Shown: positions 1-64,000 of the stretch, in pieces
Position numbering within the stretch: position 1 is the stretch's first letter
How the letters are laid out: each line of letters begins with the position of its first letter
Assembly: GCA_015075305.1 (NCBI GenBank)
Contig: JABTUS010000010.1
Coordinates: forward strand, 1-64,000
Source: Opitutaceae bacterium
GTDB lineage: Bacteria; Verrucomicrobiota; Verrucomicrobiia; Opitutales; Opitutaceae
Reading direction: 5' to 3'
Length of the DNA: 64,000 nt
The notes under the pieces: model-generated
What the model was told of the DNA's origin: nothing
The model's database searches: none
Seen by the model: the letters and a program-made list of their open reading frames with translations, nothing else
Translations under genes and position numbers: made by a program

Positions 1-167
1 TATTATCAACTGCCGCGGAAGCTTCAGGAAGCCTGCTTCACTCTCGATGGGTCGCATGCGTTATATAAAACCGGCCTTCGCCTGGCCCTTCACCGGCTTC
101 TTCAAGTCGGCGTCTGTGCAAAAATATCCATTGGAGTTTCGGTGCAGGCCTGTCAGCTACTGAACCC
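1..167. other. Non-coding left edge
   Basis: No convincing gene lies here. A weak inverted repeat (GAAGC at 18-22, GCTTC at 35-39) and an AT-rich TTATATAAAA at 61-70 are visible. The latter could belong to the promoter region of the threonine dehydratase gene that starts at 168, but no clear -35 partner was found. Confidence 0.3.
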
Positions 168-1430
168 ATGACTCAAGCCCCCGACCGCGAGTCCAGCAGT
201 TCCGCTTCGCAGGTGTCCTTGAGCGCCATCCGTGCCGCTGCCAGGCGCATCAAGGGTGCTGTGATTGCTTCTCCCTGCCCGGAATCGATCGCGTTGAGCG
301 AGGTCACTGGTGCGCGCATTTTCTGCAAGCTCGACAACCTTCAGCGCACCGGGTCATTCAAGGAACGCGGCGCGCGCAATGCGCTGGCGATGCTCCCTTC
401 CTCCGCCAGAAAACGGGGCGTTGTGGCTGCAAGCGCGGGCAATCATGCGCTCGGGCTGGCCTATCACGGTCGGCTGCTTGGCATCCGCGTGACAGTCGTG
501 ATGCCGGAATACGCTCCGCTCATCAAGCGGACCACCTGCGAACGACTCGGCGCACGTGTGATCATCGCAGGCCGGGACTTCGCCGAAGCTCGTGCCGCAG
601 CTGATGCGATCGTCGCAAAAGACGGCGCACGTTACATACATGGCTTCGACGATCCGGCCATCATCGCAGGGCAGGGGACAGCCGGCCTGGAGATTCTCCG
701 GCAGGTTCCCAATCTCGACGCCATCGTGTGCCCGATCGGCGGCGCGGGTCTGATCGCGGGTATTGCCGTGGCGGTGAAAGCGCTGAAGCCCAAAGTTCAG
801 GTCATCGGCGTCGAAAGCATCGCCACCTGTAGCTTTGCCGCCGCTCTCAAGGCGGGTCAGCCCGTCGCGATTCCGAGAAAGTCAACACTCGCCGACGGCC
901 TGGCGGTTTTGAAAGTCGGTGCACGCGCCTTCGAACTCGCACGGTCACGCGTCGACAAGGTGGTCAGTGTGCGTGAGGATGCCATTGCCCTCGCCATTCT
1001 GCGCATGGCCGAACTTGAAAAAACCGTCGTTGAAGGCGCAGCCGCGGCGCCTCTCGCGGCTTTTCTTGCGGGTAAACTTCCCGAACTGGCTGGAAAACGC
1101 GTCGCCCTCACGATCTGCGGAGGAAACATCGACCCCGCGGTCCTTAGCCGCGTCATCGAACTCGGGCTCGTCGCTGATGGTCGGATCGCACGGTTCAGCG
1201 CCGTGATCAGCGACCGCCCGGGCGGCCTGGCCGCGCTGGCGCGGGTGATCGCCGAGGCTGGCGCGAGCATCAAGGACATTGCCCATGACCGGGCATTCAG
1301 CGGGCCCGATGTCAGTGCCGTCACGTGCAGTTGCACGGTGGAGACGCGTGACCACCAGCACGTCGTCGCACTCAGGCGGGCGCTGCGCCGGGCGGGCTTT
1401 CAGCTCAAACCGGAGCGCGGCCCGCGCTGA
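168..1430 (+). CDS. ilvA: Threonine dehydratase (threonine ammonia-lyase) with C-terminal ACT domain
   Basis: PLP enzyme that deaminates L-threonine to 2-oxobutanoate and ammonia, the entry step to isoleucine, in the cytosol. The fold-type II core shows the Schiff-base lysine in GSFKERGARNAL (K65), a phosphate-binding GGAGLIAG loop near residue 197 and a CGGNIDP motif near residue 320. Residues from about 343 onward (FSAVISDRPGGLAALARVI) form a single ACT regulatory domain, which matches the 400-420 aa one-ACT subfamily rather than the long two-ACT biosynthetic IlvA. The single ACT domain suggests amino-acid feedback, but the effector cannot be read from the sequence. The last 31 bp overlap the 3' end of the convergent methyltransferase gene. 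The ATG is used because upstream sequence lacks a better start; no strong ribosome binding site is seen. Confidence 0.93.
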   Translation: MTQAPDRESSSSASQVSLSAIRAAARRIKGAVIASPCPESIALSEVTGARIFCKLDNLQRTGSFKERGARNALAMLPSSARKRGVVAASAGNHALGLAYHGRLLGIRVTVVMPEYAPLIKRTTCERLGARVIIAGRDFAEARAAADAIVAKDGARYIHGFDDPAIIAGQGTAGLEILRQVPNLDAIVCPIGGAGLIAGIAVAVKALKPKVQVIGVESIATCSFAAALKAGQPVAIPRKSTLADGLAVLKVGARAFELARSRVDKVVSVREDAIALAILRMAELEKTVVEGAAAAPLAAFLAGKLPELAGKRVALTICGGNIDPAVLSRVIELGLVADGRIARFSAVISDRPGGLAALARVIAEAGASIKDIAHDRAFSGPDVSAVTCSCTVETRDHQHVVALRRALRRAGFQLKPERGPR

Positions 1431-2224
1431 CGGACCGCCTCGAACAGCGTGATGATCGTCGCCATTGCCACGTTGAGGGAGTCCGCCTGGCCGGCCATCG
1501 GTATGCGAACGGGCAGATCCGCCTCGCGCAGCCAGAATTCGCTCAGGCCATATTGCTCGCTTCCCATCACCACTGCAAGCGGACCGCGAAGATCGCTGTC
1601 CGAGTAGAGCGCCTCGGCCGCCGGTGTGGTGGCGACCGTCCGAATGCCATGCTGCTTCAGCCAGGCATGCACCTCCGCGCTTGTTGAAATGAGGCACGGC
1701 ACGGAAAAGATGACGCCCGTCGACGCCCTGACGACGTTTGGATTGAAGAGGTCGGTCACCGGGTCGCACACAATGACGGCATCGCACCCGGCGGCGTCCG
1801 CGCTGCGCAGGATCGTTCCGAGATTGCCGGGCTTTTCGATCGCCTCGACGACGAGCAGGAACGGTTCCTTGGGAAGATGCAGATCGTTGAGCGAGCGTTT
1901 CCATTGCGGTGCGACCGCGAGCAGGCCGTCGGGACGTTCGCGATAGGCGACCTTTGCAAAGGCCTCCCTGCTCAGCTCAAACAAACGCGCCCCAGCCGCG
2001 CGCGCGCTTTCAAGAAGGCTGCGTTCATTTTCCCCCATGAACCAATCGGGGGAGAAGTATACTTCCGACAGCGCGACCTTTTTGTCCAGCGCACGGCGGA
2101 TTTCGCGGAATCCCTCGACCAGAAAGACCCCGGCCTCGTCGCGAGGCCGCCTGTCACGCAGCTTGACGAGCTGTTTGATCCGCGGGTTCTGGAGGCTGGT
2201 GATCTTTTCGGGCGGAAGTTCCAC
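1400..2224 (-). CDS. TrmH/SpoU-family RNA 2'-O-methyltransferase
   Basis: Predicted SAM-dependent rRNA or tRNA ribose methyltransferase of the SPOUT class. The N-terminus (ITSLQNPRIKQLVKLRDRR, then FLVEGFREIRRAL) is the small substrate-binding domain typical of RlmB/TsnR-like proteins. The catalytic half carries the three family motifs: EKPGNLGTILRSADAAG near residue 132, the VVMGSEQYGLS segment near residue 218, and IPMAGQADSLNVAMATIITLFE at the C-terminus, which together form the knotted SAM site. At 274 aa it has normal length. The target nucleotide cannot be assigned from sequence. It is convergent with the threonine dehydratase gene, and the coding ends overlap by 31 bp. Confidence 0.92.
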   Translation of the reverse strand: MELPPEKITSLQNPRIKQLVKLRDRRPRDEAGVFLVEGFREIRRALDKKVALSEVYFSPDWFMGENERSLLESARAAGARLFELSREAFAKVAYRERPDGLLAVAPQWKRSLNDLHLPKEPFLLVVEAIEKPGNLGTILRSADAAGCDAVIVCDPVTDLFNPNVVRASTGVIFSVPCLISTSAEVHAWLKQHGIRTVATTPAAEALYSDSDLRGPLAVVMGSEQYGLSEFWLREADLPVRIPMAGQADSLNVAMATIITLFEAVRQRGPRSGLS

Positions 2225-2334
2225 AGAAAGACTTACGCTGACCAGGCATCGATCCGATGCAATGGCGCAAACGGCATCGGAAGGGGAACCACGGACCGAA
2301 TCCGGATGGGGAGCGAGGAAAGCGGGGTCGCGGT

Positions 2335-2361
2335 GTGGCTCGGGCTTCCAGCCCGCAGTCA
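2335..2361. repeat. Hairpin module d, copy 1
   Basis: A 27-nt string that recurs identically at 25813-25839. Its core GGGCT-TCC-AGCCC is a perfect 5-bp stem with a 3-nt loop. It is part of the mosaic intergenic repeats and has no coding role that can be seen. Confidence 0.7.
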
Positions 2362-2410
2362 GCTCCTGACTTCAGGCCAAGTGCAGAAAGAAGAGGACGG
2401 AAGTCAGATT

Positions 2411-2449
2411 GTTTCGCGCGAAGACACGAAGACGCGAAGGCAGAGCGAC
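2411..2449. repeat. Repeat module b (CGCGAAG type), copy 1
   Basis: Built around GACGCGAAGGCAGAGCGA, which returns at 36786-36828 and, diverged, at 29860-29900 and 25890-25925. A variant with CGCGGAG in place of CGCGAAG follows at 2529-2559. It is intergenic and non-coding as far as can be seen. Confidence 0.6.
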
Positions 2450-2466
2450 GGGGAGAACTTTGCAAA

Positions 2467-2515
2467 TGGAGGGGCACGCCCCGTCGTGACCTGGGGACGC
2501 GCGTTGCGGAACGCC
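2467..2515. repeat. Repeat module a, copy 1
   Basis: Begins TGGAGGGGCACGC and continues CCGTCGTGACCTGGGGACGCGCG, ending GCGGAACGCC. The same element appears at 2617, 25725, 29802, 33323 (truncated), 36849 and 63683, always outside genes. Internal GGAG/CTCC complementarity is present in most copies. Confidence 0.75.
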
Positions 2516-2528
2516 ACCGGAAGAGTCT

Positions 2529-2559
2529 CACGCGGAGACGCGGAGCACGCGGAGAAGCC
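2529..2559. repeat. Repeat module b variant (CGCGGAG type), copy 2
   Basis: Sequence of the form CACGCGGAGACGCGGAGCA with a CACGCGGAG repeat, related to the module at 25890-25925. It lies between two copies of module a. Confidence 0.55.
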
Positions 2560-2616
2560 AGAGGTCAGAGTTCAGAGGTCGGAAGTCAGGCAGAGGAGAG
2601 TTGAACTCTTCCCAAC

Positions 2617-2669
2617 TGGAGGGGCACGCTCCGTCGTGACCAGGGGACGCGCATCGCGGTACAGCGCAA
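2617..2669. repeat. Repeat module a, copy 2
   Basis: Second copy in the same intergenic gap, 150 bp after the first and in the same orientation. It reads TGGAGGGGCACGCTCC, then GTCGTGACCAGGGGACGCGC and ATCGCGGTACAGCGC. Confidence 0.75.
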
Positions 2670-2718
2670 CGATGACATGGGCTTTTAACCATTGCTGGAG
2701 CGCTTTCTTCGCTAGAAC

Positions 2719-4014
2719 GTGGACTGCGTGCGAAAGAAGAACCGGAAGCCGAATGACCATCCGTTTTCCTACCACCAGGAGATCGAGCTGGAGATAGCCA
2801 CGTTGACGAACCTGGGGTCAGGGCTGGGGCGCGTCTCGATCGACCACCCTCAGGGACGGCTGGACAACTGGGTGGTCATGGTGCCTTTTACGCTTCCGGG
2901 CGAACGGGTGCGGGCCCGGGTTTTTCGCAATCACAGGAATTTTTCAGAGGCTGATCTGCTCGAGGTCCTCAAACCGTCACCCGATCGCGTCGCGGCGCAG
3001 TGTCCGCTCTTCGGCAGGTGCGGCGGATGTCAGTATCAACACCTTGAATACAACGCACAGCTCGCCTGGAAGCGGCGCCAGGTGGAGGAGCTGCTGCGCC
3101 ACATGGCGGGGATCGACTTTCCGGTTGAACCCACCATCGCCTCGCCCCGGCAGTGGGGCTACCGCTCCAAGATCACCCCGCATTTCGCCACCCCGCGACA
3201 GGTCCCGGAAGTCCCGGGCGATGCCGCCGCCGACCAGGACAGGGCGCTGCCGATTGGATTCCTGAGGCAGGGGACACGCTTCGACATTGTTGACGTGCCA
3301 CGGTGCCTGATCGCGACCGACGCCATCAACGACCGGCTGCATGCGCTTCGGGCGGAGGTGCGCGCAAGAGCGGCGGCGGGTGGCTACCAGCGCGGGGCGA
3401 CTCTCCTGCTGCGGGAGGCTTCCGGCGAGGTGACAACCGACTTCGACGCCGTCATCGTCGAAACCGTCGGCAGCCTCAGGCTCCGTTTTCTCGCCCGTGA
3501 TTTTTTCCAGAACAATCCCTTCATTCTCCCCGAGTTTACCCGGTACGTGCGCGAACAGGCCGCTGACTGCGGGGCGAGCCACCTGGTGGACGGCTACTGC
3601 GGAAGCGGTCTGTTTGCCCTCGCGAGCGCATCCGCGTTCGCGCAGGTTGCGGGCGTGGAGGTCAGTGAAAGCAGCGTCGCTTTTGCACGCGGGAACGCGG
3701 TGTCCAACGGCATTGCCAATGTCCGGTTCATCGCCGGTGATGCCGCACGGATCTTTGACGGACTCGCGTTCCCGCCGGCGGACACCGTCGTGGTCATCGA
3801 TCCGCCGAGAAAGGGGTGCGACGCAACGTTCCTGTCACAACTTTTCAACTACAGTCCGCGGGCGGTGGTCTATGTGTCCTGCGATCCCGCCACGCAGATG
3901 CGCGATCTGAAGGAGTTCATCGCCGCGGGTTACGCGCTGAAACGCGTCCAGCCGTTCGATCTGTTTCCGCAGACGCGGCATCTCGAATGCGTGGTCACGC
4001 TCATGAAACCATGA
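2719..4014 (+). CDS. rlmD: RumA/TrmA-family RNA uracil-5-methyltransferase (RlmD-like)
   Basis: Predicted to methylate C5 of a uracil in 23S rRNA using SAM. Residues 18-85 form a TRAM RNA-binding domain. A [4Fe-4S] cluster is predicted from C95, C101 and C104 (CPLFGRCGGCQ) and C196. The Rossmann methyltransferase part has VDGYCGSGLFAL near residue 290, DPPRKGC near 361 and the catalytic cysteine C388 in YVSCDPAT. The Fe-S cysteines favour RlmD over TrmA, but the exact target uridine is not provable here. The GTG at 2719 is the first start after the repeat-filled gap; another GTG at 2728 is equally possible. The stop overlaps the trmB start in an ATGA tetranucleotide, so the two are probably co-translated. 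Confidence 0.9.
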   Translation: MDCVRKKNRKPNDHPFSYHQEIELEIATLTNLGSGLGRVSIDHPQGRLDNWVVMVPFTLPGERVRARVFRNHRNFSEADLLEVLKPSPDRVAAQCPLFGRCGGCQYQHLEYNAQLAWKRRQVEELLRHMAGIDFPVEPTIASPRQWGYRSKITPHFATPRQVPEVPGDAAADQDRALPIGFLRQGTRFDIVDVPRCLIATDAINDRLHALRAEVRARAAAGGYQRGATLLLREASGEVTTDFDAVIVETVGSLRLRFLARDFFQNNPFILPEFTRYVREQAADCGASHLVDGYCGSGLFALASASAFAQVAGVEVSESSVAFARGNAVSNGIANVRFIAGDAARIFDGLAFPPADTVVVIDPPRKGCDATFLSQLFNYSPRAVVYVSCDPATQMRDLKEFIAAGYALKRVQPFDLFPQTRHLECVVTLMKP

Positions 4015-4628
4015 AAGGACGCAGCGACATGGAGGAAGTCGTCACTCCCGACTACCGGCGGCTGAACGAGCAGCGTCGCGCGGAGGTGCGCGCGGCATTG
4101 CTTCCGCTGGTTGCCGGGCATCGCCGCATCACCCTCGAAATCGGCTGCGGTCATGGGCATTTTCTTGAAGCCTATGCCGCGGCGCATCCGGACAGGTTCT
4201 GCCTCGGTGTGGACCTCATGAGCGATCGGGTTCGCCGTGGCACCCGCAAGAAGGACAGGGCGCGGCTGGGCAACCTCGCGTTCCTGCACGCATCCGCGGA
4301 TGACCTCCTCGCAGTCCTGCCGGATTCCGTGGCAATTGCTTCGATTTTTGTCCTGTTTCCCGATCCCTGGCCCAAGCGCCGTCACTGGAAGAACCGGCTT
4401 GTCCAGCCTGAGTTTCTCGAAAGCCTGGCATCGCATTCCCTCCCGGGTGCACCGTTGCACTTTCGCACGGACTACGCTCCCTATTTCGAGGAGGCGAGGT
4501 CCGTGATCGAATCGCATCCGCGCTGGAGCCTCGCCCCGGATGTGAAGGCATGGCCCTTTGAATTCACGACCGTCTTTCAGTCGCGCGCGCCCTCCTATCA
4601 GTCGCTCATTGCGCACCGCCGCGCGTAG
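4011..4628 (+). CDS. trmB: tRNA (guanine-N7-)-methyltransferase
   Basis: Forms m7G46 in the variable loop of tRNAs using SAM. The 205-residue protein has the SAM-binding LEIGCGHGHFLEAYA motif near residue 43, the GVDLMSDRVRR segment, and the family signature FPDPWPKRRHWKNRL near residue 117, which contains substrate-binding residues. Length is typical. The ATG at 4011 overlaps the TGA of the upstream RNA methyltransferase (ATGA), which implies translational coupling. A second ATG at 4029 would lose only six residues. The frame stays open upstream into the preceding gene, but that extension has no family similarity and is not used. Pairing of two RNA methyltransferases suggests a translation-quality operon. 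Confidence 0.95.
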   Translation: MKGRSDMEEVVTPDYRRLNEQRRAEVRAALLPLVAGHRRITLEIGCGHGHFLEAYAAAHPDRFCLGVDLMSDRVRRGTRKKDRARLGNLAFLHASADDLLAVLPDSVAIASIFVLFPDPWPKRRHWKNRLVQPEFLESLASHSLPGAPLHFRTDYAPYFEEARSVIESHPRWSLAPDVKAWPFEFTTVFQSRAPSYQSLIAHRRA

Positions 4629-4658
4629 CGGCAGCATCCGGCAACACCTGTTGCGATC

Positions 4659-6344
4659 ATGATGAAACTCCCGCGCCATTCCCTCCGGCTTATCGTTCTT
4701 TCCGGCATCGCCGCCGTCTTTGTGCGCGGCGAGGTGCCGGTCCTTGTCAAACCTGTCTCTGCAAGCCGCACGATGGTGGTGGCCGGCCACCCGGAGGCGG
4801 CGGCAGCGGGTGACGGCATTCTCCGCGCGGGTGGGAATGCGATCGACGCGGCTGTTGCCGTTTCGCTCACACTTGGAGTCGCGGAGCCCTATGGATCAGG
4901 TCTTGGGGGCAAACTCATGCTGCTGTATTTCGATGGGCGCACAGGCGAGACGCACGCTGTCGATGCCATGGACCAGGCAAGTCGTTCGCTGGTGCCCGAC
5001 AAGTATCGCCGCCGTCCGGAAAAATCCCGCTTCGACGGATGGTCGTCGGTTTGCACTCCAGGTCTTGCCGCGGGCCTCTTCACCGCGCATTCACGCTGGG
5101 GAAAACTCCCTTGGGCGCAAACGGTCGCACCTGCGATTGCACTGGCAGACGCGGGTTTCACCGTCCTGCCGAAATCGCGGCTGCTATTCGAAGAGCGGCT
5201 GGACAAGCTGCGCGGCGGGGACGGTACGCTGGCGAGGCTGTTTCTGCCGAATGGAGATCTCCCGCAGATCGGCTCCCGCCTTCCGAATCATGATCTTGCC
5301 CGCACCATGGAGCACCTCGCCCGCGACGGTGCCGATGGCTTTTACCGGGGGACGGTGGCGGCGGCGCTGGTCGAAGCGTCGAGAAAGGGCGGGGGGCTTT
5401 TGACGCATGAGGATCTGGAAAGTTATGCCGCGCGCGTAACCAAACCCATAGCCATCGATTTCAGGGGATATCACCTACTTGGCGGACCTCCACCCACCAC
5501 GGGAGCGTCGCTTTTCATGATAATTCTCAAGGGACTCGAAGCGGAGAAACTGACCCCGCCGCTTCGCACGGCGGCCAACATCGACCTGGTCGGACGATTC
5601 TGGAGGGAGGCGCATGCGATGGTGCAGCGTGAAATTGGTGACACAGTCGAATCCCAGGCGGCTTTCGACCGCATGGTGAGTCCCGGGGAAATTGCCGCCT
5701 TGCGCGAGCGCGTGCTCGGCAGGAAACGCAAGGTGGCGGGTGTTTCGGAGGTGGATTCGCTGCTGGCGTGCACGACGCATTTCGTCGTCGCCGATGCGGA
5801 TGGAAACATCGTTTGCGCGACGCAGTCGCAGAGCCTTCATTTTGGCGCGGGTGTCGCCGCTGCCGGTGTCGTGATGAACGACTCCATGAGCAATTTTGCC
5901 TACAATGATGCGCACAGTCCGAATGCCCTCGCTCCCGGCCGTCGTCCGCGCAGCACGATTGCGCCCACGATCGTTCTGAGCGGCGGCAAGCCGGTGCTTG
6001 CCCTCGGCATACCCGGTTCGTCACGCATTCCGACCGCAATCCTCCAGGTGTTGATCGACAACCTGGTGTTTCACCGGTCGATCGAGGACGCGATAGGCGA
6101 TACACGCATCCATTGGTACAGCCCCTTTGACAAATCAAAACGAGACGCCGTTGAGGCTGAGAAGTCACTCGATCCGGTTGTGGTGCGCGGCCTTCAGGCC
6201 GAGGGCTGGCAGGTGAATCTTCCCGAGGAGCCGGGAACGGGCCGGCAATTTGGAGGCATCAACGCCATCGCGATCAAACCCGACGGCATGCGCGTGGGTT
6301 ATGCGGACCCGCGGCGCACCAATGCAGCCGTCGGAGGCAACTGA
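4659..6344 (+). CDS. ggt: Gamma-glutamyltranspeptidase (glutathione hydrolase precursor)
   Basis: N-terminal-nucleophile hydrolase that removes the gamma-glutamyl group from glutathione and related peptides, in the periplasm. The first ~24 residues (two Met, basic stretch, LIVLSGIAAVFV) form a signal peptide. Family motifs follow: GHPEAAAAGDGILRAGGNA near residue 43, GSGLGG at 79-84, and TTH at 372-374, where the chain is expected to autocleave so that T372 becomes the nucleophile of the small subunit. The segments MNDSMSNF and RPRSTIAPTIV fit the glutamate-binding region. Length of 561 aa is usual. It stands 30 bp after trmB and is followed by a convergent receptor gene, with a terminator hairpin between them. 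Confidence 0.93.
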   Translation: MMKLPRHSLRLIVLSGIAAVFVRGEVPVLVKPVSASRTMVVAGHPEAAAAGDGILRAGGNAIDAAVAVSLTLGVAEPYGSGLGGKLMLLYFDGRTGETHAVDAMDQASRSLVPDKYRRRPEKSRFDGWSSVCTPGLAAGLFTAHSRWGKLPWAQTVAPAIALADAGFTVLPKSRLLFEERLDKLRGGDGTLARLFLPNGDLPQIGSRLPNHDLARTMEHLARDGADGFYRGTVAAALVEASRKGGGLLTHEDLESYAARVTKPIAIDFRGYHLLGGPPPTTGASLFMIILKGLEAEKLTPPLRTAANIDLVGRFWREAHAMVQREIGDTVESQAAFDRMVSPGEIAALRERVLGRKRKVAGVSEVDSLLACTTHFVVADADGNIVCATQSQSLHFGAGVAAAGVVMNDSMSNFAYNDAHSPNALAPGRRPRSTIAPTIVLSGGKPVLALGIPGSSRIPTAILQVLIDNLVFHRSIEDAIGDTRIHWYSPFDKSKRDAVEAEKSLDPVVVRGLQAEGWQVNLPEEPGTGRQFGGINAIAIKPDGMRVGYADPRRTNAAVGGN

Positions 6345-6374
6345 CGCTGGGCGGAAACTCTTTTCCTTCCCAAA

Positions 6375-6404
6375 TGAAAAGCCGGCCCCGGGGGGAGCCG
6401 GCTT
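6375..6404 (-). terminator. Rho-independent terminator of the minus-strand receptor gene
   Basis: Perfect 8-bp inverted repeat AAGCCGGC (6379-6386) and GCCGGCTT (6397-6404) with a 10-nt loop. Read on the minus strand, the stem is followed directly by TTTTCATTTGG. It lies 25 bp past the stop of the TonB-dependent receptor and in the gap to the convergent ggt gene. Confidence 0.75.
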
Positions 6405-6428
6405 GAAGCTTGTGCGATGCGTCTTCGG

Positions 6429-9400
6429 TCAGAACCGCTTGGTAATCTGGAGCGAATAGGTGCGCCCGCGGGCCATCAGATTGTAGACGCCGGTCTCATA
6501 TCCCCGCGAATCCGATGTCAGCGGCGGTGTTTCGTCCGTCAGATTGACGACTCCCAGCCGGACTGTCGTGTCGTTCAGCCAGGAGTCGTTCCTCATGAAT
6601 CGATAGGAGATGTTGGCGTTGAAGCTGATCGAGTCATCAACGATGAACCGGTAGCTGTTGGCGCCGTTGTTGAACACCGGCTTGATGTAGCTTGGAGAGC
6701 CCAGGGATTCATAGGTCGCCAGGGAGGTCGTTGCGCCCACGTCGGAATAGTTGCCGATGTAGTAGGCGGACAGGCCCGCGCTCCAGTTGTTGCGCTTCCA
6801 GGTGACCGTCGCGCTTCCCCGCCATTTTGGGGTCGCGCCACCCACATTGGTCGAATTGGTCCAGCGCAATTCCGTGCGCGGCGCGCCGTTGCTCACGTAG
6901 GTGTGAAAGTCGTTGAGATAGGTCCAGTTGGTGTTCAGGACAATACGACCAACATCCATCCGGGGCAGGCGGTAGGTGACGTCAAAGTCGAACCCGTTCA
7001 CGAATTCCTGCGAACGATTGAAGTACGTGGTGCGAATGTATTCGATCGCGCCGACAACAGCCCGCTGGCTCGAGGGCGGGCGGCCGGCATTGTAGGCGGC
7101 GAATGCGTCGCGGTCCGCCTGGGTCACGGGCAGGCGGACGATCGCGCCATCGCCCTTGTAGCCTGGAGTGCCGGAACCGAGGTCGATCTGGTTGATGCTC
7201 TGGCCCGCGGCAAGGGCCGCCTGCGTGGCGGCTTGGAGTGCCGCTGTGTCGTCCGCGATTGAACCGGAGGAGGCGATCACGTTGCGCTGCCGGATTTCCC
7301 AGTAGTCAATGCCGACGGAAAGGCCGCGCATCTTTGGCACATCAATGACAATGCCTGCGGACTTTCCACGCGATTCCTCTGGATCGAGGTCCGGATTACC
7401 CGCCGCGATGCTGCGCCGGTTCGAGGCGCCGTCGGTGGGTTGTCCCGTCACGATGCTGCGGTAGGAGTCGGTGGAGTTGGTTGCGGTCCGGATGAGCGTG
7501 CCCGTGAAAAGCTGCGCCAGGTTGGGCGCGTGGAAGCCCTCGTTGTAGGAACCGCGCACAAGAACGGAGGGGAGTGGCCTCCAACTGAAGCCGTACTTGG
7601 GTTTCGTTGTGTCGCCGAAGTCCGTGTAGCTTTCATACCGGGCTGAGGCTGAAATCTCGAAGGACTCCACAAGCGGGAGGCGGTTGCCCTTGCCGACGAG
7701 CGGGAAAAGCCCCTCCACGTAGGCGGCGGCGACCTGCCGTTTGCCATGCGTGTCGGAATTGGGCGAGAAACCCAGGAAGTCATTTGCGGTCGGATCCAGT
7801 CCGGAATCCGGGGGATTGAGACCGGCGAACGGGGGTCGGGTGTCTGCAAAGGATTCGTAACGATATTCGGCACCGAGCGCGGCACCGATGACATTGCCCG
7901 CCCAGATTTCAGTGACGTTGCCGGCTGCCCGCAGGTCAATGCTTCTCAGTTCAGTCAGGCCCTCCCGGATAAAGTGCGAACGGAACGTATTCTGAACGGA
8001 CTCGGGATTGATGTAGGGGCCCGTGACGACGAGCGTGTTGTTCTGGATGGCAAAACTTCGCGTGAACGGATTGAAGGCGCGTGCGGGGTCGGTTTGGTTG
8101 ATTGCATCCTTGAGCAGGCTCTTCCGGCTCGGTCCCATTTCGTCGTCCTTCACACGTGCGGCGCTCCAGAGGCCGGCGGCCTCCCAGGTCCAGGAGTCGA
8201 AGAACCGTCCGCGAATTCCCGCCACGCCGCGATAGACCGAGGTGTTGATTTCGGCGGTGCGGTCCGCGAGATCGGTCAGGCGCTTGTTGGTGATGCGCAC
8301 CGCCGCGGGCGTGCCCGTGAGGCGCGGCGTGCCATCGGCGTTTGGAGCTCCTGTTGGACTCCAGAACCGCGTGCCGAACGGATTGAAGGGATTTGTCGCG
8401 GGAACGATGATGTCGCCATCGGTGGACTGGGTGATGCCGTCGGGTTCGCGAATGGTGACGGAGCGCGCCTGGTACTGGCTCCACTCGGCAAACGCGGTGA
8501 GATTTGAGCCCAGGTCGTATTCACCATTCAGATACAGATTGCCGCGCGTGCTTTGCGGTTGAATCACGCGATAGGTGTTGTTGTTCCAATAATACGTGCT
8601 GGTGATTCCTGCGCGGGAAGGGCTGGAAGTCTGGAAACCCACGCCGGTTGCGGTCGGTACCAGGTAGAACTGCCCGCTGGTTGCGGCGAGCGACGAGGGA
8701 ATGCCGGCCGTGCGCCCTGTCTTGAACACGCCGTCGGTGAGCGTGCCCATGATGAAGTTGCCGAACTCGCTTGTGGCAGAGCGGGCGTTGAAGGTGGTGT
8801 CCGTGGACACATTCCAGGGAGCTGGCGCTCGTGCGGAATGATCGGCCTCTGCGGAAAAGGCGCGATCCCGCGCGTAGATCGGATCCCTGTCATAGAGATC
8901 AAGGACGACCATGGCGCGTCCGCGTCCGTTGTGGAACTTGAGGCCATGCGTGAGCGTCGCGCGCACCTCGCGTCCATCGCCGTCCTCCGTTTCTCCATAG
9001 CGGAGGACGAGTTCGGTCCCGGCAAAGTTGCGTTGCGTGATGGTGTTGATGACACCGGCGACCGCGTCGGTGCCATAGATCGACGATGCGCCGTCGCGGA
9101 GGACCTCGATGCGGTCAAGTCCGCGATTGGGGAGCACATTCACATTCGTTGAGAGTGTGGGCACTCCGGCTTCACCCTGGCTGATGGGGTGGGGCGGCAG
9201 GCGCCGGCCGTTGAGCAGGATCAGCGTGTTGCTGGAGGGAATGCCGCGCAGCGACACGGTGGCGTTGTCGCCGCGGGCGGTGGCGCCCAGTGTCGCCGTT
9301 TCGTTGCCGGGAAGTCCGGTGACCTGGGGCAGGGCCATCAGGAGGTCCGATGTCTGCGAGGCGTCCCGCAGGTCGATTTCATCCAGGGTGAACTGGGTGA

Positions 9401-9569
9401 CAGGCAGGACGTTTTCTGATTCCAGGCGTTTCACGTTGGAGCCAGTCACGGTGAAGGCCTCCAGTTGAATGGCTTGATCGGCCGGTTGCTGCGGCGTTTG
9501 CTGGGCGGGCAGTGTGACGGCAAGCGCCACGCATGCACCCAGACAGGTGATCAGTTTGAGCGCTCGCAT
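6429..9569 (-). CDS. TonB-dependent outer-membrane receptor
   Basis: Large (1046 aa) outer-membrane beta-barrel receptor for energised uptake, substrate unknown. The ATG at 9569 begins a signal peptide (MRALKLITCLGACVALAVTLPAQQ); an ATG further upstream adds 25 residues without signal character. After cleavage comes QLEAFTVTGSNVKR, a TonB-box-like stretch common in this phylum, then the plug domain with LPQVTGLPG, TLILLNGRRLPP and IEVLRDGASSIYGTDAVAGVINTIT. The rest is barrel, ending LQITKRF with the terminal Phe expected for BAM recognition. Plug features (VTGSNVKRLES, NGRRLPP) resemble the Caulobacter-type carbohydrate receptors. It is divergent from another receptor at 9994, and the 424-bp gap between them holds two copies of a shared operator-like palindrome. 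Confidence 0.92.
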   Translation of the reverse strand: MRALKLITCLGACVALAVTLPAQQTPQQPADQAIQLEAFTVTGSNVKRLESENVLPVTQFTLDEIDLRDASQTSDLLMALPQVTGLPGNETATLGATARGDNATVSLRGIPSSNTLILLNGRRLPPHPISQGEAGVPTLSTNVNVLPNRGLDRIEVLRDGASSIYGTDAVAGVINTITQRNFAGTELVLRYGETEDGDGREVRATLTHGLKFHNGRGRAMVVLDLYDRDPIYARDRAFSAEADHSARAPAPWNVSTDTTFNARSATSEFGNFIMGTLTDGVFKTGRTAGIPSSLAATSGQFYLVPTATGVGFQTSSPSRAGITSTYYWNNNTYRVIQPQSTRGNLYLNGEYDLGSNLTAFAEWSQYQARSVTIREPDGITQSTDGDIIVPATNPFNPFGTRFWSPTGAPNADGTPRLTGTPAAVRITNKRLTDLADRTAEINTSVYRGVAGIRGRFFDSWTWEAAGLWSAARVKDDEMGPSRKSLLKDAINQTDPARAFNPFTRSFAIQNNTLVVTGPYINPESVQNTFRSHFIREGLTELRSIDLRAAGNVTEIWAGNVIGAALGAEYRYESFADTRPPFAGLNPPDSGLDPTANDFLGFSPNSDTHGKRQVAAAYVEGLFPLVGKGNRLPLVESFEISASARYESYTDFGDTTKPKYGFSWRPLPSVLVRGSYNEGFHAPNLAQLFTGTLIRTATNSTDSYRSIVTGQPTDGASNRRSIAAGNPDLDPEESRGKSAGIVIDVPKMRGLSVGIDYWEIRQRNVIASSGSIADDTAALQAATQAALAAGQSINQIDLGSGTPGYKGDGAIVRLPVTQADRDAFAAYNAGRPPSSQRAVVGAIEYIRTTYFNRSQEFVNGFDFDVTYRLPRMDVGRIVLNTNWTYLNDFHTYVSNGAPRTELRWTNSTNVGGATPKWRGSATVTWKRNNWSAGLSAYYIGNYSDVGATTSLATYESLGSPSYIKPVFNNGANSYRFIVDDSISFNANISYRFMRNDSWLNDTTVRLGVVNLTDETPPLTSDSRGYETGVYNLMARGRTYSLQITKRF

Positions 9570-9714
9570 AGGTGTGGTGTTGGGTTGAGTACTCGGGAAC
9601 ATGCCCGGAATTGACCAAAACGGACATATTTCGTCGATGACCAAAATGCATGGGAAACTCGCCGGCGTGTTTGAATAAGATTTGCTGGGCTCGCTCGATG
9701 AATCATGGATTCCA

Positions 9715-9726
9715 TGTTACGCAACA
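9715..9726. promoter_or_regulatory. Predicted operator, copy 1 (TGTTACGCAACA)
   Basis: This 12-mer is the exact reverse complement of the copies at 9872-9883 and 20456-20467. It is followed by CCGAT, as is copy 2, so a 17-nt block TGTTRCGYAACACCGAT is shared between them. The likely ligand is the AraR-type regulator encoded at 20515. Its centre is 157 bp from the centre of copy 2, close to 15 helical turns, which would allow looping. Binding is inferred. Confidence 0.6.
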
Positions 9727-9829
9727 CCGATAAGCTCTAGGCAAGAATTCCACTACTTCGTGGATTTCCGAAAAAAAGTTTTCATCTGCATTCGCCCAAT
9801 CTTTGTGCCCATTTGAGCTCCCAATTCTA

Positions 9830-9863
9830 TTGACATTCCGGGTCTGATGGAACTTCGTAATTT
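9830..9863 (+). promoter_or_regulatory. Possible promoter of the 9994 receptor operon
   Basis: A perfect TTGACA lies at 9830-9835. Downstream AT-rich hexamers TCGTAA (9855-9860) and TAATTT (9858-9863) could act as a -10, but with spacers of 19 and 22 bp they are not ideal. The operator at 9872-9883 would lie just downstream of the -10, a position that suits repression. Confidence 0.3.
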
Positions 9864-9871
9864 AACTCAGT

Positions 9872-9883
9872 TGTTGCGTAACA
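9872..9883. promoter_or_regulatory. Predicted operator, copy 2 (TGTTGCGTAACA)
   Basis: Identical in 12 of 12 positions to the copy at 20456-20467 in front of the regulator gene. It lies 111 bp upstream of the plus-strand receptor ATG and just downstream of a TTGACA element. The outer five bases of each arm and the central CG are dyad-symmetric (TGTT-.CG.-AACA). Confidence 0.65.
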
Positions 9884-9993
9884 CCGATTTCTCGGTCACG
9901 ATAACTTCTTACCTCAGTTGACCCTTGCATTGACTCGCCCTGCCTTCCTCGAAGTCGGAATCTCCAAGGTCGGCTTCAACATTCCTATCCCAC

Positions 9994-12132
9994 ATGAATA
10001 TTCCATATCCACAGTGTTGCCACTTCCTTCGTTTGCTTGGCATGTTTGGTTGCTGCTATTTAGTCCTGCCTCCGTCCATCTTTGCACAAGCTGCAGCCTC
10101 ACCCGATGAAGAGGTTATCCGGCTTTCCGAGTTTACTGTCTCAGCAGAGAAGGATGTAGGGTACGCAACCACGAACGCAATAGGCGTCACCCGCACCAAT
10201 ACAGCCCTTATCGACACACCACAGGCGGTAGCCGTCATCAATCAAGAGTTCTTGCGCGATGCGATGGCCAGCGAACTGTATGATGTTTTGAAATACATCA
10301 GTGGCGTGGCGATTGAATCAAACGTGGGCGATAGTGTGATGATTCGCGGCTATGTCGTGCGAAGTCAGTATACAGATGGATTTGCCGACAACCAAAATCA
10401 AAGTCAGGCTGGTGCGGAGCCATTCCTGTTCGAACGGCTTGAGGTCCTGAAAGGCCCATCCGCAATTGTGTATGGCTCGCATGCAACTGGCGGAGTACTT
10501 AACCGCGTGCGAAAGTCACCGCAATGGAAGCCCGCTGGGGAGCTCGCGCTAACCTATGGTAATCATTCGCAAAAGAAAGCAGAGGTTGATTATACCGCTC
10601 CGCTCAACAAGCATTTCGCCTACCGAATCATCGGTGTCGTCCGGGATGAGGATCTCAACAATGGAGTGAATACCCGCTTTTCGTGGTTCAGACGTTGGAA
10701 TGTGGATCCCATGATTGCTTGGCGTCCTTGGAAGAATGTCCAGGTGAAACTTACCGGGGAATTCCTTCACGAAAAGGGATTCAAGCACTGGAGTGACAAT
10801 GCAGAACTTCAGCCCTTTGGGCGTGGGGCTGCCACTACATTCGGCCTTCTTCCCCGCGACTTCACATTTACGGATCCATGGGCATATAACGAAAATGACA
10901 AAAGAGCTGTTTTTGCCTCTATTGAGGCACAGCCCGTACCCGAATGGTCGTTGCGCCTTGCTGGCTATATGAACTTTTGGGATCATGACGTGTATGATAT
11001 ATTTGCCGCGGGAATGCAGATTAATAATCGACTGATGAATCGCACGTCGCGCTTTGCCACTAACTATGACAGCGACAAGACCGTTGCCTTGGAGTCAATA
11101 TATAATTTCAATATTGGGCCAACTAATCACAAGCTTCTGTTTATCGGGCAGCACTTTGAACTCAACAATGAAGCGAGCGTTGTCACGCACAATGCTCCTC
11201 CTGCGCTCGATATCTATACTCCGACTTACAACTACTTGACGCCAGTAAATCCACGCCTGACATCCAAGACAAACAGCAGGGGTGAAAATCAGAGTCTTTC
11301 ATTTCACGACCACATCCGGCTGGCTGGGGACAAGTTGCAGTTTGTCGCCGGTGCGCGATTTGACAAGTATCGTTCACATGCGGACAGCTTGTTGACCGGT
11401 TTCAAGGGAGCGCGAAACAGTGGGGACAACTGGACCTACAAAGGCGGTGTTGTTTGGAAACCACGGCAGGATTTCTCGTTGTTCTATAATTATTCTGAGA
11501 CTTTCACCGCCAATTTTGGCGCAAATCCGGATGGATCAACGTTCAAGCCGTCTACAGGTGTTGTAAATGAAATTGGATTGAAGACAGCGCTTCACGAAGG
11601 TCGCATTACAGCTACCGTGTCCATATTTGATCTCCGCCTTAAACAAATTATTGGTCTTCACCCAGATCCAGACATGGCATCCGCTGGATACCGAGTTCAG
11701 TTGGCGCAACAAATAACCAAGGGTGCCGAGGCTGATCTGATTCTTAACATGTTGCCTGGATGGGATCTCATGCTCAGTGGAGCCAAGATGGATATTTCGT
11801 TGCCTACGAAACTTTTGCCGCGCAATGCACCGGAATACACCGGTGCTCTTTGGACACGCTACAAGTTCCAAAACGGCGCCTTAAAGGGATTTGTTGTTGG
11901 ACTCGGTGCAAATCGAAAAGGGAAGGTTCCCGGCGAAGTGGGCAATGAGGTGATGTTTCCCGCTGTAACCACCATGGACGCCTTTGCACAGTATTCGTGG
12001 CGTCGGTATCGGGTCAGCTTGAATGTCTCCAATCTTAGCGACAAGTGGTATCTGGCCCGCGGAATTAACCGCAACCTATTCCTTACGGGCCCGGAGAGAC
12101 TTATTAAGCTGCGTGTCGCATGCCTATTCTAA
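9994..12132 (+). CDS. TonB-dependent receptor (siderophore-receptor type)
   Basis: A 712-residue receptor of the shorter FhuE/FpvA-like class. The N-terminal signal peptide runs to about residue 33 (LLGMFGCCYLVLPPSIFAQ), followed by EVIRLSEFTVSAEKD. The plug contains LIDTPQAVAVINQEFL, the ferric-siderophore-type plug signature, then FLFERLEVLKGPSAIVYGSHATGGVLN. The chain ends KLRVACLF with the terminal Phe. It is visibly richer in A+T than its neighbours (22 G/C in the 60 bases 11101-11160, against 35 of 60 at 7981-8040), which suggests separate origin. Despite the siderophore-type plug, the context is a carbon-catabolic cluster, and this subfamily also takes up other ligands in this phylum. 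Its last 13 bp overlap the next gene. Confidence 0.92.
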   Translation: MNIPYPQCCHFLRLLGMFGCCYLVLPPSIFAQAAASPDEEVIRLSEFTVSAEKDVGYATTNAIGVTRTNTALIDTPQAVAVINQEFLRDAMASELYDVLKYISGVAIESNVGDSVMIRGYVVRSQYTDGFADNQNQSQAGAEPFLFERLEVLKGPSAIVYGSHATGGVLNRVRKSPQWKPAGELALTYGNHSQKKAEVDYTAPLNKHFAYRIIGVVRDEDLNNGVNTRFSWFRRWNVDPMIAWRPWKNVQVKLTGEFLHEKGFKHWSDNAELQPFGRGAATTFGLLPRDFTFTDPWAYNENDKRAVFASIEAQPVPEWSLRLAGYMNFWDHDVYDIFAAGMQINNRLMNRTSRFATNYDSDKTVALESIYNFNIGPTNHKLLFIGQHFELNNEASVVTHNAPPALDIYTPTYNYLTPVNPRLTSKTNSRGENQSLSFHDHIRLAGDKLQFVAGARFDKYRSHADSLLTGFKGARNSGDNWTYKGGVVWKPRQDFSLFYNYSETFTANFGANPDGSTFKPSTGVVNEIGLKTALHEGRITATVSIFDLRLKQIIGLHPDPDMASAGYRVQLAQQITKGAEADLILNMLPGWDLMLSGAKMDISLPTKLLPRNAPEYTGALWTRYKFQNGALKGFVVGLGANRKGKVPGEVGNEVMFPAVTTMDAFAQYSWRRYRVSLNVSNLSDKWYLARGINRNLFLTGPERLIKLRVACLF

Positions 12133-13145
12133 GAGCTCCTTCCTGCATCAGCAATAGGTGGCACTTGCCAAATACGACAGCAAGTCCGATTGCGAATTGC
12201 CGTTGGCTGCTCGCGGTATCCATGGCCTTTGTCGTCATGCTGGATGAGGGTCTTGCATTGTGGGCCACGCCTTCGGCCCAAGGGGGCGCTATTCCTGCCG
12301 GCAAAATCAATATCGGCTATCCTGACATATCTTCGCTCCATCCGGATTTGGAGAGCCCTGAGATAAGCGAGGATGAACCTGCTGCAGGGCGTCGGGTCCG
12401 AACTACGCTTCCCAAGTGGCGAGGGACTTCGGTATACTTCTCTCTGTATCTGCCGATTGACTGGAAGCACGGGCACACCTTCCCGGTCATTGTCGAATAT
12501 CCGGGGAATGGAAATTATCGCAGCAAGCACGGCGACATTTGCACCGGGCGAGTGGAGGACTGTAATCTCGGTTTCGGCATTTCTGGCGGCAAGGGAAGCA
12601 TTTGGATCTGTCTTCCATTTGTTGATGAGACGAAGCATGAAAATGCGCTCCAATGGTGGGGCAATGTTGATGTGACCGTAGCGTTCTGCAAGGAGGCTGT
12701 GGCGTACATTTGCTCGAAGTATGGAGGCGATCCGACGGCAGTATTTCTCTGTGGCTTTTCTCGTGGAGCCATTGCCTGCAACTTCATAGGTCTCCACGAT
12801 GAAGAGATTGCCGGGATCTGGCGGGGCTTTTTTGCGGCCAGTCATTACGACGGAGCCCGGGCATGGCCGTATGCCGGCAGTGATCGTGCAGCTGCGCGCG
12901 AACGGCTCGAACGATTGGGCAACCGCCGGGTCTTTGTCAGTCATGAAGTCTATGATGTCACACCAGAAACCTACACGATAGTTGATACAATAAACTATCT
13001 GGCAGGTACAGGACGATCCCTCTCCAACTTTCGGTTTCAACTTGTGCCCATTCGTAATCATACCGATCGCTGGGTTCTGTATGATATTCCAGCCCGCCAC
13101 AATCTTCGTATATGGTTTCATGAGGCTATTGCAGCCAAACCATAA
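12120..13145 (+). CDS. Secreted alpha/beta-hydrolase-like protein (putative esterase)
   Basis: Predicted serine hydrolase of 341 aa, probably exported. The ATG at 12120 overlaps the receptor gene by 13 bp; a second Met at 12222 lies inside a hydrophobic stretch (WLLAVSMAFVVML) that could be the core of a signal peptide. The nucleophile elbow is CGFSRGA with S214. FPVIVEYPGNGNYRSKHG near residue 121 looks like the strand and oxyanion-hole loop, and NHTDRWVLYD near residue 316 may supply the catalytic His. No closer family could be named. Its tight coupling to the receptor suggests it acts on the imported or surface-bound ligand, for example removing acyl groups. Confidence 0.75.
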   Translation: MPILRAPSCISNRWHLPNTTASPIANCRWLLAVSMAFVVMLDEGLALWATPSAQGGAIPAGKINIGYPDISSLHPDLESPEISEDEPAAGRRVRTTLPKWRGTSVYFSLYLPIDWKHGHTFPVIVEYPGNGNYRSKHGDICTGRVEDCNLGFGISGGKGSIWICLPFVDETKHENALQWWGNVDVTVAFCKEAVAYICSKYGGDPTAVFLCGFSRGAIACNFIGLHDEEIAGIWRGFFAASHYDGARAWPYAGSDRAAARERLERLGNRRVFVSHEVYDVTPETYTIVDTINYLAGTGRSLSNFRFQLVPIRNHTDRWVLYDIPARHNLRIWFHEAIAAKP

Positions 13146-13274
13146 ATGCAATTGTCTCGTTCCGTTCCATGCAGTAAAATCAAGATGGCATGAGGGGCCC
13201 ATCTAATACAATCCATTCGTCAGATATGCTTTCAAATCGAAAGCTTCTGAAGGAGGCATGCGGGCGCGTGTCAA

Positions 13275-13294
13275 TTGCGCTTATCGATGCGCAA
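13275..13294. promoter_or_regulatory. Inverted repeat upstream of the aldolase gene
   Basis: TTGCGC (13275-13280) and GCGCAA (13289-13294) form a perfect 6-bp dyad with an 8-nt spacer, just before the aldolase start codons. It differs from the TGTTRCGYAACA palindrome. It could be an operator or an RNA hairpin at the start of the downstream transcript. Confidence 0.3.
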
Positions 13295-13321
13295 GTCTGA
13301 TCATGCCTCTCAAACTTTTCC

Positions 13322-14086
13322 ATGATAAGTTCACGGTGCAAACGAAAGATGGCTCGTGGTGAAGCAGTATTCACCGCAAAGGCGTGTTTTCAGGATCCCG
13401 AACTCGTTGAGCTAATGGCTTCGGCTGGACTCGACGGAATTTGGATCTGTCTGGAGCACAAACGAATATCCCCTGATACGCTGCACGGCCTGATTCAAGC
13501 CTGTCGCCTGGGAGGAGCGGATGCAATCATACGGTTGAAACCGTCGAGTTATACAGACGTGATTTCAGTCCTTGAGAGTGGCGCTTCCGGAGTGATGATC
13601 CCTCGAGTGCTGGATCCTGATGAAGTTCGGAATTGCGTCAACATGATCAAGTTTCCTCCCCAAGGCAAACGGGGTTGTGATGCGATTCATCCAGATTCAG
13701 CATTTGGTCGCGCAAAACCGGCGGAATATTTTGCGCATTCCAACCGGGAAACGATGCTTGTGGTTCAGATTGAAGAGCAGGAGGTGGTGCCGCATCTTGA
13801 GGAGATCGCGTCTATTCCGAATGTTGATGTTCTCTTTATTGGCCCGGGTGATCTATCGCTCGGCCTTGGCAAATTCGGCTCCATCGACTCCCCGGAGGTG
13901 TTCGCGGTGATTCGTGAGGTTGGTGCTGTATGCCGACGCCACGGCAAGGTTGCAGGCATCCCGTGTGCCGCGGAGCAGGTCGAAAAATACCGTGCTCTCG
14001 GATATTCATTCTTTAATGTTTTCAGCGACTATCGGGGTGTGATGGCTGGCCTTAATCAAGCGTTGGCGACCGCTTGTAAGCAATGA
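13322..14086 (+). CDS. HpcH/HpaI-family aldolase (2-keto-3-deoxy sugar acid aldolase-like)
   Basis: Class II metal-dependent aldolase expected to cleave a 2-keto-3-deoxy acid to pyruvate and an aldehyde in the cytosol. Visible motifs are FTAKACFQDPELVELM, WICLEH with the catalytic His, the arginine in AIIRLKP, GASGVMIPRV, QIEEQEVV with the metal-binding Glu and VDVLFIGPGDLSLGLG with the metal-binding Asp. The start is unclear. ATG 13322 is the first in frame, but a different frame from ATG 13303 encodes MPLKLFHDKF, which looks like the usual N-terminus of such aldolases and runs to a stop at 13362. A frameshift between about 13325 and 13350 would join the two. Another in-frame ATG lies at 13349. 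The last 4 bp overlap the next gene (ATGA). Confidence 0.85.
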   Translation: MISSRCKRKMARGEAVFTAKACFQDPELVELMASAGLDGIWICLEHKRISPDTLHGLIQACRLGGADAIIRLKPSSYTDVISVLESGASGVMIPRVLDPDEVRNCVNMIKFPPQGKRGCDAIHPDSAFGRAKPAEYFAHSNRETMLVVQIEEQEVVPHLEEIASIPNVDVLFIGPGDLSLGLGKFGSIDSPEVFAVIREVGAVCRRHGKVAGIPCAAEQVEKYRALGYSFFNVFSDYRGVMAGLNQALATACKQ

Positions 14087-15258
14087 ACTCAACACACTTC
14101 GCCATTCTGTATGCCTTGGCAGCGCCACAGCTTGTGGCTGGCGTTGACCTCGCCACAGCCCAACACCATCAGACTCGGGTGATCGTGGCGTCAGTTGCGA
14201 ATGAGCCGCGACACTATCTCGCGTTTCCGGATCTGGTTGATCTTGGCGATGAGGTGCTTGTCTCCTTCAAGCGCGGGCAGGCTCATGGTGGAGATCCCGG
14301 CGCAGAGATCGATACGGTTAGGATCGACAAGCTGACCGATGCGGTGACTCCCGGCCCAGTCACTGCGCGGCTGGACGGAATGATAATGCAGATGGGCGAA
14401 TGGGTGCGTTTTCCAAACGGGGATATTGGCAGTTACATTGACGCACAGGAAAAGCAGACCGAAACCACCCGCATCGGTATGCGCTACACGCGCTCATCGG
14501 ACGGAGGAAAGACCTACGGTCCGCTTGCACGGGTCGGCTTGATTGATGGTGTGGAGTACGGGTACCCCTTCGAATTCGTGGTGGAAGGCACGACCACCTG
14601 GATGCTGGCCATGAGTTTCAGCAATCTTGCGGGGGGCTACTCCGTGCATGCTCCGCGCCCGAAGGCTGGCCAGGTGGCGATTCTGCGCTCAGAGGACAGC
14701 GGCCGGAATTGGAAATTTGTCAGGAATCTATCGCGTGAGTTTGGTGATCTCCCGATCAACGAGAGCTCCTTTGTCCGCTACGCTGACGGCTTTCTCGTGG
14801 CCACCCGGGGCTACGACAATCGCGCGCGGCTCCACTTCACGACCAATGACTTCAAGCTGCGACGCCAGGTGGATCTTACGGGAACCCATGATTACATAAC
14901 GGGCTATGTCGGGCGACCACGACTCTTCATGCGTGATGGGCGTTACTATCTAATGGGCCGCAACTGGACCGAACACGTGACTTTGGTCAGCAGTGCCACG
15001 CCATCGGGCGGCGGGCCGACATTTCCTGCGGCCATGAAACTCTGCCTCTTTCGCTTGGATCCCGTTGCGCTCACAGTTGAGAAGGCGGTAATTCTCGACA
15101 ATGCGGAGCGCGCGAACGTGACCGACGGATACTACCCCGTACCCTATTTTCTCGAACGCAGCGGGCGCACGCTCTTCCGCATTGTCGACTACAAGGGTGT
15201 CGACCGACTGCCCCCGCAGATCATGGAGTTCGAATTTCTTTGGGAGGAGGTCCGTTGA
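14083..15258 (+). CDS. Sialidase-fold (BNR/Asp-box) beta-propeller protein, putative glycosidase
   Basis: A 391-aa protein of the exo-alpha-sialidase superfamily. Two Asp-box repeats are visible: RSSDGGKTYGP near residue 143 and RSEDSGRNWKF near residue 204, typical of six-bladed propellers. A short hydrophobic N-terminus (FAILYALAAPQLVAG) may be a signal peptide. The full sialidase catalytic set cannot be proven by eye, so the activity could be hydrolysis of a sialic-acid-like residue, another glycosidase reaction or binding only. ATG 14083 overlaps the aldolase stop by 4 bp and its own stop overlaps the TTG start of the next gene, so it is embedded in a translationally coupled operon. Confidence 0.75.
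   Translation: MNSTHFAILYALAAPQLVAGVDLATAQHHQTRVIVASVANEPRHYLAFPDLVDLGDEVLVSFKRGQAHGGDPGAEIDTVRIDKLTDAVTPGPVTARLDGMIMQMGEWVRFPNGDIGSYIDAQEKQTETTRIGMRYTRSSDGGKTYGPLARVGLIDGVEYGYPFEFVVEGTTTWMLAMSFSNLAGGYSVHAPRPKAGQVAILRSEDSGRNWKFVRNLSREFGDLPINESSFVRYADGFLVATRGYDNRARLHFTTNDFKLRRQVDLTGTHDYITGYVGRPRLFMRDGRYYLMGRNWTEHVTLVSSATPSGGGPTFPAAMKLCLFRLDPVALTVEKAVILDNAERANVTDGYYPVPYFLERSGRTLFRIVDYKGVDRLPPQIMEFEFLWEEVR
15242..15257 (+). promoter_or_regulatory. Ribosome binding site that fixes a TTG start
   Basis: GGGAGGAGG at 15242-15250 sits four bases before TTG 15255-15257. The TGA of the upstream gene is 15256-15258, so the start and stop overlap. This strong Shine-Dalgarno sequence decides the start of the flavoprotein gene over the more upstream TTG at 15240. 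Confidence 0.65.
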
Positions 15259-17204
15259 CGGAACCCACTCAGGTTCTTGACTGTGATCTCCTCGTAGCCG
15301 GTGGTGGTCCTGCAGGTGTCGCCTGCGCCCTGTCCGCCGCGCGCCTGGGCGTGCGTGTGATCCTTTGTCAGGATCGCCCGGTGCTCGGCGGCAACGCCTC
15401 AAGCGAGGTGCGCATGCACATGGTGGGTGCGACGGGATTGAAGGGAGGCGCTGCCCTCGAGACCGAATTGCGCGAGGGGGGCATCATCGAGGAAATTCGC
15501 CTGGAGCAGTCGGTTCACAACCCGCAGCGATCCGCCGCGATGCTCGATCTCGCTCTCTACGACAAATGCAGGCGCGAGCCCAACCTGCGCGTCTTGCTGA
15601 ACACGACGGTTGACGGAGCGGAGGTCTCGGACGGAGTCGTGCGTTCGGTGCTCGCGACAAGAGCATCGACCGAGGATCGGATCCGCATCACCGCAGGGAT
15701 TTTTGTCGATTGCACCGGAGACGGTCGTCTCGGACTCGAAGCCAGGGCACCGTTTCGGCACGGGCGGGAATCCCGTGAGGAGTTTGGTGAATCACTGGCC
15801 GTCGAGCGCGCGGATCGAAGGACCCTTGGATCCTCAATTCTGTTTCAGGCGCGGAGGCACGACCGTCCGATGCCCTTCATTGCGCCGCCTTGGGTGCGTC
15901 GGTTTCGCCCCGAACACTTCACGCTTCGTCCATTTGGTCGCAGCGGTTCCGATCTGGGATTGGAGTACGGCTATTGGTGGGTGGAGTGGGGCGGATGCCT
16001 TGATACGATCAAGGACAATGAACGCATACGCGACGAGCTGCTCGCGATTGCTTTGGGGGTATGGAACCACGTTAAGAACGAGTCTGGCCTCGATGCTTCC
16101 AACTGGGCGCTTGAGTGGATTGGTTTTCTGCCCGGCAAGCGAGAAAGCCGGCGGTTCACCGGCCTCCATGTGCTGACGGAGGCCGATTTGTTTGAGTCGA
16201 GGCCGTTTCCCGACGCCATTGCCTACGGCGGTTGGCCGATCGACACGCATCCACCGGAAGGCATTGATGCACCCGACCTCGCTCCCTGTGAGCAGCATCA
16301 CCTCCCGTTTCTCTACGACATTCCCCTGCGCGCCTGCATTTCCGAGGGGCCATGCAATCTGATGTTTGCCGGACGCAATATTTCCGCGACCCACATTGCC
16401 TTTGCCTCCACGCGGGTCATGGCTACCTGCGCGGTCGTCGGGCAGGGTGTGGGTACGGCGGCGGCCTTTGCGATTCGGTCCGGACTGACACCGGCGGCGC
16501 TCTCAGGCCGGCCGGATCTGGTAAGGGAGGTTCAGCAGCGCTTGTTGCGCGACGACTGTTACCTGATTGGCATCCGGAATGAGGATGAACTCGATCTCGT
16601 GCGCGCAGCCGCGAGCATCACGGCATCAAGTGAGCAGATGGGTGCTGAAGCGCATCAGGTTCGAAGCGGCCAAACCCGCGCTGTGCACGGGCGCGAACGG
16701 GAGATCCCAAGCGCACGCTCGGAGAATTTGTGGAACAGTGTGCTTGAAGGCACCCAAGGCAGCAACGTGGTGACTCAGGCACCGCCAGGACGTTCTTTCC
16801 CGGGGACACACCGGTGGATGAGCGAATCAGGATGCGGCTTGCCCGCCTGGCTCGAAATACGATGGGAATCGGTCGTCCTGATTCAGGAGATTCAGCTCGT
16901 GTTTGATACGGGACAGCACCGACACCTTACTTTGTCACAGGCGGATGGATACACCGCGGCAATGCAATGGGGCCGTCCGCAGGCGGAAACGGTGCGCGAC
17001 TACCGGATCGAATGCGATGACGGAGCATCGTGGCGCTGCCTGGTTGTCGTGGACGGAAATTATCTTCGGAGGCGTGTGCACCTGCTTCCCACGCCTGTCC
17101 CTGCCGTTGCATTGCGCATCGTGGTTGTCTCCACCAATGGCATTGATCACGCCCGCATCATGGAGGTGCGGGCTTACGCCGCGGGAACAGGCCGGGACGT
17201 GTGA
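15255..17204 (+). CDS. FAD-dependent oxidoreductase with C-terminal discoidin-like domain
   Basis: A 649-aa flavoprotein of the FAD_oxidored (PF12831) type. Residues 9-22 carry the Rossmann dinucleotide site CDLLVAGGGPAGVA. LGGNASSEVRMHMVGA near residue 45 and IFVDCTGDGRLG near residue 150 are typical of the family, and FAGRNISATHIAFASTRVMAT near residue 370 with GQGVGTAAAFA is the C-terminal FAD contact. From about residue 475 on, the chain changes to a beta-rich region (NLWNSVLEG, LPAWLEIRWESVVLIQEIQLVFD, LRIVVVS) like a galactose-binding/F5-8C domain, unusual on a flavoenzyme. No clear signal peptide is seen. It may oxidise the cluster's sugar or sugar acid; the substrate is unknown. The start is set by the strong RBS. 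Confidence 0.82.
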   Translation: MTEPTQVLDCDLLVAGGGPAGVACALSAARLGVRVILCQDRPVLGGNASSEVRMHMVGATGLKGGAALETELREGGIIEEIRLEQSVHNPQRSAAMLDLALYDKCRREPNLRVLLNTTVDGAEVSDGVVRSVLATRASTEDRIRITAGIFVDCTGDGRLGLEARAPFRHGRESREEFGESLAVERADRRTLGSSILFQARRHDRPMPFIAPPWVRRFRPEHFTLRPFGRSGSDLGLEYGYWWVEWGGCLDTIKDNERIRDELLAIALGVWNHVKNESGLDASNWALEWIGFLPGKRESRRFTGLHVLTEADLFESRPFPDAIAYGGWPIDTHPPEGIDAPDLAPCEQHHLPFLYDIPLRACISEGPCNLMFAGRNISATHIAFASTRVMATCAVVGQGVGTAAAFAIRSGLTPAALSGRPDLVREVQQRLLRDDCYLIGIRNEDELDLVRAAASITASSEQMGAEAHQVRSGQTRAVHGREREIPSARSENLWNSVLEGTQGSNVVTQAPPGRSFPGTHRWMSESGCGLPAWLEIRWESVVLIQEIQLVFDTGQHRHLTLSQADGYTAAMQWGRPQAETVRDYRIECDDGASWRCLVVVDGNYLRRRVHLLPTPVPAVALRIVVVSTNGIDHARIMEVRAYAAGTGRDV

Positions 17205-17207
17205 ACG

Positions 17208-18527
17208 ATGACATCCAACCCGCTTCCATTGCCTGCGGCCGGATGCCAGACGCCCGAGAAGAGCGACCGTTGGGGGATGGTTGTGTTCCTAGCCCTTGCT
17301 TCGGCTGTCAACTATGCGGACCGCACGGCCATGTCCACTGTTTTGCCCGCTTTGCGGAGCGAACTCGGCCTGTCCGACGTCGCGCTGGGCTTGCTAGGCT
17401 CATTCTTTCTTTGGTCCTATGCGGTCTTTTCACCGATTGCCGGTGTCCTTGCTGACAGGCTCTCTCGCTCAGCTGTGGTCACGTTCAGTCTCGTGGCTTG
17501 GAGTGTTGTCACGGCGCTCACAGGATTGGTTCCGGGGTTCAATTCCCTGCTGGTCCTGCGCGTCGCCCTGGGAGTTTCAGAATGTCTCTTTCTTCCGGCA
17601 GCATACGCGCTGATTGCGCAGTTCCATGCCCTGTCGACCCGGGCACGTGCGATGAGTTTGATTTCAATCGGCGTTAATGGAGGAGTTGTGATCGGTGGAG
17701 CGGCAGCTGGATTTCTCGCAGAACACTGGGGCTGGCGCGCATCATTCTTGGTGTTTGGTGCAATGGGCCTCGTGCTGGCCATGCTTGCAAAGCGGTTCCT
17801 GCCGGGAGCGGCCACGATTGGAGGAGTCGGACCGATGCCTGCCAGGCCAGCTTTCCATCGTCCACAGTTGTGGCCGGCACTGCGGCAGCTTTTGCGCGTC
17901 CGAACCTACCACCTCCTGCTCTTTGAGGCTGTACTTTCGGGCATCGGCATTTGGGTTTTTCTCAGCTGGCTCCCGCTTTTTTTCCGCGATTCGTTCAACA
18001 TGTCGCTCGGTGAGGCGGGTTTTGCGGGAACATTCATGCTTCAAACATGCAGTCTCCTCGGGATCGTGATCGGTGGTTGGATCTCAGACCGGCTGGCTTC
18101 GCGCCGCACGGAACGGCGATTGCTCGTATTTGCCTTTTGTTATTTCGCAGCAGCACCACCACTCCTTCTTTTCCTGGCTCACCCCGGCTTCGCTACCATT
18201 GCGATCGCAATTTCACTTTTTGCACTGTTTCGCGGCATCGGTCAGGCCAATGACAAGCCTATTCTATGCGAAATTGTACCCGAACATCTGCGGGCAACGG
18301 CGATAGGACTCATGAACGCATGCGCCACGGGTATTGGTGGCTGCGGAGTATTTCTTGCAGGAGTCCTCAAAGGCGCGCTTGGACTACAGGCAATATTTGC
18401 GTCCGTTGCAGTGTTGTTCGTAATCGCGGGAATCGCTCTGCTGCTGGCCTACCACTTCACTGGCGCTGAGGACATTCATAGGGCAAGGGAGAATGAGTCA
18501 GCCAGCGTCGCATCGGCCTCCTCATAG
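17208..18527 (+). CDS. MFS transporter (ACS/sialate-type family)
   Basis: A 439-residue inner-membrane carrier with about 12 hydrophobic segments. Family hallmarks are NYADRTAMSTVLPALRSELGL in TM1, GVLADRLSRS in the TM2-TM3 loop (the DRxxR-like motif A), LRVALGVSECLFLPAAYAL in TM4-TM5, and GGWISDRLASRRTERR, the second-half motif A. The NYxDR start is typical of the anion:cation symporter group that carries hexuronates, sugar acids and related organic anions. The gene follows the flavoprotein by 3 bp and completes the plus-strand run of the cluster, so it probably imports the product released in the periplasm. It converges on the kelch protein gene, with only 16 bp between their stops. Confidence 0.9.
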   Translation: MTSNPLPLPAAGCQTPEKSDRWGMVVFLALASAVNYADRTAMSTVLPALRSELGLSDVALGLLGSFFLWSYAVFSPIAGVLADRLSRSAVVTFSLVAWSVVTALTGLVPGFNSLLVLRVALGVSECLFLPAAYALIAQFHALSTRARAMSLISIGVNGGVVIGGAAAGFLAEHWGWRASFLVFGAMGLVLAMLAKRFLPGAATIGGVGPMPARPAFHRPQLWPALRQLLRVRTYHLLLFEAVLSGIGIWVFLSWLPLFFRDSFNMSLGEAGFAGTFMLQTCSLLGIVIGGWISDRLASRRTERRLLVFAFCYFAAAPPLLLFLAHPGFATIAIAISLFALFRGIGQANDKPILCEIVPEHLRATAIGLMNACATGIGGCGVFLAGVLKGALGLQAIFASVAVLFVIAGIALLLAYHFTGAEDIHRARENESASVASASS

Positions 18528-18543
18528 TCGCCCGCACGATATC

Positions 18544-19527
18544 TCATGATCTTGAGTCTTCATGCTGCAGGAGAGCCCGCAGTGGAGCGCGATAGACGTT
18601 TGCCGACCGACGACGGGGACCATTCTCTCCCCCAAGGACATAGATCCAGTCATCAACGCGAGCCAAACTGGCGAGCATGACGGCGATCGGCAGCCGGCCC
18701 AAAGAATGGTATTGGTTTGTTTCCAGATCGTAGATCAGGCAGGCGTCCGTGAGGTGCGCGCCGCCGTCCTCGTTGCGGTAGCCGCCAGCCAGCAGGATAT
18801 GCCTGTCATCGAGAGCGAGGACCGCGACACCGCGTGCCTTATAGGGGACCGGAGCCACGGAGCTCCATTTCCTTGTCAATGGATCATAAACCCACGCTGC
18901 ATCCGTGTTGAGCATTTGAGATGATGCCTTGTCCCAGACCCCACCGGTAAACGCCCAAAGGCGCCCCGCAGACGCCGCAAGTCCGATGTGAATGGCTGGA
19001 CCTCCGGGAAATTCGGGCAGGATCTCAATTGAGCCCGAAACCAGATCCATGCTGAAGAACTGCGATGTGGATTTGCTTGTGGATAGCGCATCCGGGCAGC
19101 CGCCTAGAATGTAGAAGCTGTCATGAAGCAGTGTGCTTCCGGAATAAACGACAGGGTGCGGAAGGGACCGTGCTTGAACCCGGCCCAAGGGGGCATCCAT
19201 TGCGATGGTGAGAACCGAGTCGGCCGTCCATGCCAGAATCCGGTTTCGCCATGTGCAGAAAGGACCGTGGGCAAACGCCTGTGGGCTGGCGTCCAGCTGT
19301 TCCCATCGATTGGTCAGCGGGTCATAGCTCTGCACTTCGCGAAGAGTGATCTTTCGTTCATCCTCCCAGCGGGATCCTCCCACAAGGACCAAGCGGGAAC
19401 TGATGACGCCGCAGGCGGATCCGGCCAGACCTTCGGGCAGCGATGCAACAGGCGACCAGATCGAATCGGAAGCGAGGGCTGCGGTGGCAGCCAAGCCCGC
19501 GACCAACATTATGCTGAACCGAATCAT
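18544..19527 (-). CDS. Exported kelch-repeat protein (N-acetylneuraminate-epimerase-like)
   Basis: A 327-aa protein with signal peptide (MIRFSIMLVAGLAATAALAS) and a series of kelch blades. Repeats such as RLVLVGGSRW...VQSYDPLTNRWEQL, FYILGGCPDAL, LWAFTGGVWDK...AWVYDPLTRKWSSV, ILLAGGYRNEDGG...CLIYDLETNQYHSLG and IYVLGGENG are visible. This is the architecture of periplasmic NanM-type sialic acid mutarotases, though other kelch proteins share it, so the function is inferred from neighbours. Its ATG overlaps the stop of the upstream DapA-family gene by 4 bp (19524-19527), which makes the two a coupled minus-strand operon. Confidence 0.78.
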   Translation of the reverse strand: MIRFSIMLVAGLAATAALASDSIWSPVASLPEGLAGSACGVISSRLVLVGGSRWEDERKITLREVQSYDPLTNRWEQLDASPQAFAHGPFCTWRNRILAWTADSVLTIAMDAPLGRVQARSLPHPVVYSGSTLLHDSFYILGGCPDALSTSKSTSQFFSMDLVSGSIEILPEFPGGPAIHIGLAASAGRLWAFTGGVWDKASSQMLNTDAAWVYDPLTRKWSSVAPVPYKARGVAVLALDDRHILLAGGYRNEDGGAHLTDACLIYDLETNQYHSLGRLPIAVMLASLARVDDWIYVLGGENGPRRRSANVYRAPLRALLQHEDSRS

Positions 19528-20438
19528 GTTTTCCTTGGAGTCGGCCAGCCGGCGGGTAGATTCTGAACAAAGCGGAGGAATGCGTCTTCACCCGCAAAAG
19601 CGTAAGGAGCCAGCAGGCGAAGGGGAAATTCCGGAAATTCCAGCTTGATGAGGAGCTTGTCGTAGACGCCGTCCATGTGGGTGGCCATGGGGTCGATCGC
19701 ACCCTTCAATGCGCGGTGAACCATACGAAACTCCTCCGCCCGCATGCTTAGCTCAGCACCGCGCGCTGCGTGAAAGGCCAGGCCTTTCTTGTGGCAGCAC
19801 GCCGAAAGTGCGGCAAGCAGGCCGCATTCGTGGGCATCCCGCATCGCCGCAAAGCCAAATTCCGTGAAAAAGCACTGAAGTGCGGGCGCCTTTGTAAGAA
19901 TGTCGGCAAACGCGGCGGGATCCTCGCCGCCCATCTTGACCGCCACCAAATTTGGATGGGCCTTTGAAAGGCGTGCATAGGCGTCGCCGTCAAGGACGCG
20001 CTTTGCTCGCTTTAGGTTGTAGTGCAGAAATCGACAGTCGGGAAAGCGACCGCAGGTTTCCGCAAAGAAGCGATCGGTCTCAGAATCCGTCAGTGCACCC
20101 CAGCTGGGAAGGGAAAGCTGAAACTCACGAAACCCCAGTTCGCGACCCAGGGCAATGCGGTCCACGATTGTTCCGAGCGACAGGCTGATGATTCCAATCA
20201 TCGGTCGGGCATCCATGGATAACGCGCTCCGAAAAGATCCAACGATAGATTCGAACTGCCGATCGGAGACTGCATAGCCTTCACCTGCAGTTCCGAAGAG
20301 ATAGACATGTCTTGTGAAGTTTTGCGCGAGTTGTGCCACGACGCGCCTGAAGAGCGGCTCGTCAAGTTCATGATCTTCTTTCCACGGAATGGGGCAGGTG
20401 GCCAGAATGGCTGGTGGGTAGCGTTTACAATTGTCCAT
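19524..20438 (-). CDS. Dihydrodipicolinate synthase/N-acetylneuraminate lyase family aldolase
   Basis: A class I TIM-barrel aldolase of 304 aa. It shows the carboxylate-binding loop FGTAGEG (48-54), the catalytic-acid tyrosine Y140 in FLHYNL and the Schiff-base lysine K168 in LVAVKMGGED. These fix the family but not the substrate. In the DapA enzyme proper a second tyrosine and arginine would be expected, while NAL-type enzymes act on sialic acids. Pairing with a kelch protein, as in nan loci, favours a keto-acid sugar substrate. ATG 20438 is chosen because the upstream extension starts only with TTG at 20468 inside the operator. The operator palindrome lies 18 bp upstream of the ATG, so repression of this gene is plausible. 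Confidence 0.85.
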   Translation of the reverse strand: MDNCKRYPPAILATCPIPWKEDHELDEPLFRRVVAQLAQNFTRHVYLFGTAGEGYAVSDRQFESIVGSFRSALSMDARPMIGIISLSLGTIVDRIALGRELGFREFQLSLPSWGALTDSETDRFFAETCGRFPDCRFLHYNLKRAKRVLDGDAYARLSKAHPNLVAVKMGGEDPAAFADILTKAPALQCFFTEFGFAAMRDAHECGLLAALSACCHKKGLAFHAARGAELSMRAEEFRMVHRALKGAIDPMATHMDGVYDKLLIKLEFPEFPLRLLAPYAFAGEDAFLRFVQNLPAGWPTPRKT

Positions 20439-20455
20439 TGACGAGCGATATGATT

Positions 20456-20467
20456 TGTTGCGTAACA
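20456..20467. promoter_or_regulatory. Predicted operator, copy 3 (TGTTGCGTAACA)
   Basis: Identical 12-mer to copy 2 at 9872. Here the symmetry extends: TTTGTTGCGTAACAAA (20454-20469) is a 16-bp palindrome with one mismatched pair. It lies between the divergent DapA-family gene (ATG 20438) and the regulator gene (ATG 20515), where an autoregulated repressor would be expected to bind. Confidence 0.65.
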
Positions 20468-20514
20468 AACTTCAGGCGATATTACGAAGGAGATCCCGAG
20501 AGTCGCTCAAAATT

Positions 20515-21630
20515 ATGCCGTCAAACAAGCAGCTTGTTACATCAAACTCAGCACTCTTGCGTCCGGGCAAGGGTGTCACCGAACTCGAAGCTGCGCTCAG
20601 GCGTCTTGCTCTGAAGAAATCATGGGATGCAAAGACCCCGTTGCCAACAACGCGCGAACTCGGCGACCGGTATGGGGTTTCAAATGCAAGTGCATGCAGA
20701 CTTTTGAAGAAGCTGGATGCCGAGAAGGTTCTCTGGCGCCGTGCGAACGGGCGCTATTACCCGCTTGAGAGCCGCCATATGTTCGAGCGCCGCAAGCCCT
20801 ACGCGTGTTTGCTTCGCAAACTTCGGCACTGGAGCCGCATCTACCAAGGGATCATGAGTGGATTCAGCCAGGCGTTCGGGCGCAATCGGGCAGCGATGCT
20901 CTTTGTTCACAACGAAAGCCTGGTGCGCCACGCGGACACGGAGCATCCGCCCTTGCATGCAGGAGCCACGGCGCAGCATGAAGCGATCGCGGAATTTTTT
21001 CGGGATTACGAGGACCAGTTTGGAGGCATCCTTCTCGACGACGTCTGGCTGGATGATGTACTGGAGGAGTTTTCGGCCCAATTGACCAACGCGGTGATTG
21101 TATGTCGAAAAACGCGCCTTCCCGGACTTGCAAGCGTTTCGATCGATTTTGAATCAAGCGCGGTGCTTGCCGTCGGCCATCTCTTCGCGCGCGGCTATGA
21201 GGAAATTTGGATCGCCGTTCCTTTCAGCGGCGCTGCACCGGTTGACCTGATGCGCGCGGCTGCGCTGCGAGCGGCGTCCATGCTGGGGCGTCCCATTGAA
21301 GAATCGAATGTATGCCAGGTGTCGACCCCGGCTGAACGCGCGGAGTTCGTTCGCCGTCTGCAAGCTACAAGCAGGCGTGTTGGAATTTTTTGTCTTGAGG
21401 ACAATATTGCCGCAATTCTGCGCGGCAATATTGCCGACGCCAATATCGCCTGCCCGGGGCGGGCCGGGATTATTTCAGCCATGGGCACGAATATTGTGAC
21501 CGATCGAAATATCACAACGCTTGTCATTGACTACGAACGCATCGGGCTTGAGGCGGGCAAGATTCTTGCGGACGGCAGTCATCGCGCAATCACACTTCCC
21601 ACCATGCTCGCACTGGGTCAGACCACCTGA
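20515..21630 (+). CDS. AraR-type transcriptional regulator (GntR HTH plus LacI-type sensor)
   Basis: A 371-residue regulator. Residues 41-70 (TPLPTTRELGDRYGVSNASACRLLKKL) form a GntR-type winged helix, and YYPLE ends the wing. From about residue 95 the chain is a periplasmic-binding-protein-like sensor, as in LacI-family repressors (GILLDDVWLDDVL, VSIDFESSAVLAVGHLFARGYEEIWIAV, VIDYERIGLEAGKIL). This hybrid arrangement is that of AraR, which binds palindromic operators and releases them on sugar binding. The frame extends upstream to TTG 20431, but that part spans the operator, so ATG 20515 is preferred, though no well-placed RBS is seen. It probably controls the receptor and aldolase operons through the three palindromes. 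Confidence 0.85.
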   Translation: MPSNKQLVTSNSALLRPGKGVTELEAALRRLALKKSWDAKTPLPTTRELGDRYGVSNASACRLLKKLDAEKVLWRRANGRYYPLESRHMFERRKPYACLLRKLRHWSRIYQGIMSGFSQAFGRNRAAMLFVHNESLVRHADTEHPPLHAGATAQHEAIAEFFRDYEDQFGGILLDDVWLDDVLEEFSAQLTNAVIVCRKTRLPGLASVSIDFESSAVLAVGHLFARGYEEIWIAVPFSGAAPVDLMRAAALRAASMLGRPIEESNVCQVSTPAERAEFVRRLQATSRRVGIFCLEDNIAAILRGNIADANIACPGRAGIISAMGTNIVTDRNITTLVIDYERIGLEAGKILADGSHRAITLPTMLALGQTT

Positions 21631-21711
21631 GGGATTGCGGGACTTTGCGTCACGGCTTGCGCTCCTCCTTGCCGTCGCTCTGATGCACGCAATCGCTCCC
21701 TCATTCCATCC

Positions 21712-22788
21712 ATGAAATTCCCACCCTCAATGATGTCCCCTTCTTTCCGACGGCTTCCGGCCAAGGTTGGCGCCATTGTTGTCTCAATTTCCTTGTTTGC
21801 GAACTTGTCAGCTCGCGCGGCGATTCTTGATGCCGCACCGGGCGCGACGGTGGGCCGGATCGACCGGCTGGACCCCGCGGTTTCGGGCCTGCTGGACGAG
21901 TCCGCGGTGATCGAGGTGATTGCGACCGGCTTCACCTGGAGCGAGGGTCCCGTCTGGATGGCGCGGGAGAGGCAGCTTGTCTTCAGCGATGTTCCGGAGA
22001 ACAAGGCGTACCGCTGGCGCGAGGGGCGCGGAGTCGATCTGTTTCTTGATCCGAGTGGGGCGAGTCATCGCGGCCCGGACATCTCGACCCAGGGGTCGAA
22101 CGGATTCATCGTGCACAACGGGCGGCTCCTGCTCTGCCAGGTGGGCGATCGGCGTATTGCTTCTTTGGATACGGATGGCAGGAGTTTTACCACGGTTGTG
22201 GATCGGTACGATGGCAAACGCTTCAATGCGCCGAACGACCTGTGTGCGGACCGGCGCGGGAATATCTACTTTACGGATCCTCCCTACGGCATGGTCTCGG
22301 AGAAGTTTCGAGAGATCCCCTTCAACGGGGTCTTTCGCCGCGCGCCCGATGGCACCGTGACCCTGGTTTCAAGCGAGCTGGAACGGCCCAACGGCGTTGC
22401 TCTCTCCCCGGATGACAGCACGCTCTACGTCACGAACTCCCACCAGCCGCGGCCGATCGTCATGGCGTTCCCGCTGTCGACGGATGGCAGCGTCGCAGGA
22501 GAGGGACGCGTCATCTATTCGGCCCGGGAGCTGATCAGCAGGAATCCGCGCAAGGGGGCTCTCGACGGCATGGAAGTCGATGAGCAGGGAAACCTCTGGA
22601 TTGGCGGCGTGGCCGGCGTGCTGGTGGTCAGCAAAGAGGGTGTCTTGATTGCCCATCTGGTGACGGGCTACTCCACGGGGAACTGCTGCTTTGGCGGTCC
22701 GGACGGTCGAACGCTTTTCATCACTTCGAACCACATGCTTTGCCGGGTGCACACCAAGACGCGGGATGGCCATTTCGGAATGAAATAG
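21712..22788 (+). CDS. SMP-30/gluconolactonase-family lactonase, secreted
   Basis: A 358-aa six-bladed propeller lactonase expected to hydrolyse sugar lactones, with Ca2+ or another divalent ion. The N-terminus has a signal peptide ending near residue 37 (AIVVSISLFANLSARA). Metal ligands characteristic of the family are visible: Glu in TWSEGPVW near residue 77, Asn in FNAPNDLCAD near residue 171, and Asp in LDGMEVDEQGNLW near residue 283. FTDPPYGM is another family motif. It is 81 bp downstream of the regulator in the same direction and may be read with it. Lactonase activity fits a pathway in which the flavoprotein oxidises a sugar to a lactone; that link is inference. Confidence 0.87.
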   Translation: MKFPPSMMSPSFRRLPAKVGAIVVSISLFANLSARAAILDAAPGATVGRIDRLDPAVSGLLDESAVIEVIATGFTWSEGPVWMARERQLVFSDVPENKAYRWREGRGVDLFLDPSGASHRGPDISTQGSNGFIVHNGRLLLCQVGDRRIASLDTDGRSFTTVVDRYDGKRFNAPNDLCADRRGNIYFTDPPYGMVSEKFREIPFNGVFRRAPDGTVTLVSSELERPNGVALSPDDSTLYVTNSHQPRPIVMAFPLSTDGSVAGEGRVIYSARELISRNPRKGALDGMEVDEQGNLWIGGVAGVLVVSKEGVLIAHLVTGYSTGNCCFGGPDGRTLFITSNHMLCRVHTKTRDGHFGMK

Positions 22789-22883
22789 GTTCCTTCACTC
22801 GACGGAACGGGCCTGGTTCACGGGATTTGCAACACACTCCGGCAGCGATGCCTGTGCAATCCCGGGTGCTCGTTGAAAACGGA

Positions 22884-22960
22884 TGGTCGGGGCGGCGAGA
22901 TTCGAACTCGCGACCTCCTGGTCCCAAACCAGGCGCTCTACCAGGCTAAGCTACACCCCG
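22884..22960 (-). tRNA. tRNA-Pro (anticodon TGG)
   Basis: Read on the minus strand, the 5' acceptor arm CGGGGTG (22960-22954) pairs with CGCCCCG, including one G-T pair. The anticodon stem CTGGT is closed by ACCAG with loop TTTGGGA giving anticodon TGG, and the T arm carries GTTCGAATC. The discriminator is A (22887) and the 3' CCA is encoded (22886-22884). The gene is 77 nt with CCA. Confidence 0.95.
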
Positions 22961-23128
22961 ATACCTCCGGCGACCTGAAGGCGGCGCGGGCGGCATGTCA
23001 ACGCGCATTCTCGGCACGCGTTCCACCGGGGTTTCGAGGCTGTGAATAACCCGTTAGCAATATCGAGTCACTCTCTGCTTGCGTCAGGAGGGTGTTCAAC
23101 CTAGATCGCTCATCCTCGATTTCTTTTC

Positions 23129-23656
23129 ATGGACACTATTTCTCGGGAAAATACCAGCTACCTTCCCCTTGCGGGCGTTGTTGTTGGAGTATTGGCGCTC
23201 GTGCTTGCGGCGATTGCCTTGGCCAAGGCCTCCTCAGCCAGCAAGACGGCCAACGAGCACGCGGCGCAGGTCGCAAAAATTGAGACGATTGAGAATGAGC
23301 TTCGCACGTCCACCGCCGGCTCTGAGAAGGCGGGCCGCGATATCACGGGGCTTCGCAACTCGATGCAGAGCGCTTTCGACCAGGTCGCATTGGAACTTGG
23401 CAATGTGAAGGGTGAGTTGGCGAAGATTCAGGAGGCCGCAAAGGCCCCCCGTGCCGCAGCCGCTGCCGCCGGTGCCGCAAAGTCATCCGGCCCCGTCGTT
23501 GCGGGCCCTGACGAATACATTGTCAAGAGCAGCGACAGTGGCGCGAAAATCGCCCGTGCCCATGGGATTTCCCTGGCCGACCTCATGGCCGTCAATCCTG
23601 GCGTGAACTGGAATCGCATCAAGCCGGGCGACAAGCTGAAGCTTCCGAAGAAATAA
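23129..23656 (+). CDS. Membrane-anchored LysM-domain protein
   Basis: A 175-aa protein with a short cytoplasmic N-terminus, one transmembrane segment (about residues 13-34, LPLAGVVVGVLALVLAAIALA), an Ala/Glu/Lys-rich helical stretch likely to form a coiled coil (about 40-105), an Ala-rich linker, and a C-terminal LysM domain (about 125-174: DEYIVKSSDSGAKIARAHGI...VNPGVNWNRIKPGDKLKLP). LysM binds GlcNAc-containing glycans such as peptidoglycan, so the protein probably tethers the inner membrane to the wall. A strong terminator follows 24 bp after the stop, so the gene is likely a single transcription unit. Confidence 0.85.
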   Translation: MDTISRENTSYLPLAGVVVGVLALVLAAIALAKASSASKTANEHAAQVAKIETIENELRTSTAGSEKAGRDITGLRNSMQSAFDQVALELGNVKGELAKIQEAAKAPRAAAAAAGAAKSSGPVVAGPDEYIVKSSDSGAKIARAHGISLADLMAVNPGVNWNRIKPGDKLKLPKK

Positions 23657-23680
23657 CCGGTTGCCCGACTCAATTTCGTG

Positions 23681-23716
23681 AAGCCTCTTCGACCTCGCGT
23701 CGGAGGGGCTTTTTTG
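23681..23716 (+). terminator. Rho-independent terminator after the LysM gene
   Basis: A 13-bp stem, AAGCCTCTTCGAC (23681-23693) with GTCGGAGGGGCTT (23699-23711) including two G-T pairs and a 5-nt loop, runs straight into TTTTTTG. This is the clearest intrinsic terminator in the window. Confidence 0.9.
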
Positions 23717-23782
23717 TTTGCTGGCCACGTGAACAGACCTGACTCCGGCTTTCCCTCCCCTTGGACTCGGGGCGCATCGCGG

Positions 23783-24325
23783 GTGCTCGCAAAAACCCGC
23801 GTTCTTGAGTTGTGGGGCGTGATGTTTTCCCACCCTTCCCGGAAGAGCGAGAGCGAGTTCTCGGTCATTCACTCCCGCGACTGGGTCAACGTTGTCGCGA
23901 CGACGCCCGACCACCGGATGGTGCTCGTTCGTCAGTTTCGTTTTGGCATAAATGCGCCGTCGCTGGAAATCCCTGGTGGAATCATCGAGGCGGGCGAAGA
24001 TCCGATTCAGGCGGGTGTGCGGGAATTGAAGGAGGAGACCGGCTTCGTCGGCAGTCGCACCAGGCTGCTGGGCAGCATTCACCCCAACCCTGCGATCCAG
24101 GACAACCGCTGTCATCTCATCTGGGTTGAAAATGCCGTGTCGCTCGGCTCCACAGCCTGGGATGAACACGAGGAGTTGGAAATTCTCACGCCTCCCATCG
24201 ATGAAGTCTATGCCCAGGCCCGTGCTGGAGCGATCACGCATTCGCTGGCTTTGAACGGTTTGCTGCTGTTCGAGCCCCATTGGTTGTCGCTCGGATCAGC
24301 CTCGGGTTCAGCCCCTGCGGTTTGA
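23783..24325 (+). CDS. Nudix hydrolase (ADP-ribose pyrophosphatase-like)
   Basis: Hydrolyses a nucleoside diphosphate linked to another moiety. The complete Nudix box GIIEAGEDPIQAGVRELKEE, then TGF, sits near residue 65 of the chosen protein and fits GX5EX7REUXEEXGU. The preceding RDWVNVVATTPD and VLVRQFRFG strands and the SLEIPGG lead-in match ADP-ribose or ADP-sugar pyrophosphatases. The frame is open back to 23678, but that part overlaps the terminator, so the GTG at 23783 is preferred because its product begins with the first strand of the fold. An ATG at 23822 would cut into that strand. The product has 180 aa. Confidence 0.85.
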   Translation: MLAKTRVLELWGVMFSHPSRKSESEFSVIHSRDWVNVVATTPDHRMVLVRQFRFGINAPSLEIPGGIIEAGEDPIQAGVRELKEETGFVGSRTRLLGSIHPNPAIQDNRCHLIWVENAVSLGSTAWDEHEELEILTPPIDEVYAQARAGAITHSLALNGLLLFEPHWLSLGSASGSAPAV

Positions 24326-24359
24326 CAGCTCATGGGGTTGCAATAGCTTGGGTTGATCC

Positions 24360-25622
24360 ATGCCGACCACTGCTCCCGTCTTCGCCAACACTCCGTCAGC
24401 CCTTGGAGTTGCATCGAACGGCCGGCTGCCCTCGGAACTCGAGAAGGAAATTCGCGCAATCTATCAGCGAAGCCCGCTCTATGAGGCTCGTTTTCCGCTG
24501 CATTCCGATCCCTTGCAGTGGTCCTGCTACCGAGAGATACCGTCGCTTTCGAAGAAGGAGATTGTGAGTCGGGGCCATCAATCGTTCTTTGCCGACTACC
24601 ACGCAATCGAACGCGGTTTGGCGGACAGGAAGTTCGAATACGAATCCACCGGCGGCACCACCCAGTCGCCCATGACCGTTATCATGGAGGAGGGGTGGTG
24701 GAACGCCCAGACTGAGCGCGCGTACCGGGCATCGCCGATTCTCCGCCAGTTTGTCGGGCGCCGTTACCGGAAGTGCGTCCTCGCGCCTGTGGGCTGCTCG
24801 AGCAACCTGTGCCCCTATGAGGATCACCCTTTCCCCAACCGATACTTTGACGGCGTGGTTTATCTGAATCTGAGCAGCGATCCCTTTGTCTTTCCGGAGA
24901 GCGAATGGGATCGCATTGTGCTGGAGCTGCAGGCGGTTCAACCCGAGGTGATCGAAGGTGAACCGGTCTATCTTTCGCTTCTGGCGCGAGCGGTGAAGCG
25001 GCGCGGCGTGAATATTTCCAGTGTTCGCGCCGTCATCCTCACCTACGGCAAAGCCAGCTGGCAGCACGGCCGGCGGATCGCCGAGCAGTTTCCCGCGCCA
25101 CAGGTGGATCTCTATGGCTCGACGGAGGCGGGATACCTTTTTGTTGGAGAGGCCTTCAAGGACGATTCCCAGGTGATCGATTCCAACGCGTTCATCGAAC
25201 TGGCCTCTTATCGCGATCTGCCCGATGTCTACCAGATATTGGTCACCACACGCGATCGTGAGGCCATGCCGCTGCTGCGTTATCACACTGGCGACATCGT
25301 TCAGCGCTTTCCGACCGGCTACCGGCTGCTGGGACGTGAAGGAAATCTGTATTTCCGTTCAGATGGGTCGTTGATGTCGCCGTCCGACATCGATGCGGCG
25401 CTGCCTGCGGGCTTTGAGTGCTGGCATTACTCGCTGGTTCAGGCGACCGACACGCGCTGGGACTTCCATTACGTCGCTGATGAGACGGCGGATCATTCGG
25501 CACTGGAGCAAGCCGTAGCACGCTGCATCGGAGCTGACGCGAGAGTCGTCGCCTTTCGCAAGCGTTTCATTGCGCCGGCGGCGAGCGGCAAGTTCGCGCT
25601 GCTGAAGCCCCTCGCGCGATAG
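24360..25622 (+). CDS. PaaK-like adenylate-forming enzyme (phenylacetate-CoA ligase family)
   Basis: A 420-residue member of the ANL superfamily, nearest in pattern to PaaK/CapK-type ligases. Adenylation motifs seen are YESTGGTTQSP near residue 94 (P-loop-like A3), DLYGSTEAGYLF near residue 256 (A5) and RYHTGDIVQRFP near residue 307 (A7). It is expected to activate a carboxylic acid with ATP, then form a CoA or ACP thioester; the acid is unknown. It follows the Nudix gene by 34 bp in the same direction. It is an orphan here, although a set of ACP and ketosynthase genes lies 15 kb downstream and could use an activated starter acid (speculative). Confidence 0.82.
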   Translation: MPTTAPVFANTPSALGVASNGRLPSELEKEIRAIYQRSPLYEARFPLHSDPLQWSCYREIPSLSKKEIVSRGHQSFFADYHAIERGLADRKFEYESTGGTTQSPMTVIMEEGWWNAQTERAYRASPILRQFVGRRYRKCVLAPVGCSSNLCPYEDHPFPNRYFDGVVYLNLSSDPFVFPESEWDRIVLELQAVQPEVIEGEPVYLSLLARAVKRRGVNISSVRAVILTYGKASWQHGRRIAEQFPAPQVDLYGSTEAGYLFVGEAFKDDSQVIDSNAFIELASYRDLPDVYQILVTTRDREAMPLLRYHTGDIVQRFPTGYRLLGREGNLYFRSDGSLMSPSDIDAALPAGFECWHYSLVQATDTRWDFHYVADETADHSALEQAVARCIGADARVVAFRKRFIAPAASGKFALLKPLAR

Positions 25623-25687
25623 CGCACGTATTGGGGGGAGTTAGATCCGGCGGTGTGACGCGGCGCGCGTTCCCTGGGCATGACAAA

Positions 25688-25715
25688 GCATGCCCCTCCA
25701 GCGGAGGGGGGATGC
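25688..25715. repeat. Imperfect palindrome beside module a
   Basis: GCATGCCCCTCC, loop AGC, then GGAGGGGGGATGC forms a near-perfect hairpin. Its CCCCTCC/GGAGGGG arms match the GGAGGGG start of module a, so it looks like two inverted module ends. It could also act as a weak terminator for the ligase gene, though no T-run follows. Confidence 0.45.
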
Positions 25716-25724
25716 AAGGACTGA

Positions 25725-25778
25725 TGGAGGGGCACGCTCCGTCGTGACCTGGGATCGCGCATCGCGGAACAGCGCCGG
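25725..25778. repeat. Repeat module a, copy 3
   Basis: TGGAGGGGCACGCTCCGTCG then TGACCTGGGATCGCGC, ATCGCGGAACAGCGCCGG. It matches copies 2, 4 and 6 almost base for base. Confidence 0.75.
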
Positions 25779-25812
25779 AAGATCCTCATGCGGAGGACGG
25801 AGGGAGAGAAGG

Positions 25813-25839
25813 GTGGCTCGGGCTTCCAGCCCGCAGTCA
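25813..25839. repeat. Hairpin module d, copy 2
   Basis: Identical over 27 nt to 2335-2361, with the GGGCT-TCC-AGCCC stem-loop. As at the first site, it is followed by GCAGAGGTCGGA-type short repeats (25868-25888). Confidence 0.7.
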
Positions 25840-25889
25840 TCTTGAGGATCAATGGGAAGGTGGAATGCAGAGGTCGGAGATCGGAATGG

Positions 25890-25925
25890 TTTCACGCGAA
25901 GCCGCGGAGCACGCGGAGAAAAGGA
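25890..25925. repeat. Repeat module b, copy 3
   Basis: TTCACGCGAAGCCGCGGAGC with ACGCGGAGAAAAGG. It is intermediate between the CGCGAAG and CGCGGAG variants at 2411 and 2529. Confidence 0.55.
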
Positions 25926-26125
25926 AGAGGGAGAAGGGAGGATGCTTGCATGCTTCGTTGTGCCGGGCTTCTCGATTCATTTAGGTCGGCTAATATGCTG
26001 CCTTCATGCAGGCGCGCCCATCCCGGGACCTTTACATTCGAGCCACTGAAATTGTAGTATCGCCATGTAACCCGGAGCGCATTTTCCTCAATGCCTTTGC
26101 ACAGGATCGCTGGACTTCATTCACG

Positions 26126-26920
26126 ATGAGCCTAATCGGCAACCTCTTCAGCTCGACTGTCGGCCGCAAATTCCTGATGGCGGTCACAGGCATCATTCTC
26201 GTCGGATTCGTGATTGGGCATCTGGTGGGCAACCTCCAGGTCTTCGGCCATCCGGACAAGATCAACGGCTACGCGCAGTTTCTCCATTCGCTCGGGCCGA
26301 CGCTGTGGGCCGTCCGGATCGGGCTCCTTCTTGCGGCGGTCATTCACATCTGGGCGGCAATCGCACTCACACGAACCAATGCGCAGGCCCGTGGCGCCCA
26401 GCACTACGGCGTAAACAAGTGGATTCGCGCACCCTTCGCCTCGCGATACATGCGCCTGACCGGTCTGGTCGTACTCGCCTTCATTGTTTATCACCTCGCG
26501 CAGTTCACATTCGGATTTGCGTCGTCGGCCTCCTTCAAGGGTCACCTTCCCGAGTACACGATGACCTCCACATTCCATGTGCTGGGATTTCCCGCCGTCG
26601 AGAAGGGCAGTTCCGTCAACGATGTCTACAGCATGGTTTTCTATGGATTTCAGAGCCCGGTCATCTCCCTGTTCTACATCCTTGCCGTCGGATTCCTCAC
26701 ACTTCACCTGCTCCATGGATTTCAATCCGTGTTCCATTCCTTCGGCTGGCACAATGCATCCTGGGCGCCGGCGCTTCGTGCGGTGACCATCATTCTCTGC
26801 GTTGGATTCTTTCTTGGGAATGCATCGATGCCTGCGGCAATATTGTCTGGCTGGCTCAAACCCTCGCCAGGGACACAGGTTGCGGCACATCCCCGCGTGG
26901 CTTTGGGCGGAACGCCCTGA
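26126..26920 (+). CDS. sdhC: Succinate dehydrogenase cytochrome b subunit
   Basis: Membrane anchor of complex II, binding heme b and quinone in the inner membrane. The 264-aa protein starts MSLIGNLFSSTVGRKFLMAVTG, the standard opening of the five-helix (B-type) Bacteroidetes/Chlorobi/Verrucomicrobia family. Histidines in helices that can ligate heme are H32 (GHLVGN), H74 (VIHIW) and H123 (VYHLAQF). Five hydrophobic segments are visible. The frame is open upstream to 26006, but that part has no similarity and includes repeat-region sequence, so ATG 26126 is used. sdhA follows after 75 bp. Confidence 0.92.
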   Translation: MSLIGNLFSSTVGRKFLMAVTGIILVGFVIGHLVGNLQVFGHPDKINGYAQFLHSLGPTLWAVRIGLLLAAVIHIWAAIALTRTNAQARGAQHYGVNKWIRAPFASRYMRLTGLVVLAFIVYHLAQFTFGFASSASFKGHLPEYTMTSTFHVLGFPAVEKGSSVNDVYSMVFYGFQSPVISLFYILAVGFLTLHLLHGFQSVFHSFGWHNASWAPALRAVTIILCVGFFLGNASMPAAILSGWLKPSPGTQVAAHPRVALGGTP

Positions 26921-26995
26921 GCCGGAGCATCGCAACACCGGTCAGGCAGCAGTTATCAACCAACGAATGTCCGAGCCACGCTGAACCTTCCACCC

Positions 26996-28918
26996 ATGGC
27001 CAAACTTGAATCCAGGATTCCTCCCGGTCCCCTCCCTGAAAAGTGGCGCAGGCACAAGGCCGACATGAAGCTCGTCAATCCGGCCAACAAGCGGAAGTAC
27101 GAGGTGATAGTTGTCGGTGCCGGCCTGGCGGGCGCATCCGCCGCGGCCACATTGGGTGAACTCGGTTACAAGGTCAGCTGCTTTGTCTTCCACGACAGCC
27201 CGCGCCGGGCGCATTCCATCGCCGCCCAGGGCGGCATCAATGCGGCCAAGAATTACCAGAACGATGGCGACAGCGTGTACCGGCTTTTCTATGACACGGT
27301 GAAGGGCGGCGACTATCGCTCGCGCGAGGCCAACGTGCACCGTCTGGCCGAGGTTTCGGTCAACATCATCGACCAGTGTGCAGCGCAGGGCGTCCCGTTC
27401 GCGCGGGAGTACGGCGGGCTGCTTGCCAACCGCTCCTTCGGCGGCGCCCAGGTTTCGCGGACGTTTTATGCGCGCGGGCAGACGGGCCAGCAGCTCCTGC
27501 TCGGAGCGTATTCCGCGCTTTCCCGCACCGTTGGGCAGGGGCTTGTCAAGCTTCACACGCAGGAGGAAATGTGCGACCTCGTTGTGATCGGTGGCCAGGC
27601 CAAGGGGATCATCACTCGCAACCTTGTCACCGGAAAGATCAGCCGCTGGTCCGCCGACGCCGTCGTTCTCGCCACGGGCGGCTACGGCAATGTCTTCAAC
27701 CTTTCCACCTACGCTCGCGGATCGAACGCCACGGCAATCTGGCGTGCCTACAAGCGCGGCGCGTGTTTTGCCAATCCCTGCTACACGCAGATTCACCCGA
27801 CCTGCATCCCGGTTTCCGGAGACTACCAGTCCAAGCTGACCCTGATGTCGGAGTCGCTGCGCAACGACGGGCGCATCTGGGTGCCCAAGCGGAAGGAGGA
27901 CTGCCGGAAGGATCCCGCCTCCATTCCGGACGAGGATCGCGACTACTACCTCGAGCGAATCTATCCCAGCTTTGGCAACCTCGCGCCGCGTGACATCTCA
28001 TCACGCGCGGCCAAGCGGGTGTGTGACGAGGGGCGCGGTGTGGGGGAGAGCGGGCTCGGTGTCTACCTGGACTTCTCCGATGCGATCAAGCGACTGGGCG
28101 AGGATGCGGTGCGCGAACGCTATGGCAACCTGTTCGACATCTATCACGAGATCACGAACGAGAACGCCTATCGCACGCCCATGCGCATCTATCCCGCGGT
28201 GCATTACACCATGGGCGGCCTCTGGGTGGACTACAACCTCATGTCGAATCTGCCGGGTCTTTTCGTGCTCGGTGAGGCGAATTTTTCGGATCATGGCGCC
28301 AATCGCCTGGGCGCGTCGGCGCTGATGCAGGGGCTTGCCGATGGGTATTTTGTCGTTCCCTACACGATCGGCGACTACCTGGCCTCCCAGAAACCCGGCT
28401 CACGCCCATCGACGGATGCGCCGGAGTTCAAGCAGGCGGAGGACAATGTGACATCGATCATTCGCCGGCTTCTGGGCGCGAAGGGGACCCATCCTGTCAG
28501 CCATTTCCACAAGCGGCTCGGCCACATCCTGTGGCAATACTGCGGGATGTCGCGCACGAGGGAGGGGCTTGAAACAGCTCTGAGGGAGATTCCGAAACTG
28601 CGCGAAGAGTTCTGGGCGACCGTGAAGATTCCCGGCTCCGCAGACACACTCAATCAGTCCCTGGAGGTGGCGGGTCGTGTGGCCGACTTTCTCGAACTGG
28701 GGGAGCTGATGTGCAGGGACGCCCTTTCCCGCGAAGAGAGCTGCGGCTGTCACTTCCGCGAGGAGTACCAGCACCCGGACGGAGAATGCAAACGCGACGA
28801 CGAACGGTTCGCCCACGTGGCCGCGTGGGAATACCAGGGTGCGGACAAGGAGCCTGTGCGGAACGTCGAGCCGCTGACCTACGAGGTCGTGAAAATGAGC
28901 ATGCGCAACTACAAGTGA
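26996..28918 (+). CDS. sdhA: Succinate dehydrogenase/fumarate reductase flavoprotein subunit
   Basis: Catalytic subunit that oxidises succinate to fumarate, with covalently bound FAD, on the cytosolic face of the inner membrane. [19 protein letters not shown] near residue 38 is the FAD Rossmann motif. [19 protein letters not shown] contains the FAD-linking histidine H73. The substrate region [19 protein letters not shown], the [15 protein letters not shown] loop near residue 401 and [28 protein letters not shown] near residue 424 are all present. The 640-aa length and sequence style match the B-type (non-proteobacterial) enzymes that pair with a single five-helix cytochrome, consistent with its neighbours. 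Confidence 0.96.
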
Positions 28919-28948
28919 TCCTGCCCGGTTTCCCTGAATTTCCTCATC

Positions 28949-29761
28949 ATGGTCGCCAACGTTTCCAATACCAACTTTTCCGTGACCCTGCGCGTCTGGC
29001 GCCAGGCGGGTCCGGGGCAGCCGGGCCGCTTCGTCGATTATCCCGCGAAGCATGTGAACCCGAACATGTCGATTCTTGAGCTCCTTGATGTTGTCAACGA
29101 CGAGTTGACGATCAAGGGCGAGGAGCCGATCGCCTTTGCCCACGACTGTCGGGAGGGCATCTGCGGCACGTGTTCGCTGATGATCGATGGCAAGCCTCAT
29201 GGTCCGAACCAGGGAGTGGCCAGTTGCCAGACCTACATGCGCAGCTTCAGGGACGGCGAAGTCATTGTCATTGAGCCCTTCCGCGCCGCGCCTTTCCCGA
29301 TCGTCAAGGACCTGGTTTCGGATCGCAGTTCATTCGACAGGATCCAGCAGGCGGGTGGTTTTATCTCCGTGCGAACGGGAGCGGCACCGGATGCCAATTC
29401 GATTCCGGTTCCGAAGGACGATGCCGAACTCGCGATGGATGCGGCGGCGTGCATCGGCTGCGGAGCCTGTGTTGCCGCCTGCAAGAATCGTTCGGCCGTT
29501 CTGTTCGTCGCCGCCAAGGTTTCCCACCTGGGCCTGATGCCACAGGGCCAGCCGGAGCGGGACAGCCGCGTGCTGGCGATGGTCAACACGGCTGATGAAC
29601 TGGGATTCGGTAGCTGCACGAATCAGGGAGAGTGCAGCGCCGCGTGTCCCAAGATGATCAGCCATGATTTTATTGTCCGGCTGAACCGCGATTATCTCTC
29701 AGCCAGTTTCCGCTCCGCATTCCGGGCCCCCACCGCCAGCGCCGGCCATCAGGCCGGTTGA
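28949..29761 (+). CDS. sdhB: Succinate dehydrogenase iron-sulfur subunit
   Basis: Electron-transfer subunit of complex II, 270 aa. The [2Fe-2S] ligands are C67, C72, C75 (CREGICGTC) and C93. The first ferredoxin-like motif [13 protein letters not shown] gives C168, C171, C174 and C178. The third set includes C223, C229 and C233 ([11 protein letters not shown]). Together they support the three-cluster chain to quinone. It ends the sdhC-sdhA-sdhB operon, 30 bp after sdhA. A repeat element, not a recognisable terminator, follows. Confidence 0.95.
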
Positions 29762-29801
29762 GGCAGGGGTGCATAACCGGCGGAGGGAAACCGACCAATC
29801 C

Positions 29802-29855
29802 TGGAGGGGCACGCTCCGTCGTGACCTGGGGACGCGCATCGCGAAACAGCGCCGG
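29802..29855. repeat. Repeat module a, copy 4
   Basis: TGGAGGGGCACGCTCC, GTCGTGACCTGGGGACGCGC, ATCGCGAAACAGCGCCGG. It lies 40 bp after the sdhB stop and is followed directly by module b. Confidence 0.75.
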
Positions 29856-29859
29856 ATTG

Positions 29860-29900
29860 TTTAACGCGAAGGCGCAAGGACGCGAAGGCATCGCGAGAAT
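29860..29900. repeat. Repeat module b, copy 4
   Basis: TTTAACGCGAAGGCGCAAGG followed by ACGCGAAGGCATCGCGAGAA. It matches 36786-36828 in pattern, here on the right side of module a instead of the left. Confidence 0.6.
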
Positions 29901-29919
29901 GGCGGGAGGGGGAAGCGAA

Positions 29920-30405
29920 TCATGACGAGGGCTGGAATCCCACCAGGTCCACCGAGCCCTGGTGTTTCGCCCTGATTTCCATGGTGTCCTCGCCCGCTTC
30001 AACATACAGGGTGCTTTCAATGCGATAGCTGGCCTGGGGATGTTGCGCGATTTCGCGCAGGGTGGCCATGCCGTCAGCCTTTTCCAATGGCAGGACAATC
30101 TCCTGGTTCGCCGTGCTCAGCGGGGGGATTCCGACCGGCTGCTCATTCCGGAAATCGGCGATCAGCCTGTCGTTCAGATAGAGCTTGTGGCGCGCGCGGG
30201 AGAATCCAATCGGAACGACATTCTCATTCGTGAACCGAAGCGTCATGAGCACTTTTGCATCGGGCTTGCCGGGCGGGACTGCGCGGATGCTCAGGACGGA
30301 TGCCGTGACCCCTCCGAGCTTCATGGCCGAGCCGCACCCGGTGAGGACGGCTAGCGACACCAGCCCCAGCAGGCAAAACAAGGGATAGAAACGACGGCGC
30401 AACAT
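29920..30405 (-). CDS. LEA14-like lipoprotein
   Basis: A 161-aa exported lipoprotein. The N-terminus MLRRRFYPLFCLLGLVSLAVLTGCGSA is a type II signal peptide with lipobox LTGC and the lipidated cysteine C24. The rest (SVLSIRAVPPGKPDAKVLMTLRFTNENVVPIGFSRARHKLYLNDR) has the pattern of LEA_2/WHy domains, beta-sandwich modules linked to desiccation or stress tolerance. The role here is unknown. The frame is open to 30489, but ATG 30405 is chosen because the signal peptide starts there. Confidence 0.8.
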   Translation of the reverse strand: MLRRRFYPLFCLLGLVSLAVLTGCGSAMKLGGVTASVLSIRAVPPGKPDAKVLMTLRFTNENVVPIGFSRARHKLYLNDRLIADFRNEQPVGIPPLSTANQEIVLPLEKADGMATLREIAQHPQASYRIESTLYVEAGEDTMEIRAKHQGSVDLVGFQPSS

Positions 30406-30513
30406 GCAACCACCATGGAGGATCGTGACTTTGGTCGGCAAGCGGCGAGTGCCGCAAACCTCAACAAAGGCCGCCTCAGCGGCAGGCAACTCCGCCCGAT
30501 TGATGTCCGGGCA

Positions 30514-30783
30514 TCAAAACATCGACAGCGCACGAGCGCTTTCGATTCCCACCCAGACGACCGCTGTCAGGACCAGGCCGGCAACCAGCGCCCGCAGTAT
30601 CCTCTGCCGGCGCAGGCGCGCATCGTGGACATCCGGATTGTTTACCCGCCCGAGCCCCTGCTGGGACATGAAACTGACGAACTGGGCATTCCGCAGGGTT
30701 GTGCGCCGGATTCGCGAATTGTCCACCTTGCCGAAACGGTAGGTGGGACGGTGAAACAGGATGGTGAAAAGGCGGCGAAGCAC
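30514..30783 (-). CDS. Small hypothetical single-span membrane protein
   Basis: Possible 89-aa protein from GTG 30783, or 51 aa from ATG 30669. It contains a basic region (RLRRQRILR) followed by one hydrophobic segment (ALVAGLVLTAVVWVGIESA) close to the C-terminus, and a Gln-rich SQQGLG stretch. There is no recognised domain. It sits between the LEA14-like lipoprotein gene and the lysA promoter region, in the same direction as the lipoprotein gene. Gene status is uncertain; the basic-then-hydrophobic tail is the only evidence besides the open frame. Confidence 0.4.
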   Translation of the reverse strand: MLRRLFTILFHRPTYRFGKVDNSRIRRTTLRNAQFVSFMSQQGLGRVNNPDVHDARLRRQRILRALVAGLVLTAVVWVGIESARALSMF

Positions 30784-30884
30784 GGTGGCGGCGGTTCCTA
30801 AATTTTGATTGGTTTTTTCAACGGGAAAGCAGCAGGGTCGAGCCCAATCCACGCATTTCAGAGTTTTTTGCCGGTTTTCACCCC

Positions 30885-32189
30885 ATGCATTACTTTCGCT
30901 ACGTCGGGCAAAATCTTTACTGCGAATCCGTGGATCTCTCCGAGGTCGCGCGTCTCTACGGAACACCGACCCATGTTTACAGCGCTTCCACGATTTCCGA
31001 GAACTTCACGCGGCTGAAAAACGCGCTCGACGGGCTCGATGTGCAAATCTGCTACGCGATGAAAGCGAACTCGGCGCTCGCTGTTCTGCGGCTCTTTTCG
31101 AATCTCGGGGCGTCCTTCGATCTGGTCAGCGGCGGAGAGCTGCGGCGGGTGCTCGCCGCCGGGGGCGATGTTCGGAAAAGCGTGTTCGCCGGAGTGGGCA
31201 AGTCCGAGGAGGAGATCGCGCTGGCGCTTGAGAGCGGCATCTTCGCCCTCCACGTGGAGAGCGACCCCGAGATGGCCCGCATCAACCATGTTGCCGGCAA
31301 GCTCGATCTGAAGGCTCCCATCGCAATTCGCATCAACCCGGATGTCGACGCGGGCACCCACGCCAAGATCACCACGGGAAGGTCCGCCAACAAATTCGGC
31401 ATCCCGCTGGATCTGGCGTCGGCCGCCTTTCAAGCGGCCTCCCGGTATCCGCACCTGCTGGTCCGTGGTGTCCAGATGCACATCGGTTCCCAGTTGACCG
31501 ACGCCGCGCCATTCATCGAAGCGGTGAAGCGGGTGGCACCGTTCGTGAGTCAGTTGAAGAACAAGCACCCCCTTGAGTATTTCTCGATCGGCGGCGGCAT
31601 CGGAATTGTGTACCGCGAGGCGCTGGCAAGCGGTCAGGCGGACTGGTGGGACTCGCAGCCGACCGGCGAGCGCCCCATCACCCCGGAAGTTTACGGAGCG
31701 GGGCTTGTGCCGCTGCTCGAGCCACTGGGATTGAAGATTCTCGTCGAGCCGGGTCGTTTTCTCGTGGGCAATGCCGGTGTCCTCCTTTCCCGGGTCGAGT
31801 ACCTGAAGCGCGGCAGGGATAGAAACTTCCTCATCATCGATGCCGCCATGAATGACCTTGTGCGACCGGCGATGTACGACGCCTTCCACGAGATCGTGCC
31901 GCTCCACCGGGACACCTCGCGCCCTGCGTTGGTCGCCGACATTGTCGGGCCGATTTGCGAGAGCAGCGACTGTTTCGCGAAGGATCGCCAGATGCAGCAG
32001 GTCGGCGAGGGTGAATACGTGGCCATCATGAGCACCGGCGCCTATGGCTACACGATGGCCAGCCGCTACAATTCGCGCTCGCTGCCCGCGGAGGTTCTGG
32101 TCAAGGGGAGCGCGTTCGAGCTCATCCACGGCCGCGAGTCCTTTGAAACCATGACCGCCGGCGAGCGCATCCCGACGTTTCTTGCGTGA
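30885..32189 (+). CDS. lysA: Diaminopimelate decarboxylase
   Basis: PLP enzyme for the last lysine step, decarboxylating meso-diaminopimelate in the cytosol. It is a fold-type III alanine-racemase-like barrel with the PLP lysine K60 in CYAMKANS. The HIGSQL motif near residue 200, the FSIGGGIG phosphate loop near 232, EPGRFLVGNAG near 287 and GPICESSDCFA near 349 (containing the catalytic Cys) are all present. The 434-aa length is typical. No lysine riboswitch could be recognised in the short upstream gap. gpsA follows in the same direction, about 100 bp later. Confidence 0.95.
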   Translation: MHYFRYVGQNLYCESVDLSEVARLYGTPTHVYSASTISENFTRLKNALDGLDVQICYAMKANSALAVLRLFSNLGASFDLVSGGELRRVLAAGGDVRKSVFAGVGKSEEEIALALESGIFALHVESDPEMARINHVAGKLDLKAPIAIRINPDVDAGTHAKITTGRSANKFGIPLDLASAAFQAASRYPHLLVRGVQMHIGSQLTDAAPFIEAVKRVAPFVSQLKNKHPLEYFSIGGGIGIVYREALASGQADWWDSQPTGERPITPEVYGAGLVPLLEPLGLKILVEPGRFLVGNAGVLLSRVEYLKRGRDRNFLIIDAAMNDLVRPAMYDAFHEIVPLHRDTSRPALVADIVGPICESSDCFAKDRQMQQVGEGEYVAIMSTGAYGYTMASRYNSRSLPAEVLVKGSAFELIHGRESFETMTAGERIPTFLA

Positions 32190-32288
32190 GGCTCTCGCAG
32201 GCGATTGTGGTTCCGGCGGATTTTCTGCGATCCATGAACGGCGACGATTTCGCTACCACCGCCGCGCGGGATGGGTTCTAATCCCGGC

Positions 32289-33287
32289 ATGAATTTTCTC
32301 GTGATTGGCGCCGGCGCATGGGGGACCGCGTTCGCGATCCATCTCGTGAAGCAGGGTCATTCCGTGGCACTTGCGCCGCGCCGCTTCGAGCACGCAGTCG
32401 CCCTTGCCACCTCTTTGGAGAATAGCGACTACCTTCCCGGCATCAAACTTCCGCCCAGCATTCAGGTTGGCCATGAGCTGACCCCTCTGCTGATGGAGGC
32501 CGAGGTCGTCCTTCTGGCGTGCCCCTTGCAGTCGCTGCGCGCCACCTGTGAGCGCGTTCGTGACAACCTCGCTCAGGCGACACGCCTGCGATTTCTGATC
32601 AGCCTCTCAAAGGGACTCGAACTGCGCACGCACCTGCGTCCGTCCGAGATAGTTGCATCGGTGTTGCCGGCCTATGCGGTGGGTTCCCTCACAGGCCCCA
32701 CAAACGCTGGCGAGGTATCACGCGGCCTGCCGGCCGCCATGGTTCTGGGCATGACCCGGGTCGATGCGTCAGTCGCTTCCCTTCAGGCGGAACTGAGCGG
32801 TCCATCGTTGCGGGTCTATACCAGCACGGATCTGCCCGGAGTTGAATTCGGCGGGAGCTTGAAGAATATTTATGCCATCGCGGCGGGCTGTTCGGATGGG
32901 CTCCGGCTGGGCGACAACGCCAAGGCCGCGTTGATGACGCGGGCGCTCGCGGAGATGGTGCGCCTGGGTGTGGCCTTGGGAGCGCAGCGCGAAACGTTTT
33001 ATGGCCTGAGCGGTTTTGGTGATCTGGTCGCCACCTGCGCCGGTTCGTGGAGTCGCAACCGGGGCTTCGGCGAACAGCTTGGACGGGGTAGGAGCGCCGC
33101 TGATCTCCAGAGTGAGAGCCGGTTCGTCGTGGAGGGCTACCGCACCACTGAATCGTTTTACGGTCTCTGCCGCGAACGAGGCATCGACGCCCCCATTCTG
33201 ACCGAGGTCTATCGCGTCCTGTACGAAAACAAAACGCCCGCCGCCGCCCTCGCCGCTTTGATGTCGCGCGACCTGAAAAAGGAATGA
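32289..33287 (+). CDS. gpsA: Glycerol-3-phosphate dehydrogenase [NAD(P)+]
   Basis: Reduces dihydroxyacetone phosphate to sn-glycerol 3-phosphate for phospholipid synthesis. The N-terminal Rossmann motif is VIGAGAWGTAFAIHL at residue 6. LISLSKGLE near 110 is the conserved lysine loop, and LTGPTNAGEVSRGLPAA near 136 and EFGGSLKNIYAIAAG (lysine near 188) form the substrate site. LSGFGDLVATC follows. The 332-aa length is normal. ATG 32289 begins directly with the nucleotide-binding strand; an upstream GTG-type start in the same frame at 32271 adds only six residues. Confidence 0.95.
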   Translation: MNFLVIGAGAWGTAFAIHLVKQGHSVALAPRRFEHAVALATSLENSDYLPGIKLPPSIQVGHELTPLLMEAEVVLLACPLQSLRATCERVRDNLAQATRLRFLISLSKGLELRTHLRPSEIVASVLPAYAVGSLTGPTNAGEVSRGLPAAMVLGMTRVDASVASLQAELSGPSLRVYTSTDLPGVEFGGSLKNIYAIAAGCSDGLRLGDNAKAALMTRALAEMVRLGVALGAQRETFYGLSGFGDLVATCAGSWSRNRGFGEQLGRGRSAADLQSESRFVVEGYRTTESFYGLCRERGIDAPILTEVYRVLYENKTPAAALAALMSRDLKKE

Positions 33288-33322
33288 GGCGAGCGGGTGT
33301 CCAGCGGAGGGTTTTTTCGAAT

Positions 33323-33347
33323 TGGAGGGGCACGCTCCGTCGTGACC
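33323..33347. repeat. Repeat module a, truncated copy 5
   Basis: Only the first half is present (TGGAGGGGCACGCTCCGTCG TGACC). It sits in the 133-bp gap between convergent gpsA and the enolase-like gene, followed by module c. Confidence 0.65.
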
Positions 33348-33370
33348 GGTATCTTCTTCTGTCCCGCTTT

Positions 33371-33410
33371 CCATCCGTGCAATCTGCGCCATCCGTGGTC
33401 AAACGGATCG
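33371..33410. repeat. Repeat module c, copy 1
   Basis: CCATCCGTGCAATCTGCGCC followed by ATCCGTGGTCAAACGGAT. It resembles 36956-37001 (CCGTGCATTCCGTGCACTCT, then GTGGTTGAAAGAATT). In both sites it lies to the right of module a. Confidence 0.45.
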
Positions 33411-33420
33411 GATCCATGGT

Positions 33421-34836
33421 TCACACGCGCGCGGCTCCGGCTGCGGCGGGATTGAAAGGGAAGGCTTCGCCAAAGGGTGCGGTCAGAACTGACTCAACGC
33501 TCACCTGACCCTCACGGATTTGCAGGGTCGGCCAGCCCTGGGCCGATTTGACATACAGGTCACCGTGATGCTGCAGCACGAGTTCCTGGATTGAAACGGG
33601 CCAGGCTGAGAGACCGGAAAAATAGTGGTGTCCGTTGCGCTCCACGCTGGTGATCCCCAGCACCGCCTGTACGGCGAGGTCCTGCAACTGTCCGACGGGA
33701 CCGACATTGGAAAGGTCCTCCCCGCTCATCCGCCAGGCCTGCTGCGGTTTTGTCTTTCGAAGCGACGCCATGTGGCAGGCATTGATCAGGCCCTTGAAAA
33801 CGCCCTTGCAGTTCTTGTGGCTCGTCCCGCTGTAGCCAAGCGCCAGAGCCCGCGGCAGGCTTTCGAGCGTGGCATCGGATTCGTCGATGATGATCGGCGG
33901 ACGCCCCGGCCAGCGCTCGACCAGCGCGCCGATTTCGTCGCTGAGGGCGAGATCGCGGTGAAAAGGTTGCTCAACGAAGAGAAGTCCGCGACGCAGCGGC
34001 TCCAGGCGGGGCTCTCCAATCACGCCCTCCCAGAAAGTGCGAAATGCATCGACTGACTTGAAGCCCTCGTTTCCGTCGAGCGTGCAAACCCAGCCCGGCG
34101 CGGCGCAGCGCTCGAGCACCTCGACGATGCGAAGCAGCCGCTCCCGGTCAGCGCCGCCTCCCACCTTGAGCTTGAAGTGGCGCAGGCCGTACGCCGCGAT
34201 GCTCGCCTCGAGGGACTGTGGAAGGCCGTCGTTCACCCGATCCGCTGCGGTCACCTCGCTCTCCTGGAGAATGTCAACCATGCCCACCGTGTGCCGCGCG
34301 AACACCTGCCGCGGTGGTGTGGCGGGCAGCCAGTCGCGCGCCTGCGTTCCTGCCAGCTCCGACCGCACCGCGCCAAGATCAATGCCGAGCAGATTGTCGC
34401 GCACGGCGGCGGCGAATGTCTGCTTGTGCGCCCGGCAGAACGCATCAATCACGGCGCGCTCGACGAGCGAGGTGCCGAAGTGGGCGAGCAGCGGAGGGAT
34501 GCCCGCCGTCCTCGCCCATTCCGCCTGCGCCAGATAAAGTTCGTGCCACCACGCGAACACCGTCGCCGCGTTCACCTTCGATGCCAGTGCCATGGCGTTG
34601 CGGATCACGAACAGCATTTCATCGATCTCCAGACGCGGATCCTTCGTCGGATCCTTGGTGAACCACTTCGGTGGCAGGTGGTCCGCGGCGACTCCCACAC
34701 CGCTCGCGCCTCCCGGGAACTCCACCCGCGCCTGAAGGAACACGTGCGGAAGTTCAGTCATCGTCACAATGCCGTACTTGAACGGCATGCGTGCGTGCAG
34801 ATGAGCGCGCCAGAGGGAGGTTTCAACGATACGCAT
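33421..34836 (-). CDS. Enolase-superfamily enzyme (mandelate racemase/muconate lactonizing-like)
   Basis: A 471-aa member of the enolase superfamily with unknown substrate. The barrel shows a KxK pair at K222-x-K224 (FKLKVGG), metal ligands D254 (TLDGNEGF), E289 (FVEQPF) and D318 (IIDESD), and a conserved lysine region SHKNCKG (K341/K344). This set suits a proton-abstracting acid-sugar dehydratase or epimerase. It is about 100 residues longer than usual MLE/MR proteins, with the extra length in the N-terminal capping part before residue 180. ATG 34836 gives a start directly at the first capping strand; the open frame to 34887 lacks support. It lies downstream of the DUF4139 gene, separated by a terminator-like hairpin. 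Confidence 0.85.
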   Translation of the reverse strand: MRIVETSLWRAHLHARMPFKYGIVTMTELPHVFLQARVEFPGGASGVGVAADHLPPKWFTKDPTKDPRLEIDEMLFVIRNAMALASKVNAATVFAWWHELYLAQAEWARTAGIPPLLAHFGTSLVERAVIDAFCRAHKQTFAAAVRDNLLGIDLGAVRSELAGTQARDWLPATPPRQVFARHTVGMVDILQESEVTAADRVNDGLPQSLEASIAAYGLRHFKLKVGGGADRERLLRIVEVLERCAAPGWVCTLDGNEGFKSVDAFRTFWEGVIGEPRLEPLRRGLLFVEQPFHRDLALSDEIGALVERWPGRPPIIIDESDATLESLPRALALGYSGTSHKNCKGVFKGLINACHMASLRKTKPQQAWRMSGEDLSNVGPVGQLQDLAVQAVLGITSVERNGHHYFSGLSAWPVSIQELVLQHHGDLYVKSAQGWPTLQIREGQVSVESVLTAPFGEAFPFNPAAAGAARV

Positions 34837-34889
34837 GGGAGAAGGAACAAGCGAAGTACCGGCCGGAGCGGCGTCCGCCAATAACAATC

Positions 34890-34917
34890 AACCGCGAATA
34901 CCGTGGAATTCGCGGTT
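34890..34917 (-). terminator. Terminator-like hairpin after the DUF4139 gene
   Basis: Perfect 10-bp stem, AACCGCGAAT (34890-34899) and ATTCGCGGTT (34908-34917), with an 8-nt loop, 26 bp after the DUF4139 stop. On the minus strand it is followed by GATTGTTATTGG, a modest T-rich tail. It probably separates that gene from the enolase-like gene. Confidence 0.6.
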
Positions 34918-34942
34918 GTCCTGCCGATCGCTCGCTGTCGCC

Positions 34943-36652
34943 TCAATCCAAGCCGCTGACCGTGACATCCGAAGGATAGTCAATGCTGACCTTGAGCGGG
35001 AAATCGCGCTTTTCGCCTGCCTTCATGTCCACGCGCCACACCAGGCGTCCCTCGGCATCACGCGTGATTTCCTTCTGACTTTCCGAGGTGCCAATGTCAC
35101 GCTCCGCCGGAGCCAGGAGTTTCACCACGATTTTTTCGTCGCGCGAGACGGGAACCGCCTCCTTGAAAACCACGCGTTCCGCGGACTTCTTGTTGTTGGT
35201 GATGGTGACCAGAAATTCGTAGGTCACCCGGCGCCCCTTGCTCATGAGACCGGTGTCTTCGGCGAAACGGTTGACGAGCCTGCGTTTGATTGAGATTCCA
35301 TCGTCCGCGCCGAAGGCGAGGTCGAATTTTTCCCCGGGCATGAGGGTCTTGATTCGACCGGTGGCGACAAAACTGCCGTCCACAAACGTGTTCACCGGGC
35401 CCGCCAGCAGGGGGAAATCGGTTCCATTGGTGACGGAGGCGTTGAGGAATGCGGCCTCGAGGAGCTTGGGCGTCGATTCGTAGTGCAGCGTCGCCGGCAG
35501 GCGAGTCTGCGTGATCGGAACCCGCTGGGCGGCGTTGTCGCTCGGCAGGGTGACCGGTGTGGCGATGCGGAAGGTGGCGCGTGTTGCGCCGCCTTCGAGA
35601 GCGGCCTGCGCGAAGGCGGCGTTCTGCATTTCCGGCTCGGCCTTGTCGGCCATGGCGGCGGCCTCCGCGACCGCGCCGACCCGTGATTCAAACGCGACCT
35701 TGGATGCCGACCGCGAAAGGACGGCGGTCGGGTAGGGCAGGGGTCGATACACATCGACAATCCAGAGCGGGAGCTCCGGCGCGCCGCCGCCCTGGCTTGG
35801 CCGTGCCGTGGACAAAGTGAGGGCGATGGCGTCCCAGTCCTCGCCGGTGCCGTTTCTCACCGAGCCGAAATAGCCGAGTTCGACGCTGCGATTCTCAGAG
35901 TGAAGCCGCGCATCATAGGTCGGACTCCATGAGGCGCCCGGCACCGCATAGGACAGCGATACGTCCAGTCTTCCCGCCGAAGCTGCGGCGACGCGGATGG
36001 TGACCGTCTTGAAGCTGCGCGCTGCGGACTGCTGGCTGCGCAGCAGATTGAGCTGCGCCTCCAGGGCGGTTGTCTTGGCGGCGAGTTCCTCGCGCTGGCG
36101 GCCCAGCGCGTTCTGGTCGTTGGTGAGGCGGGAGAGGTTTTCGAACTGGAAGGAAAGCAGTTTCTGCCATTCATCGAATCCGGTTCTTGGGCCGGGTGAA
36201 GCCGCGTCGCGCGGCGGAGGCGAGGTCACAGCGGCTTCAATTCGCGAGAGCAGCGCCCGTTGCTGGTCGATGAGGGTGAGGCGGCCCTTGAGGTCCTCAT
36301 CTTGTCGTTTGAGACCCTGCAATTCCTCCTCGATGGCCTTGATGCGGGGATTGAGCGTGGCCTCGACGTAGGTCTGGCGGGCGGAAACGTCGATGAGCGT
36401 GACCGCAGCGGTGCCCCGCGCATTGACCTGCAGCGAGGCGTCGAGTAGTCCGGCGGGCAGTCTTGAAAAGACCACTTCGGACTCGCCGGCGGGCAGGTCG
36501 GTTTGCGCATTGCGTGTCACCACGGCGCGATCGAGGTAGACCGACGCGGCGGAGATGCGCGACTCAACCGGCACCGCGGCCGCAAACGTGAATGTCGTTG
36601 CTGTGAAGGTGGCGGCAAGAACCGCCGCCAGGAGATGACCATTGGGTTTCAT
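34943..36652 (-). CDS. DUF4140/DUF4139 (MuiA-like) exported protein
   Basis: A 569-aa protein of the 'mucoidy inhibitor A' type. It has a signal peptide (MKPNGHLLAAVLAATFTATTFTFAA), then an N-terminal DUF4140 region with ASVYLDRAVVTR near residue 36. A long coiled-coil follows (about 105-215: IKAIEEELQGLKRQDEDLKGRL and REELAAKTTALEAQLNLLRS). The DUF4139 beta-rich part starts with YAVPGASWSPTYDARL near residue 235. The C-terminus (RVTYEFLVTITNNKKSAERVVFKEAVPVSRDEKI) is typical. Its biochemical role is not known in any organism with certainty; envelope function is likely. ATG 36652 precedes the signal peptide. Confidence 0.85.
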   Translation of the reverse strand: MKPNGHLLAAVLAATFTATTFTFAAAVPVESRISAASVYLDRAVVTRNAQTDLPAGESEVVFSRLPAGLLDASLQVNARGTAAVTLIDVSARQTYVEATLNPRIKAIEEELQGLKRQDEDLKGRLTLIDQQRALLSRIEAAVTSPPPRDAASPGPRTGFDEWQKLLSFQFENLSRLTNDQNALGRQREELAAKTTALEAQLNLLRSQQSAARSFKTVTIRVAAASAGRLDVSLSYAVPGASWSPTYDARLHSENRSVELGYFGSVRNGTGEDWDAIALTLSTARPSQGGGAPELPLWIVDVYRPLPYPTAVLSRSASKVAFESRVGAVAEAAAMADKAEPEMQNAAFAQAALEGGATRATFRIATPVTLPSDNAAQRVPITQTRLPATLHYESTPKLLEAAFLNASVTNGTDFPLLAGPVNTFVDGSFVATGRIKTLMPGEKFDLAFGADDGISIKRRLVNRFAEDTGLMSKGRRVTYEFLVTITNNKKSAERVVFKEAVPVSRDEKIVVKLLAPAERDIGTSESQKEITRDAEGRLVWRVDMKAGEKRDFPLKVSIDYPSDVTVSGLD

Positions 36653-36785
36653 GGGAAGAGATATGGGACCGTATTCCCAATCAAACGATCCGTCCGCCAA
36701 AATCTTAGGAGGAAACAACAGATCGCTTGGATGAAAACCGGATGGGAGGCGAGGGAGTCGGGGGTCGCGAAACAGCGCCCCGGAG

Positions 36786-36828
36786 GTTTAACGCGAAGCA
36801 GCGGGGACGCGAAGGCAGAGCGAGAATA
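36786..36828. repeat. Repeat module b, copy 5
   Basis: GTTTAACGCGAAGCAGCGGG followed by GACGCGAAGGCAGAGCGAG. It shares an 18-nt string with the copy at 2411-2449. Confidence 0.6.
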
Positions 36829-36848
36829 GCGGAGTGGTTCCATTCCGA

Positions 36849-36900
36849 TGGAGGGGCACGCTCCGTCGTGACCTGGGGACGCGCATGGCGAAACAGCGCC
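36849..36900. repeat. Repeat module a, copy 6
   Basis: TGGAGGGGCACGCTCC, GTCGTGACCTGGGGACGCGC, ATGGCGAAACAGCGCC. It is almost identical to copy 4 at 29802. Confidence 0.75.
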
Positions 36901-36955
36901 AGTTCATTTGATCCCAGCAACCCAGAGCGGAACCACGGACTACGACCGCACCCAA

Positions 36956-37001
36956 TCCACCCAATCCGTGCATTCCGTGCACTCTGTGGTTGAAAGAATT
37001 G
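36956..37001. repeat. Repeat module c, copy 2
   Basis: Contains CCGTGCATTCCGTGCACTCT and GTGGTTGAAAGAATT. It is similar to the block at 33371-33410. Confidence 0.45.
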
Positions 37002-37057
37002 GGATATTCATGCCTTGAAAAATGTTCGGTTCTGGCCGTGGCTCAGAGGCCCCGCTT

Positions 37058-38431
37058 ATGCACTCCGATTCCACCCTTACCCGCCGCACATTCCTCAAAA
37101 CCGCCGGGGCTGTCGGGCTCACGGCCCCCCTGTTTGCGAAGAACCTGATTTCGGCGCCTGCGAGCAAGACGCTTCGGCACGCCAGTTTCGGCGCATCGGG
37201 CATGGCCTGGGCGGACATCCGTTCCATTTGCAGCAACCCTTTTGTCAAGCTGGTCGCCGTGGCCGAAGTCGATGAAACCAAGCTGGCGGAGCTCAAGGCC
37301 TGGTTCCCCGAGACGCGCGTGTATCAGGACTGGCGCGAGCTGCTGAGGAAGGAGAAGGACAACATCGACTCCGTCAACGTGTCGACACCCGACCACATGC
37401 ATGCGCCGATCGCGCTCTCCGCGATGCAGCTCGGCAAGCATGTCTACTGCCAGAAACCGCTCGCGCACGACATCCATGAGACACGTGTTCTGACCGAGTA
37501 CGCGCGCAGGAAGAAGCTTGTCACCCAGATGGGCATCCAGATCCACTCCGAGAAGGTCTACCGGCAGGCGGTGGCTATTGTGCACAGTGGAGTGATCGGC
37601 AAAATTCGGGAGGTGCACACGTGGAGCAACAAGAAGTGGGGCGACGTCGGTCCGCCGCCCTCCTGGACGGATCCGGTTCCGTCGACGTTCCGGTGGGACC
37701 TCTGGCTGGGCGTATGCGAGGATCGACCCTACGTCGGAGACGCCTATTATCACCCGGGCAACTGGCGGCGGCGGCTCGATTTCGGCACGGGAACTTTCGG
37801 CGACATGGGCTGCCACATTTTCGATCCTGTTTTTGAGTCGCTCGGCCTCACCGCCCCGATCTCGGTGCGATCCGAAGGGCCTGCGCCCGATCAGTGGAAC
37901 TGGTCGACAGATGCGCGCATCCACTACGTTTTTCCTGGCACGAAATACACCGAGGGAAAGACCGTTCCGATCACCTGGTACGATGGAGATCAGCGCCCGC
38001 CGGCTGAAATTCTCGCGCTCGCGGAAGGCACGCAGGCCGCTGTCACGGACACGTCCAGCAACAATCGCAAGAGCATCTTCGGTCAGGGCTCGATCCTGAT
38101 CGGCACCAAGGGAGTCCTGCATGTGCCGCATATCAACACTCCCCGCCTCTTTCCCCGACAGCAGTTCAAGGACTACGTGCTACCCGATGAAAAGGGAGCC
38201 CACCACTGGACGCAATGGGCGGAGGCATGCCTGTCAGGCGCGACTCCGAGCGCCCAGTTCGACTATTCAGGACCCCTGACCGAGGCGGTTCTTCTCGGCA
38301 GCGTGGCCGTGCGGTATCACCAGACCACGCTGAAATGGAACGCGAGGAAGCTGCAATTCGACAACCTGAAGGAAGCCAACCAGCATCTGCGCCGGACGTA
38401 TCGAAAGGGATGGGAGGTTGCCGGTTTGTAG
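37058..38431 (+). CDS. Tat-exported Gfo/Idh/MocA-family oxidoreductase
   Basis: A 457-aa NAD(P)-dependent oxidoreductase predicted to act outside the cytosol. The N-terminus LTRRTFLKTAGAVGLTAPLFA is a twin-arginine signal. The nucleotide-binding part reads HASFGASGMAW rather than the usual GxGxxG, a degenerate motif. SVNVSTPDHMHAPIALSAMQLGKHVYCQKPLAHDIHE near residue 112 contains the catalytic EKP-equivalent lysine, here QKP. GTGTFGDMGCHIFD near residue 246 carries the conserved DxxxH. Family members of this type are common in Verrucomicrobiota and Planctomycetota and act on sugars or glycosides with bound cofactor; the substrate here is unknown. Confidence 0.87.
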   Translation: MHSDSTLTRRTFLKTAGAVGLTAPLFAKNLISAPASKTLRHASFGASGMAWADIRSICSNPFVKLVAVAEVDETKLAELKAWFPETRVYQDWRELLRKEKDNIDSVNVSTPDHMHAPIALSAMQLGKHVYCQKPLAHDIHETRVLTEYARRKKLVTQMGIQIHSEKVYRQAVAIVHSGVIGKIREVHTWSNKKWGDVGPPPSWTDPVPSTFRWDLWLGVCEDRPYVGDAYYHPGNWRRRLDFGTGTFGDMGCHIFDPVFESLGLTAPISVRSEGPAPDQWNWSTDARIHYVFPGTKYTEGKTVPITWYDGDQRPPAEILALAEGTQAAVTDTSSNNRKSIFGQGSILIGTKGVLHVPHINTPRLFPRQQFKDYVLPDEKGAHHWTQWAEACLSGATPSAQFDYSGPLTEAVLLGSVAVRYHQTTLKWNARKLQFDNLKEANQHLRRTYRKGWEVAGL

Positions 38432-38485
38432 TTGAGCCTCAACTACACGGGATGCCGCTTCGCCGCCGGATTCCTTCGCGGCGGT

Positions 38486-39538
38486 TCAGCTCTCATGGGC
38501 CTTGCGCTGCTCCGTGTAGAGCGAAACCAGCGCGGCTCCGATCGCCTGCGACAGCTCGCCGAGGGTCGCCTCGACGATCTTGATGTTCTTCCGCTGCCCC
38601 GGGAAAAGGTAGGGCCGGGCCGCGGCGCGTATGCCATCGAGGTATCTGGCGCGGAACTCGGGGGTTGTGGACTCCGGGTCAATCAGTCCGCCACCGATCA
38701 CGAAATACTCCGGATCGAGGGACACCGCGAGCGCTGCGACATGGTACCCCAGGGCCTTCGCCTGGATGTCGAAGATCTCGAGCGCAAGCGGATCCCCCTT
38801 TTGCGCACGCGTGCGAAGGGAAAGCACCTTTTCCTTGGTCGACGCCGTTGATGTGGCGAGTTCATGGCCCGGATGTTTCTTGAGCACGTCCTCGAGCAAC
38901 TGCGGAAGGCCCGAGATGGTGGTATAGGCCTCGATGCAGCCCCAGTTGCGGCCGCAACCGCAACGGTAGGGGCGGAGCCCGAGCAGTTGCAACGCAGCGG
39001 GCATGTGACCGGCCTCCATGCCGGCAAAGTTGTCGCCATCCAGCGGGAATCCGTGCGGATCGACGTAGGCGCAGCCGAGGCCTGAACCTGGTGCAAGCAT
39101 CACGACACCCGCCTTCTTCTTGCCGCGCACGCGCGCGGCTTCGGCAACTCCGCCGTAGTTGCCGTCATTGCCGACAATCAGGGGAATCGGTCGGCCCGCC
39201 TTGGCGGCGAGCGCCGCGCTGTATTCAGCGTGAAAGTTCCAGCCCGTGAAGGCGTCGGGCAGGTTGGCCGACTTGTCGAGGACGCCGTAGCTTTGATAGG
39301 GACCGGGTATGGCCAGGCCGACGCCGCGAACCTGGTCCCAGGTCAGATTGTTGTCCGCGAGAAAGCCGGCCGCTCCCTCAACCCATCCCGCGATGACCGC
39401 CGCGGTGCCCGCCTGGGAGTTGGTCGAGCTTTGCCTCAGCTTGTGCGAGATGATTGAACCGTCGGCGCGCACGCCGCCGGTCTTGGAAGTGGTCGCACCG
39501 CTGTCCGTTCCAATATGGATGCCCTCGGATTTGCTCAT
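38486..39538 (-). CDS. ROK-family sugar kinase
   Basis: A 350-aa protein of the ROK (repressor, ORF, kinase) family without an N-terminal HTH, hence likely a hexokinase such as glucokinase or fructokinase. Seen are the ATP-phosphate loop IHIGTDSGATTSKTG at residue 7, the catalytic aspartate D125 in VGNDGNYGG, and the zinc site with H178 plus C193, C195 and C201 (CGCGRNWGC, with one extra residue compared with the usual CxCGxxGC). The APGSGLGCAYV segment near residue 149 and VIGGGLIDPES near 279 complete the fold. It converges on the Tat oxidoreductase gene with a 54-bp gap. Confidence 0.88.
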   Translation of the reverse strand: MSKSEGIHIGTDSGATTSKTGGVRADGSIISHKLRQSSTNSQAGTAAVIAGWVEGAAGFLADNNLTWDQVRGVGLAIPGPYQSYGVLDKSANLPDAFTGWNFHAEYSAALAAKAGRPIPLIVGNDGNYGGVAEAARVRGKKKAGVVMLAPGSGLGCAYVDPHGFPLDGDNFAGMEAGHMPAALQLLGLRPYRCGCGRNWGCIEAYTTISGLPQLLEDVLKKHPGHELATSTASTKEKVLSLRTRAQKGDPLALEIFDIQAKALGYHVAALAVSLDPEYFVIGGGLIDPESTTPEFRARYLDGIRAAARPYLFPGQRKNIKIVEATLGELSQAIGAALVSLYTEQRKAHES

Positions 39539-39768
39539 AGGTAGGAACGTGAATCGTTTGCGCTCGCGGGCGGTTGGTCAATTCCGGACGCGGCGTATTG
39601 GGGGATCCCGGAGCCAGGGTTGTGCAATCCATGAAAGCGGATATGCTTGGCCAGCGACAGACACGCGGCGGAGGGGTTCGGTACGGTTGGCGATCAACGG
39701 TCCGCTGCCTGGATGACGCCTGTGCATCCAACTCTCTTTTGAAGGCAAGCTCAACGACAGGAAAAGCT
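39539..39768. other. Non-coding gap before the DUF2945 gene
   Basis: About 230 bp between the ROK kinase start (leftward) and the DUF2945 gene. No repeat module, hairpin or gene was recognised. Confidence 0.4.
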
Positions 39769-39978
39769 ATGGCGATGTTTTCAATCGGTGACCATGTCCG
39801 CTGGAATTCCGAGGCAGGCTGGGTGAGCGGCCGGATCATCCGAATTCACGAAGCGGATTTTGACTACAAGGGTCACCGCCACCGTGCGTCTCGGGAGCAC
39901 CCGCAGTATGAAATCAAGAGCGACAAGACTGATCATATTGCTGCCCACCGGGGAGAGGTTCTGACAAGAATCGCCTGA
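39769..39978 (+). CDS. DUF2945 (HVA1/TUDOR-like) small protein
   Basis: A 69-residue protein with the full DUF2945 pattern: FSIGDHVRWNSEAGWVSGRI, the IIRIHEADFDYKGHRHRAS middle and the EHPQYEIKSDKTDHIAAHRG ending. This is a small SH3/Tudor-like barrel; in bacteria its function is unknown. The ATG at 39769 is chosen because the upstream part of the frame has no similarity. The DUF488 gene starts 3 bp after the stop, so the two are almost certainly one operon. Confidence 0.85.
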   Translation: MAMFSIGDHVRWNSEAGWVSGRIIRIHEADFDYKGHRHRASREHPQYEIKSDKTDHIAAHRGEVLTRIA

Positions 39979-39981
39979 TTG

Positions 39982-40542
39982 ATGGCGGTGGAATTCACAA
40001 CCATCGGACACTCCAGCCGCAGCCTCGATGAGTTCATCGGCATGCTACGCGCCGCGGACGTCACTCTCTTGGTCGATGTCCGCTCCTTTCCCCGATCCCG
40101 GGCGAATCCCGCATTCAACATTGACTGTCTGCCGGCGGAGCTTGAGCGAGCGGGAATCGGCTATCGTCACTTTTCCGCACTCGGTGGACGACGATCGAAG
40201 CAGCGCGCGGTCGATGAGGGAGTGAATGCGCTGTGGCGAATGCCGAGTTTCCACAACTACGCGGACTATGCGCTCGGGGAGGAGTTTGGCACTGCATTTG
40301 ACGAGCTTGTACGGCTTGGGCGCAGCCGCCGCATCGCCTTGATGTGTGCGGAGGCGGTCTGGTGGCGGTGTCATCGTCGCATCATCACGGACTATCTTCT
40401 GCTGAACGGCCATGCGGTGATACACCTGATGTCCCCTGGCCGATCCGAAGCCGCGACGCCGACGCCGGGGGCCCAGCGCACCCGGGAAGGGAAGGTCATC
40501 TATCCGGCAGGACCAATGAAGGCGGAATCGCTCAATGCGTGA
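39982..40542 (+). CDS. DUF488-family protein
   Basis: A 186-aa protein with the family features: FTTIGHSSRSLDEFIGMLRAA at the N-terminus, VDVRSFPRSRANPAFN near residue 32 and the CAEAVWWRCHRRIITDYLL signature near residue 121, whose Cys, Trp and His residues suggest a nucleic-acid or metal-linked role. Its function is not established. ATG 39982 is preferred over TTG 39979. Its stop (40540-40542) directly abuts the stop of the convergent acyltransferase gene (40543-40545), leaving no spacer. Confidence 0.88.
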   Translation: MAVEFTTIGHSSRSLDEFIGMLRAADVTLLVDVRSFPRSRANPAFNIDCLPAELERAGIGYRHFSALGGRRSKQRAVDEGVNALWRMPSFHNYADYALGEEFGTAFDELVRLGRSRRIALMCAEAVWWRCHRRIITDYLLLNGHAVIHLMSPGRSEAATPTPGAQRTREGKVIYPAGPMKAESLNA

Positions 40543-41442
40543 TTAACCCACCGCCGGATTGAGCGGCAGGTAGTTGAACCACAGATACGGATGGCTGCGG
40601 ACCAGGGTTTCCAGCAGCGCGAGGACGGCTTGAAAATGCCTGTGGGCCGCCTCGAGGTTCTGTTCGCGTGTGAGTGCCGCGCTGGCGCGAAACACCGGGG
40701 ATGAAAACACCCGGATGCTTTCGGGATCCTTCGTGGGAATCGCCAGACAGAAGACCACCGGGCGGTCGAAAAGCAGCGCCAGATGGTAGATCGTGAAGGG
40801 AAAAAGGCGGCGCGCGCCCAGAAAATCAAAGGCCTCCGTGCGCGCGCTGTGGTCGATGCGGTCGCATTTCAATGCCACGGAGCGGCCCGCCTCGATCGCG
40901 CCCTTGAGCGCGAACAGCAGCTCGCGCGGATCGTTGACCCAGAGGTAGGCCACCTTGTCGCCAAAGCGCTCACCGAGGAGTCGCGTGTCCTTCGAATTCT
41001 CCACCTGCAGACGGAGAATCGACATGCGCTGATCGCGGTCGCTGAGCAGATAACCGAGCAGATCCGAACTGCCGAAATGGAATGTGCCGAACAGGGCCGG
41101 CCGTCCGGAGTCCACGAGGGCGTTGAACTCATCCGCATGAGCGGGCTCGAGCACGCAGCGCATGCGTGATCCGGCCCCGGTGCGGAGCTTCACCATCAGG
41201 AAATCCATGAACGCCGCGAAATGCCGGTGCTCCTCGATGAGCCGCGGGCGGCGACGAAGGACAACCGACAGGTATTCCTGCGAGGCCTGGCGCTGCCGCG
41301 GCATGCGCGCGAGCGCGATCCAGGTTCCCGTTGTCATCACCAGCCGGAAAAGCCAGCGCGGCCACCAGCGATCGGCCCAAAGGAGAAAGCCATAGCCCCA
41401 GCCGGGACCCGGATTTCGGGGTTTGGCGGACGGTGCAGTCAT
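40543..41442 (-). CDS. LpxL/HtrB-like lysophospholipid acyltransferase
   Basis: A 299-aa membrane-associated acyltransferase. The HX4D catalytic motif is HFGSSD (H122, D127). A hydrophobic N-terminal region (WGYGFLLWADRWWPRWLFRLVM) could anchor it to the inner membrane. LKCDRIDHSARTEAFDFLGARRLFPFTIYHLALLFDRPVVF and the C-terminal RSHPYLWFNYLPLNP match the LpxL/aryl-polyene acyltransferase group. Together with the adjacent ACPs it would transfer an ACP-bound acyl chain onto a lipid. It is last in a five-gene minus-strand run, 17 bp after the ACP gene. Confidence 0.85.
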   Translation of the reverse strand: MTAPSAKPRNPGPGWGYGFLLWADRWWPRWLFRLVMTTGTWIALARMPRQRQASQEYLSVVLRRRPRLIEEHRHFAAFMDFLMVKLRTGAGSRMRCVLEPAHADEFNALVDSGRPALFGTFHFGSSDLLGYLLSDRDQRMSILRLQVENSKDTRLLGERFGDKVAYLWVNDPRELLFALKGAIEAGRSVALKCDRIDHSARTEAFDFLGARRLFPFTIYHLALLFDRPVVFCLAIPTKDPESIRVFSSPVFRASAALTREQNLEAAHRHFQAVLALLETLVRSHPYLWFNYLPLNPAVG

Positions 41443-41459
41443 CCGCGGACAATCATCAC

Positions 41460-41729
41460 CTACGCCTTGCCGGCGGAGTGGGAGTGAATAAAGGCGGCGA
41501 TCGTTCGCACGTTTGCTAGCGCGTTGCGCGACTCCTCGCTGTTGCCGATCTTCACTCCGAATTCCTTTTCAAGCGCGAGGACAAGCTCCAGCGCGTCGAT
41601 CGAGTCGAGTCCGAAGCGCGGTGAACCAATCAGCGGCTCGTCGTCGGGAATGTCCTCGGGCCTGACGTCCTCCAGCTTCAGCGTGGTGACAATCAGGGTC
41701 TTGAGTCGGAGCAGGAGCGGGTCTGACAT
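41460..41729 (-). CDS. Acyl carrier protein
   Basis: An 89-aa ACP with the 4'-phosphopantetheine serine S43 in GLDSIDALELVLALEKEFGV. The acidic N-terminal helix and the IGNSEESRNALANVRTIAAFI helix 3-4 region fit. It carries more residues between helices 1 and 2 (PEDIPDDEPLIGSPRFG) than housekeeping AcpP, typical of secondary-metabolism or lipid-cluster ACPs. It lies 54 bp downstream of the ketosynthase gene. Confidence 0.9.
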   Translation of the reverse strand: MSDPLLLRLKTLIVTTLKLEDVRPEDIPDDEPLIGSPRFGLDSIDALELVLALEKEFGVKIGNSEESRNALANVRTIAAFIHSHSAGKA

Positions 41730-41783
41730 GATCGGGAACTCAGTGGTTCAGATAAATCCTCGGCTGGCAAACACACGCGCAAC

Positions 41784-43049
41784 TCAACGTGCCTTGCGCA
41801 GCAGATGGCAGACATTGCTTCCGCCGAAACCGCTGCTGTTGTTCAGGACCAGGGAGGGCGCTTCGTCGAGAGACTGCCGCGGCAGGTCCAGACCCTCGCA
41901 CACGGGGTCAATGTTTTCCAGGTGCGCGCAGCCGGGTATGAATCCCTCGTCGAGGGCAAGCACGCAGAACGCGGCCTCCATCGCGCCGGCGAGGGAGAGC
42001 CCGTGACCGGTCAATGCCTTGGTGCTGGAGATGCGAGGTCGCGCGCCGCCTTGGGTGAAAACGGCCTGGAGCGCCAGCGCCTCCGAGCGGTCGCCGGCGG
42101 GCGTGGAGGTTGCATGGGCGTTGACGTAGTTGATGTCTGCGACGCCGACTCCACCGTCGGCCAGTGTCCTGCGCATGGCTTCGCGCAGACCGGCACCCTC
42201 GGGATGAGAGGCGGCGACACTGTGACCGTCACCGGCCTGACCCCAGCCTGCGAGCTCCGCCTGGATGCGGGCCCCGCGGCTGCGCGCGAGGTCGGCGTCC
42301 TCAACGACGAGGGCAACCGCACCCCCGGTGCCGACAAAACCATCGCGCCGCTGGTCGAAGGGGCGCGATGCCTTTCCGGGATCGGGATTGGTCGAGAGCG
42401 CGCGCAGGCTTGCGAAGGAAAGGATGCTCTCATCCGTCATGTCTTCCGCGCCCACCACGAGCATGCGCCGCTGACGGCCGAGCCGGATCTCGTCCATGGC
42501 ATAGCCGAGCGCATGGCTTGAGGAGGCGCATGCGGAAACAAAACCGCAGACCGCGCCGGAGATCTTGTGGAAGGCGGCGATGTTGAAGTTCAGCGTACCG
42601 GCGATGGATGAAATGATCCCCATGGGATTTCCCCGCTGGCCGCGCGTGGCATGCATGTCCTGCACAAAATGAGAGAGCAGGTATGGCGAGCCCGCGGAGG
42701 CGCAGAACAACCCGGTGTCGCCGCCCGCGAGATCCCCGGGCATGAGGCCCGCCTCAAGCAGCGCCTGCTGCACCGCGCACATGGCATAGACTCCGTGAGG
42801 GGGCAGACCGCGAAGCAGTTCGCGATCGACGGCGAAGCGGGACGGCCAGCTCCAGTCGCGCCAGCTCGGGGACGGGAACGAAAATCCCTTCAACGTGCCC
42901 GCGACTTTCACGGGCAGATCAGGATTGTTGAGAAACTGGTGCGGTTCAAAGCCGTGGCGCAGCTCGCGCAGGCTTTGAATCACTGAACCGCGATCGTTGC
43001 CGATGCTCGTGATGAATCCGAGACCCGTGACTACGGGGAGGCGTGCCAT
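41784..43049 (-). CDS. Beta-ketoacyl-ACP synthase (FabF/aryl-polyene type)
   Basis: A 421-aa condensing enzyme. The thiolase-fold catalytic triad is C174 (SACASSSHA), H312 (NAHATSTPAGD) and H349 with K344 (TKALTGHG). The ending NNSSGFGGSNVCHLL is typical of KAS II proteins. It extends an ACP-bound chain with malonyl-ACP. No ketoreductase, dehydratase or chain-length factor is found nearby, so other steps must be supplied elsewhere or the product remains a simple chain. It is between two ACP genes, a layout found in aryl polyene and related lipid clusters. Confidence 0.92.
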   Translation of the reverse strand: MARLPVVTGLGFITSIGNDRGSVIQSLRELRHGFEPHQFLNNPDLPVKVAGTLKGFSFPSPSWRDWSWPSRFAVDRELLRGLPPHGVYAMCAVQQALLEAGLMPGDLAGGDTGLFCASAGSPYLLSHFVQDMHATRGQRGNPMGIISSIAGTLNFNIAAFHKISGAVCGFVSACASSSHALGYAMDEIRLGRQRRMLVVGAEDMTDESILSFASLRALSTNPDPGKASRPFDQRRDGFVGTGGAVALVVEDADLARSRGARIQAELAGWGQAGDGHSVAASHPEGAGLREAMRRTLADGGVGVADINYVNAHATSTPAGDRSEALALQAVFTQGGARPRISSTKALTGHGLSLAGAMEAAFCVLALDEGFIPGCAHLENIDPVCEGLDLPRQSLDEAPSLVLNNSSGFGGSNVCHLLRKAR

Positions 43050-43082
43050 GCCGTTGAGAGGGAAAAGCCCGGAGGATGCCGC

Positions 43083-43472
43083 TCAGCCGGCAGGCGCCGG
43101 GGATACCTTCCGGCGGATGAAGCTCCGCAGATCGTCGAGGGTGCGCACCTGCAGAAGCTCCTCATTCGAAATTGTGATGTTGAAGAGTTCCTCTGAGAAG
43201 AAGACCACTTCCGTGATGGCCAGCGAGTCGAATCCCAGATCCTCGATCAGACGGGTGGAGCCGGGGAATCCCGAGAGGGGCGCCTCGGTCTTTTTCGGAA
43301 TGTAATCATCCAATATGGCGAGTATCACGGGATCGAGAACCTCGGGATCGCGGGAGGTTTCGAACGCACTGAACGCATCCTGAACCTCCTGCGAGAAATG
43401 GCGGATCTTGTCTCGGGGCGTGCCTGATCGGGAAGGCGGCGGGTCGTTCGATGGCGGGGTGGAAGGTTCCAT
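43083..43472 (-). CDS. Acyl carrier protein with N-terminal extension
   Basis: A 129-aa protein whose C-terminal part (about residues 45-125) is an ACP with the phosphopantetheine serine S83 in DLGFDSLAITEVVFFSEELFNI. The first ~45 residues are Pro/Ser-rich (MEPSTPPSNDPPPSRSG) then helical (HFSQEVQDAFSAFETSRD), an unusual addition. The long loop YIPKKTEAPLSGFPGST before the active serine resembles the other ACP of the cluster. It lies 33 bp upstream of the ketosynthase gene. Confidence 0.88.
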   Translation of the reverse strand: MEPSTPPSNDPPPSRSGTPRDKIRHFSQEVQDAFSAFETSRDPEVLDPVILAILDDYIPKKTEAPLSGFPGSTRLIEDLGFDSLAITEVVFFSEELFNITISNEELLQVRTLDDLRSFIRRKVSPAPAG

Positions 43473-43535
43473 TGTCGTTGGTGAATGAGGCGGACGAATC
43501 AGCGGGCGGGTGGCGGCGCTGAAGGCAGGTCGTCC

Positions 43536-44273
43536 TCAGGTGTCGGATGATTTGGTTGCTGTGTATTCGCTGAAAAGTCCCAGTTGCGTGTGGCGATTCA
43601 CCTCCGTCAATCCCACCGATGCAAGAGCGGAAAGAACCGTCTCCGGCACCACGCAGGCGTCCATCGTCTCCCAATAGTAACGCATCATCTCCCGAGCGTC
43701 GGCGCTGCGGGTGAACAACTGTGTGAGGGCCGGATAGATGCGCCCAAAATAGGTTTTGAAAGCAAAACCGGAAATTCTGCCAGGCGGCTTTGTCACCTCA
43801 AGAATGAGCAGGCGCCCGCCCGGTTTCAGGACACGCCGGTATTCCCGAAATGTCGTTTCGAGATCGGTGACGTGCCGCAAGGCATAACCCATTGTCAGAA
43901 AATCGAAGCTGTTGTCATCGAAAGGCAGCGCCTCCGCGCGTCCAACGACGAAGGTTGCATCCAGTTTCCTGCGGGCAACCGAGAGCATGCCCTCGCTGGG
44001 ATCGAGGCACGTGATGTCTTTCGCGGTTCCCAGGATGCGCGATGCGGCAAGGGCGACCAAACCCGTCCCGCAGGCCACATCGAGCACGCGGGCACCGGAT
44101 TTCAGGCCATGGCGCTGCTGCACCCATTTGCGGTAAATGCCCCCCGTGCAAAAGAATCCCCAGTCGACGATGCCGTCGTAGTGGCGTGCTCCTTTGTCGA
44201 AGAGACGGTTCACGTAATCGGGCTTGTCCGCCAGATTGTCGTATCGGGCTTTTAAGGGCGGATGCGGACGCAC
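43536..44273 (-). CDS. UbiE/MenG-like class I SAM methyltransferase
   Basis: A 245-aa methyltransferase with the nucleotide loop VLDVACGTGLVALAAS near residue 63, DITCLDPSEGMLSVAR (motif II), GRAEALPFDDNSFDFLTMGYALRHV (post-II) and LKPGGRLLILEVTKPPG near residue 150. The pattern is close to UbiE/COQ5, but its position at the head of an ACP-ketosynthase-ACP-acyltransferase run suggests methylation of a lipid or polyene intermediate. The frame stays open to 44501; GTG 44273 is chosen because family similarity begins soon after it, and the region upstream belongs to the divergent gene at 44397. Confidence 0.8.
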   Translation of the reverse strand: MRPHPPLKARYDNLADKPDYVNRLFDKGARHYDGIVDWGFFCTGGIYRKWVQQRHGLKSGARVLDVACGTGLVALAASRILGTAKDITCLDPSEGMLSVARRKLDATFVVGRAEALPFDDNSFDFLTMGYALRHVTDLETTFREYRRVLKPGGRLLILEVTKPPGRISGFAFKTYFGRIYPALTQLFTRSADAREMMRYYWETMDACVVPETVLSALASVGLTEVNRHTQLGLFSEYTATKSSDT

Positions 44274-44396
44274 TGGAGTTTGATTTACCGGGAGAAAGGC
44301 CTGTTGCCAGCCGAAATCCGCGGTGCGCGATGAGAGTCCGCCCAGCCGGGGAGGCTTCCCTTGACCTCCCAGCCGATTGGGCGTTTCTTGTTCCAA

Positions 44397-44921
44397 ATGA
44401 AACGGTCGGGCACCCTCATGGCATTTGCGATCACGCTTGTGCCCCTTGCCATGGCGCAAACCGCGACCAAACGTTCTCCCTTCCTGCCACCCGAGTCCCA
44501 AGCCGCCGGGCCCGTGGTCGAAAGCTCGTCAGTTGAGTTTCGTGGCGTACTCGTCATGGGAGGACACCAACAGTTCAATTTTTTTGAACCATCAAAACGC
44601 CTGAGCACCTGGGTGCGGATCAATGAACCTGGCGCAGCCATCGCGGTGAAGAGCTACGATTCCCACGCAGACACGGTGGTCGTGGAGTTCGGCGGACAGT
44701 CGCTCACCCTGGCTTTGCAAAAGGTGAAAATATCAGCCGCTCCCGCCGCTCCGGCGGTGGCACCTACAACTGCAAACGTCCCTGTGCCGCAGCCTGCCGT
44801 CGTGCTCAATCCCACTCCGGCGGATGAAGCGAAGCGCCTCGACGCCATCGCCGCCGAGGTGCGGCGTCGCCGGCTGCTTCGCCAGCAGACGACAACCCAG
44901 CCGGGGGGAAGCCAGAATTAG
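44397..44921 (+). CDS. Exported hypothetical protein
   Basis: A 174-aa protein of unknown family. The N-terminus MKRSGTLMAFAITLVPLAMAQ is a signal peptide. The middle (SVEFRGVLVMGGHQQFNFFEPSKRLSTWVRINEPGA...VVEFGGQSLTLALQKVKI) is a small beta-rich unit. A Pro/Ala/Val-rich linker follows (about 115-145), then a charged helix (DEAKRLDAIAAEVRRRRLLRQQ). The layout (signal peptide, beta domain, Pro-rich region) resembles periplasmic adaptors of secretion systems, but no identification is made. It is divergent from the methyltransferase gene. Confidence 0.72.
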   Translation: MKRSGTLMAFAITLVPLAMAQTATKRSPFLPPESQAAGPVVESSSVEFRGVLVMGGHQQFNFFEPSKRLSTWVRINEPGAAIAVKSYDSHADTVVVEFGGQSLTLALQKVKISAAPAAPAVAPTTANVPVPQPAVVLNPTPADEAKRLDAIAAEVRRRRLLRQQTTTQPGGSQN

Positions 44922-45086
44922 GCCGGCCCCGGAAATTTCGGCGCAACAGCGCACTTGCGCGGCCCGTTTTGTCTTTCCACGAGTGGATGAAAATTCAATG
45001 CCGCTCGAGCAATGCAATCAATCGAGGTCAATTGACGCTAGACGCGCGGGCCGGTCCCGGCGTTTACTTTCGCCGGTCTCCTATCG

Positions 45087-47609
45087 ATGACAACTGAGCT
45101 CCCTCCCGCCATCCAGCACCGGATTCTCAAATGGCGTGGAGCCTGCGTGGCGGTCATCGTGCTGGTCGCGGTCAATTCCTGGGCAGCCGAAACGGTCGAC
45201 TACTCCCGTGACATTCGGCCGATCCTCTCGGAAAACTGCTTCCAGTGTCACGGTCAGGATCCCGCCAAACGCGAGGCCAAGCTGCGGCTCGATACGCTGG
45301 AAGGCCAGCGCAAGGACGACACGGTCGTCCCGGGCAAGCCGGACGACAGCGAGCTGATCTACCGGATTTTTTCCGACGAGGAGGACGTGCGGATGCCACC
45401 GCGGAAGTCGCATCGCTCCCTCACCGATGCGCAAAGGAGCCTGCTCCGCCGCTGGGTCGAGGAGGGCGCGCCGTTCTCGCCGCATTGGGCGTTCACGAGG
45501 ATCGAGCGACCCAAACTTCCCGTCGTGAAACAGAAGGGGTGGGCGGTCAATCCGATCGACCTGTTTGTCCTCGCGAAACTCGAACAGGAGCAGTTGAAGC
45601 CTTCAGCCGAGGCAAGCCGTGAGACGCTCATCCGGCGCGTCACGCTCGATCTCACCGGGCTGCCGCCAACGCTCGCCGAGATCGATGCTTTTCTCCGGGA
45701 TCGCAGGCCGGGCGCTTACGAGCGCGTCGTCGACCGTCTCCTGGCCTCCCCGCGCTACGGAGAGCGAATGGCGCTGCCCTGGCTGGATGCGGCGCGCTAT
45801 GCGGACTCCAACGGCTTCCAGCAGGACGGCGACACGTTTCAATGGATCTGGCGCGACTGGGTCGTGAACGCGATGAATGCGAACATGCCCTTCGATGAGT
45901 TCACGATCGAGCAACTCGCGGGCGACCTGCTTCCAAATCCGACGGTTGAGCAGCGCATTGCGACGGCATTCAACCGCAATCACCTGCTCAACGGCGAGGG
46001 CGGTGCGATTCCGGAGGAACAGCGAAATGTCACCCTCTTCGACCGGGTCGACACCACGTCGACAAACTGGCTCGGCCTCACGATGGCCTGCGCCCAGTGT
46101 CACGATCACAAGTTCGATCCAATTTCCCAGAAGGACTATTATGCGATGATGGCGGCCTTCAACCAGGTGCCGGAGACCGGCGTCGTTTCGGGCGGAGCCT
46201 ACAAGGTTCGTGTCGCCAATCCCATCCTTGATCTGATCACGCCGCAGCAGCTCGCGCGCATCGACGAACTGGAGAAGTACCTCGGCTCCCCGCTCGTTGA
46301 GGAAAAGGTCAAGGCGTGGATGACGGAATGGGAAAAACAGGTGGTCGCGGATCCAAACTATGACAATGTCGTCATCAAGAAAATCGTTGAGCGCCCGTCG
46401 GCGGAGCGAACCGCAACGCAGACCGCAATGGCGCGACGCGCCTTCATTCAGACGCGGCTCAAGGAGATCGATGCGCCGCTTGCCTCGCAGTTTGATGAAT
46501 TGGAGCTGCTGAAGAACGACGAGCACCCGCGCCTGATGGTCATGGAGGACGGTCCGCATCGCGACACGTTCATCCTTGACCGGGGAAACTACGAGGCACC
46601 CCGCGCGAAGGTGGAGTTTGCCACGCCTGAGTTTCTTCCACCGCTTTCCGCTGGTGCTCCCCACAACCGTCTCGGCCTGGCCCGCTGGCTCGTCAGTCCG
46701 GAACAGCCGCTGACCGCACGCGTCATCGTCAACCGATACTGGCAGACCTTCTTCGGTCTCGGCCTGATCAAGACCAGCGAGGACTTCGGGGTCCAGGGCG
46801 AGCCGCCCGTGCACCGCGCCCTGCTGGACTGGCTCGCCGCGGAATTCCGCGAGAGCGGATGGAACGTCAAGGCGCTGCACCGGCTGATTGTGACGAGCGC
46901 GACGTATCGGCAGAGTTCGAAATCGAACAGCATCCTGAACGAGCATGATCCACAGAACAGGCTGTTCGCCCGCGGCCCCCGTTTTCGCCTGCCCGCCATG
47001 CTGATCCGGGATCAGGCACTCGCCGTCAGCGGGCTGCTCGTGAACAAGCTTGGCGGCAAGCCGGTGTACCCGTACCAGCCGGCGGACATCTGGGGTTCGC
47101 TCGCGATCACGAAGGAACGCGACTTCACCTATCCGCAGTCCCACGGCGCCGACCTGTATCGTCGCAGCCTGTACACTTTCTGGAGGCGGACCGTTGCGCC
47201 GGCGAACATCTTCAACGCGTCGTCGCGCAACACCTGTACGGTGCGAACGACGCTCACCAGCACGCCCCTGCATGCGCTGACCACACTCAACGATCCGACG
47301 TTCGTCGAGGCCGCGCGCGTGCTCGCAGCTCACGTCATCAAGGATGGCGGGCGACGTTCAACCAGCCGAATACGCATGGCCTTCCGCCTGGTGCTCGCGC
47401 GTCAGCCGGATGGCGAGGAGTTGAAACTTCTGAAGACCAGCCTCGGCAGGCAACTGAAACGCTTTCGCGCCGACGCTTCGTCGGCGCGCGAATTCCTGGC
47501 GATCGGCGATCATCCGGTCGACCCGTCCATCGACCCCGCCGAGCACGCGGCCTATGCCGCGCTCTGCCTGGCCATCCTCAACCTCGATGAAGCCCTGACC
47601 AAGTCATGA
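45087..47609 (+). CDS. Secreted DUF1549/DUF1553 protein with PSCyt1 cytochrome c domain
   Basis: An 840-aa exported protein of the Planctomycetes/Verrucomicrobia type. An N-terminal hydrophobic segment (CVAVIVLVAVNSWA) is followed by a PSCyt1 heme domain with C51-x-x-C54-H55 (ENCFQCHG). DUF1549 comprises about residues 155-370 (NPIDLFVLAKLEQEQLKPS, DLTGLPPTLAEIDAFL, WLDAARYADSNGF) and includes a second CxxCH at C335-C338-H339 (ACAQCHDHKFDP). DUF1553 lies in the C-terminal half (LGLARWLVSPEQPLTARVIVNRYWQTFFGLG). The family function is unproven; a redox role with its DUF1501 partner is likely. The stop overlaps the next ATG (ATGA). Confidence 0.9.
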   Translation: MTTELPPAIQHRILKWRGACVAVIVLVAVNSWAAETVDYSRDIRPILSENCFQCHGQDPAKREAKLRLDTLEGQRKDDTVVPGKPDDSELIYRIFSDEEDVRMPPRKSHRSLTDAQRSLLRRWVEEGAPFSPHWAFTRIERPKLPVVKQKGWAVNPIDLFVLAKLEQEQLKPSAEASRETLIRRVTLDLTGLPPTLAEIDAFLRDRRPGAYERVVDRLLASPRYGERMALPWLDAARYADSNGFQQDGDTFQWIWRDWVVNAMNANMPFDEFTIEQLAGDLLPNPTVEQRIATAFNRNHLLNGEGGAIPEEQRNVTLFDRVDTTSTNWLGLTMACAQCHDHKFDPISQKDYYAMMAAFNQVPETGVVSGGAYKVRVANPILDLITPQQLARIDELEKYLGSPLVEEKVKAWMTEWEKQVVADPNYDNVVIKKIVERPSAERTATQTAMARRAFIQTRLKEIDAPLASQFDELELLKNDEHPRLMVMEDGPHRDTFILDRGNYEAPRAKVEFATPEFLPPLSAGAPHNRLGLARWLVSPEQPLTARVIVNRYWQTFFGLGLIKTSEDFGVQGEPPVHRALLDWLAAEFRESGWNVKALHRLIVTSATYRQSSKSNSILNEHDPQNRLFARGPRFRLPAMLIRDQALAVSGLLVNKLGGKPVYPYQPADIWGSLAITKERDFTYPQSHGADLYRRSLYTFWRRTVAPANIFNASSRNTCTVRTTLTSTPLHALTTLNDPTFVEAARVLAAHVIKDGGRRSTSRIRMAFRLVLARQPDGEELKLLKTSLGRQLKRFRADASSAREFLAIGDHPVDPSIDPAEHAAYAALCLAILNLDEALTKS

Positions 47610-49069
47610 ATCCGCTTTCCGAACATCACCTTAACCTCACGCGCCGCCAGTTTTTTGGTCGCACCGCGACCGGCATCGGCACGGCGGCGCTCGCCTCGCT
47701 GCTGACGCGCCCCTTGTTCTCGGGTGTCGTCAACGGTCCGGCGAAAGGCGCCGCGATCACCGGCCTTCCGCACTTCGCGCCGAAGGCGAAGCGTGTCATC
47801 CTGCTCTGGCAGGGAGGCGGTCCCTCGCAGGTGGACCTCTACGACCACAAGCCCCTGCTCGCCAAGCTTCGACTTCAGGAGTTGCCGGAGTCGGTTCGAA
47901 GCTCGGCCCGGCTGTCCACGATGACGTCGGGGCAGAAGAAGTTTCCCATTCTTCCCGCGATCAAGCCGTTCAAGCAGTATGGGAAATGCGGGCGCTGGCT
48001 GTCGGAGCTGCTTCCCCATATCGGCGAAATCTCGGATGAGCTCTGCTTCATCCACTCCATGCACACGGAGGCGGTCAACCACTCCCCCGGAGTCACCTTC
48101 TGCCTAACCGGCTCGCAGATTCCGGGGCGTCCCTCCATGGGAGCCTGGCTCACCTATGGACTCGGCTCGGAGGTGGAGGATCTCCCGGCCTTTGTCGTGC
48201 TGACCTCCGCCGACCGGCAGAAGACCTGCGGACAATTGTTCTACGAGCACTACTGGGGAAGCGGCTTCATTCCCTCGAAATATCAGGGCGTGCGTCTGCG
48301 CAGCGAGGGCGAACCGGTGCTCTATCTCAACGATGCCCCGGGGCTCGATCGCGCGCAGAAGCGCGCGCTGCTCGACGACATTGCCGCGCTGAATGCGCAT
48401 CAGTTCGAGCAGCAGGCGGACCCCGAGATTGAAACCCGCATTGCGCAGTACGAAATGGCTTTCAAGATGCAGGCGAGCGTTCCCGGCCTGCTCGACCTCA
48501 GCAAGGAGGCGCCGCAGGTGATCGAACGCTACGGGCCGGATGTGCATCGTGCGGGAAGCTATGCGCGCAACTGCCTGCTCGCGCGGCGGCTCGCGGAGCG
48601 CGGCGTGCGTTTCATCCAACTCATGCACAGCGGCTGGGACCAGCACAACAATCTGCCGACCCAGCTTGCGATCCAGTGCCAGGACACCGACCAGCCCGCG
48701 GCCGCCCTCATCAAGGATTTGAAGGAGCGCGGCCTGCTCGAGGACACGCTCGTGATCTGCGCCGCCGAGTTTGGTCGCACCGTGTTTGTGCAGGGCGATG
48801 TATCCAAGCCGGCCTATGGCCGCGATCACCTCGGCACCGCCTTCACCATCTGGATGGCGGGTGGGGGCGTGAAACCTGGCATCGCCTACGGCACGACCGA
48901 CGACTTCAGCTACAGCGTCGTCAACGATCCCGTTCACGTGCACGACTGGCAGGCAACCGTGCTCCACCTGCTCGGCATCGATCACGAAAGACTGACATAC
49001 CGCTTCCAGGGACGCCAGTTCCGTCTGACCGACGTGCATGGCAAGGTCGTGAAAGGCGTGCTGGCCTGA
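47606..49069 (+). CDS. Tat-exported DUF1501 protein
   Basis: A 487-aa protein. NLTRRQFFGRTATGIGTAALASLL is a twin-arginine signal peptide. The body is the DUF1501 fold, related to the alkaline phosphatase/sulfatase superfamily: KRVILLWQGGGPSQVDLYDHKP near residue 63, HSMHTEAVNHSPGV near 151, and AAEFGRTVFVQG and GRDHLGTAFTIWMAGGGVKPG near 390. Members are usually encoded next to DUF1549/DUF1553 proteins, as here (4-bp overlap). The natural substrate is unknown. Confidence 0.92.
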   Translation: MNPLSEHHLNLTRRQFFGRTATGIGTAALASLLTRPLFSGVVNGPAKGAAITGLPHFAPKAKRVILLWQGGGPSQVDLYDHKPLLAKLRLQELPESVRSSARLSTMTSGQKKFPILPAIKPFKQYGKCGRWLSELLPHIGEISDELCFIHSMHTEAVNHSPGVTFCLTGSQIPGRPSMGAWLTYGLGSEVEDLPAFVVLTSADRQKTCGQLFYEHYWGSGFIPSKYQGVRLRSEGEPVLYLNDAPGLDRAQKRALLDDIAALNAHQFEQQADPEIETRIAQYEMAFKMQASVPGLLDLSKEAPQVIERYGPDVHRAGSYARNCLLARRLAERGVRFIQLMHSGWDQHNNLPTQLAIQCQDTDQPAAALIKDLKERGLLEDTLVICAAEFGRTVFVQGDVSKPAYGRDHLGTAFTIWMAGGGVKPGIAYGTTDDFSYSVVNDPVHVHDWQATVLHLLGIDHERLTYRFQGRQFRLTDVHGKVVKGVLA

Positions 49070-49104
49070 CGCGGTTCAACGGCCCCGCGGCGGTCCCGCT
49101 CGAA

Positions 49105-50406
49105 TCACCTCACCAGTATGCCGGCGATCGACGCGCCGATGAAGCAGCACAGGCTGCCGCCGATGAGCGCCTTGACCCCCAGGCGGGCGAGCGTGGACCT
49201 CTGGTTTGGCGCGAGCGTGCCGATGCCTCCGATGAGAATGCCGATCGAGGCGATGTTGGCGAATCCGCACAGGGCGTAGGTCAGGATCACCTGCGCGCGC
49301 GCGTCGGGCAGGCTGCCGCCCTGGATGAGTTTGCCGAGAGTGCTGTAGGCGTAGAATTCATTCAGGATCGTCTTTTCGCCGATGACCTGTCCGGCGGTCG
49401 TCAATGAGCCGGCATCAATCCCCATCAGCCATGCCACCGGGGCGAACACGACGCCCATGATGTATTGAAGCGACAACTCCCCGTAGCGGCCGGCGGTGTG
49501 CCCGGCGATCCAGCCATTGAGACCCGTCCACCCCCCGATCCCGGAGGAGAGAACCGCATTGAACAGCGCGATGAAGGCCGTGAACACGAGCAGCATGGCA
49601 CCGACGTTCACGGCGAGTTTCACGCCGTCCGTGGTGCCATTGGCGACGGCCTCGAGCGCATTGGCCCCGAGCTTGTCCTTCGGTATCACCAGCGATTGGT
49701 CCACCTCCGCCGTCTGCGGAATCATGATCTTGGCAATGTAGAGCGAGGCTGGCGCCGACATGATCGAGGCCGTGATCAGGTGTTTTGCAAAGAGGAGCCG
49801 CTGGACCGGATCCTCGCCGCCGAGCATGCCGATGTAGGCGACCAGCACCGCGCCGGCGATGTTGGCCATGCCGCCCACCATGACCGCGAGCATCTCCGAT
49901 CGCGTCATGCCCTCGAGATACGGTTTGATCAGCAGAGGGGCCTCCGTCTGTCCGAGGAAAATGTTTGCCGAGGCGCTCAGACTCTCCGCGCCGGACAGCT
50001 TCATGGTCCGCGACATCATCCAGGCAAAAGCCAGGACGATGCGCTGCAGGATGCCCAGGTAGAAGAGCAGGGAGGTGAGTGCTGAGAAGAAGACGACCGT
50101 CGGCAGCACATTGAACGCGAAAAGGTAGCCGAAGGACTTGGTGTCGGTCACCAGCGAGCCGAAGAGAAACTGCGAGCCGGCCTTGTTGAAATCGAGGATG
50201 GCGACAAACATGTTGCCGACTGCGTCGACAGCGGAGCGGACGAACTCCACGCGCAGCACCAGCACGCCGCAGATGACCTGGAATATGAACCCGGCTCCAA
50301 CCAGCCGCCAGGGTATCGCGCGGCGGTTCTCGCTGCAAACATACGCCATGCCAATGAACGCGGCGATGCCGACCAGGCCCCGCCAAAGGTGGGAGAAAGT
50401 CTCCAT
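49105..50406 (-). CDS. Concentrative nucleoside transporter (CNT/NupC family)
   Basis: A 433-aa inner-membrane symporter that takes up nucleosides with H+ or Na+. Signatures are IFLGQTEAPLLIKPYL near residue 152 (the conserved GQTEAPL re-entrant loop), GGMANIAGAVLVAYIG near 180, and KTILNEFYAYSTLG near 353 (the NEFxAY motif of the second loop). It has 8-10 hydrophobic segments. ATG 50406 is chosen; the frame continues upstream to 50664, but that stretch is hydrophilic and repeats the receptor-gene antisense. Neighbouring genes offer no clear link with nucleosides. Confidence 0.9.
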   Translation of the reverse strand: METFSHLWRGLVGIAAFIGMAYVCSENRRAIPWRLVGAGFIFQVICGVLVLRVEFVRSAVDAVGNMFVAILDFNKAGSQFLFGSLVTDTKSFGYLFAFNVLPTVVFFSALTSLLFYLGILQRIVLAFAWMMSRTMKLSGAESLSASANIFLGQTEAPLLIKPYLEGMTRSEMLAVMVGGMANIAGAVLVAYIGMLGGEDPVQRLLFAKHLITASIMSAPASLYIAKIMIPQTAEVDQSLVIPKDKLGANALEAVANGTTDGVKLAVNVGAMLLVFTAFIALFNAVLSSGIGGWTGLNGWIAGHTAGRYGELSLQYIMGVVFAPVAWLMGIDAGSLTTAGQVIGEKTILNEFYAYSTLGKLIQGGSLPDARAQVILTYALCGFANIASIGILIGGIGTLAPNQRSTLARLGVKALIGGSLCCFIGASIAGILVR

Positions 50407-50524
50407 GGGGAAAGTGTGAGGCGAGCTTGCCAGACGCGGCTGCCTCGGCGAGCGAGAACACACGTTTCGCGAACGCCCGCGTTTGTCATCCAGTGATCGT
50501 TTCCAGGATCCGCGGCCGCACGGG

Positions 50525-53500
50525 TCAGAATCGTTGCCGGATCCCCACGGTCCAGGCGGCGCCATACCGGTTGATCGTGCGAAGAAAGCCGGGGGAATTT
50601 GAGTAGGTTCGAATGGGTTCGTTGAAGATGTTTCGGCCGGTGATTGTAAACTCGCAGTTGTCATTGAGCCTGATGACCCCGCTGAAATCGAACATCAGCC
50701 GCTCGTATTGCCAGATCTCCTCACTCTCGACAGATGAATCAAACCGAGCTGCCTGCCAGGTGAATCTCATCTGGGCATTGAACCGCGAATTGCCGTAGCG
50801 GATGCCGCCATTGGCGGACTTTGGGATGTGAGCCTCAATCCGCTCGCTCGCCGCAGTCCGGGAAAACGATCCGAAGACGCTGATGCCGCGAAGCGGCGCG
50901 GGCAGGAAGACCAATTGCTGGCTGTACTCCACATCAAATCCATCGATGCGGATCATCCCGGGCGCATTTGTCGGCTGATAGAACGCAAATTCCGCAAGCG
51001 CAGGGTCATCCGCGTAACCGGCCTCGGCGGCGCTGATCTGGGTGCTGGCGACACCCATGTCTCTGACAGACATTCGGAATCCGGTGAAACTCAAGGTGCC
51101 GGCAGGCTCGAAATAGTAATGCAGTCCAGCCAAAATCTTGTCGGATGTCTCCGGCCTGAGATTCGGGTTCGCGATACGGACCGTCTTGTTTGACTCATCG
51201 ATCACGACAAGACCCAGCATCTGGTCAAAACCCGGCCGCCCGATGGACTGGCTGCCCGCCAACTGCAGATCCAGGGAGCGCGCCAATCCATACTTGACGC
51301 CTCCGCTGAGGAACGTGTTCGCGTATCCGCCGGTCCGCGTCGTTTGCAGGCCGTGGCGATACTGATAGTCCGCAAACTCCAGCGTGTCTGGTTTGTAGCC
51401 CGCAGCCTCCACCGCGGATCGCGCACGAGGGTCGATCGTCCTTGTCCGGACGGCCGTCCATTCCCGGCGCATGCCGAGGTTCATGCGAAGCGAGCGCCAT
51501 CTTGCATTGGCCTCGAGATAGAGGGCGTCGACCCGTTCGCGCACGGACCGATTGCGGAAATTCCCGTTGATGTAGTTGGCCACTGTTGCGGGAGAAAAGT
51601 AGGAGGGATGTTCCTTGAACAGCGCGTACGTGGCATAGGGGTCGGTCATTGGAATACCCAGGGTGCCGATGTTCCCTCCCGTGCGCGCATCGAAACCGGG
51701 CTGCGTGGTTGTGGGCAGGACCGTGTCCGGCGCAGTCGCCATTCCCGCGGCCCCAACATAAGTCCAGTTCAAGAGCCCGCTTTTCGTCTGTTCATGGAGA
51801 GCCTCCCTCGTTTTCGCTCCGGTCAGGATCTGCACCGGCTGGCCAAGGATCGAAACGGTCTTCTCCGCATCAAACTGCATCGCGCGAAGCTGATGCTCCA
51901 ACACCTGCGGCCTGCTCGAGACATTGTTGGAAAAGGTGCTGGTGCGATTGTAGTTCTTCACTTCGCTCCAGGATGGCCCCGATGTCTGTGAAAAGACCCA
52001 ATCGGTATCGGTCGCGGTGCTGCGAGCCGCTGTGAAGCCGATGCGTGTCAGCCGGTGCGCCACCGTCTTGAAGTAGCCATCGGACATGTCCTCAAATGAA
52101 GTGCGCGACCGGGAGTATCCACCCCCGAGCGTGAGAACGAGGTCGTCCCTCCTGTACTCGAGCTTCGGGACATAGGTCACCGTCGCATTCGCCCTGTTTC
52201 TTCGATCCGTCGTGTATTGCACCTGTGAACTGGCATTTGCAGACGGCAATGCCACAAGAGAGGTGGCGCTCGAGTCAGGAGTAACAGCCCCGGGATCCAC
52301 CAGGAATCCGATCTGCCTGAGATTGGTGCCATCATCCCAATGAGCGCCCGAGGTTCTGAGCGAAAGGGTCAGATGGGGAGATGGCCTGTATTCGGTGCTG
52401 AAATTGAATGACGCCCGGCGTGAGAGTTTGGGTGCATCTCGAAATAGAATTCGCGTGAGGATCGGCTCCCTTCCCGCCAGGTGGTTGTAGAAGTGGGTGA
52501 CACCCGCCTGTTCGGTTGCGACGGTGTTCCCGCCAAGGCTGAGTTGAACGCCGAGCTTCTCCCGGAACACATCGGAATACGTGAATGCAAACCCCGGTCT
52601 CACCTTGTGGGTTGGCGTGCCGTAGGGGCCCGGTGTTTTCCTCAGGCTCCACGAATACTCGTTGCCGGTGAATGTCACATGCGCGGTGATCCCGCGGCCC
52701 TTGCGGTCGAACGCCGAACGACTGCGCAGATTGATCCGCCCTGCCGGTGAATCGGCATCCATGGCCGCGGTGGACGTTCGGATTATCTCGATGGCATCGA
52801 CGCCGACAATCGAGGCCTGTTCGAACTCGAATGCCCGCGACTCCGCATTGAAACCCGCATCCGACGCATTGGCCACGTTCATCCCGTCCACGCTCACGCC
52901 TGCGTAGACGGGGCTCAGTCCCCCTATGCGGGCCGTGCGGGCGTCGGAATCAACGTAGTCCATGACAACCCCTGGCAGGTACTTGATGAACTCGCCCACG
53001 CTTCCGCCCGTGACATCCCCAAAATTGTCAGAGGCAACCACGTTCTTGAATGTGACCGCAGCACGCTGCTCCATGATGGCCTTTGCGCTGCCCTCACGAT
53101 ACCCTGAAACAACAAATCTGTTCAATTCGATGACCGGCTCGCCGTCCGCGGCCTCCGACGCAAAATGCGCCGGATGGAGTTCAAAGTTTCCAACTGTCGT
53201 GCGACCTGGCTCGATGGTCACCCGCTTGGCCGCCATCCGATAGCCCGTGTAGATTGCCGAAAGCGTGACGACACCTGCGGGAACACCCCGCAGACTGTAG
53301 GAGCCGTCCTGGGCAGTGAAGGCCACCTGCCCGCCACCGGAAACCTCCACCTGCGCATTACGCACATATTCCCGGGTGACGGGGTTGAACACTCTGCCCG
53401 CGATGCTGCCAGTACCCGGGCCGGACCTTGGGTCGGGCCGTGGTGCCAGCGAAACAGCACCCTCCCCATGCGTTGACGCCAGCCCCTCTCCAACCGTGCG

Positions 53501-53881
53501 CTCAGGCGTATTGTTGTATTGGGTACGCGTCACTGCACTTCCGCCACCGGCGATCAAAGTCGGTTTTTCATCGGGAATCAGCGTGATCGCTCCGCTTCGG
53601 GAGTCCTGAAAGGCCCGGAAACCGGTGCCGGCAAGCATGACATCGAGCGCCTGTTGGGCAGTGTATTCACCTTTTACCGCATTTGCGCGACGACCGGCCA
53701 CGACATCCGTCGGAAAAAGAACCTCAATCCGAGCCTGCTTCGAAAAACGCCGCAAGGACGGCTCCAGGGCGTCCGCGGGGATGTTGAACGCTCGCACGGG
53801 CGCACTCACTGGCGCTGCTGGAGTTTCAACAGCCAATGCCAGCAAACCCAGCCCCACAAGAATGCTCAGGCGATGCCGCAT
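50525..53881 (-). CDS. TonB-dependent receptor with STN signalling domain
   Basis: A 1118-aa outer-membrane receptor. Signal peptide MRHRLSILVGLGLLALAVETPAAP is followed by an STN domain (about 30-105: FNIPADALEPSLRRFSKQ, VKGEYTAQQALDVMLAGTGF), which in FecA-type receptors contacts a FecR-like anti-sigma factor. Next is a carboxypeptidase-regulatory domain (about 155-235: GSIAGRVFNPVTREYVRNAQV), then the plug (ELNRFVVSGYREGS, GGSVGEFIKYLPGVV, VDAIEIIRTSTAAMDADS) and barrel, ending WTVGIRQRF. The set ECF sigma, FecR, STN-receptor on one strand is a complete surface-signalling unit. Its ligand is unknown; neighbouring esterase and sulfatase suggest a glycan. Confidence 0.93.
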   Translation of the reverse strand: MRHRLSILVGLGLLALAVETPAAPVSAPVRAFNIPADALEPSLRRFSKQARIEVLFPTDVVAGRRANAVKGEYTAQQALDVMLAGTGFRAFQDSRSGAITLIPDEKPTLIAGGGSAVTRTQYNNTPERTVGEGLASTHGEGAVSLAPRPDPRSGPGTGSIAGRVFNPVTREYVRNAQVEVSGGGQVAFTAQDGSYSLRGVPAGVVTLSAIYTGYRMAAKRVTIEPGRTTVGNFELHPAHFASEAADGEPVIELNRFVVSGYREGSAKAIMEQRAAVTFKNVVASDNFGDVTGGSVGEFIKYLPGVVMDYVDSDARTARIGGLSPVYAGVSVDGMNVANASDAGFNAESRAFEFEQASIVGVDAIEIIRTSTAAMDADSPAGRINLRSRSAFDRKGRGITAHVTFTGNEYSWSLRKTPGPYGTPTHKVRPGFAFTYSDVFREKLGVQLSLGGNTVATEQAGVTHFYNHLAGREPILTRILFRDAPKLSRRASFNFSTEYRPSPHLTLSLRTSGAHWDDGTNLRQIGFLVDPGAVTPDSSATSLVALPSANASSQVQYTTDRRNRANATVTYVPKLEYRRDDLVLTLGGGYSRSRTSFEDMSDGYFKTVAHRLTRIGFTAARSTATDTDWVFSQTSGPSWSEVKNYNRTSTFSNNVSSRPQVLEHQLRAMQFDAEKTVSILGQPVQILTGAKTREALHEQTKSGLLNWTYVGAAGMATAPDTVLPTTTQPGFDARTGGNIGTLGIPMTDPYATYALFKEHPSYFSPATVANYINGNFRNRSVRERVDALYLEANARWRSLRMNLGMRREWTAVRTRTIDPRARSAVEAAGYKPDTLEFADYQYRHGLQTTRTGGYANTFLSGGVKYGLARSLDLQLAGSQSIGRPGFDQMLGLVVIDESNKTVRIANPNLRPETSDKILAGLHYYFEPAGTLSFTGFRMSVRDMGVASTQISAAEAGYADDPALAEFAFYQPTNAPGMIRIDGFDVEYSQQLVFLPAPLRGISVFGSFSRTAASERIEAHIPKSANGGIRYGNSRFNAQMRFTWQAARFDSSVESEEIWQYERLMFDFSGVIRLNDNCEFTITGRNIFNEPIRTYSNSPGFLRTINRYGAAWTVGIRQRF

Positions 53882-53928
53882 GCGTCACCATGCTCCCGAA
53901 AGAGGTCCACTGCTCGCAAGCCTCCGGG

Positions 53929-54924
53929 TCAGCGCATATCCTTGCTCAACAGGAGGACGTTCTTGTCCCGCTCGGCCTTGACCCCAAAACCCACCTCCAG
54001 GAGCAGCACAAAGGCGTCGATATTGTCCGCCCGGAAGATGCCGCTGACCCGCATCATTTCCAAATCACGATCGACAATTCGCAGCCTCCACGCCGTTTTT
54101 CCCTCAGCCTCACGATTCATTGTCGCAACCGCATCCACAAGCGGCGTGCCTTTGAACTCCACCCGTGGCGTGCGCCAGCTCAGCTGATGATTGGCTTCAT
54201 CACGCGAGACCGGCTCGATTGGAGCCCGCCCCGCGTTTATCTCGTTGCTCAGGACAATGCGGTTGCCGGCAGTCACCTTGACACTTTCCGGCACCGCAGG
54301 ATTCGTACCGGAGGAGCCAACACTGACGGTCCCTTCAGTGACGAGCACGTCAACGCTCCGCCTGTTCAACTGAACAGCAAAGGAGGTTCCGACGGCCCGG
54401 ACTTCGACTCCGTTCACACTCACGACAAACGGGCGGGCGGGATCCTTGGCGACTTCGAACCAGGCCTCCCCCTCGACAAGCAGCACCCGTCTCTCCCCGG
54501 TCGAAAACTGCACGCCTATGTCGGCACCGTCCCTCAGGGTTATCCTGGATCCATCGGGCAGGACGCGCTCCGTTGCGCGATGCACGATCGCCCCTGCCGA
54601 TGCCAGTTCGGATCGCTGCAAATCAAGCCGGGACAGCAGGCCCACCCCAACCGCAAATCCCGCGGCTGCGGCAAAAGCCGCCAGCTTTCGGCGTCGAAGT
54701 CGCCGCGACCGCCGCCCAGCGAGTTCCATGAGCAGTGCATCCGTGGAACCCGTGTCGGCAGGTTTTCCAAAGGTCTTCCAAGCCATCTCCAAGCGTCCAA
54801 AGGCCTCCGCATGCCGAACATCCTCGTGCAGCCAGCTCTCCAGCTCCTCCTTCTCGGCTGGGCTGCATCCGCCATCCCGCCGCGCAAACCATTCGGCGGC
54901 CTTCGCATCAATTTCCGACTTCAT
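53929..54924 (-). CDS. FecR-family anti-sigma regulator
   Basis: A 331-aa membrane regulator. The N-terminal part (AAEWFARRDGGCSPAEKEELESWLHEDVRHAEAFGRLEMAW) is the DUF4880 region that holds the sigma factor. A transmembrane segment follows a basic stretch (RRSRRLRRRKLAAFAAAAGFAVGVGLLSRL, about residues 68-97). The periplasmic FecR domain shows RVLPDGSRITLRDGADIGVQFSTGERRVLLVEGEAWFEVAKDPARPFVV, and a C-terminal secretin-like STN (DUF4974) part follows. It is expected to relay the signal from the receptor's STN domain to the ECF sigma factor. The gene lies 8 bp downstream of the sigma gene. ATG 54924 is chosen over the longer frame. Confidence 0.93.
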   Translation of the reverse strand: MKSEIDAKAAEWFARRDGGCSPAEKEELESWLHEDVRHAEAFGRLEMAWKTFGKPADTGSTDALLMELAGRRSRRLRRRKLAAFAAAAGFAVGVGLLSRLDLQRSELASAGAIVHRATERVLPDGSRITLRDGADIGVQFSTGERRVLLVEGEAWFEVAKDPARPFVVSVNGVEVRAVGTSFAVQLNRRSVDVLVTEGTVSVGSSGTNPAVPESVKVTAGNRIVLSNEINAGRAPIEPVSRDEANHQLSWRTPRVEFKGTPLVDAVATMNREAEGKTAWRLRIVDRDLEMMRVSGIFRADNIDAFVLLLEVGFGVKAERDKNVLLLSKDMR

Positions 54925-54932
54925 GGCTGGTT

Positions 54933-55517
54933 TCAGGACACTGGCCGATCCATGCGCACCGTGGATTCGCGCCGTACTCCGCGACGGCGAAGGAATTCGG
55001 CGCACGCCTTGACACCACGCTGAACCTGCGCCTGCACCGTCTGCTCTGAAATGCCCAATTGAGCTGCGATCTCCGCTTGTGACACTCCCTTGATTCTCCG
55101 GAGGACAAAAACCTCGCGGCATCGCGCGGGCAGTGCGTCGATCCCGTCGGCAAGCAGTGCAATCTCTTCCTTCGTGCAGGTTGCTTCGGATACATCGGCC
55201 TTCTCATCCAAGACCGCCAATGAAGCCAAATCAGCTACAGGCATCAGCGGGTTGATGCGCTGGCGCTGGAGCAAATTGATGGCCACGTTCCTTGCCGTGG
55301 TGAAAAGGAATGCCTTGCAGAACCGGATGGGGTGGACGGCATGGGCCTTGATCACGCGCAAATAGGACTCCTGGACAACGTCGTCGACCTCCTGGAGGGT
55401 TGGAAATGCGCTCCGAACGTAGGCCCTCAGCGGCCCACGGTGGGGATGCAGATTTTCAGCAAACCACTTGGCTTGGTCTGCCAGGTCCGGCGACAGGGGT
55501 GTTTCAGGAGGACTCAC
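54933..55517 (-). CDS. ECF RNA polymerase sigma factor (FecI type)
   Basis: A 194-aa extracytoplasmic-function sigma factor. Region 2 is seen in LRAYVRSAFPTLQEVDDVVQESYLRVIKA (about 29-57) and FLFTTARNVAINLLQRQR (70-87). Region 4 is LADGIDALPARCREVFVLRRIKGVSQAEIAAQLGISEQTVQAQVQRGVKACAEFL (about 121-175). It heads the sigma, anti-sigma and STN-receptor operon and is divergent from a second receptor gene 169 bp away, which is a likely target of this sigma factor. No characteristic ECF promoter pair could be identified by eye. Confidence 0.94.
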   Translation of the reverse strand: MSPPETPLSPDLADQAKWFAENLHPHRGPLRAYVRSAFPTLQEVDDVVQESYLRVIKAHAVHPIRFCKAFLFTTARNVAINLLQRQRINPLMPVADLASLAVLDEKADVSEATCTKEEIALLADGIDALPARCREVFVLRRIKGVSQAEIAAQLGISEQTVQAQVQRGVKACAEFLRRRGVRRESTVRMDRPVS

Positions 55518-55685
55518 GTTAGGGATTTAAACTGTGAGGGGCTTCGTTTGCTGGCAAGAGTTCGGTGTTGGGTGAGGCCAGCCGGACAGATTCGAAATCC
55601 GACAAATTGTCTGTAGCTGAAAATGCCGGCTGCCTGGTCTTGGTGGATGGGCCCTGTCTCCCCTTCGCAAGCCAACCTCCCAACC

Positions 55686-58600
55686 ATGACCCACCGAAAG
55701 CCAATCTGCCGCATTAGCAACCTGCCCGCGTTCCTCTCCCTCTTCCTCTTCGCGATTGTTCCGATATTTGCCGCAGCGACCGGCTCCATCGAGGGCCGCG
55801 TCTTTAATCCCCGCAGCGGCGCGTTTGCGGAAAACGCCCGGGTGAGCATCGAAGGCACGGAAATTGTCACCTTCACCGACGCCGATGGTTTTTTCCATCT
55901 GGACAATGTTTCCGCAGGCACCGCCCGCCTCCGCATCTTTTATACGGGTTACCTGCCCCAGTTCGAAGCGGTTGCGGTCACCTCAGGTGAGACAACGCGG
56001 CGCGAGTTCAATCTGGGCGAGGGAGCGCCGACGCCGTCCGGAGCACCTGCTTCCGTCGTCAAGCTTGACGCCTTTACCGTCAGCGAATCCCGCGAGATGG
56101 AGGCCTCGGCCATCGCGATCAACGAGCAGCGTTTTGCATCAAACATCAAGCAGGTGGTTTCAACGGATGAGTTCGGCGCCATAGCTGAAGGCAATGCGGG
56201 GGAGTTTCTCCGCTTCCTTCCGGGTCTCATCATCGACTACAACGGCGTGGATGCCCGCTCCGTTTCCATCGACGGCGCGCCCGAGCAGAACACGCCGGTG
56301 ACTCTGGGTGGCGTCAATCTGCCGGCCTCCAACCGGACGGGCCGCCAGGTTGAGGTCGCCATGTTCAACCTCAACAACATCTCCCGCATCGAGGTTTCGC
56401 TTTCGCCGACACCTGATTCTCCTGGCTCGGCTCTCGCCGGATCGATCAACCTTGTCCCGCGCAGTTCATTCGAGCGCACGCGGCCGGTTCTCAATGTCAG
56501 CGCCTTTCTCACCATGCGCGACAACATGCTCACGCTCTCCAGGCAGCCGTATCAGTACGGTGATTTCCGCCGGGTCATCAAACCGGGATTCGATGTGTCC
56601 TGGGTCGTGCCGGTGAACCGCCGTTTCGGTTTCTCGGTCGCTGTTGGCAATTCGACAAAGTTCTCCACCACCGAGGCCAACACCAACACGTGGCGCGGGC
56701 TTTCAGCCGCGACCAACGGCACCGCCTTTCCCCACACCACGCCGGGCAATCCCTATCTTTCCGCCTACCAAGTCCGGGTTTCACCAAACTCGATCACCCG
56801 CAGTTCGTTAGGTCTCACGCTTGACTACAGGCTTTCGGACCGCGACCGCCTGTCCTACGCCTTCCAATTTGCGGGCTTCGACAGCTGGACGGGCAACCGC
56901 AATCTGCAGTTCAACCCGACCCGGATCGTGGCAGGCACCTTCAGCCCCACCTTTGTTCAGGGCGTGGCCGGCGCGGGCCAGTTGGTATCCAACAGCACAA
57001 CGGGGCGCCTCCGCCAGAGCAAGACGCACATGCATGTGCTCAACTGGCGCCACGAAGGCCCGGTCTGGAAACTCGATGCCGGAATGGGGCGGGCATTCAC
57101 GAAGGACGCCCTGCGCAGCCGGGACAAGGGGCTGTTTGAGACCATCATCTCGCGGCGCACGAACATGACAATCGGCTTCGATCAGGTGACCGATGAACGT
57201 CCCGGGTACATCTCCGTCATCGACAATGCGACAAAGACAGCCGTGGACCCCTATGTGCTCGACGACTTTTCACTGGTCTCGGTCGCGGAGACTCCGCTCC
57301 GCTCCTCGGACATCAACTTCACTGGCTTTGCCAACGCCCGGCGTGATTTCGACTGGACTGTGCCGATCACGCTGAGGGCGGGGCTGGATTTCCGCCAGTC
57401 CATCCGCGAATATCGGACCGGTAACAGACTTTGGAACTACAGCGGGGCGAATGTGCGTGGCAGCGCCGCTCAATTCGTCGATCCCACGTCATTGGTTCGC
57501 AAGTCTCCCTTTGGCTTTCCGCCCATTCAGTTCGTCGACTACAAGGCGGTTTACAAGTACTTCGAGGCCAATCCCAGCCAGTTCACCTTCAGCGAGGATG
57601 CGAGCTACCGGTCCTTCATCAATGGTTCGAAACATGCGAAGGAAATGGTCTCGTCCGCCTACATCCGCGCCGATGTCGCCCTGATGGACCGCCGGCTCAA
57701 CCTCGTCGGTGGCGTCCGTTTCGAGCAGACCAATGTCGAGGGTGAGGGACCGCTCACAGACCTGTCGCGCAACGTCAAGCGCGATTCCGCCGGCAAGCCG
57801 ATTCTCAACAACGGAGTGCCCGTGCCGATCACGACCGTGCCTCTTGAAATCTCCAAGCTCACGCTGCTTGAGCGCGCCGCCCGCGCCGAGAAGGAATACC
57901 TGCGCATGTTCCCGAGCCTCAATGCGAGCTACAACATCCTCGACAACCTCATCGCGCGCGCCGCGTTTTCGACGTCGATCGGGCGACCGGATTTCGACCA
58001 GTATGCCGGCGGCATCTCGCTGCCAAACACCGACAACCTTCCCAGCCCCACCAACTCCATCGGGCTCAACAACGCCGCCATCAAGCCTTGGACGGCAACC
58101 ACCTATCGGGTCCGGCTCGAGTACTATTTCCGCGGTGTCGGGCAGTTCTCGGTCGGAGCGTACCGCCGGAACTACAAGAACTTCTTTGGACAGACGGAGT
58201 TTGAGGCGACACCGGAGTTTCTGGCACTCTACTCGCTCGATCCGAGCACCTACGGCGACTACAGCGTCACAACCCAATACAACATCCCCGGCACCGTGGG
58301 CTCCACGGGGTGGGAGCTCAATTACAAGCAGTCGCTCACCTTCCTGCCGAACTGGGCGCGCGGCATCCAGGTCTTCGGAAACATCAGTTTCCGACGCATG
58401 GACAATGCTGAGGACATGAATGTGCGCGGCTTCTATGACATTCCATACAGCGGGTCCTGGGGCATCAGCCTCACGCGTCAGCGCTTCAATATCCGCGCCA
58501 ACATCAACTACGTCGCCGCGCGCCGGCTTGGGCGTGTCTCGGGAGCCAGCATCCCCGAGGGCACCTTCAACTACAATCCCTCCTATGCGAAGATCGATTT

Positions 58601-58769
58601 GCTTGGTGAATACCGACTGACAAGGAATCTTTCGGTTTTTGCGACCGCCCGCGACATCGAAGACACCCCGGATTTAGGTATTACCATCGCTCCTGCCGAG
58701 CCCGCACGACTTCGGACGAGTCAGAAATTCGGCTCATTCTGGACCGTTGGTCTCAGGGGGATATTCTAA
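55686..58769 (+). CDS. TonB-dependent receptor with carboxypeptidase-regulatory domain
   Basis: A 1027-aa outer-membrane receptor. The signal peptide MTHRKPICRISNLPAFLSLFLFAIVPIFAAA is followed at once by a CarboxypepD_reg domain (GSIEGRVFNPRSGAFAENARVSIEG). KLDAFTVSESREMEASA is the plug entry, and the plug includes FGAIAEGNAGEFLRFLPGLII and ISRIEVSLSPTPDSPGSALAGSINLVPRSSFER. The barrel ends WTVGLRGIF with terminal Phe. It lacks the STN domain of its divergent neighbour. Such long receptors with a regulatory beta-sandwich take up oligosaccharides in related phyla. The chosen ATG (55686) places the signal peptide at the N-terminus; the frame begins 63 bp earlier. Confidence 0.93.
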   Translation: MTHRKPICRISNLPAFLSLFLFAIVPIFAAATGSIEGRVFNPRSGAFAENARVSIEGTEIVTFTDADGFFHLDNVSAGTARLRIFYTGYLPQFEAVAVTSGETTRREFNLGEGAPTPSGAPASVVKLDAFTVSESREMEASAIAINEQRFASNIKQVVSTDEFGAIAEGNAGEFLRFLPGLIIDYNGVDARSVSIDGAPEQNTPVTLGGVNLPASNRTGRQVEVAMFNLNNISRIEVSLSPTPDSPGSALAGSINLVPRSSFERTRPVLNVSAFLTMRDNMLTLSRQPYQYGDFRRVIKPGFDVSWVVPVNRRFGFSVAVGNSTKFSTTEANTNTWRGLSAATNGTAFPHTTPGNPYLSAYQVRVSPNSITRSSLGLTLDYRLSDRDRLSYAFQFAGFDSWTGNRNLQFNPTRIVAGTFSPTFVQGVAGAGQLVSNSTTGRLRQSKTHMHVLNWRHEGPVWKLDAGMGRAFTKDALRSRDKGLFETIISRRTNMTIGFDQVTDERPGYISVIDNATKTAVDPYVLDDFSLVSVAETPLRSSDINFTGFANARRDFDWTVPITLRAGLDFRQSIREYRTGNRLWNYSGANVRGSAAQFVDPTSLVRKSPFGFPPIQFVDYKAVYKYFEANPSQFTFSEDASYRSFINGSKHAKEMVSSAYIRADVALMDRRLNLVGGVRFEQTNVEGEGPLTDLSRNVKRDSAGKPILNNGVPVPITTVPLEISKLTLLERAARAEKEYLRMFPSLNASYNILDNLIARAAFSTSIGRPDFDQYAGGISLPNTDNLPSPTNSIGLNNAAIKPWTATTYRVRLEYYFRGVGQFSVGAYRRNYKNFFGQTEFEATPEFLALYSLDPSTYGDYSVTTQYNIPGTVGSTGWELNYKQSLTFLPNWARGIQVFGNISFRRMDNAEDMNVRGFYDIPYSGSWGISLTRQRFNIRANINYVAARRLGRVSGASIPEGTFNYNPSYAKIDLLGEYRLTRNLSVFATARDIEDTPDLGITIAPAEPARLRTSQKFGSFWTVGLRGIF

Positions 58770-58900
58770 TTTCAGCCGCCGCGCCGCAGCCTGGCAAATC
58801 CGGTCGGAGCAATTTGTTCGTAGTGACCGGGTGATTGGCGTTTGCTGCCTGCGGCTCGTCCCTCGGTTTTCGTTCCCACACCTTTCAAACCCCCCAACCC

Positions 58901-60991
58901 ATGCCCATCTCCCGTCGTCAGCTCCTTAGAAATGCCGGCCTTGCCACAGCCGGTGGCGTGCTCTTCCGGGCCACCGGTGAATCCCTCGCCGGCGCGGAAC
59001 CGGCGGGCAAACCCGCCGCCACCGCGGCTCCACTGGCTCCCTTCAACCGCTTCCCGCGTGCAGTTCAGGAGTTCTACGTGCAGAAAGTCTGCGCGGCTGA
59101 ACGCGAGGCGGATGCGCGGCGGGCCGCGCTGCGCACGCGTGAGGATGCGGAGCGTTATGTCGCCGACGTGCGCGAAAAGATCCGCCGTTGTTTCGGTCCC
59201 TATCCTGAGAAAACTCCGCTCAATGCGCGTGTCACCCGCACGCATCAGCGCGACGGTTACACGATAGAAAACGTGATCTTCGAGAGCAGGCCGGCGTTTC
59301 CGGTGACCGCCAACCTCTATGTGCCCACCGGGCGCACAGGTCGCCTGCCGGGTGTGATCGGCACCTGCGGCCACTCAAAAAACGGCAAGGCGGCGGAGCC
59401 GTACCAGTCGTTCGCCCAAGGCCTTGCCCGTCAGGGCTACGTCGTCCTGATCTTCGACCCCCTGGGTCAGGGCGAGCGAATCCAGCATATCACGTCGTCG
59501 CTCAAACCCAGCCATGGAACCGGCACGGTTGAACACATCTACCTCGGCAACCGCATGTCGCTGGTCGACGAAAACCAACCCGCGTGGTTCGCCTGGGACG
59601 GAATTCGCGCATTGGATTACCTGCTCACACGCCCTGAAGTCGACCCGCGTCACATCGGTGTGACCGGCAATTCCGGCGGTGGCACGCAGGCGACCTGGCT
59701 TTGCGGTGTCGAACCGCGCTTCACGATGGCGGCTCCGAGCTGCTTCGTCACTACGCTGCGCAGAAACATCGAGAACGAGGAGTCGCAGGACGCCGAGCAG
59801 TACCCCTGGCACATGCTCGCGCTCGGACTCGATCACTCGGACTTCATTGCGGCCATGGCACCCAAGCCAGTCCGCATCCTGGGGCAGGAACGCGACTATT
59901 TTGATGCGCGTGGTTTTGAGGAGGCGGCGGGACGGCTGAAGCAGCTGTACCGTCTGCTGGGCGCGGAGGAGAATTTCAGCTCCTTCCTTGGGCCCGATCC
60001 CCATGGCTATTCGCAGCCCAACCGCGAAGCCATGTACGGCTGGTTCAACCGGCAGACGGGCGTTTCCTCCGGCCAGAAGGAGCCCGCGATCAAGCTCGAA
60101 AAGGACGAGACGCTTCAGTGCACCGAGCGCGGTCAGATTGGCGAGAAGCCCTTCACGTCAGTGTTCGACTTCACTCGTGAGAAATCGCGCCTCCTTGCCG
60201 GATCGCGCGCGCCACTGAAAGGTCCGGCGCTCAAGGACGCCCTCACGGAGATCCTCAGGCTTCCGAAACGCGAAGGAATCGCCGACTATCGAATCATGCG
60301 CAATCCGGGTGCACGCCGCTATGTCATGCAGCATTCGGCGAACTACGTGCTCGCGACGGAGCCCGGCATACCCGTGCTCACCATCCGGCTCAGCGAAACT
60401 CCGCTGTTGTCCCGCATTCCCCGGGGACCGGAACGCGCCCTGCTGTACGTCGCCCATCGGTCTGCGGACGCCGAATTGCGTGACGACGCCTGGCTGCGCG
60501 ATCTCCTGGAAGCCGAGCCCAAGGGAACGGCGCTCTTTGCCTGCGAGCCGCGTGGCATCGGAGACTCCAAGCCGCAGCTCAGCACTCCTGAGTTTGCGGG
60601 GAAGGGTGGCATCGACTATTTCCACTCGGGGCTTGGCCTGATGTTCGACCGACCCATGGCGGGCCAGCGAACGTTCGACGTTCTGCGCGTGATCGACTTG
60701 CTGGAGGCCAACGGTCACCGGCAGGTCCATCTCGTCGCCCGAGGAGAGGGAGCCATTCCCGGCTGCTTTGCCGCCCTGCTTCACGACGGCGTCCGGCAAG
60801 TCACGCTTCGGCACGCCCTGCGCAGTTATGCAGAAGTCGCGGAGTCCGAGAACTACCGCTGGCCCCTGTCGTCCTTCGTTCCCGCAGCGCTGACCCGTTT
60901 TGATCTGCCGGATGTCTATCGGGAACTGGAGGCCAAGTCGCTGCGACAGGTCGATCCAGCTGGCGCAGACGCCGCGCCTTCCACACTTTAA
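58901..60991 (+). CDS. Tat-exported two-domain alpha/beta hydrolase (acetyl-esterase-like)
   Basis: A 696-aa esterase-type protein. MPISRRQLLRNAGLATAGGVLF is a twin-arginine signal. The first domain (about 110-380) is an acetylxylan-esterase/dienelactone-hydrolase fold: GTCGHSKNGKA oxyanion region near 155, FDPLGQGER near 185 and the nucleophile S258 in VTGNSGGG. The C-terminal half (about 480-690) has a second hydrolase pattern (FACEPRGIGDS, then VARGEGAIPG at the position of the nucleophile elbow) in which Ser is replaced by Glu, so it is probably inactive. Standing between a receptor and a sulfatase gene (4 bp to the next ATG), it likely deacylates a glycan in the periplasm. Confidence 0.87.
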   Translation: MPISRRQLLRNAGLATAGGVLFRATGESLAGAEPAGKPAATAAPLAPFNRFPRAVQEFYVQKVCAAEREADARRAALRTREDAERYVADVREKIRRCFGPYPEKTPLNARVTRTHQRDGYTIENVIFESRPAFPVTANLYVPTGRTGRLPGVIGTCGHSKNGKAAEPYQSFAQGLARQGYVVLIFDPLGQGERIQHITSSLKPSHGTGTVEHIYLGNRMSLVDENQPAWFAWDGIRALDYLLTRPEVDPRHIGVTGNSGGGTQATWLCGVEPRFTMAAPSCFVTTLRRNIENEESQDAEQYPWHMLALGLDHSDFIAAMAPKPVRILGQERDYFDARGFEEAAGRLKQLYRLLGAEENFSSFLGPDPHGYSQPNREAMYGWFNRQTGVSSGQKEPAIKLEKDETLQCTERGQIGEKPFTSVFDFTREKSRLLAGSRAPLKGPALKDALTEILRLPKREGIADYRIMRNPGARRYVMQHSANYVLATEPGIPVLTIRLSETPLLSRIPRGPERALLYVAHRSADAELRDDAWLRDLLEAEPKGTALFACEPRGIGDSKPQLSTPEFAGKGGIDYFHSGLGLMFDRPMAGQRTFDVLRVIDLLEANGHRQVHLVARGEGAIPGCFAALLHDGVRQVTLRHALRSYAEVAESENYRWPLSSFVPAALTRFDLPDVYRELEAKSLRQVDPAGADAAPSTL

Positions 60992-60995
60992 TCCA

Positions 60996-62492
60996 ATGAA
61001 CAAGATTCCCCGCTTTCTCAAATTGGGTGGCGTGCCTGCGCTGGTTCTCGGACTCATCGTCTCCGGTCCCAGCACCATCGCCGCGACACCGGATCGCCCC
61101 AACATCGTTTTCATTATCTGCGACGATCTGGGAATCAACGATCTTCACTGCTATGATCGGGCCGATCATCAGACGCCCAATCTCGACCAGCTCTCCCGTG
61201 AAGGCACCCGCTTCACCAGCGCCTACTGTGCGCAACCCATCTGCTCGCCCTCGCGTGTGGGTGTGATCATGGGAAAGGCCCCTGCCCGGCTTCATCTGAC
61301 GACCTACCTTCCCGGTCGAGCTGATTCTCCAGCGCAGAAACTGCTTCAGCCTGTCATCCGGCAGGAGGTGGATCTCAGCGAAAAATCAATCGCGCGCTAT
61401 TTCAAGGAGGCGGGCTATATCACCGACCTTGTCGGAAAGTGGCACATTGGCGGCAAGGGATTCGGGCCCGCCGAGCATGGTTTTGATGTTGTGAGCGTCG
61501 GTCGAAACAATACCACGCCATCCGACACCGAGGGCAGCAAGGGCGAGTTCGGACTGACCCGGTCAGCCGAGGACTTTCTGGAGAAAAACAGGGACCGGCC
61601 ATTCCTGCTCTTTCTGGCGCATTACACGCCGCACATCCCGTACAGCGCCACTCCCGGGCAGATCGCGGCCCACAAGGATGCCTTCGAGCCTGTCTATGCG
61701 GCGGTCATTGCGTCGCTGGATCGGGCGGTGGGCCAGTTGCTCGCGAAGCTGGATGAGCTCAAGCTGCGCGAGAACACGATCGTCGTCTTCACCTCCGACA
61801 ACGGGGGGCTGCATGTGCCCGAACTCAACCATGCGCGCGTGACGCACAATACGCCGTATCGCGCAGGCAAGGGCTACCTGTATGAGGGCGGACTGCGGGT
61901 TCCGCTTATCGTGCGCTGGCCGGGGCACGTGCCGGCGGGCGTGACTGTCGATGCACCGATAAACAATACGGGCTGGATCCCGACGCTCCTCGAACTCGCC
62001 GGGCAGCCTGCTCCGAAGGGTCTGGACGGGAAGTCCTTCGCCCCGCTCCTGACAGGCAGAGGTCAGGCTCCGGAGCGGACGTTTTTCTGGCACTTTCCGC
62101 ATTACAACAATCAGGGCGGACGCCCAGGCGGTGCGGTTCGGGAGGGAACGTGGAAACTCGTGGAATACTACGACGCTCCCGACGCCCCGGAGCTTTACCA
62201 GCTCTCGAACGACATCGGCGAAAAGAACAACCTTGCCGCGCAGTATCCGGATCGCGTGAGCACCATGCGCAGGGCCCTGGCCGACTGGCGCAAGGCGATC
62301 GGGGCGCAGACGAACCTGCCGAATCCGAATTTCGACCCGGCCCGCTATCGTGAACTCTATGTCGATTTTGATCCCAGCCGTTTCGATCCCCTCCATGCCA
62401 GCAATTCTGAATGGAAGGCGGTTCAGAAATGGAGATCCGAGATGAATGCGGCCGTGAAGGGCGCCCCAAGAGCGGCGCCGCGCAGTCGATAG
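60996..62492 (+). CDS. Secreted sulfatase (formylglycine-dependent, arylsulfatase-like)
   Basis: A 498-aa sulfatase of the S1 family. After a hydrophobic N-terminal signal (GGVPALVLGLIVSGPSTIAA), RPNIVFIICDDLGINDLHCY supplies metal ligands D43 and D44. The active-site motif CSPSR has the cysteine C83 that must be converted to formylglycine. GKWHIGGKGFGP near 156 and TSDNGGLHVPE near residue 268 (metal-binding Asp and Asn) are typical. The C-terminal part from about 370 (REGTWKLVEYYD) is usual. No formylglycine-generating enzyme is encoded in the window. ATG 60996 is 4 bp after the esterase stop, so the two genes are transcribed together. A sulfated polysaccharide or its oligosaccharide is the likely substrate. 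Confidence 0.94.
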   Translation: MNKIPRFLKLGGVPALVLGLIVSGPSTIAATPDRPNIVFIICDDLGINDLHCYDRADHQTPNLDQLSREGTRFTSAYCAQPICSPSRVGVIMGKAPARLHLTTYLPGRADSPAQKLLQPVIRQEVDLSEKSIARYFKEAGYITDLVGKWHIGGKGFGPAEHGFDVVSVGRNNTTPSDTEGSKGEFGLTRSAEDFLEKNRDRPFLLFLAHYTPHIPYSATPGQIAAHKDAFEPVYAAVIASLDRAVGQLLAKLDELKLRENTIVVFTSDNGGLHVPELNHARVTHNTPYRAGKGYLYEGGLRVPLIVRWPGHVPAGVTVDAPINNTGWIPTLLELAGQPAPKGLDGKSFAPLLTGRGQAPERTFFWHFPHYNNQGGRPGGAVREGTWKLVEYYDAPDAPELYQLSNDIGEKNNLAAQYPDRVSTMRRALADWRKAIGAQTNLPNPNFDPARYRELYVDFDPSRFDPLHASNSEWKAVQKWRSEMNAAVKGAPRAAPRSR

Positions 62493-62561
62493 GCGCGCGA
62501 AGGGATTGGATTCCACTTCCGCGATCAGAGCAGGAGTCCCGGCATAGGTTCGAAGGCACCC

Positions 62562-63470
62562 ATGTCCGACGACGACGGTAAATCGGGAAAACAGGTGTCT
62601 GAGCCGAAGCGACGCGAGCGTCGTCCGCCGCGGGCTTGGGACCAGGGGCTGCCGTCCATCATTCTCCTCGTGGTGGGCTCGGCGATCGCGGCGTTTAGTT
62701 TCAACGCCCTTCTGCGACCGGTCGGTGTGCCTCCCGGAGGTGTTGTGGGAGCTTCGCTTGTCGTTCAGAAGGCGACGGGCATCGAGCCGGGTTATGCGCA
62801 GTGGATTCTGAACGCGGTCATACTCATGGCGTGCGGATTCGTCATGGGACGCAGCTTCATCGTAAGGAGCCTGGCCGGCACGTTGCTGCTTCCCCTGTTC
62901 GTCGTGCTGTCGCGCGACCTTTCCCCCCTGACCACCAATCCCGTGCTCGCGGGTGTATGCGGTGGCGCCGGGGTCGGCTTCGGCATCGGACTGGTGCTGC
63001 GCGGCGGATCATCCGTAGGCGGCTTCAGCGCCGCGGCGGCGGCGATCAATCGCACCACCGGCATGAATGTCGGTCATGCCTTGATTCTGCTGGACGCGCT
63101 GGTGCTGTTCTCGGCCGCCGCCGTCTTCTCGACGGAGCAGGTGCTTGCAGGACTCGTGAGCACGGTTGTCATCGGCCAGACCGCGCGCTCGGTTCTCACC
63201 GGCTTCAATCAATCACGGGTGGCCTTGATTGTCTCGAAGCAGGCCCCGGAAATACGCGAAGCGGTGCTGCAAAGGATCCCGCTGGGGCTCACGATCCTGG
63301 AAGGACGCGGCGGCTACACGGACGCACCGCATGAGATTTTGATGGTCGTGATGAATCCCGCTGAGTCCGTGCAGTTGAAGCGCCACATCCGCGCGATCGA
63401 CCCGAATGCCTTCGTGATCCTTCTTGACGCCTCCGAAGTCCGCGGCCAGGGATTCCTGCCGCACGTTTGA
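62562..63470 (+). CDS. YitT/DUF2179-family membrane protein
   Basis: A 302-aa inner-membrane protein with five or six hydrophobic helices in the first 220 residues (SIILLVVGSAIAAFSFNALL, GGVVGASLVVQKATGI, AGVCGGAGVGFGIGLVLRGGSSVGG). A cytoplasmic C-terminal DUF2179 domain follows (about 221-300: SRVALIVSKQAPEIREAVLQRIPLGLTILEGRGGYTDAPHEILMVVMNPAE), of the type seen in YitT. Function is unknown; DUF2179 folds like PII-type sensors. It follows the sulfatase gene after 70 bp and may be a separate unit. Confidence 0.88.
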   Translation: MSDDDGKSGKQVSEPKRRERRPPRAWDQGLPSIILLVVGSAIAAFSFNALLRPVGVPPGGVVGASLVVQKATGIEPGYAQWILNAVILMACGFVMGRSFIVRSLAGTLLLPLFVVLSRDLSPLTTNPVLAGVCGGAGVGFGIGLVLRGGSSVGGFSAAAAAINRTTGMNVGHALILLDALVLFSAAAVFSTEQVLAGLVSTVVIGQTARSVLTGFNQSRVALIVSKQAPEIREAVLQRIPLGLTILEGRGGYTDAPHEILMVVMNPAESVQLKRHIRAIDPNAFVILLDASEVRGQGFLPHV

Positions 63471-63682
63471 TGGGGACCGGCTGGCAGTCCCGTTCTGACG
63501 GTCATTGCCGCGGATAGCGCTGCTTCAACTTTTTCCAGGCCGCAGGCCACGGCAAAATGACCGCAATGGTCGACATCCGTGCACGATTGCAAGGCTGGCC
63601 CCTGAGTAGCCTCGGCACCTTTGCGCCAATTGTTCTGCTTCTGCCACTCCCGCATCTTGGCCCCAGCTCAGGGAACACTCAA

Positions 63683-63735
63683 TGGAGGGGCGCGCTCCGT
63701 CGTGCCCAGGGAACGCGCTCAGCAACCCAGCGCCG
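63683..63735. repeat. Repeat module a, diverged copy 7
   Basis: TGGAGGGGCGCGCTCCGTCG followed by TGCCCAGGGAACGCGC and CCAGCGCCGG. It keeps the GGAGGGG...CTCC head and the CAGCGCCGG tail but differs in the centre. Confidence 0.6.
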
Positions 63736-63899
63736 GCCCAATTCCTGCTGGCATCGCACGATTCCATTCAGTCTGCCTATGCACTCGGGCTTGTCTCATT
63801 TCTCCGTCTGTCATCCCGCATCACACATCCCGGCTGCCGCCCGGCTTCGCCGCGCCGCCAGGGTCGCCGCGGATCAGCAGCCGCCAATGTCGGTTTGAT

Positions 63900-63991
63900 C
63901 CTGAATAGTGCGAAAAGTGAGGTTTGACCCCTTTGGGTTGAGATGACCTGAATAGTGCGAAAAGTGAGGTTTGACCCCTTTGGGTTGAGAT
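63900..63991. repeat. Tandem 45-bp direct repeat at window edge
   Basis: Two identical 45-bp copies, 63900-63944 and 63947-63991, separated by two bases (47-bp period). Each runs CCTGAATAGTGCGAAAAGTG, AGGTTTGACCCCTTTGGGTT, GAGAT. The sequence after the second copy does not begin a third. It might be the edge of a mobile element or a longer repeat outside the window. Confidence 0.85.
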
Positions 63992-64000
63992 TGGAGAATG

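Follow-up and report, generated by a model that had tools for sequence, protein, structure and literature searches.

Five genes of an Opitutaceae bacterium are likely one island of a dispersed aryl-polyene lipid pathway

Introduction

Aryl polyenes are yellow membrane pigments. A compact locus in an Opitutaceae bacterium contains some of the parts used to build them, which raises the question of whether these genes direct a product of their own or belong to something larger. The locus lies in the window analyzed here, the 64,000 nucleotides at positions 1 to 64,000 of contig JABTUS010000010.1 (C10) in assembly GCA_015075305.1 (genome G000). It encodes a methyltransferase (MT), two acyl carrier proteins (ACP1 and ACP2), a ketosynthase (KS) and an acyltransferase. 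The original prediction noted a kinship with aryl-polyene clusters and left two options: either the missing genes lie elsewhere, or the locus makes a simpler methylated acyl product. Judging from sequence comparisons, we consider it likely that these genes form island 1 of an aryl-polyene lipid pathway whose genes are dispersed over the genome.

Results

The window genes are a conserved set

All five open reading frames were found on the minus strand at the predicted place, separated by gaps of 63, 33, 54 and 17 bp (Table 1), and all Pfam scores exceed the gathering scores. Pfam matches and intact motifs bore out the two ACPs and the HX4D acyltransferase; ACP1 has the Pro/Ser-rich extension. 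Three related assemblies share the five genes, their order and their flanks (NupC-, DUF1501- and ROK-type), with KS identity of 89-90% and pN/pS of 0.08-0.22 against the window; the set is therefore not a chance assembly. A promoter scan gave one hit against 0.8 expected, which is chance level. The divergent gene beside MT also adjoins MT in congeners G275, where the cluster is intact, and G276, so this end of the locus has kept its neighbor.

Table 1. Features of the three islands in genome G000
Feature	Position	Strand	Details
MT, UbiE-like SAM methyltransferase	C10: 43536..44273	-	GTG start; second in-frame GTG at 44213; Ubie_methyltran 130.5 bits, 8.1e-38
ACP1, Pro/Ser-rich N-terminal extension	C10: 43083..43472	-	PP-binding 23.9 bits, 5.1e-05; serine motif DSL at residues 82-84
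KS, homodimer-type ketosynthase, ApeR-like (FabB-like)	C10: 41784..43049	-	ketoacyl-synt N/C 96.1/103.0 bits; C174-H312-H349 intact
ACP2	C10: 41460..41729	-	PP-binding 32.9 bits, 7.8e-08; serine motif DSI at residues 42-44
LpxL-like acyltransferase, last gene of island 1	C10: 40543..41442	-	Lip_A_acyltrans 25.9 bits, 6.8e-06; one HX4D (HFGSSD, residue 122)
17-bp ACP2/LpxL gap, site of apeO-apeC in relatives	C10: 41443..41459	.	window sequence compared with 17 loci that have apeO-apeC there
Divergent gene beside MT	C10: 44397..44921	+	no Pfam match
Island 2, ApeO-ApeC-LolA, behind sufS	C3: 296.7-299.2 kb
Island 3, PlsC-GT2-exporter-AMP ligase-chorismatase	C2: 389.7-397.7 kb

Two family assignments had to be revised. 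The catalytic C-H-H residues of KS are intact as predicted, but its score of 306.1 bits is below the NCBIfam fabF equivalog cut-off (493.75), and among solved structures its sequence matches KAS I enzymes of the FabB type best. We therefore rejected a FabF (type II fatty acid synthase) identity. ApeR is described as "FabB-like" in the part of the literature covered (PMC8358021), and the window KS fits ApeR better than FabF. MT likewise matches Ubie_methyltran yet stays below the NCBIfam UbiE/MenG cut-offs listed (137.1 against 216 bits at best; 129.7 against 158.35). As no equivalog or subfamily cut-off was reached, a quinone methyltransferase identity was discarded. In relatives MT is the first gene of what we call MT-type clusters, and its role would be ring methylation, like that of ApeB or ArcM. 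Two ACPs, an ApeR-like KS and a methyltransferase are aryl-polyene parts present in the window.

Related Opitutaceae carry the same genes in one block

Neighborhood comparison across Opitutaceae (31 loci) placed the same genes inside a single aryl-polyene cluster, in agreement with the predicted kinship. The single-block order is MT-ACP1-KS-ACP2-ApeO-ApeC-LpxL-PlsC-GT2-LolA-exporter-AMP ligase-chorismatase. ApeO-ApeC lies between ACP2 and LpxL in 17 of the 31 loci, and PlsC, GT2, LolA, exporter and AMP ligase follow downstream of LpxL in intact clusters. Such clusters (for example G275, G154, L132 and L137) have the genes of the window genome, arranged in a fixed order within one block. ApeO and exporter are less than 12 kb apart in 63 of 80 family genomes counted with both genes, a count that took in genomes with a strong ApeO match, omitted exporter rows lacking one, and left out some partial-match genomes (among them G332, G339, G402, G431, G471 and G477). 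The other 17 have the two genes on different contigs, which in the 13 outside the genus may reflect contig breaks.

The remaining parts lie at two other places in the genome

In G000 the aryl-polyene genes do not form one physical cluster; they occupy three places on contigs C10, C3 and C2, at least about 188 kb apart. Island 2 on C3 supplies the elongating KS with its half-size chain length factor (ApeO-ApeC), and island 3 on C2 supplies an aryl starter and its activation (chorismatase and AMP ligase). A LolA-like carrier, an MMPL/RND exporter, acyltransferases and a glycosyltransferase are also present. The families assigned in these two islands are LolA_3, AMP-binding, MMPL, PlsC-type, GT2 and FkbO/Hyg5 chorismatase; the last is above the Pfam cut-off, and its NCBIfam match is strong (E 7.8e-59) but reaches 199.5 bits against a cut-off of 325. 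The top sequence matches of ApeO are 7f28_B and 6qsp_A, and its C-H-H residues are kept. ApeC gave a weak match by sequence alone (E 0.065), and the predicted fold of its L132 homologue matches 6qsp_B and 7f28_A/C first (E 1.7e-9 to 2.2e-8). The active-site check, the PDB matches and the published description identified the 371-aa and 223-aa proteins as ApeO and ApeC, respectively, and not as a chain length factor and a dehydratase.

Hence the first option of the original prediction, that the rest lies elsewhere, held. Ketoreductase, dehydratase, ligase and export genes are indeed absent from the window locus, but a ligase and an exporter are encoded on C2. With these parts found elsewhere in the genome, we rejected a minimal stand-alone cluster, and a simpler methylated acyl product made by one is not supported.

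The three islands contain no recognizable dedicated ketoreductase, dehydratase or thioesterase. Intact clusters of relatives likewise yielded no recognizable ketoreductase or dehydratase when ten L045 genes were annotated with Pfam and tblastn was run with the ACP-dehydratase and reductase of C7, so this absence is no argument for a minimal product. The two activities may instead come from housekeeping enzymes or from two unlinked candidates. One candidate is the C7 locus, with an ACP-FabA fusion, a KS and an SDR; we rejected it as a fourth island because its KS and FabA genes are shared by congeners lacking close polyene matches. FabA-family genes number three per genome, equally in three congeners without close ApeO, exporter or ligase matches. 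The other candidate is an SDR gene about 2.9 kb from lolA on C3, found there in G278 and G273 as well.

Congeners show the cluster at several stages of separation

G278 has the same three-way split as G000, with no chorismatase match at its island 3. G281 shows the split within the limits of its contigs, the island 2 contig ending inside apeO. In G273, an intermediate, island 2 is already apart. In G000, G278 and G281 apeO begins 33-34 bp after the end of sufS, and in G273 it also follows sufS closely; no apeO follows sufS in G275, G277, G279 and G280. The three islands of G000 have open reading frames throughout, and the active-site residues of KS and ApeO are kept. All three islands appear to be under purifying selection, judged by pN/pS of 0.08-0.35 among split genomes, with the exception of LolA against G273 (0.40). 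Together these genomes form a stepwise series, from the intact cluster of G275 through G273 to the three islands of G000 and G278, and of G281 to the extent that its contigs allow. The series illustrates how a biosynthetic cluster can break up with its genes still under selection.

Gene trees point to a probable different ancestry of island 2

The tree sets comprised three to five split genomes along with at most 17 MT-type loci and at most 21 other loci. From the 31 loci, L129, L131, L140, L142, L143, L146-L150 and L153 were excluded as short, fragmented or lacking ApeO; L145 was dropped as a long branch from the careful tree and from later trees and tests. Rows covering less than 60-70% of the query were removed, and G273 KS and G281 ApeC and LolA are absent. 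ApeO, ApeC and LolA of intact MT-type clusters group apart from the split-genome versions. In tests uncorrected for multiple testing, on groups defined after the first trees (careful tree for the ApeO test only), a grouping of the split genomes with the congeneric intact cluster of G275 was rejected for ApeO (p = 0.0066), ApeC (0.00002) and LolA (0.0016), and in none of the seven other genes tested. In the same kind of test, an MT-type clade without the split group was rejected for PlsC (0.0096) and GT2 (0.028) only, and was not rejected for KS (0.059), LpxL (0.23), AMP ligase (0.26), exporter (0.40) and ACP2 (0.65). A joint group of split and MT-type versions was not rejected for ApeC (p = 0.30), and for ApeO it is what the best careful tree shows (83/83). 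The chorismatase tree mixes the groups (6 changes, 20 rows) and is uninformative. Since the G275 grouping fails for ApeO, ApeC and LolA only, an exchange of island 2 for a version of divergent ancestry is probable, although this exchange is less sure than the dispersal.

Discussion

We propose that the three islands act jointly. The FkbO/Hyg5-family chorismatase would form hydroxybenzoate, which the AMP ligase would load onto an ACP; ApeO-ApeC and the window KS would then extend it with malonyl units on ACP1 and ACP2, with ketoreductase and dehydratase supplied by fatty acid synthesis or the unlinked candidate genes. Ring methylation would fall to MT, attachment of the chain to a glycolipid to the two acyltransferases with GT2, and the MMPL/RND exporter and LolA-like carrier would move it to the outer membrane. 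Historically, a divergent apeO-apeC-lolA set may have arrived behind sufS and the native copies been lost, as is already so in G273; a later break between lpxL and plsC would have parted island 1 from island 3. It is conceivable, if somewhat doubtful, that ApeO-ApeC-LolA travels and is exchanged as one functional module, the chain-length enzymes moving with a fitting periplasmic carrier. The lineage would then have retained its original genes for starter supply, methylation, lipid attachment and export and changed chain length through a foreign set, before the cluster fell apart with its function kept.

A rather unlikely alternative is that the genes are dispersed but entirely vertical in descent, the split group having branched before the other MT-type clusters, and the ApeO, ApeC and LolA of those other clusters then having changed fast. 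The sister position of the split group in the careful ApeO tree would fit, as would the five of seven other genes that do not reject an MT-type clade without it. G275, however, is assigned to the genus of G000 and carries MT-type ApeO, ApeC and LolA, the split-plus-G275 grouping fails for exactly these three, and a basal placement is rejected by PlsC and GT2. Because lolA lies apart from apeO-apeC in the intact order, we also considered three parallel copies of the whole cluster that lost complementary genes; we rejected them in view of the other ancestry of island 2 in the trees and the intermediate G273.

It is improbable that island 1 was cut loose to take on a new job, supplying a membrane lipid with a short methylated acyl chain independently of islands 2 and 3. 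Two congeners could suggest this: G274 has island 1 and no close matches to the other islands, and in G276, an assembly 97% complete, MT-ACP1-KS sits at the end of a contig, LpxL and exporter have no match, and ApeO and ligase have no close one, through either loss or incomplete assembly. Yet G000, G281 and G278 each carry genes from all three islands, at low pN/pS. G274, moreover, also lacks close orthologues of the flanking genes sufS and GlcD, the latter found in each of the other five congeners searched, so both places are probably missing from its assembly. The least probable reading is that a pigment pathway has been lost and the islands are its decaying remnants. Scattered pieces and the lack of a recognizable dedicated ketoreductase or dehydratase would agree with decay, but the open reading frames, kept active sites and low pN/pS described above speak against it, and the intact L045 cluster, annotated gene by gene with Pfam, also lacks reductase and dehydratase.

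A split aryl-polyene pathway would have its precedent in arcuflavin, a xanthomonadin-like aryl polyene of Azoarcus sp. BH72 that, in the sections of the source covered, depends on two unlinked loci, both essential (PMC3949708). A single cluster is hence not essential for this kind of pathway. According to the same sections, the systems share chorismatase, AMP ligase, KS beside a KS-N-terminal-domain protein, ACP, MT, GT, acyltransferases, LolA and exporter, and a polysaccharide deacetylase is also listed as shared. Arcuflavin has two loci, not three, with its own dehydratases and reductase inside them, and the literature covered reports no differently descended KS-CLF-LolA set for it. Counterparts in the ape clusters of E. 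coli CFT073, Xenorhabdus and Acinetobacter, as far as the sources were covered, are the methyltransferase ApeB, ApeO-ApeC, ApeR, two ACPs, ApeD, ApeH, ApeL and ApeM (PMC8253772, Table 1; PMC8358021). E. coli ape, in contrast, is one 18-gene block with its own ketoreductase (ApeQ), dehydratases (ApeI, ApeP) and thioesterase (PMC8253772, PMC8358021). In these descriptions ApeJ is annotated as one glycosyltransferase/acyltransferase, whereas the window genome has separate GT2 and LpxL-like genes; its chorismatase is a further difference from the three ape clusters.

Cluster mining that takes one locus at a time would see three unremarkable fragments here and could miss a whole pigment pathway, and the split lineage suggests which cluster parts are exchanged together. 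The comparison also points to chorismatase-start aryl-polyene pathways in many members of the family; the "arylpolyene" region of Congregicoccus parvus ASA1 is probably an intact Opitutaceae cluster like those compared here.

The Window Genes Are Part of a Larger Block in Relatives

The original prediction described five genes in the window, spaced by 17–63 bp, as a minimal lipid/aryl-polyene-like cluster. All five are present and intact on the minus strand, with intergenic distances of 63, 33, 54, and 17 bp. A motif check showed that the ketosynthase (KS) retains C174, H312, and H349, and that the acyltransferase (LpxL) retains one HX4D; the serine motif is retained in both ACP1 and ACP2. The label of FabF-type assigned to the KS could not be maintained: its score is far under the FabF cut-off, and the nearest solved enzymes by sequence are FabB-type. 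This matches ApeR, the homodimeric KS of aryl-polyene clusters, which has been described as "FabB-like" (PMC8358021).

Relatives of the window KS, sought in 273 genomes of the order, were present in 269; among the matches listed, most share 50%–60% identity with it, and those of the window's own type mostly >60%. The relatives display one shared arrangement: ACP1, KS, ACP2, a 371-aa KS, a 223-aa protein, LpxL, PlsC, GT2, LolA, exporter, and AMP ligase. A methyltransferase (MT) starts the cluster in one group ("MT-type"), and one or two halogenase-like FAD enzymes take its place in many others. A chorismatase is also found in many of these clusters, mostly on the opposite strand. The neighborhood comparison thus upholds the aryl-polyene kinship of the five genes but not the minimal cluster, as the same genes lie inside a larger block. 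Among 31 loci analyzed (L124–L154), the genes for the 371-aa and 223-aa proteins sit between ACP2 and LpxL in 17, and ACP2 is directly followed by LpxL in three (L124–L126; assemblies G281, G274, and G278). One contig stops inside apeO (L131), one locus is fragmented and has no LpxL match (L142), four are incomplete, and five contain only KS or ACP1-KS. G275, an assembly listed in the same genus as the window's genome (G000), carries the whole pathway in one block. Its MT end is flanked by the same gene that is divergent from MT in the window, and FadR- and GlcD-like genes lie beyond the chorismatase, as at contig C2 of G000. For Congregicoccus parvus ASA1, assigned by its authors to Alterococcaceae, an arylpolyene region predicted by antiSMASH and colonies that become slightly yellow have been reported (PMC12193912).

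By sequence, the 371-aa protein is ApeO-like, since its Cys-His-His is intact and its top PDB matches are 7f28_B and 6qsp_A (6qsp is titled "Ketosynthase (ApeO) in Complex with its Chain Length Factor (ApeC)"). The sequence of the 223-aa protein gave a weak match to 7f28_A (E 0.065) and a Ketoacyl-synt_2 score under the Pfam cut-off. The fold predicted for the homologous protein of L132 (mean pLDDT 83.4; 13 sequences) has 6qsp_B, 7f28_C, and 7f28_A as top matches (E 1.7e-9 to 2.2e-8; TM by query length 0.47–0.61; rank 4, E = 3e-6), and on this model the 223-aa protein is ApeC-like.

The Pathway Is Probably Split into Three Islands

The suggestion that the rest of the pathway lies elsewhere proved correct: ApeO-ApeC-LolA, the AMP ligase, and the exporter were located on other contigs of G000. 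Contigs C10, C3, and C2 measure 234.5, 446.6, and 550.6 kb, and islands 1, 2, and 3 lie 40.5, 147, and 153 kb from the nearest contig end; therefore any two islands are at least about 188 kb apart, provided the assembly is right. Relatives of the PAP2 and polysaccharide-deacetylase genes are found near several other clusters, and arcN of Azoarcus is annotated as polysaccharide deacetylase (PMC3949708).

Locations of the three islands and of neighboring or related genes
Feature	Location	Remarks
Island 1	window 40543–44273 (−)	Ubie_methyltran; PP-binding; ketoacyl-synt N + C; PP-binding; Lip_A_acyltrans
LpxL gene	window 40543–41442 (−)	in island 1
DUF488 gene	window 39979–40542 (+)	convergent with LpxL gene; stop codons abut, 0 bp between
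Gene divergent from MT	window 44397–44921	
Two long co-directional genes	window 45147–49069	adjoin island 1
Island 2	G000:C3:296.7–299.2 kb	ApeO, ApeC, LolA; apeO start 34 bp behind sufS
Two small genes	L101:16138–16615	adjoin lolA in G000; not called there in G278
PAP2 and polysaccharide-deacetylase genes	C2:389.7–391.3 kb	just upstream of island 3
Island 3	C2:391.4–397.7 kb	PlsC, GT2, exporter, AMP ligase, chorismatase
Gene row at C7	G000:C7:291.1–296.8 kb (L037:8141–13826)	ACP-FabA-type dehydratase fusion, second KS, SDR, and two further genes, presumably glycosyltransferases

The long genes adjoining island 1 resemble, as we take it, the DUF1549/DUF1553 + DUF1501 pair, which is common in Verrucomicrobiota and Planctomycetes; the small genes adjoining lolA presumably represent a MazEF-type toxin-antitoxin pair. 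The GlcD-like gene adjoining island 3 (congener loci L273–L276) has one in-frame TGA within the alignment in all five closely matching congeners; ORFs are nonetheless called at it (G275).

The same three islands are found in genome G278, although its island 3 gave no chorismatase match. Islands 1 and 3 are present in G281, the latter with chorismatase; the contig carrying sufS and apeO in this genome stops inside apeO, which is why ApeC and LolA are not seen. In G274, island 1 is present and no close match to ApeO, exporter, ligase, sufS, or GlcD was found; lacking sufS and GlcD matches, this genome is counted neither for nor against the split. G276 (listed completeness 97%) carries the GlcD gene and has MT-ACP1-KS at a contig end (L080), with no close match to the remaining pathway genes, which may have been either lost or left unassembled. 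In G273, ApeO-ApeC-LolA lies behind sufS, and another contig, starting just ahead of ACP2, holds ACP2-LpxL-PlsC-GT2-exporter-AMP ligase-chorismatase together (the reading frames of LpxL and exporter are fragmented there). Islands 1 and 3 could have arisen through one break between lpxL and plsC, with the outer neighbor of each left in place.

Strong ApeO matches were compared with exporter matches in 252 genomes of the family. Both were present in 80, lying <12 kb apart on the same contig in 63 and on separate contigs in 17, four of these in the genus of G000. In other members of the family, namely G172 (L051, L239; 75 kb from ApeO on the same contig), G232 (L253), and G013 (L043, L247), the ACP1-KS pair is absent from, or distant from, the ApeO cluster; dispersal may have happened repeatedly. 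Among the matches listed in the open-licence literature, we found none describing an aryl-polyene pathway dispersed in this way for Verrucomicrobiota.

Island 2 Probably Has a Distinct Ancestry

Gene trees (33–42 rows each) placed the genomes with separated islands (split group) on the MT-type side for KS, ACP2, LpxL, PlsC, GT2, exporter, and AMP ligase, weakly so for PlsC (support 93, or 72 under a mixture model). The split group fell outside the MT-type clade in the trees of ApeO (98 quick, 100/100 careful), ApeC (99–100), and LolA (85–92, not starred). A clade uniting the split group and G275 was rejected for ApeO (p 0.0066), ApeC (p 2.3e-5), and LolA (p 0.0016). The same clade appeared in the trees of KS, GT2, and exporter (support 79–89) and was not rejected for LpxL (0.54), PlsC (0.68), ACP2 (0.66), and AMP ligase (0.38). 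We favor, as a fairly probable reading, acquisition of island 2 by exchange for a divergent version. Against exchange, holding the MT-type together without the split group was rejected only for PlsC (0.0096) and GT2 (0.028), and not for KS (0.059), LpxL (0.23), AMP ligase (0.26), exporter (0.40), or ACP2 (0.65). Also against it, a position of the split group beside the entire MT-type was not rejected for ApeC (p 0.30), and the best of the careful ApeO trees shows this placement (83/83). The closest ApeO proteins outside the genus belong to genus g4 (65%–72% identity); MT-type ApeO proteins share about 58%–66%, and many other FAD-type ones no more.

Comparison of G000 with G281, G278, and G274 gave pN/pS of 0.08–0.22 for the five window genes; values were 0.18–0.25 for island 2 (with G278 and, for ApeO only, G281) and 0.23–0.32 for island 3 (with G278 and G281), all rough because synonymous sites are close to saturation. 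The low values in the three islands speak against decay.

A Possible Route to the Polyene

The chorismatase and AMP ligase would supply activated hydroxybenzoate, by analogy with Azoarcus ArcB and ArcT, which were tested in these roles (PMC3949708). ApeO-ApeC and the ApeR-like KS would then cooperate in chain building as in Acinetobacter, where, in vitro, ApeO-ApeC yields the full length and ApeR increases throughput (PMC8358021). MT, acyltransferase, LolA, and exporter would act as in the E. coli model (PMC8253772).

Candidate reductase and dehydratase for the polyene are the FabA-family genes, the SDR at C7, and another SDR ∼2.9 kb from lolA at C3. Three FabA-family genes were found in each of eight genomes searched, including three congeners without close ApeO, exporter, or ligase matches. 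The second KS at C7 is 57% identical to the window KS, and a KS of this type with a FabA gene occupies the matching place in congeners both with and without close polyene matches. The SDR near lolA is also present in G278 and G273.
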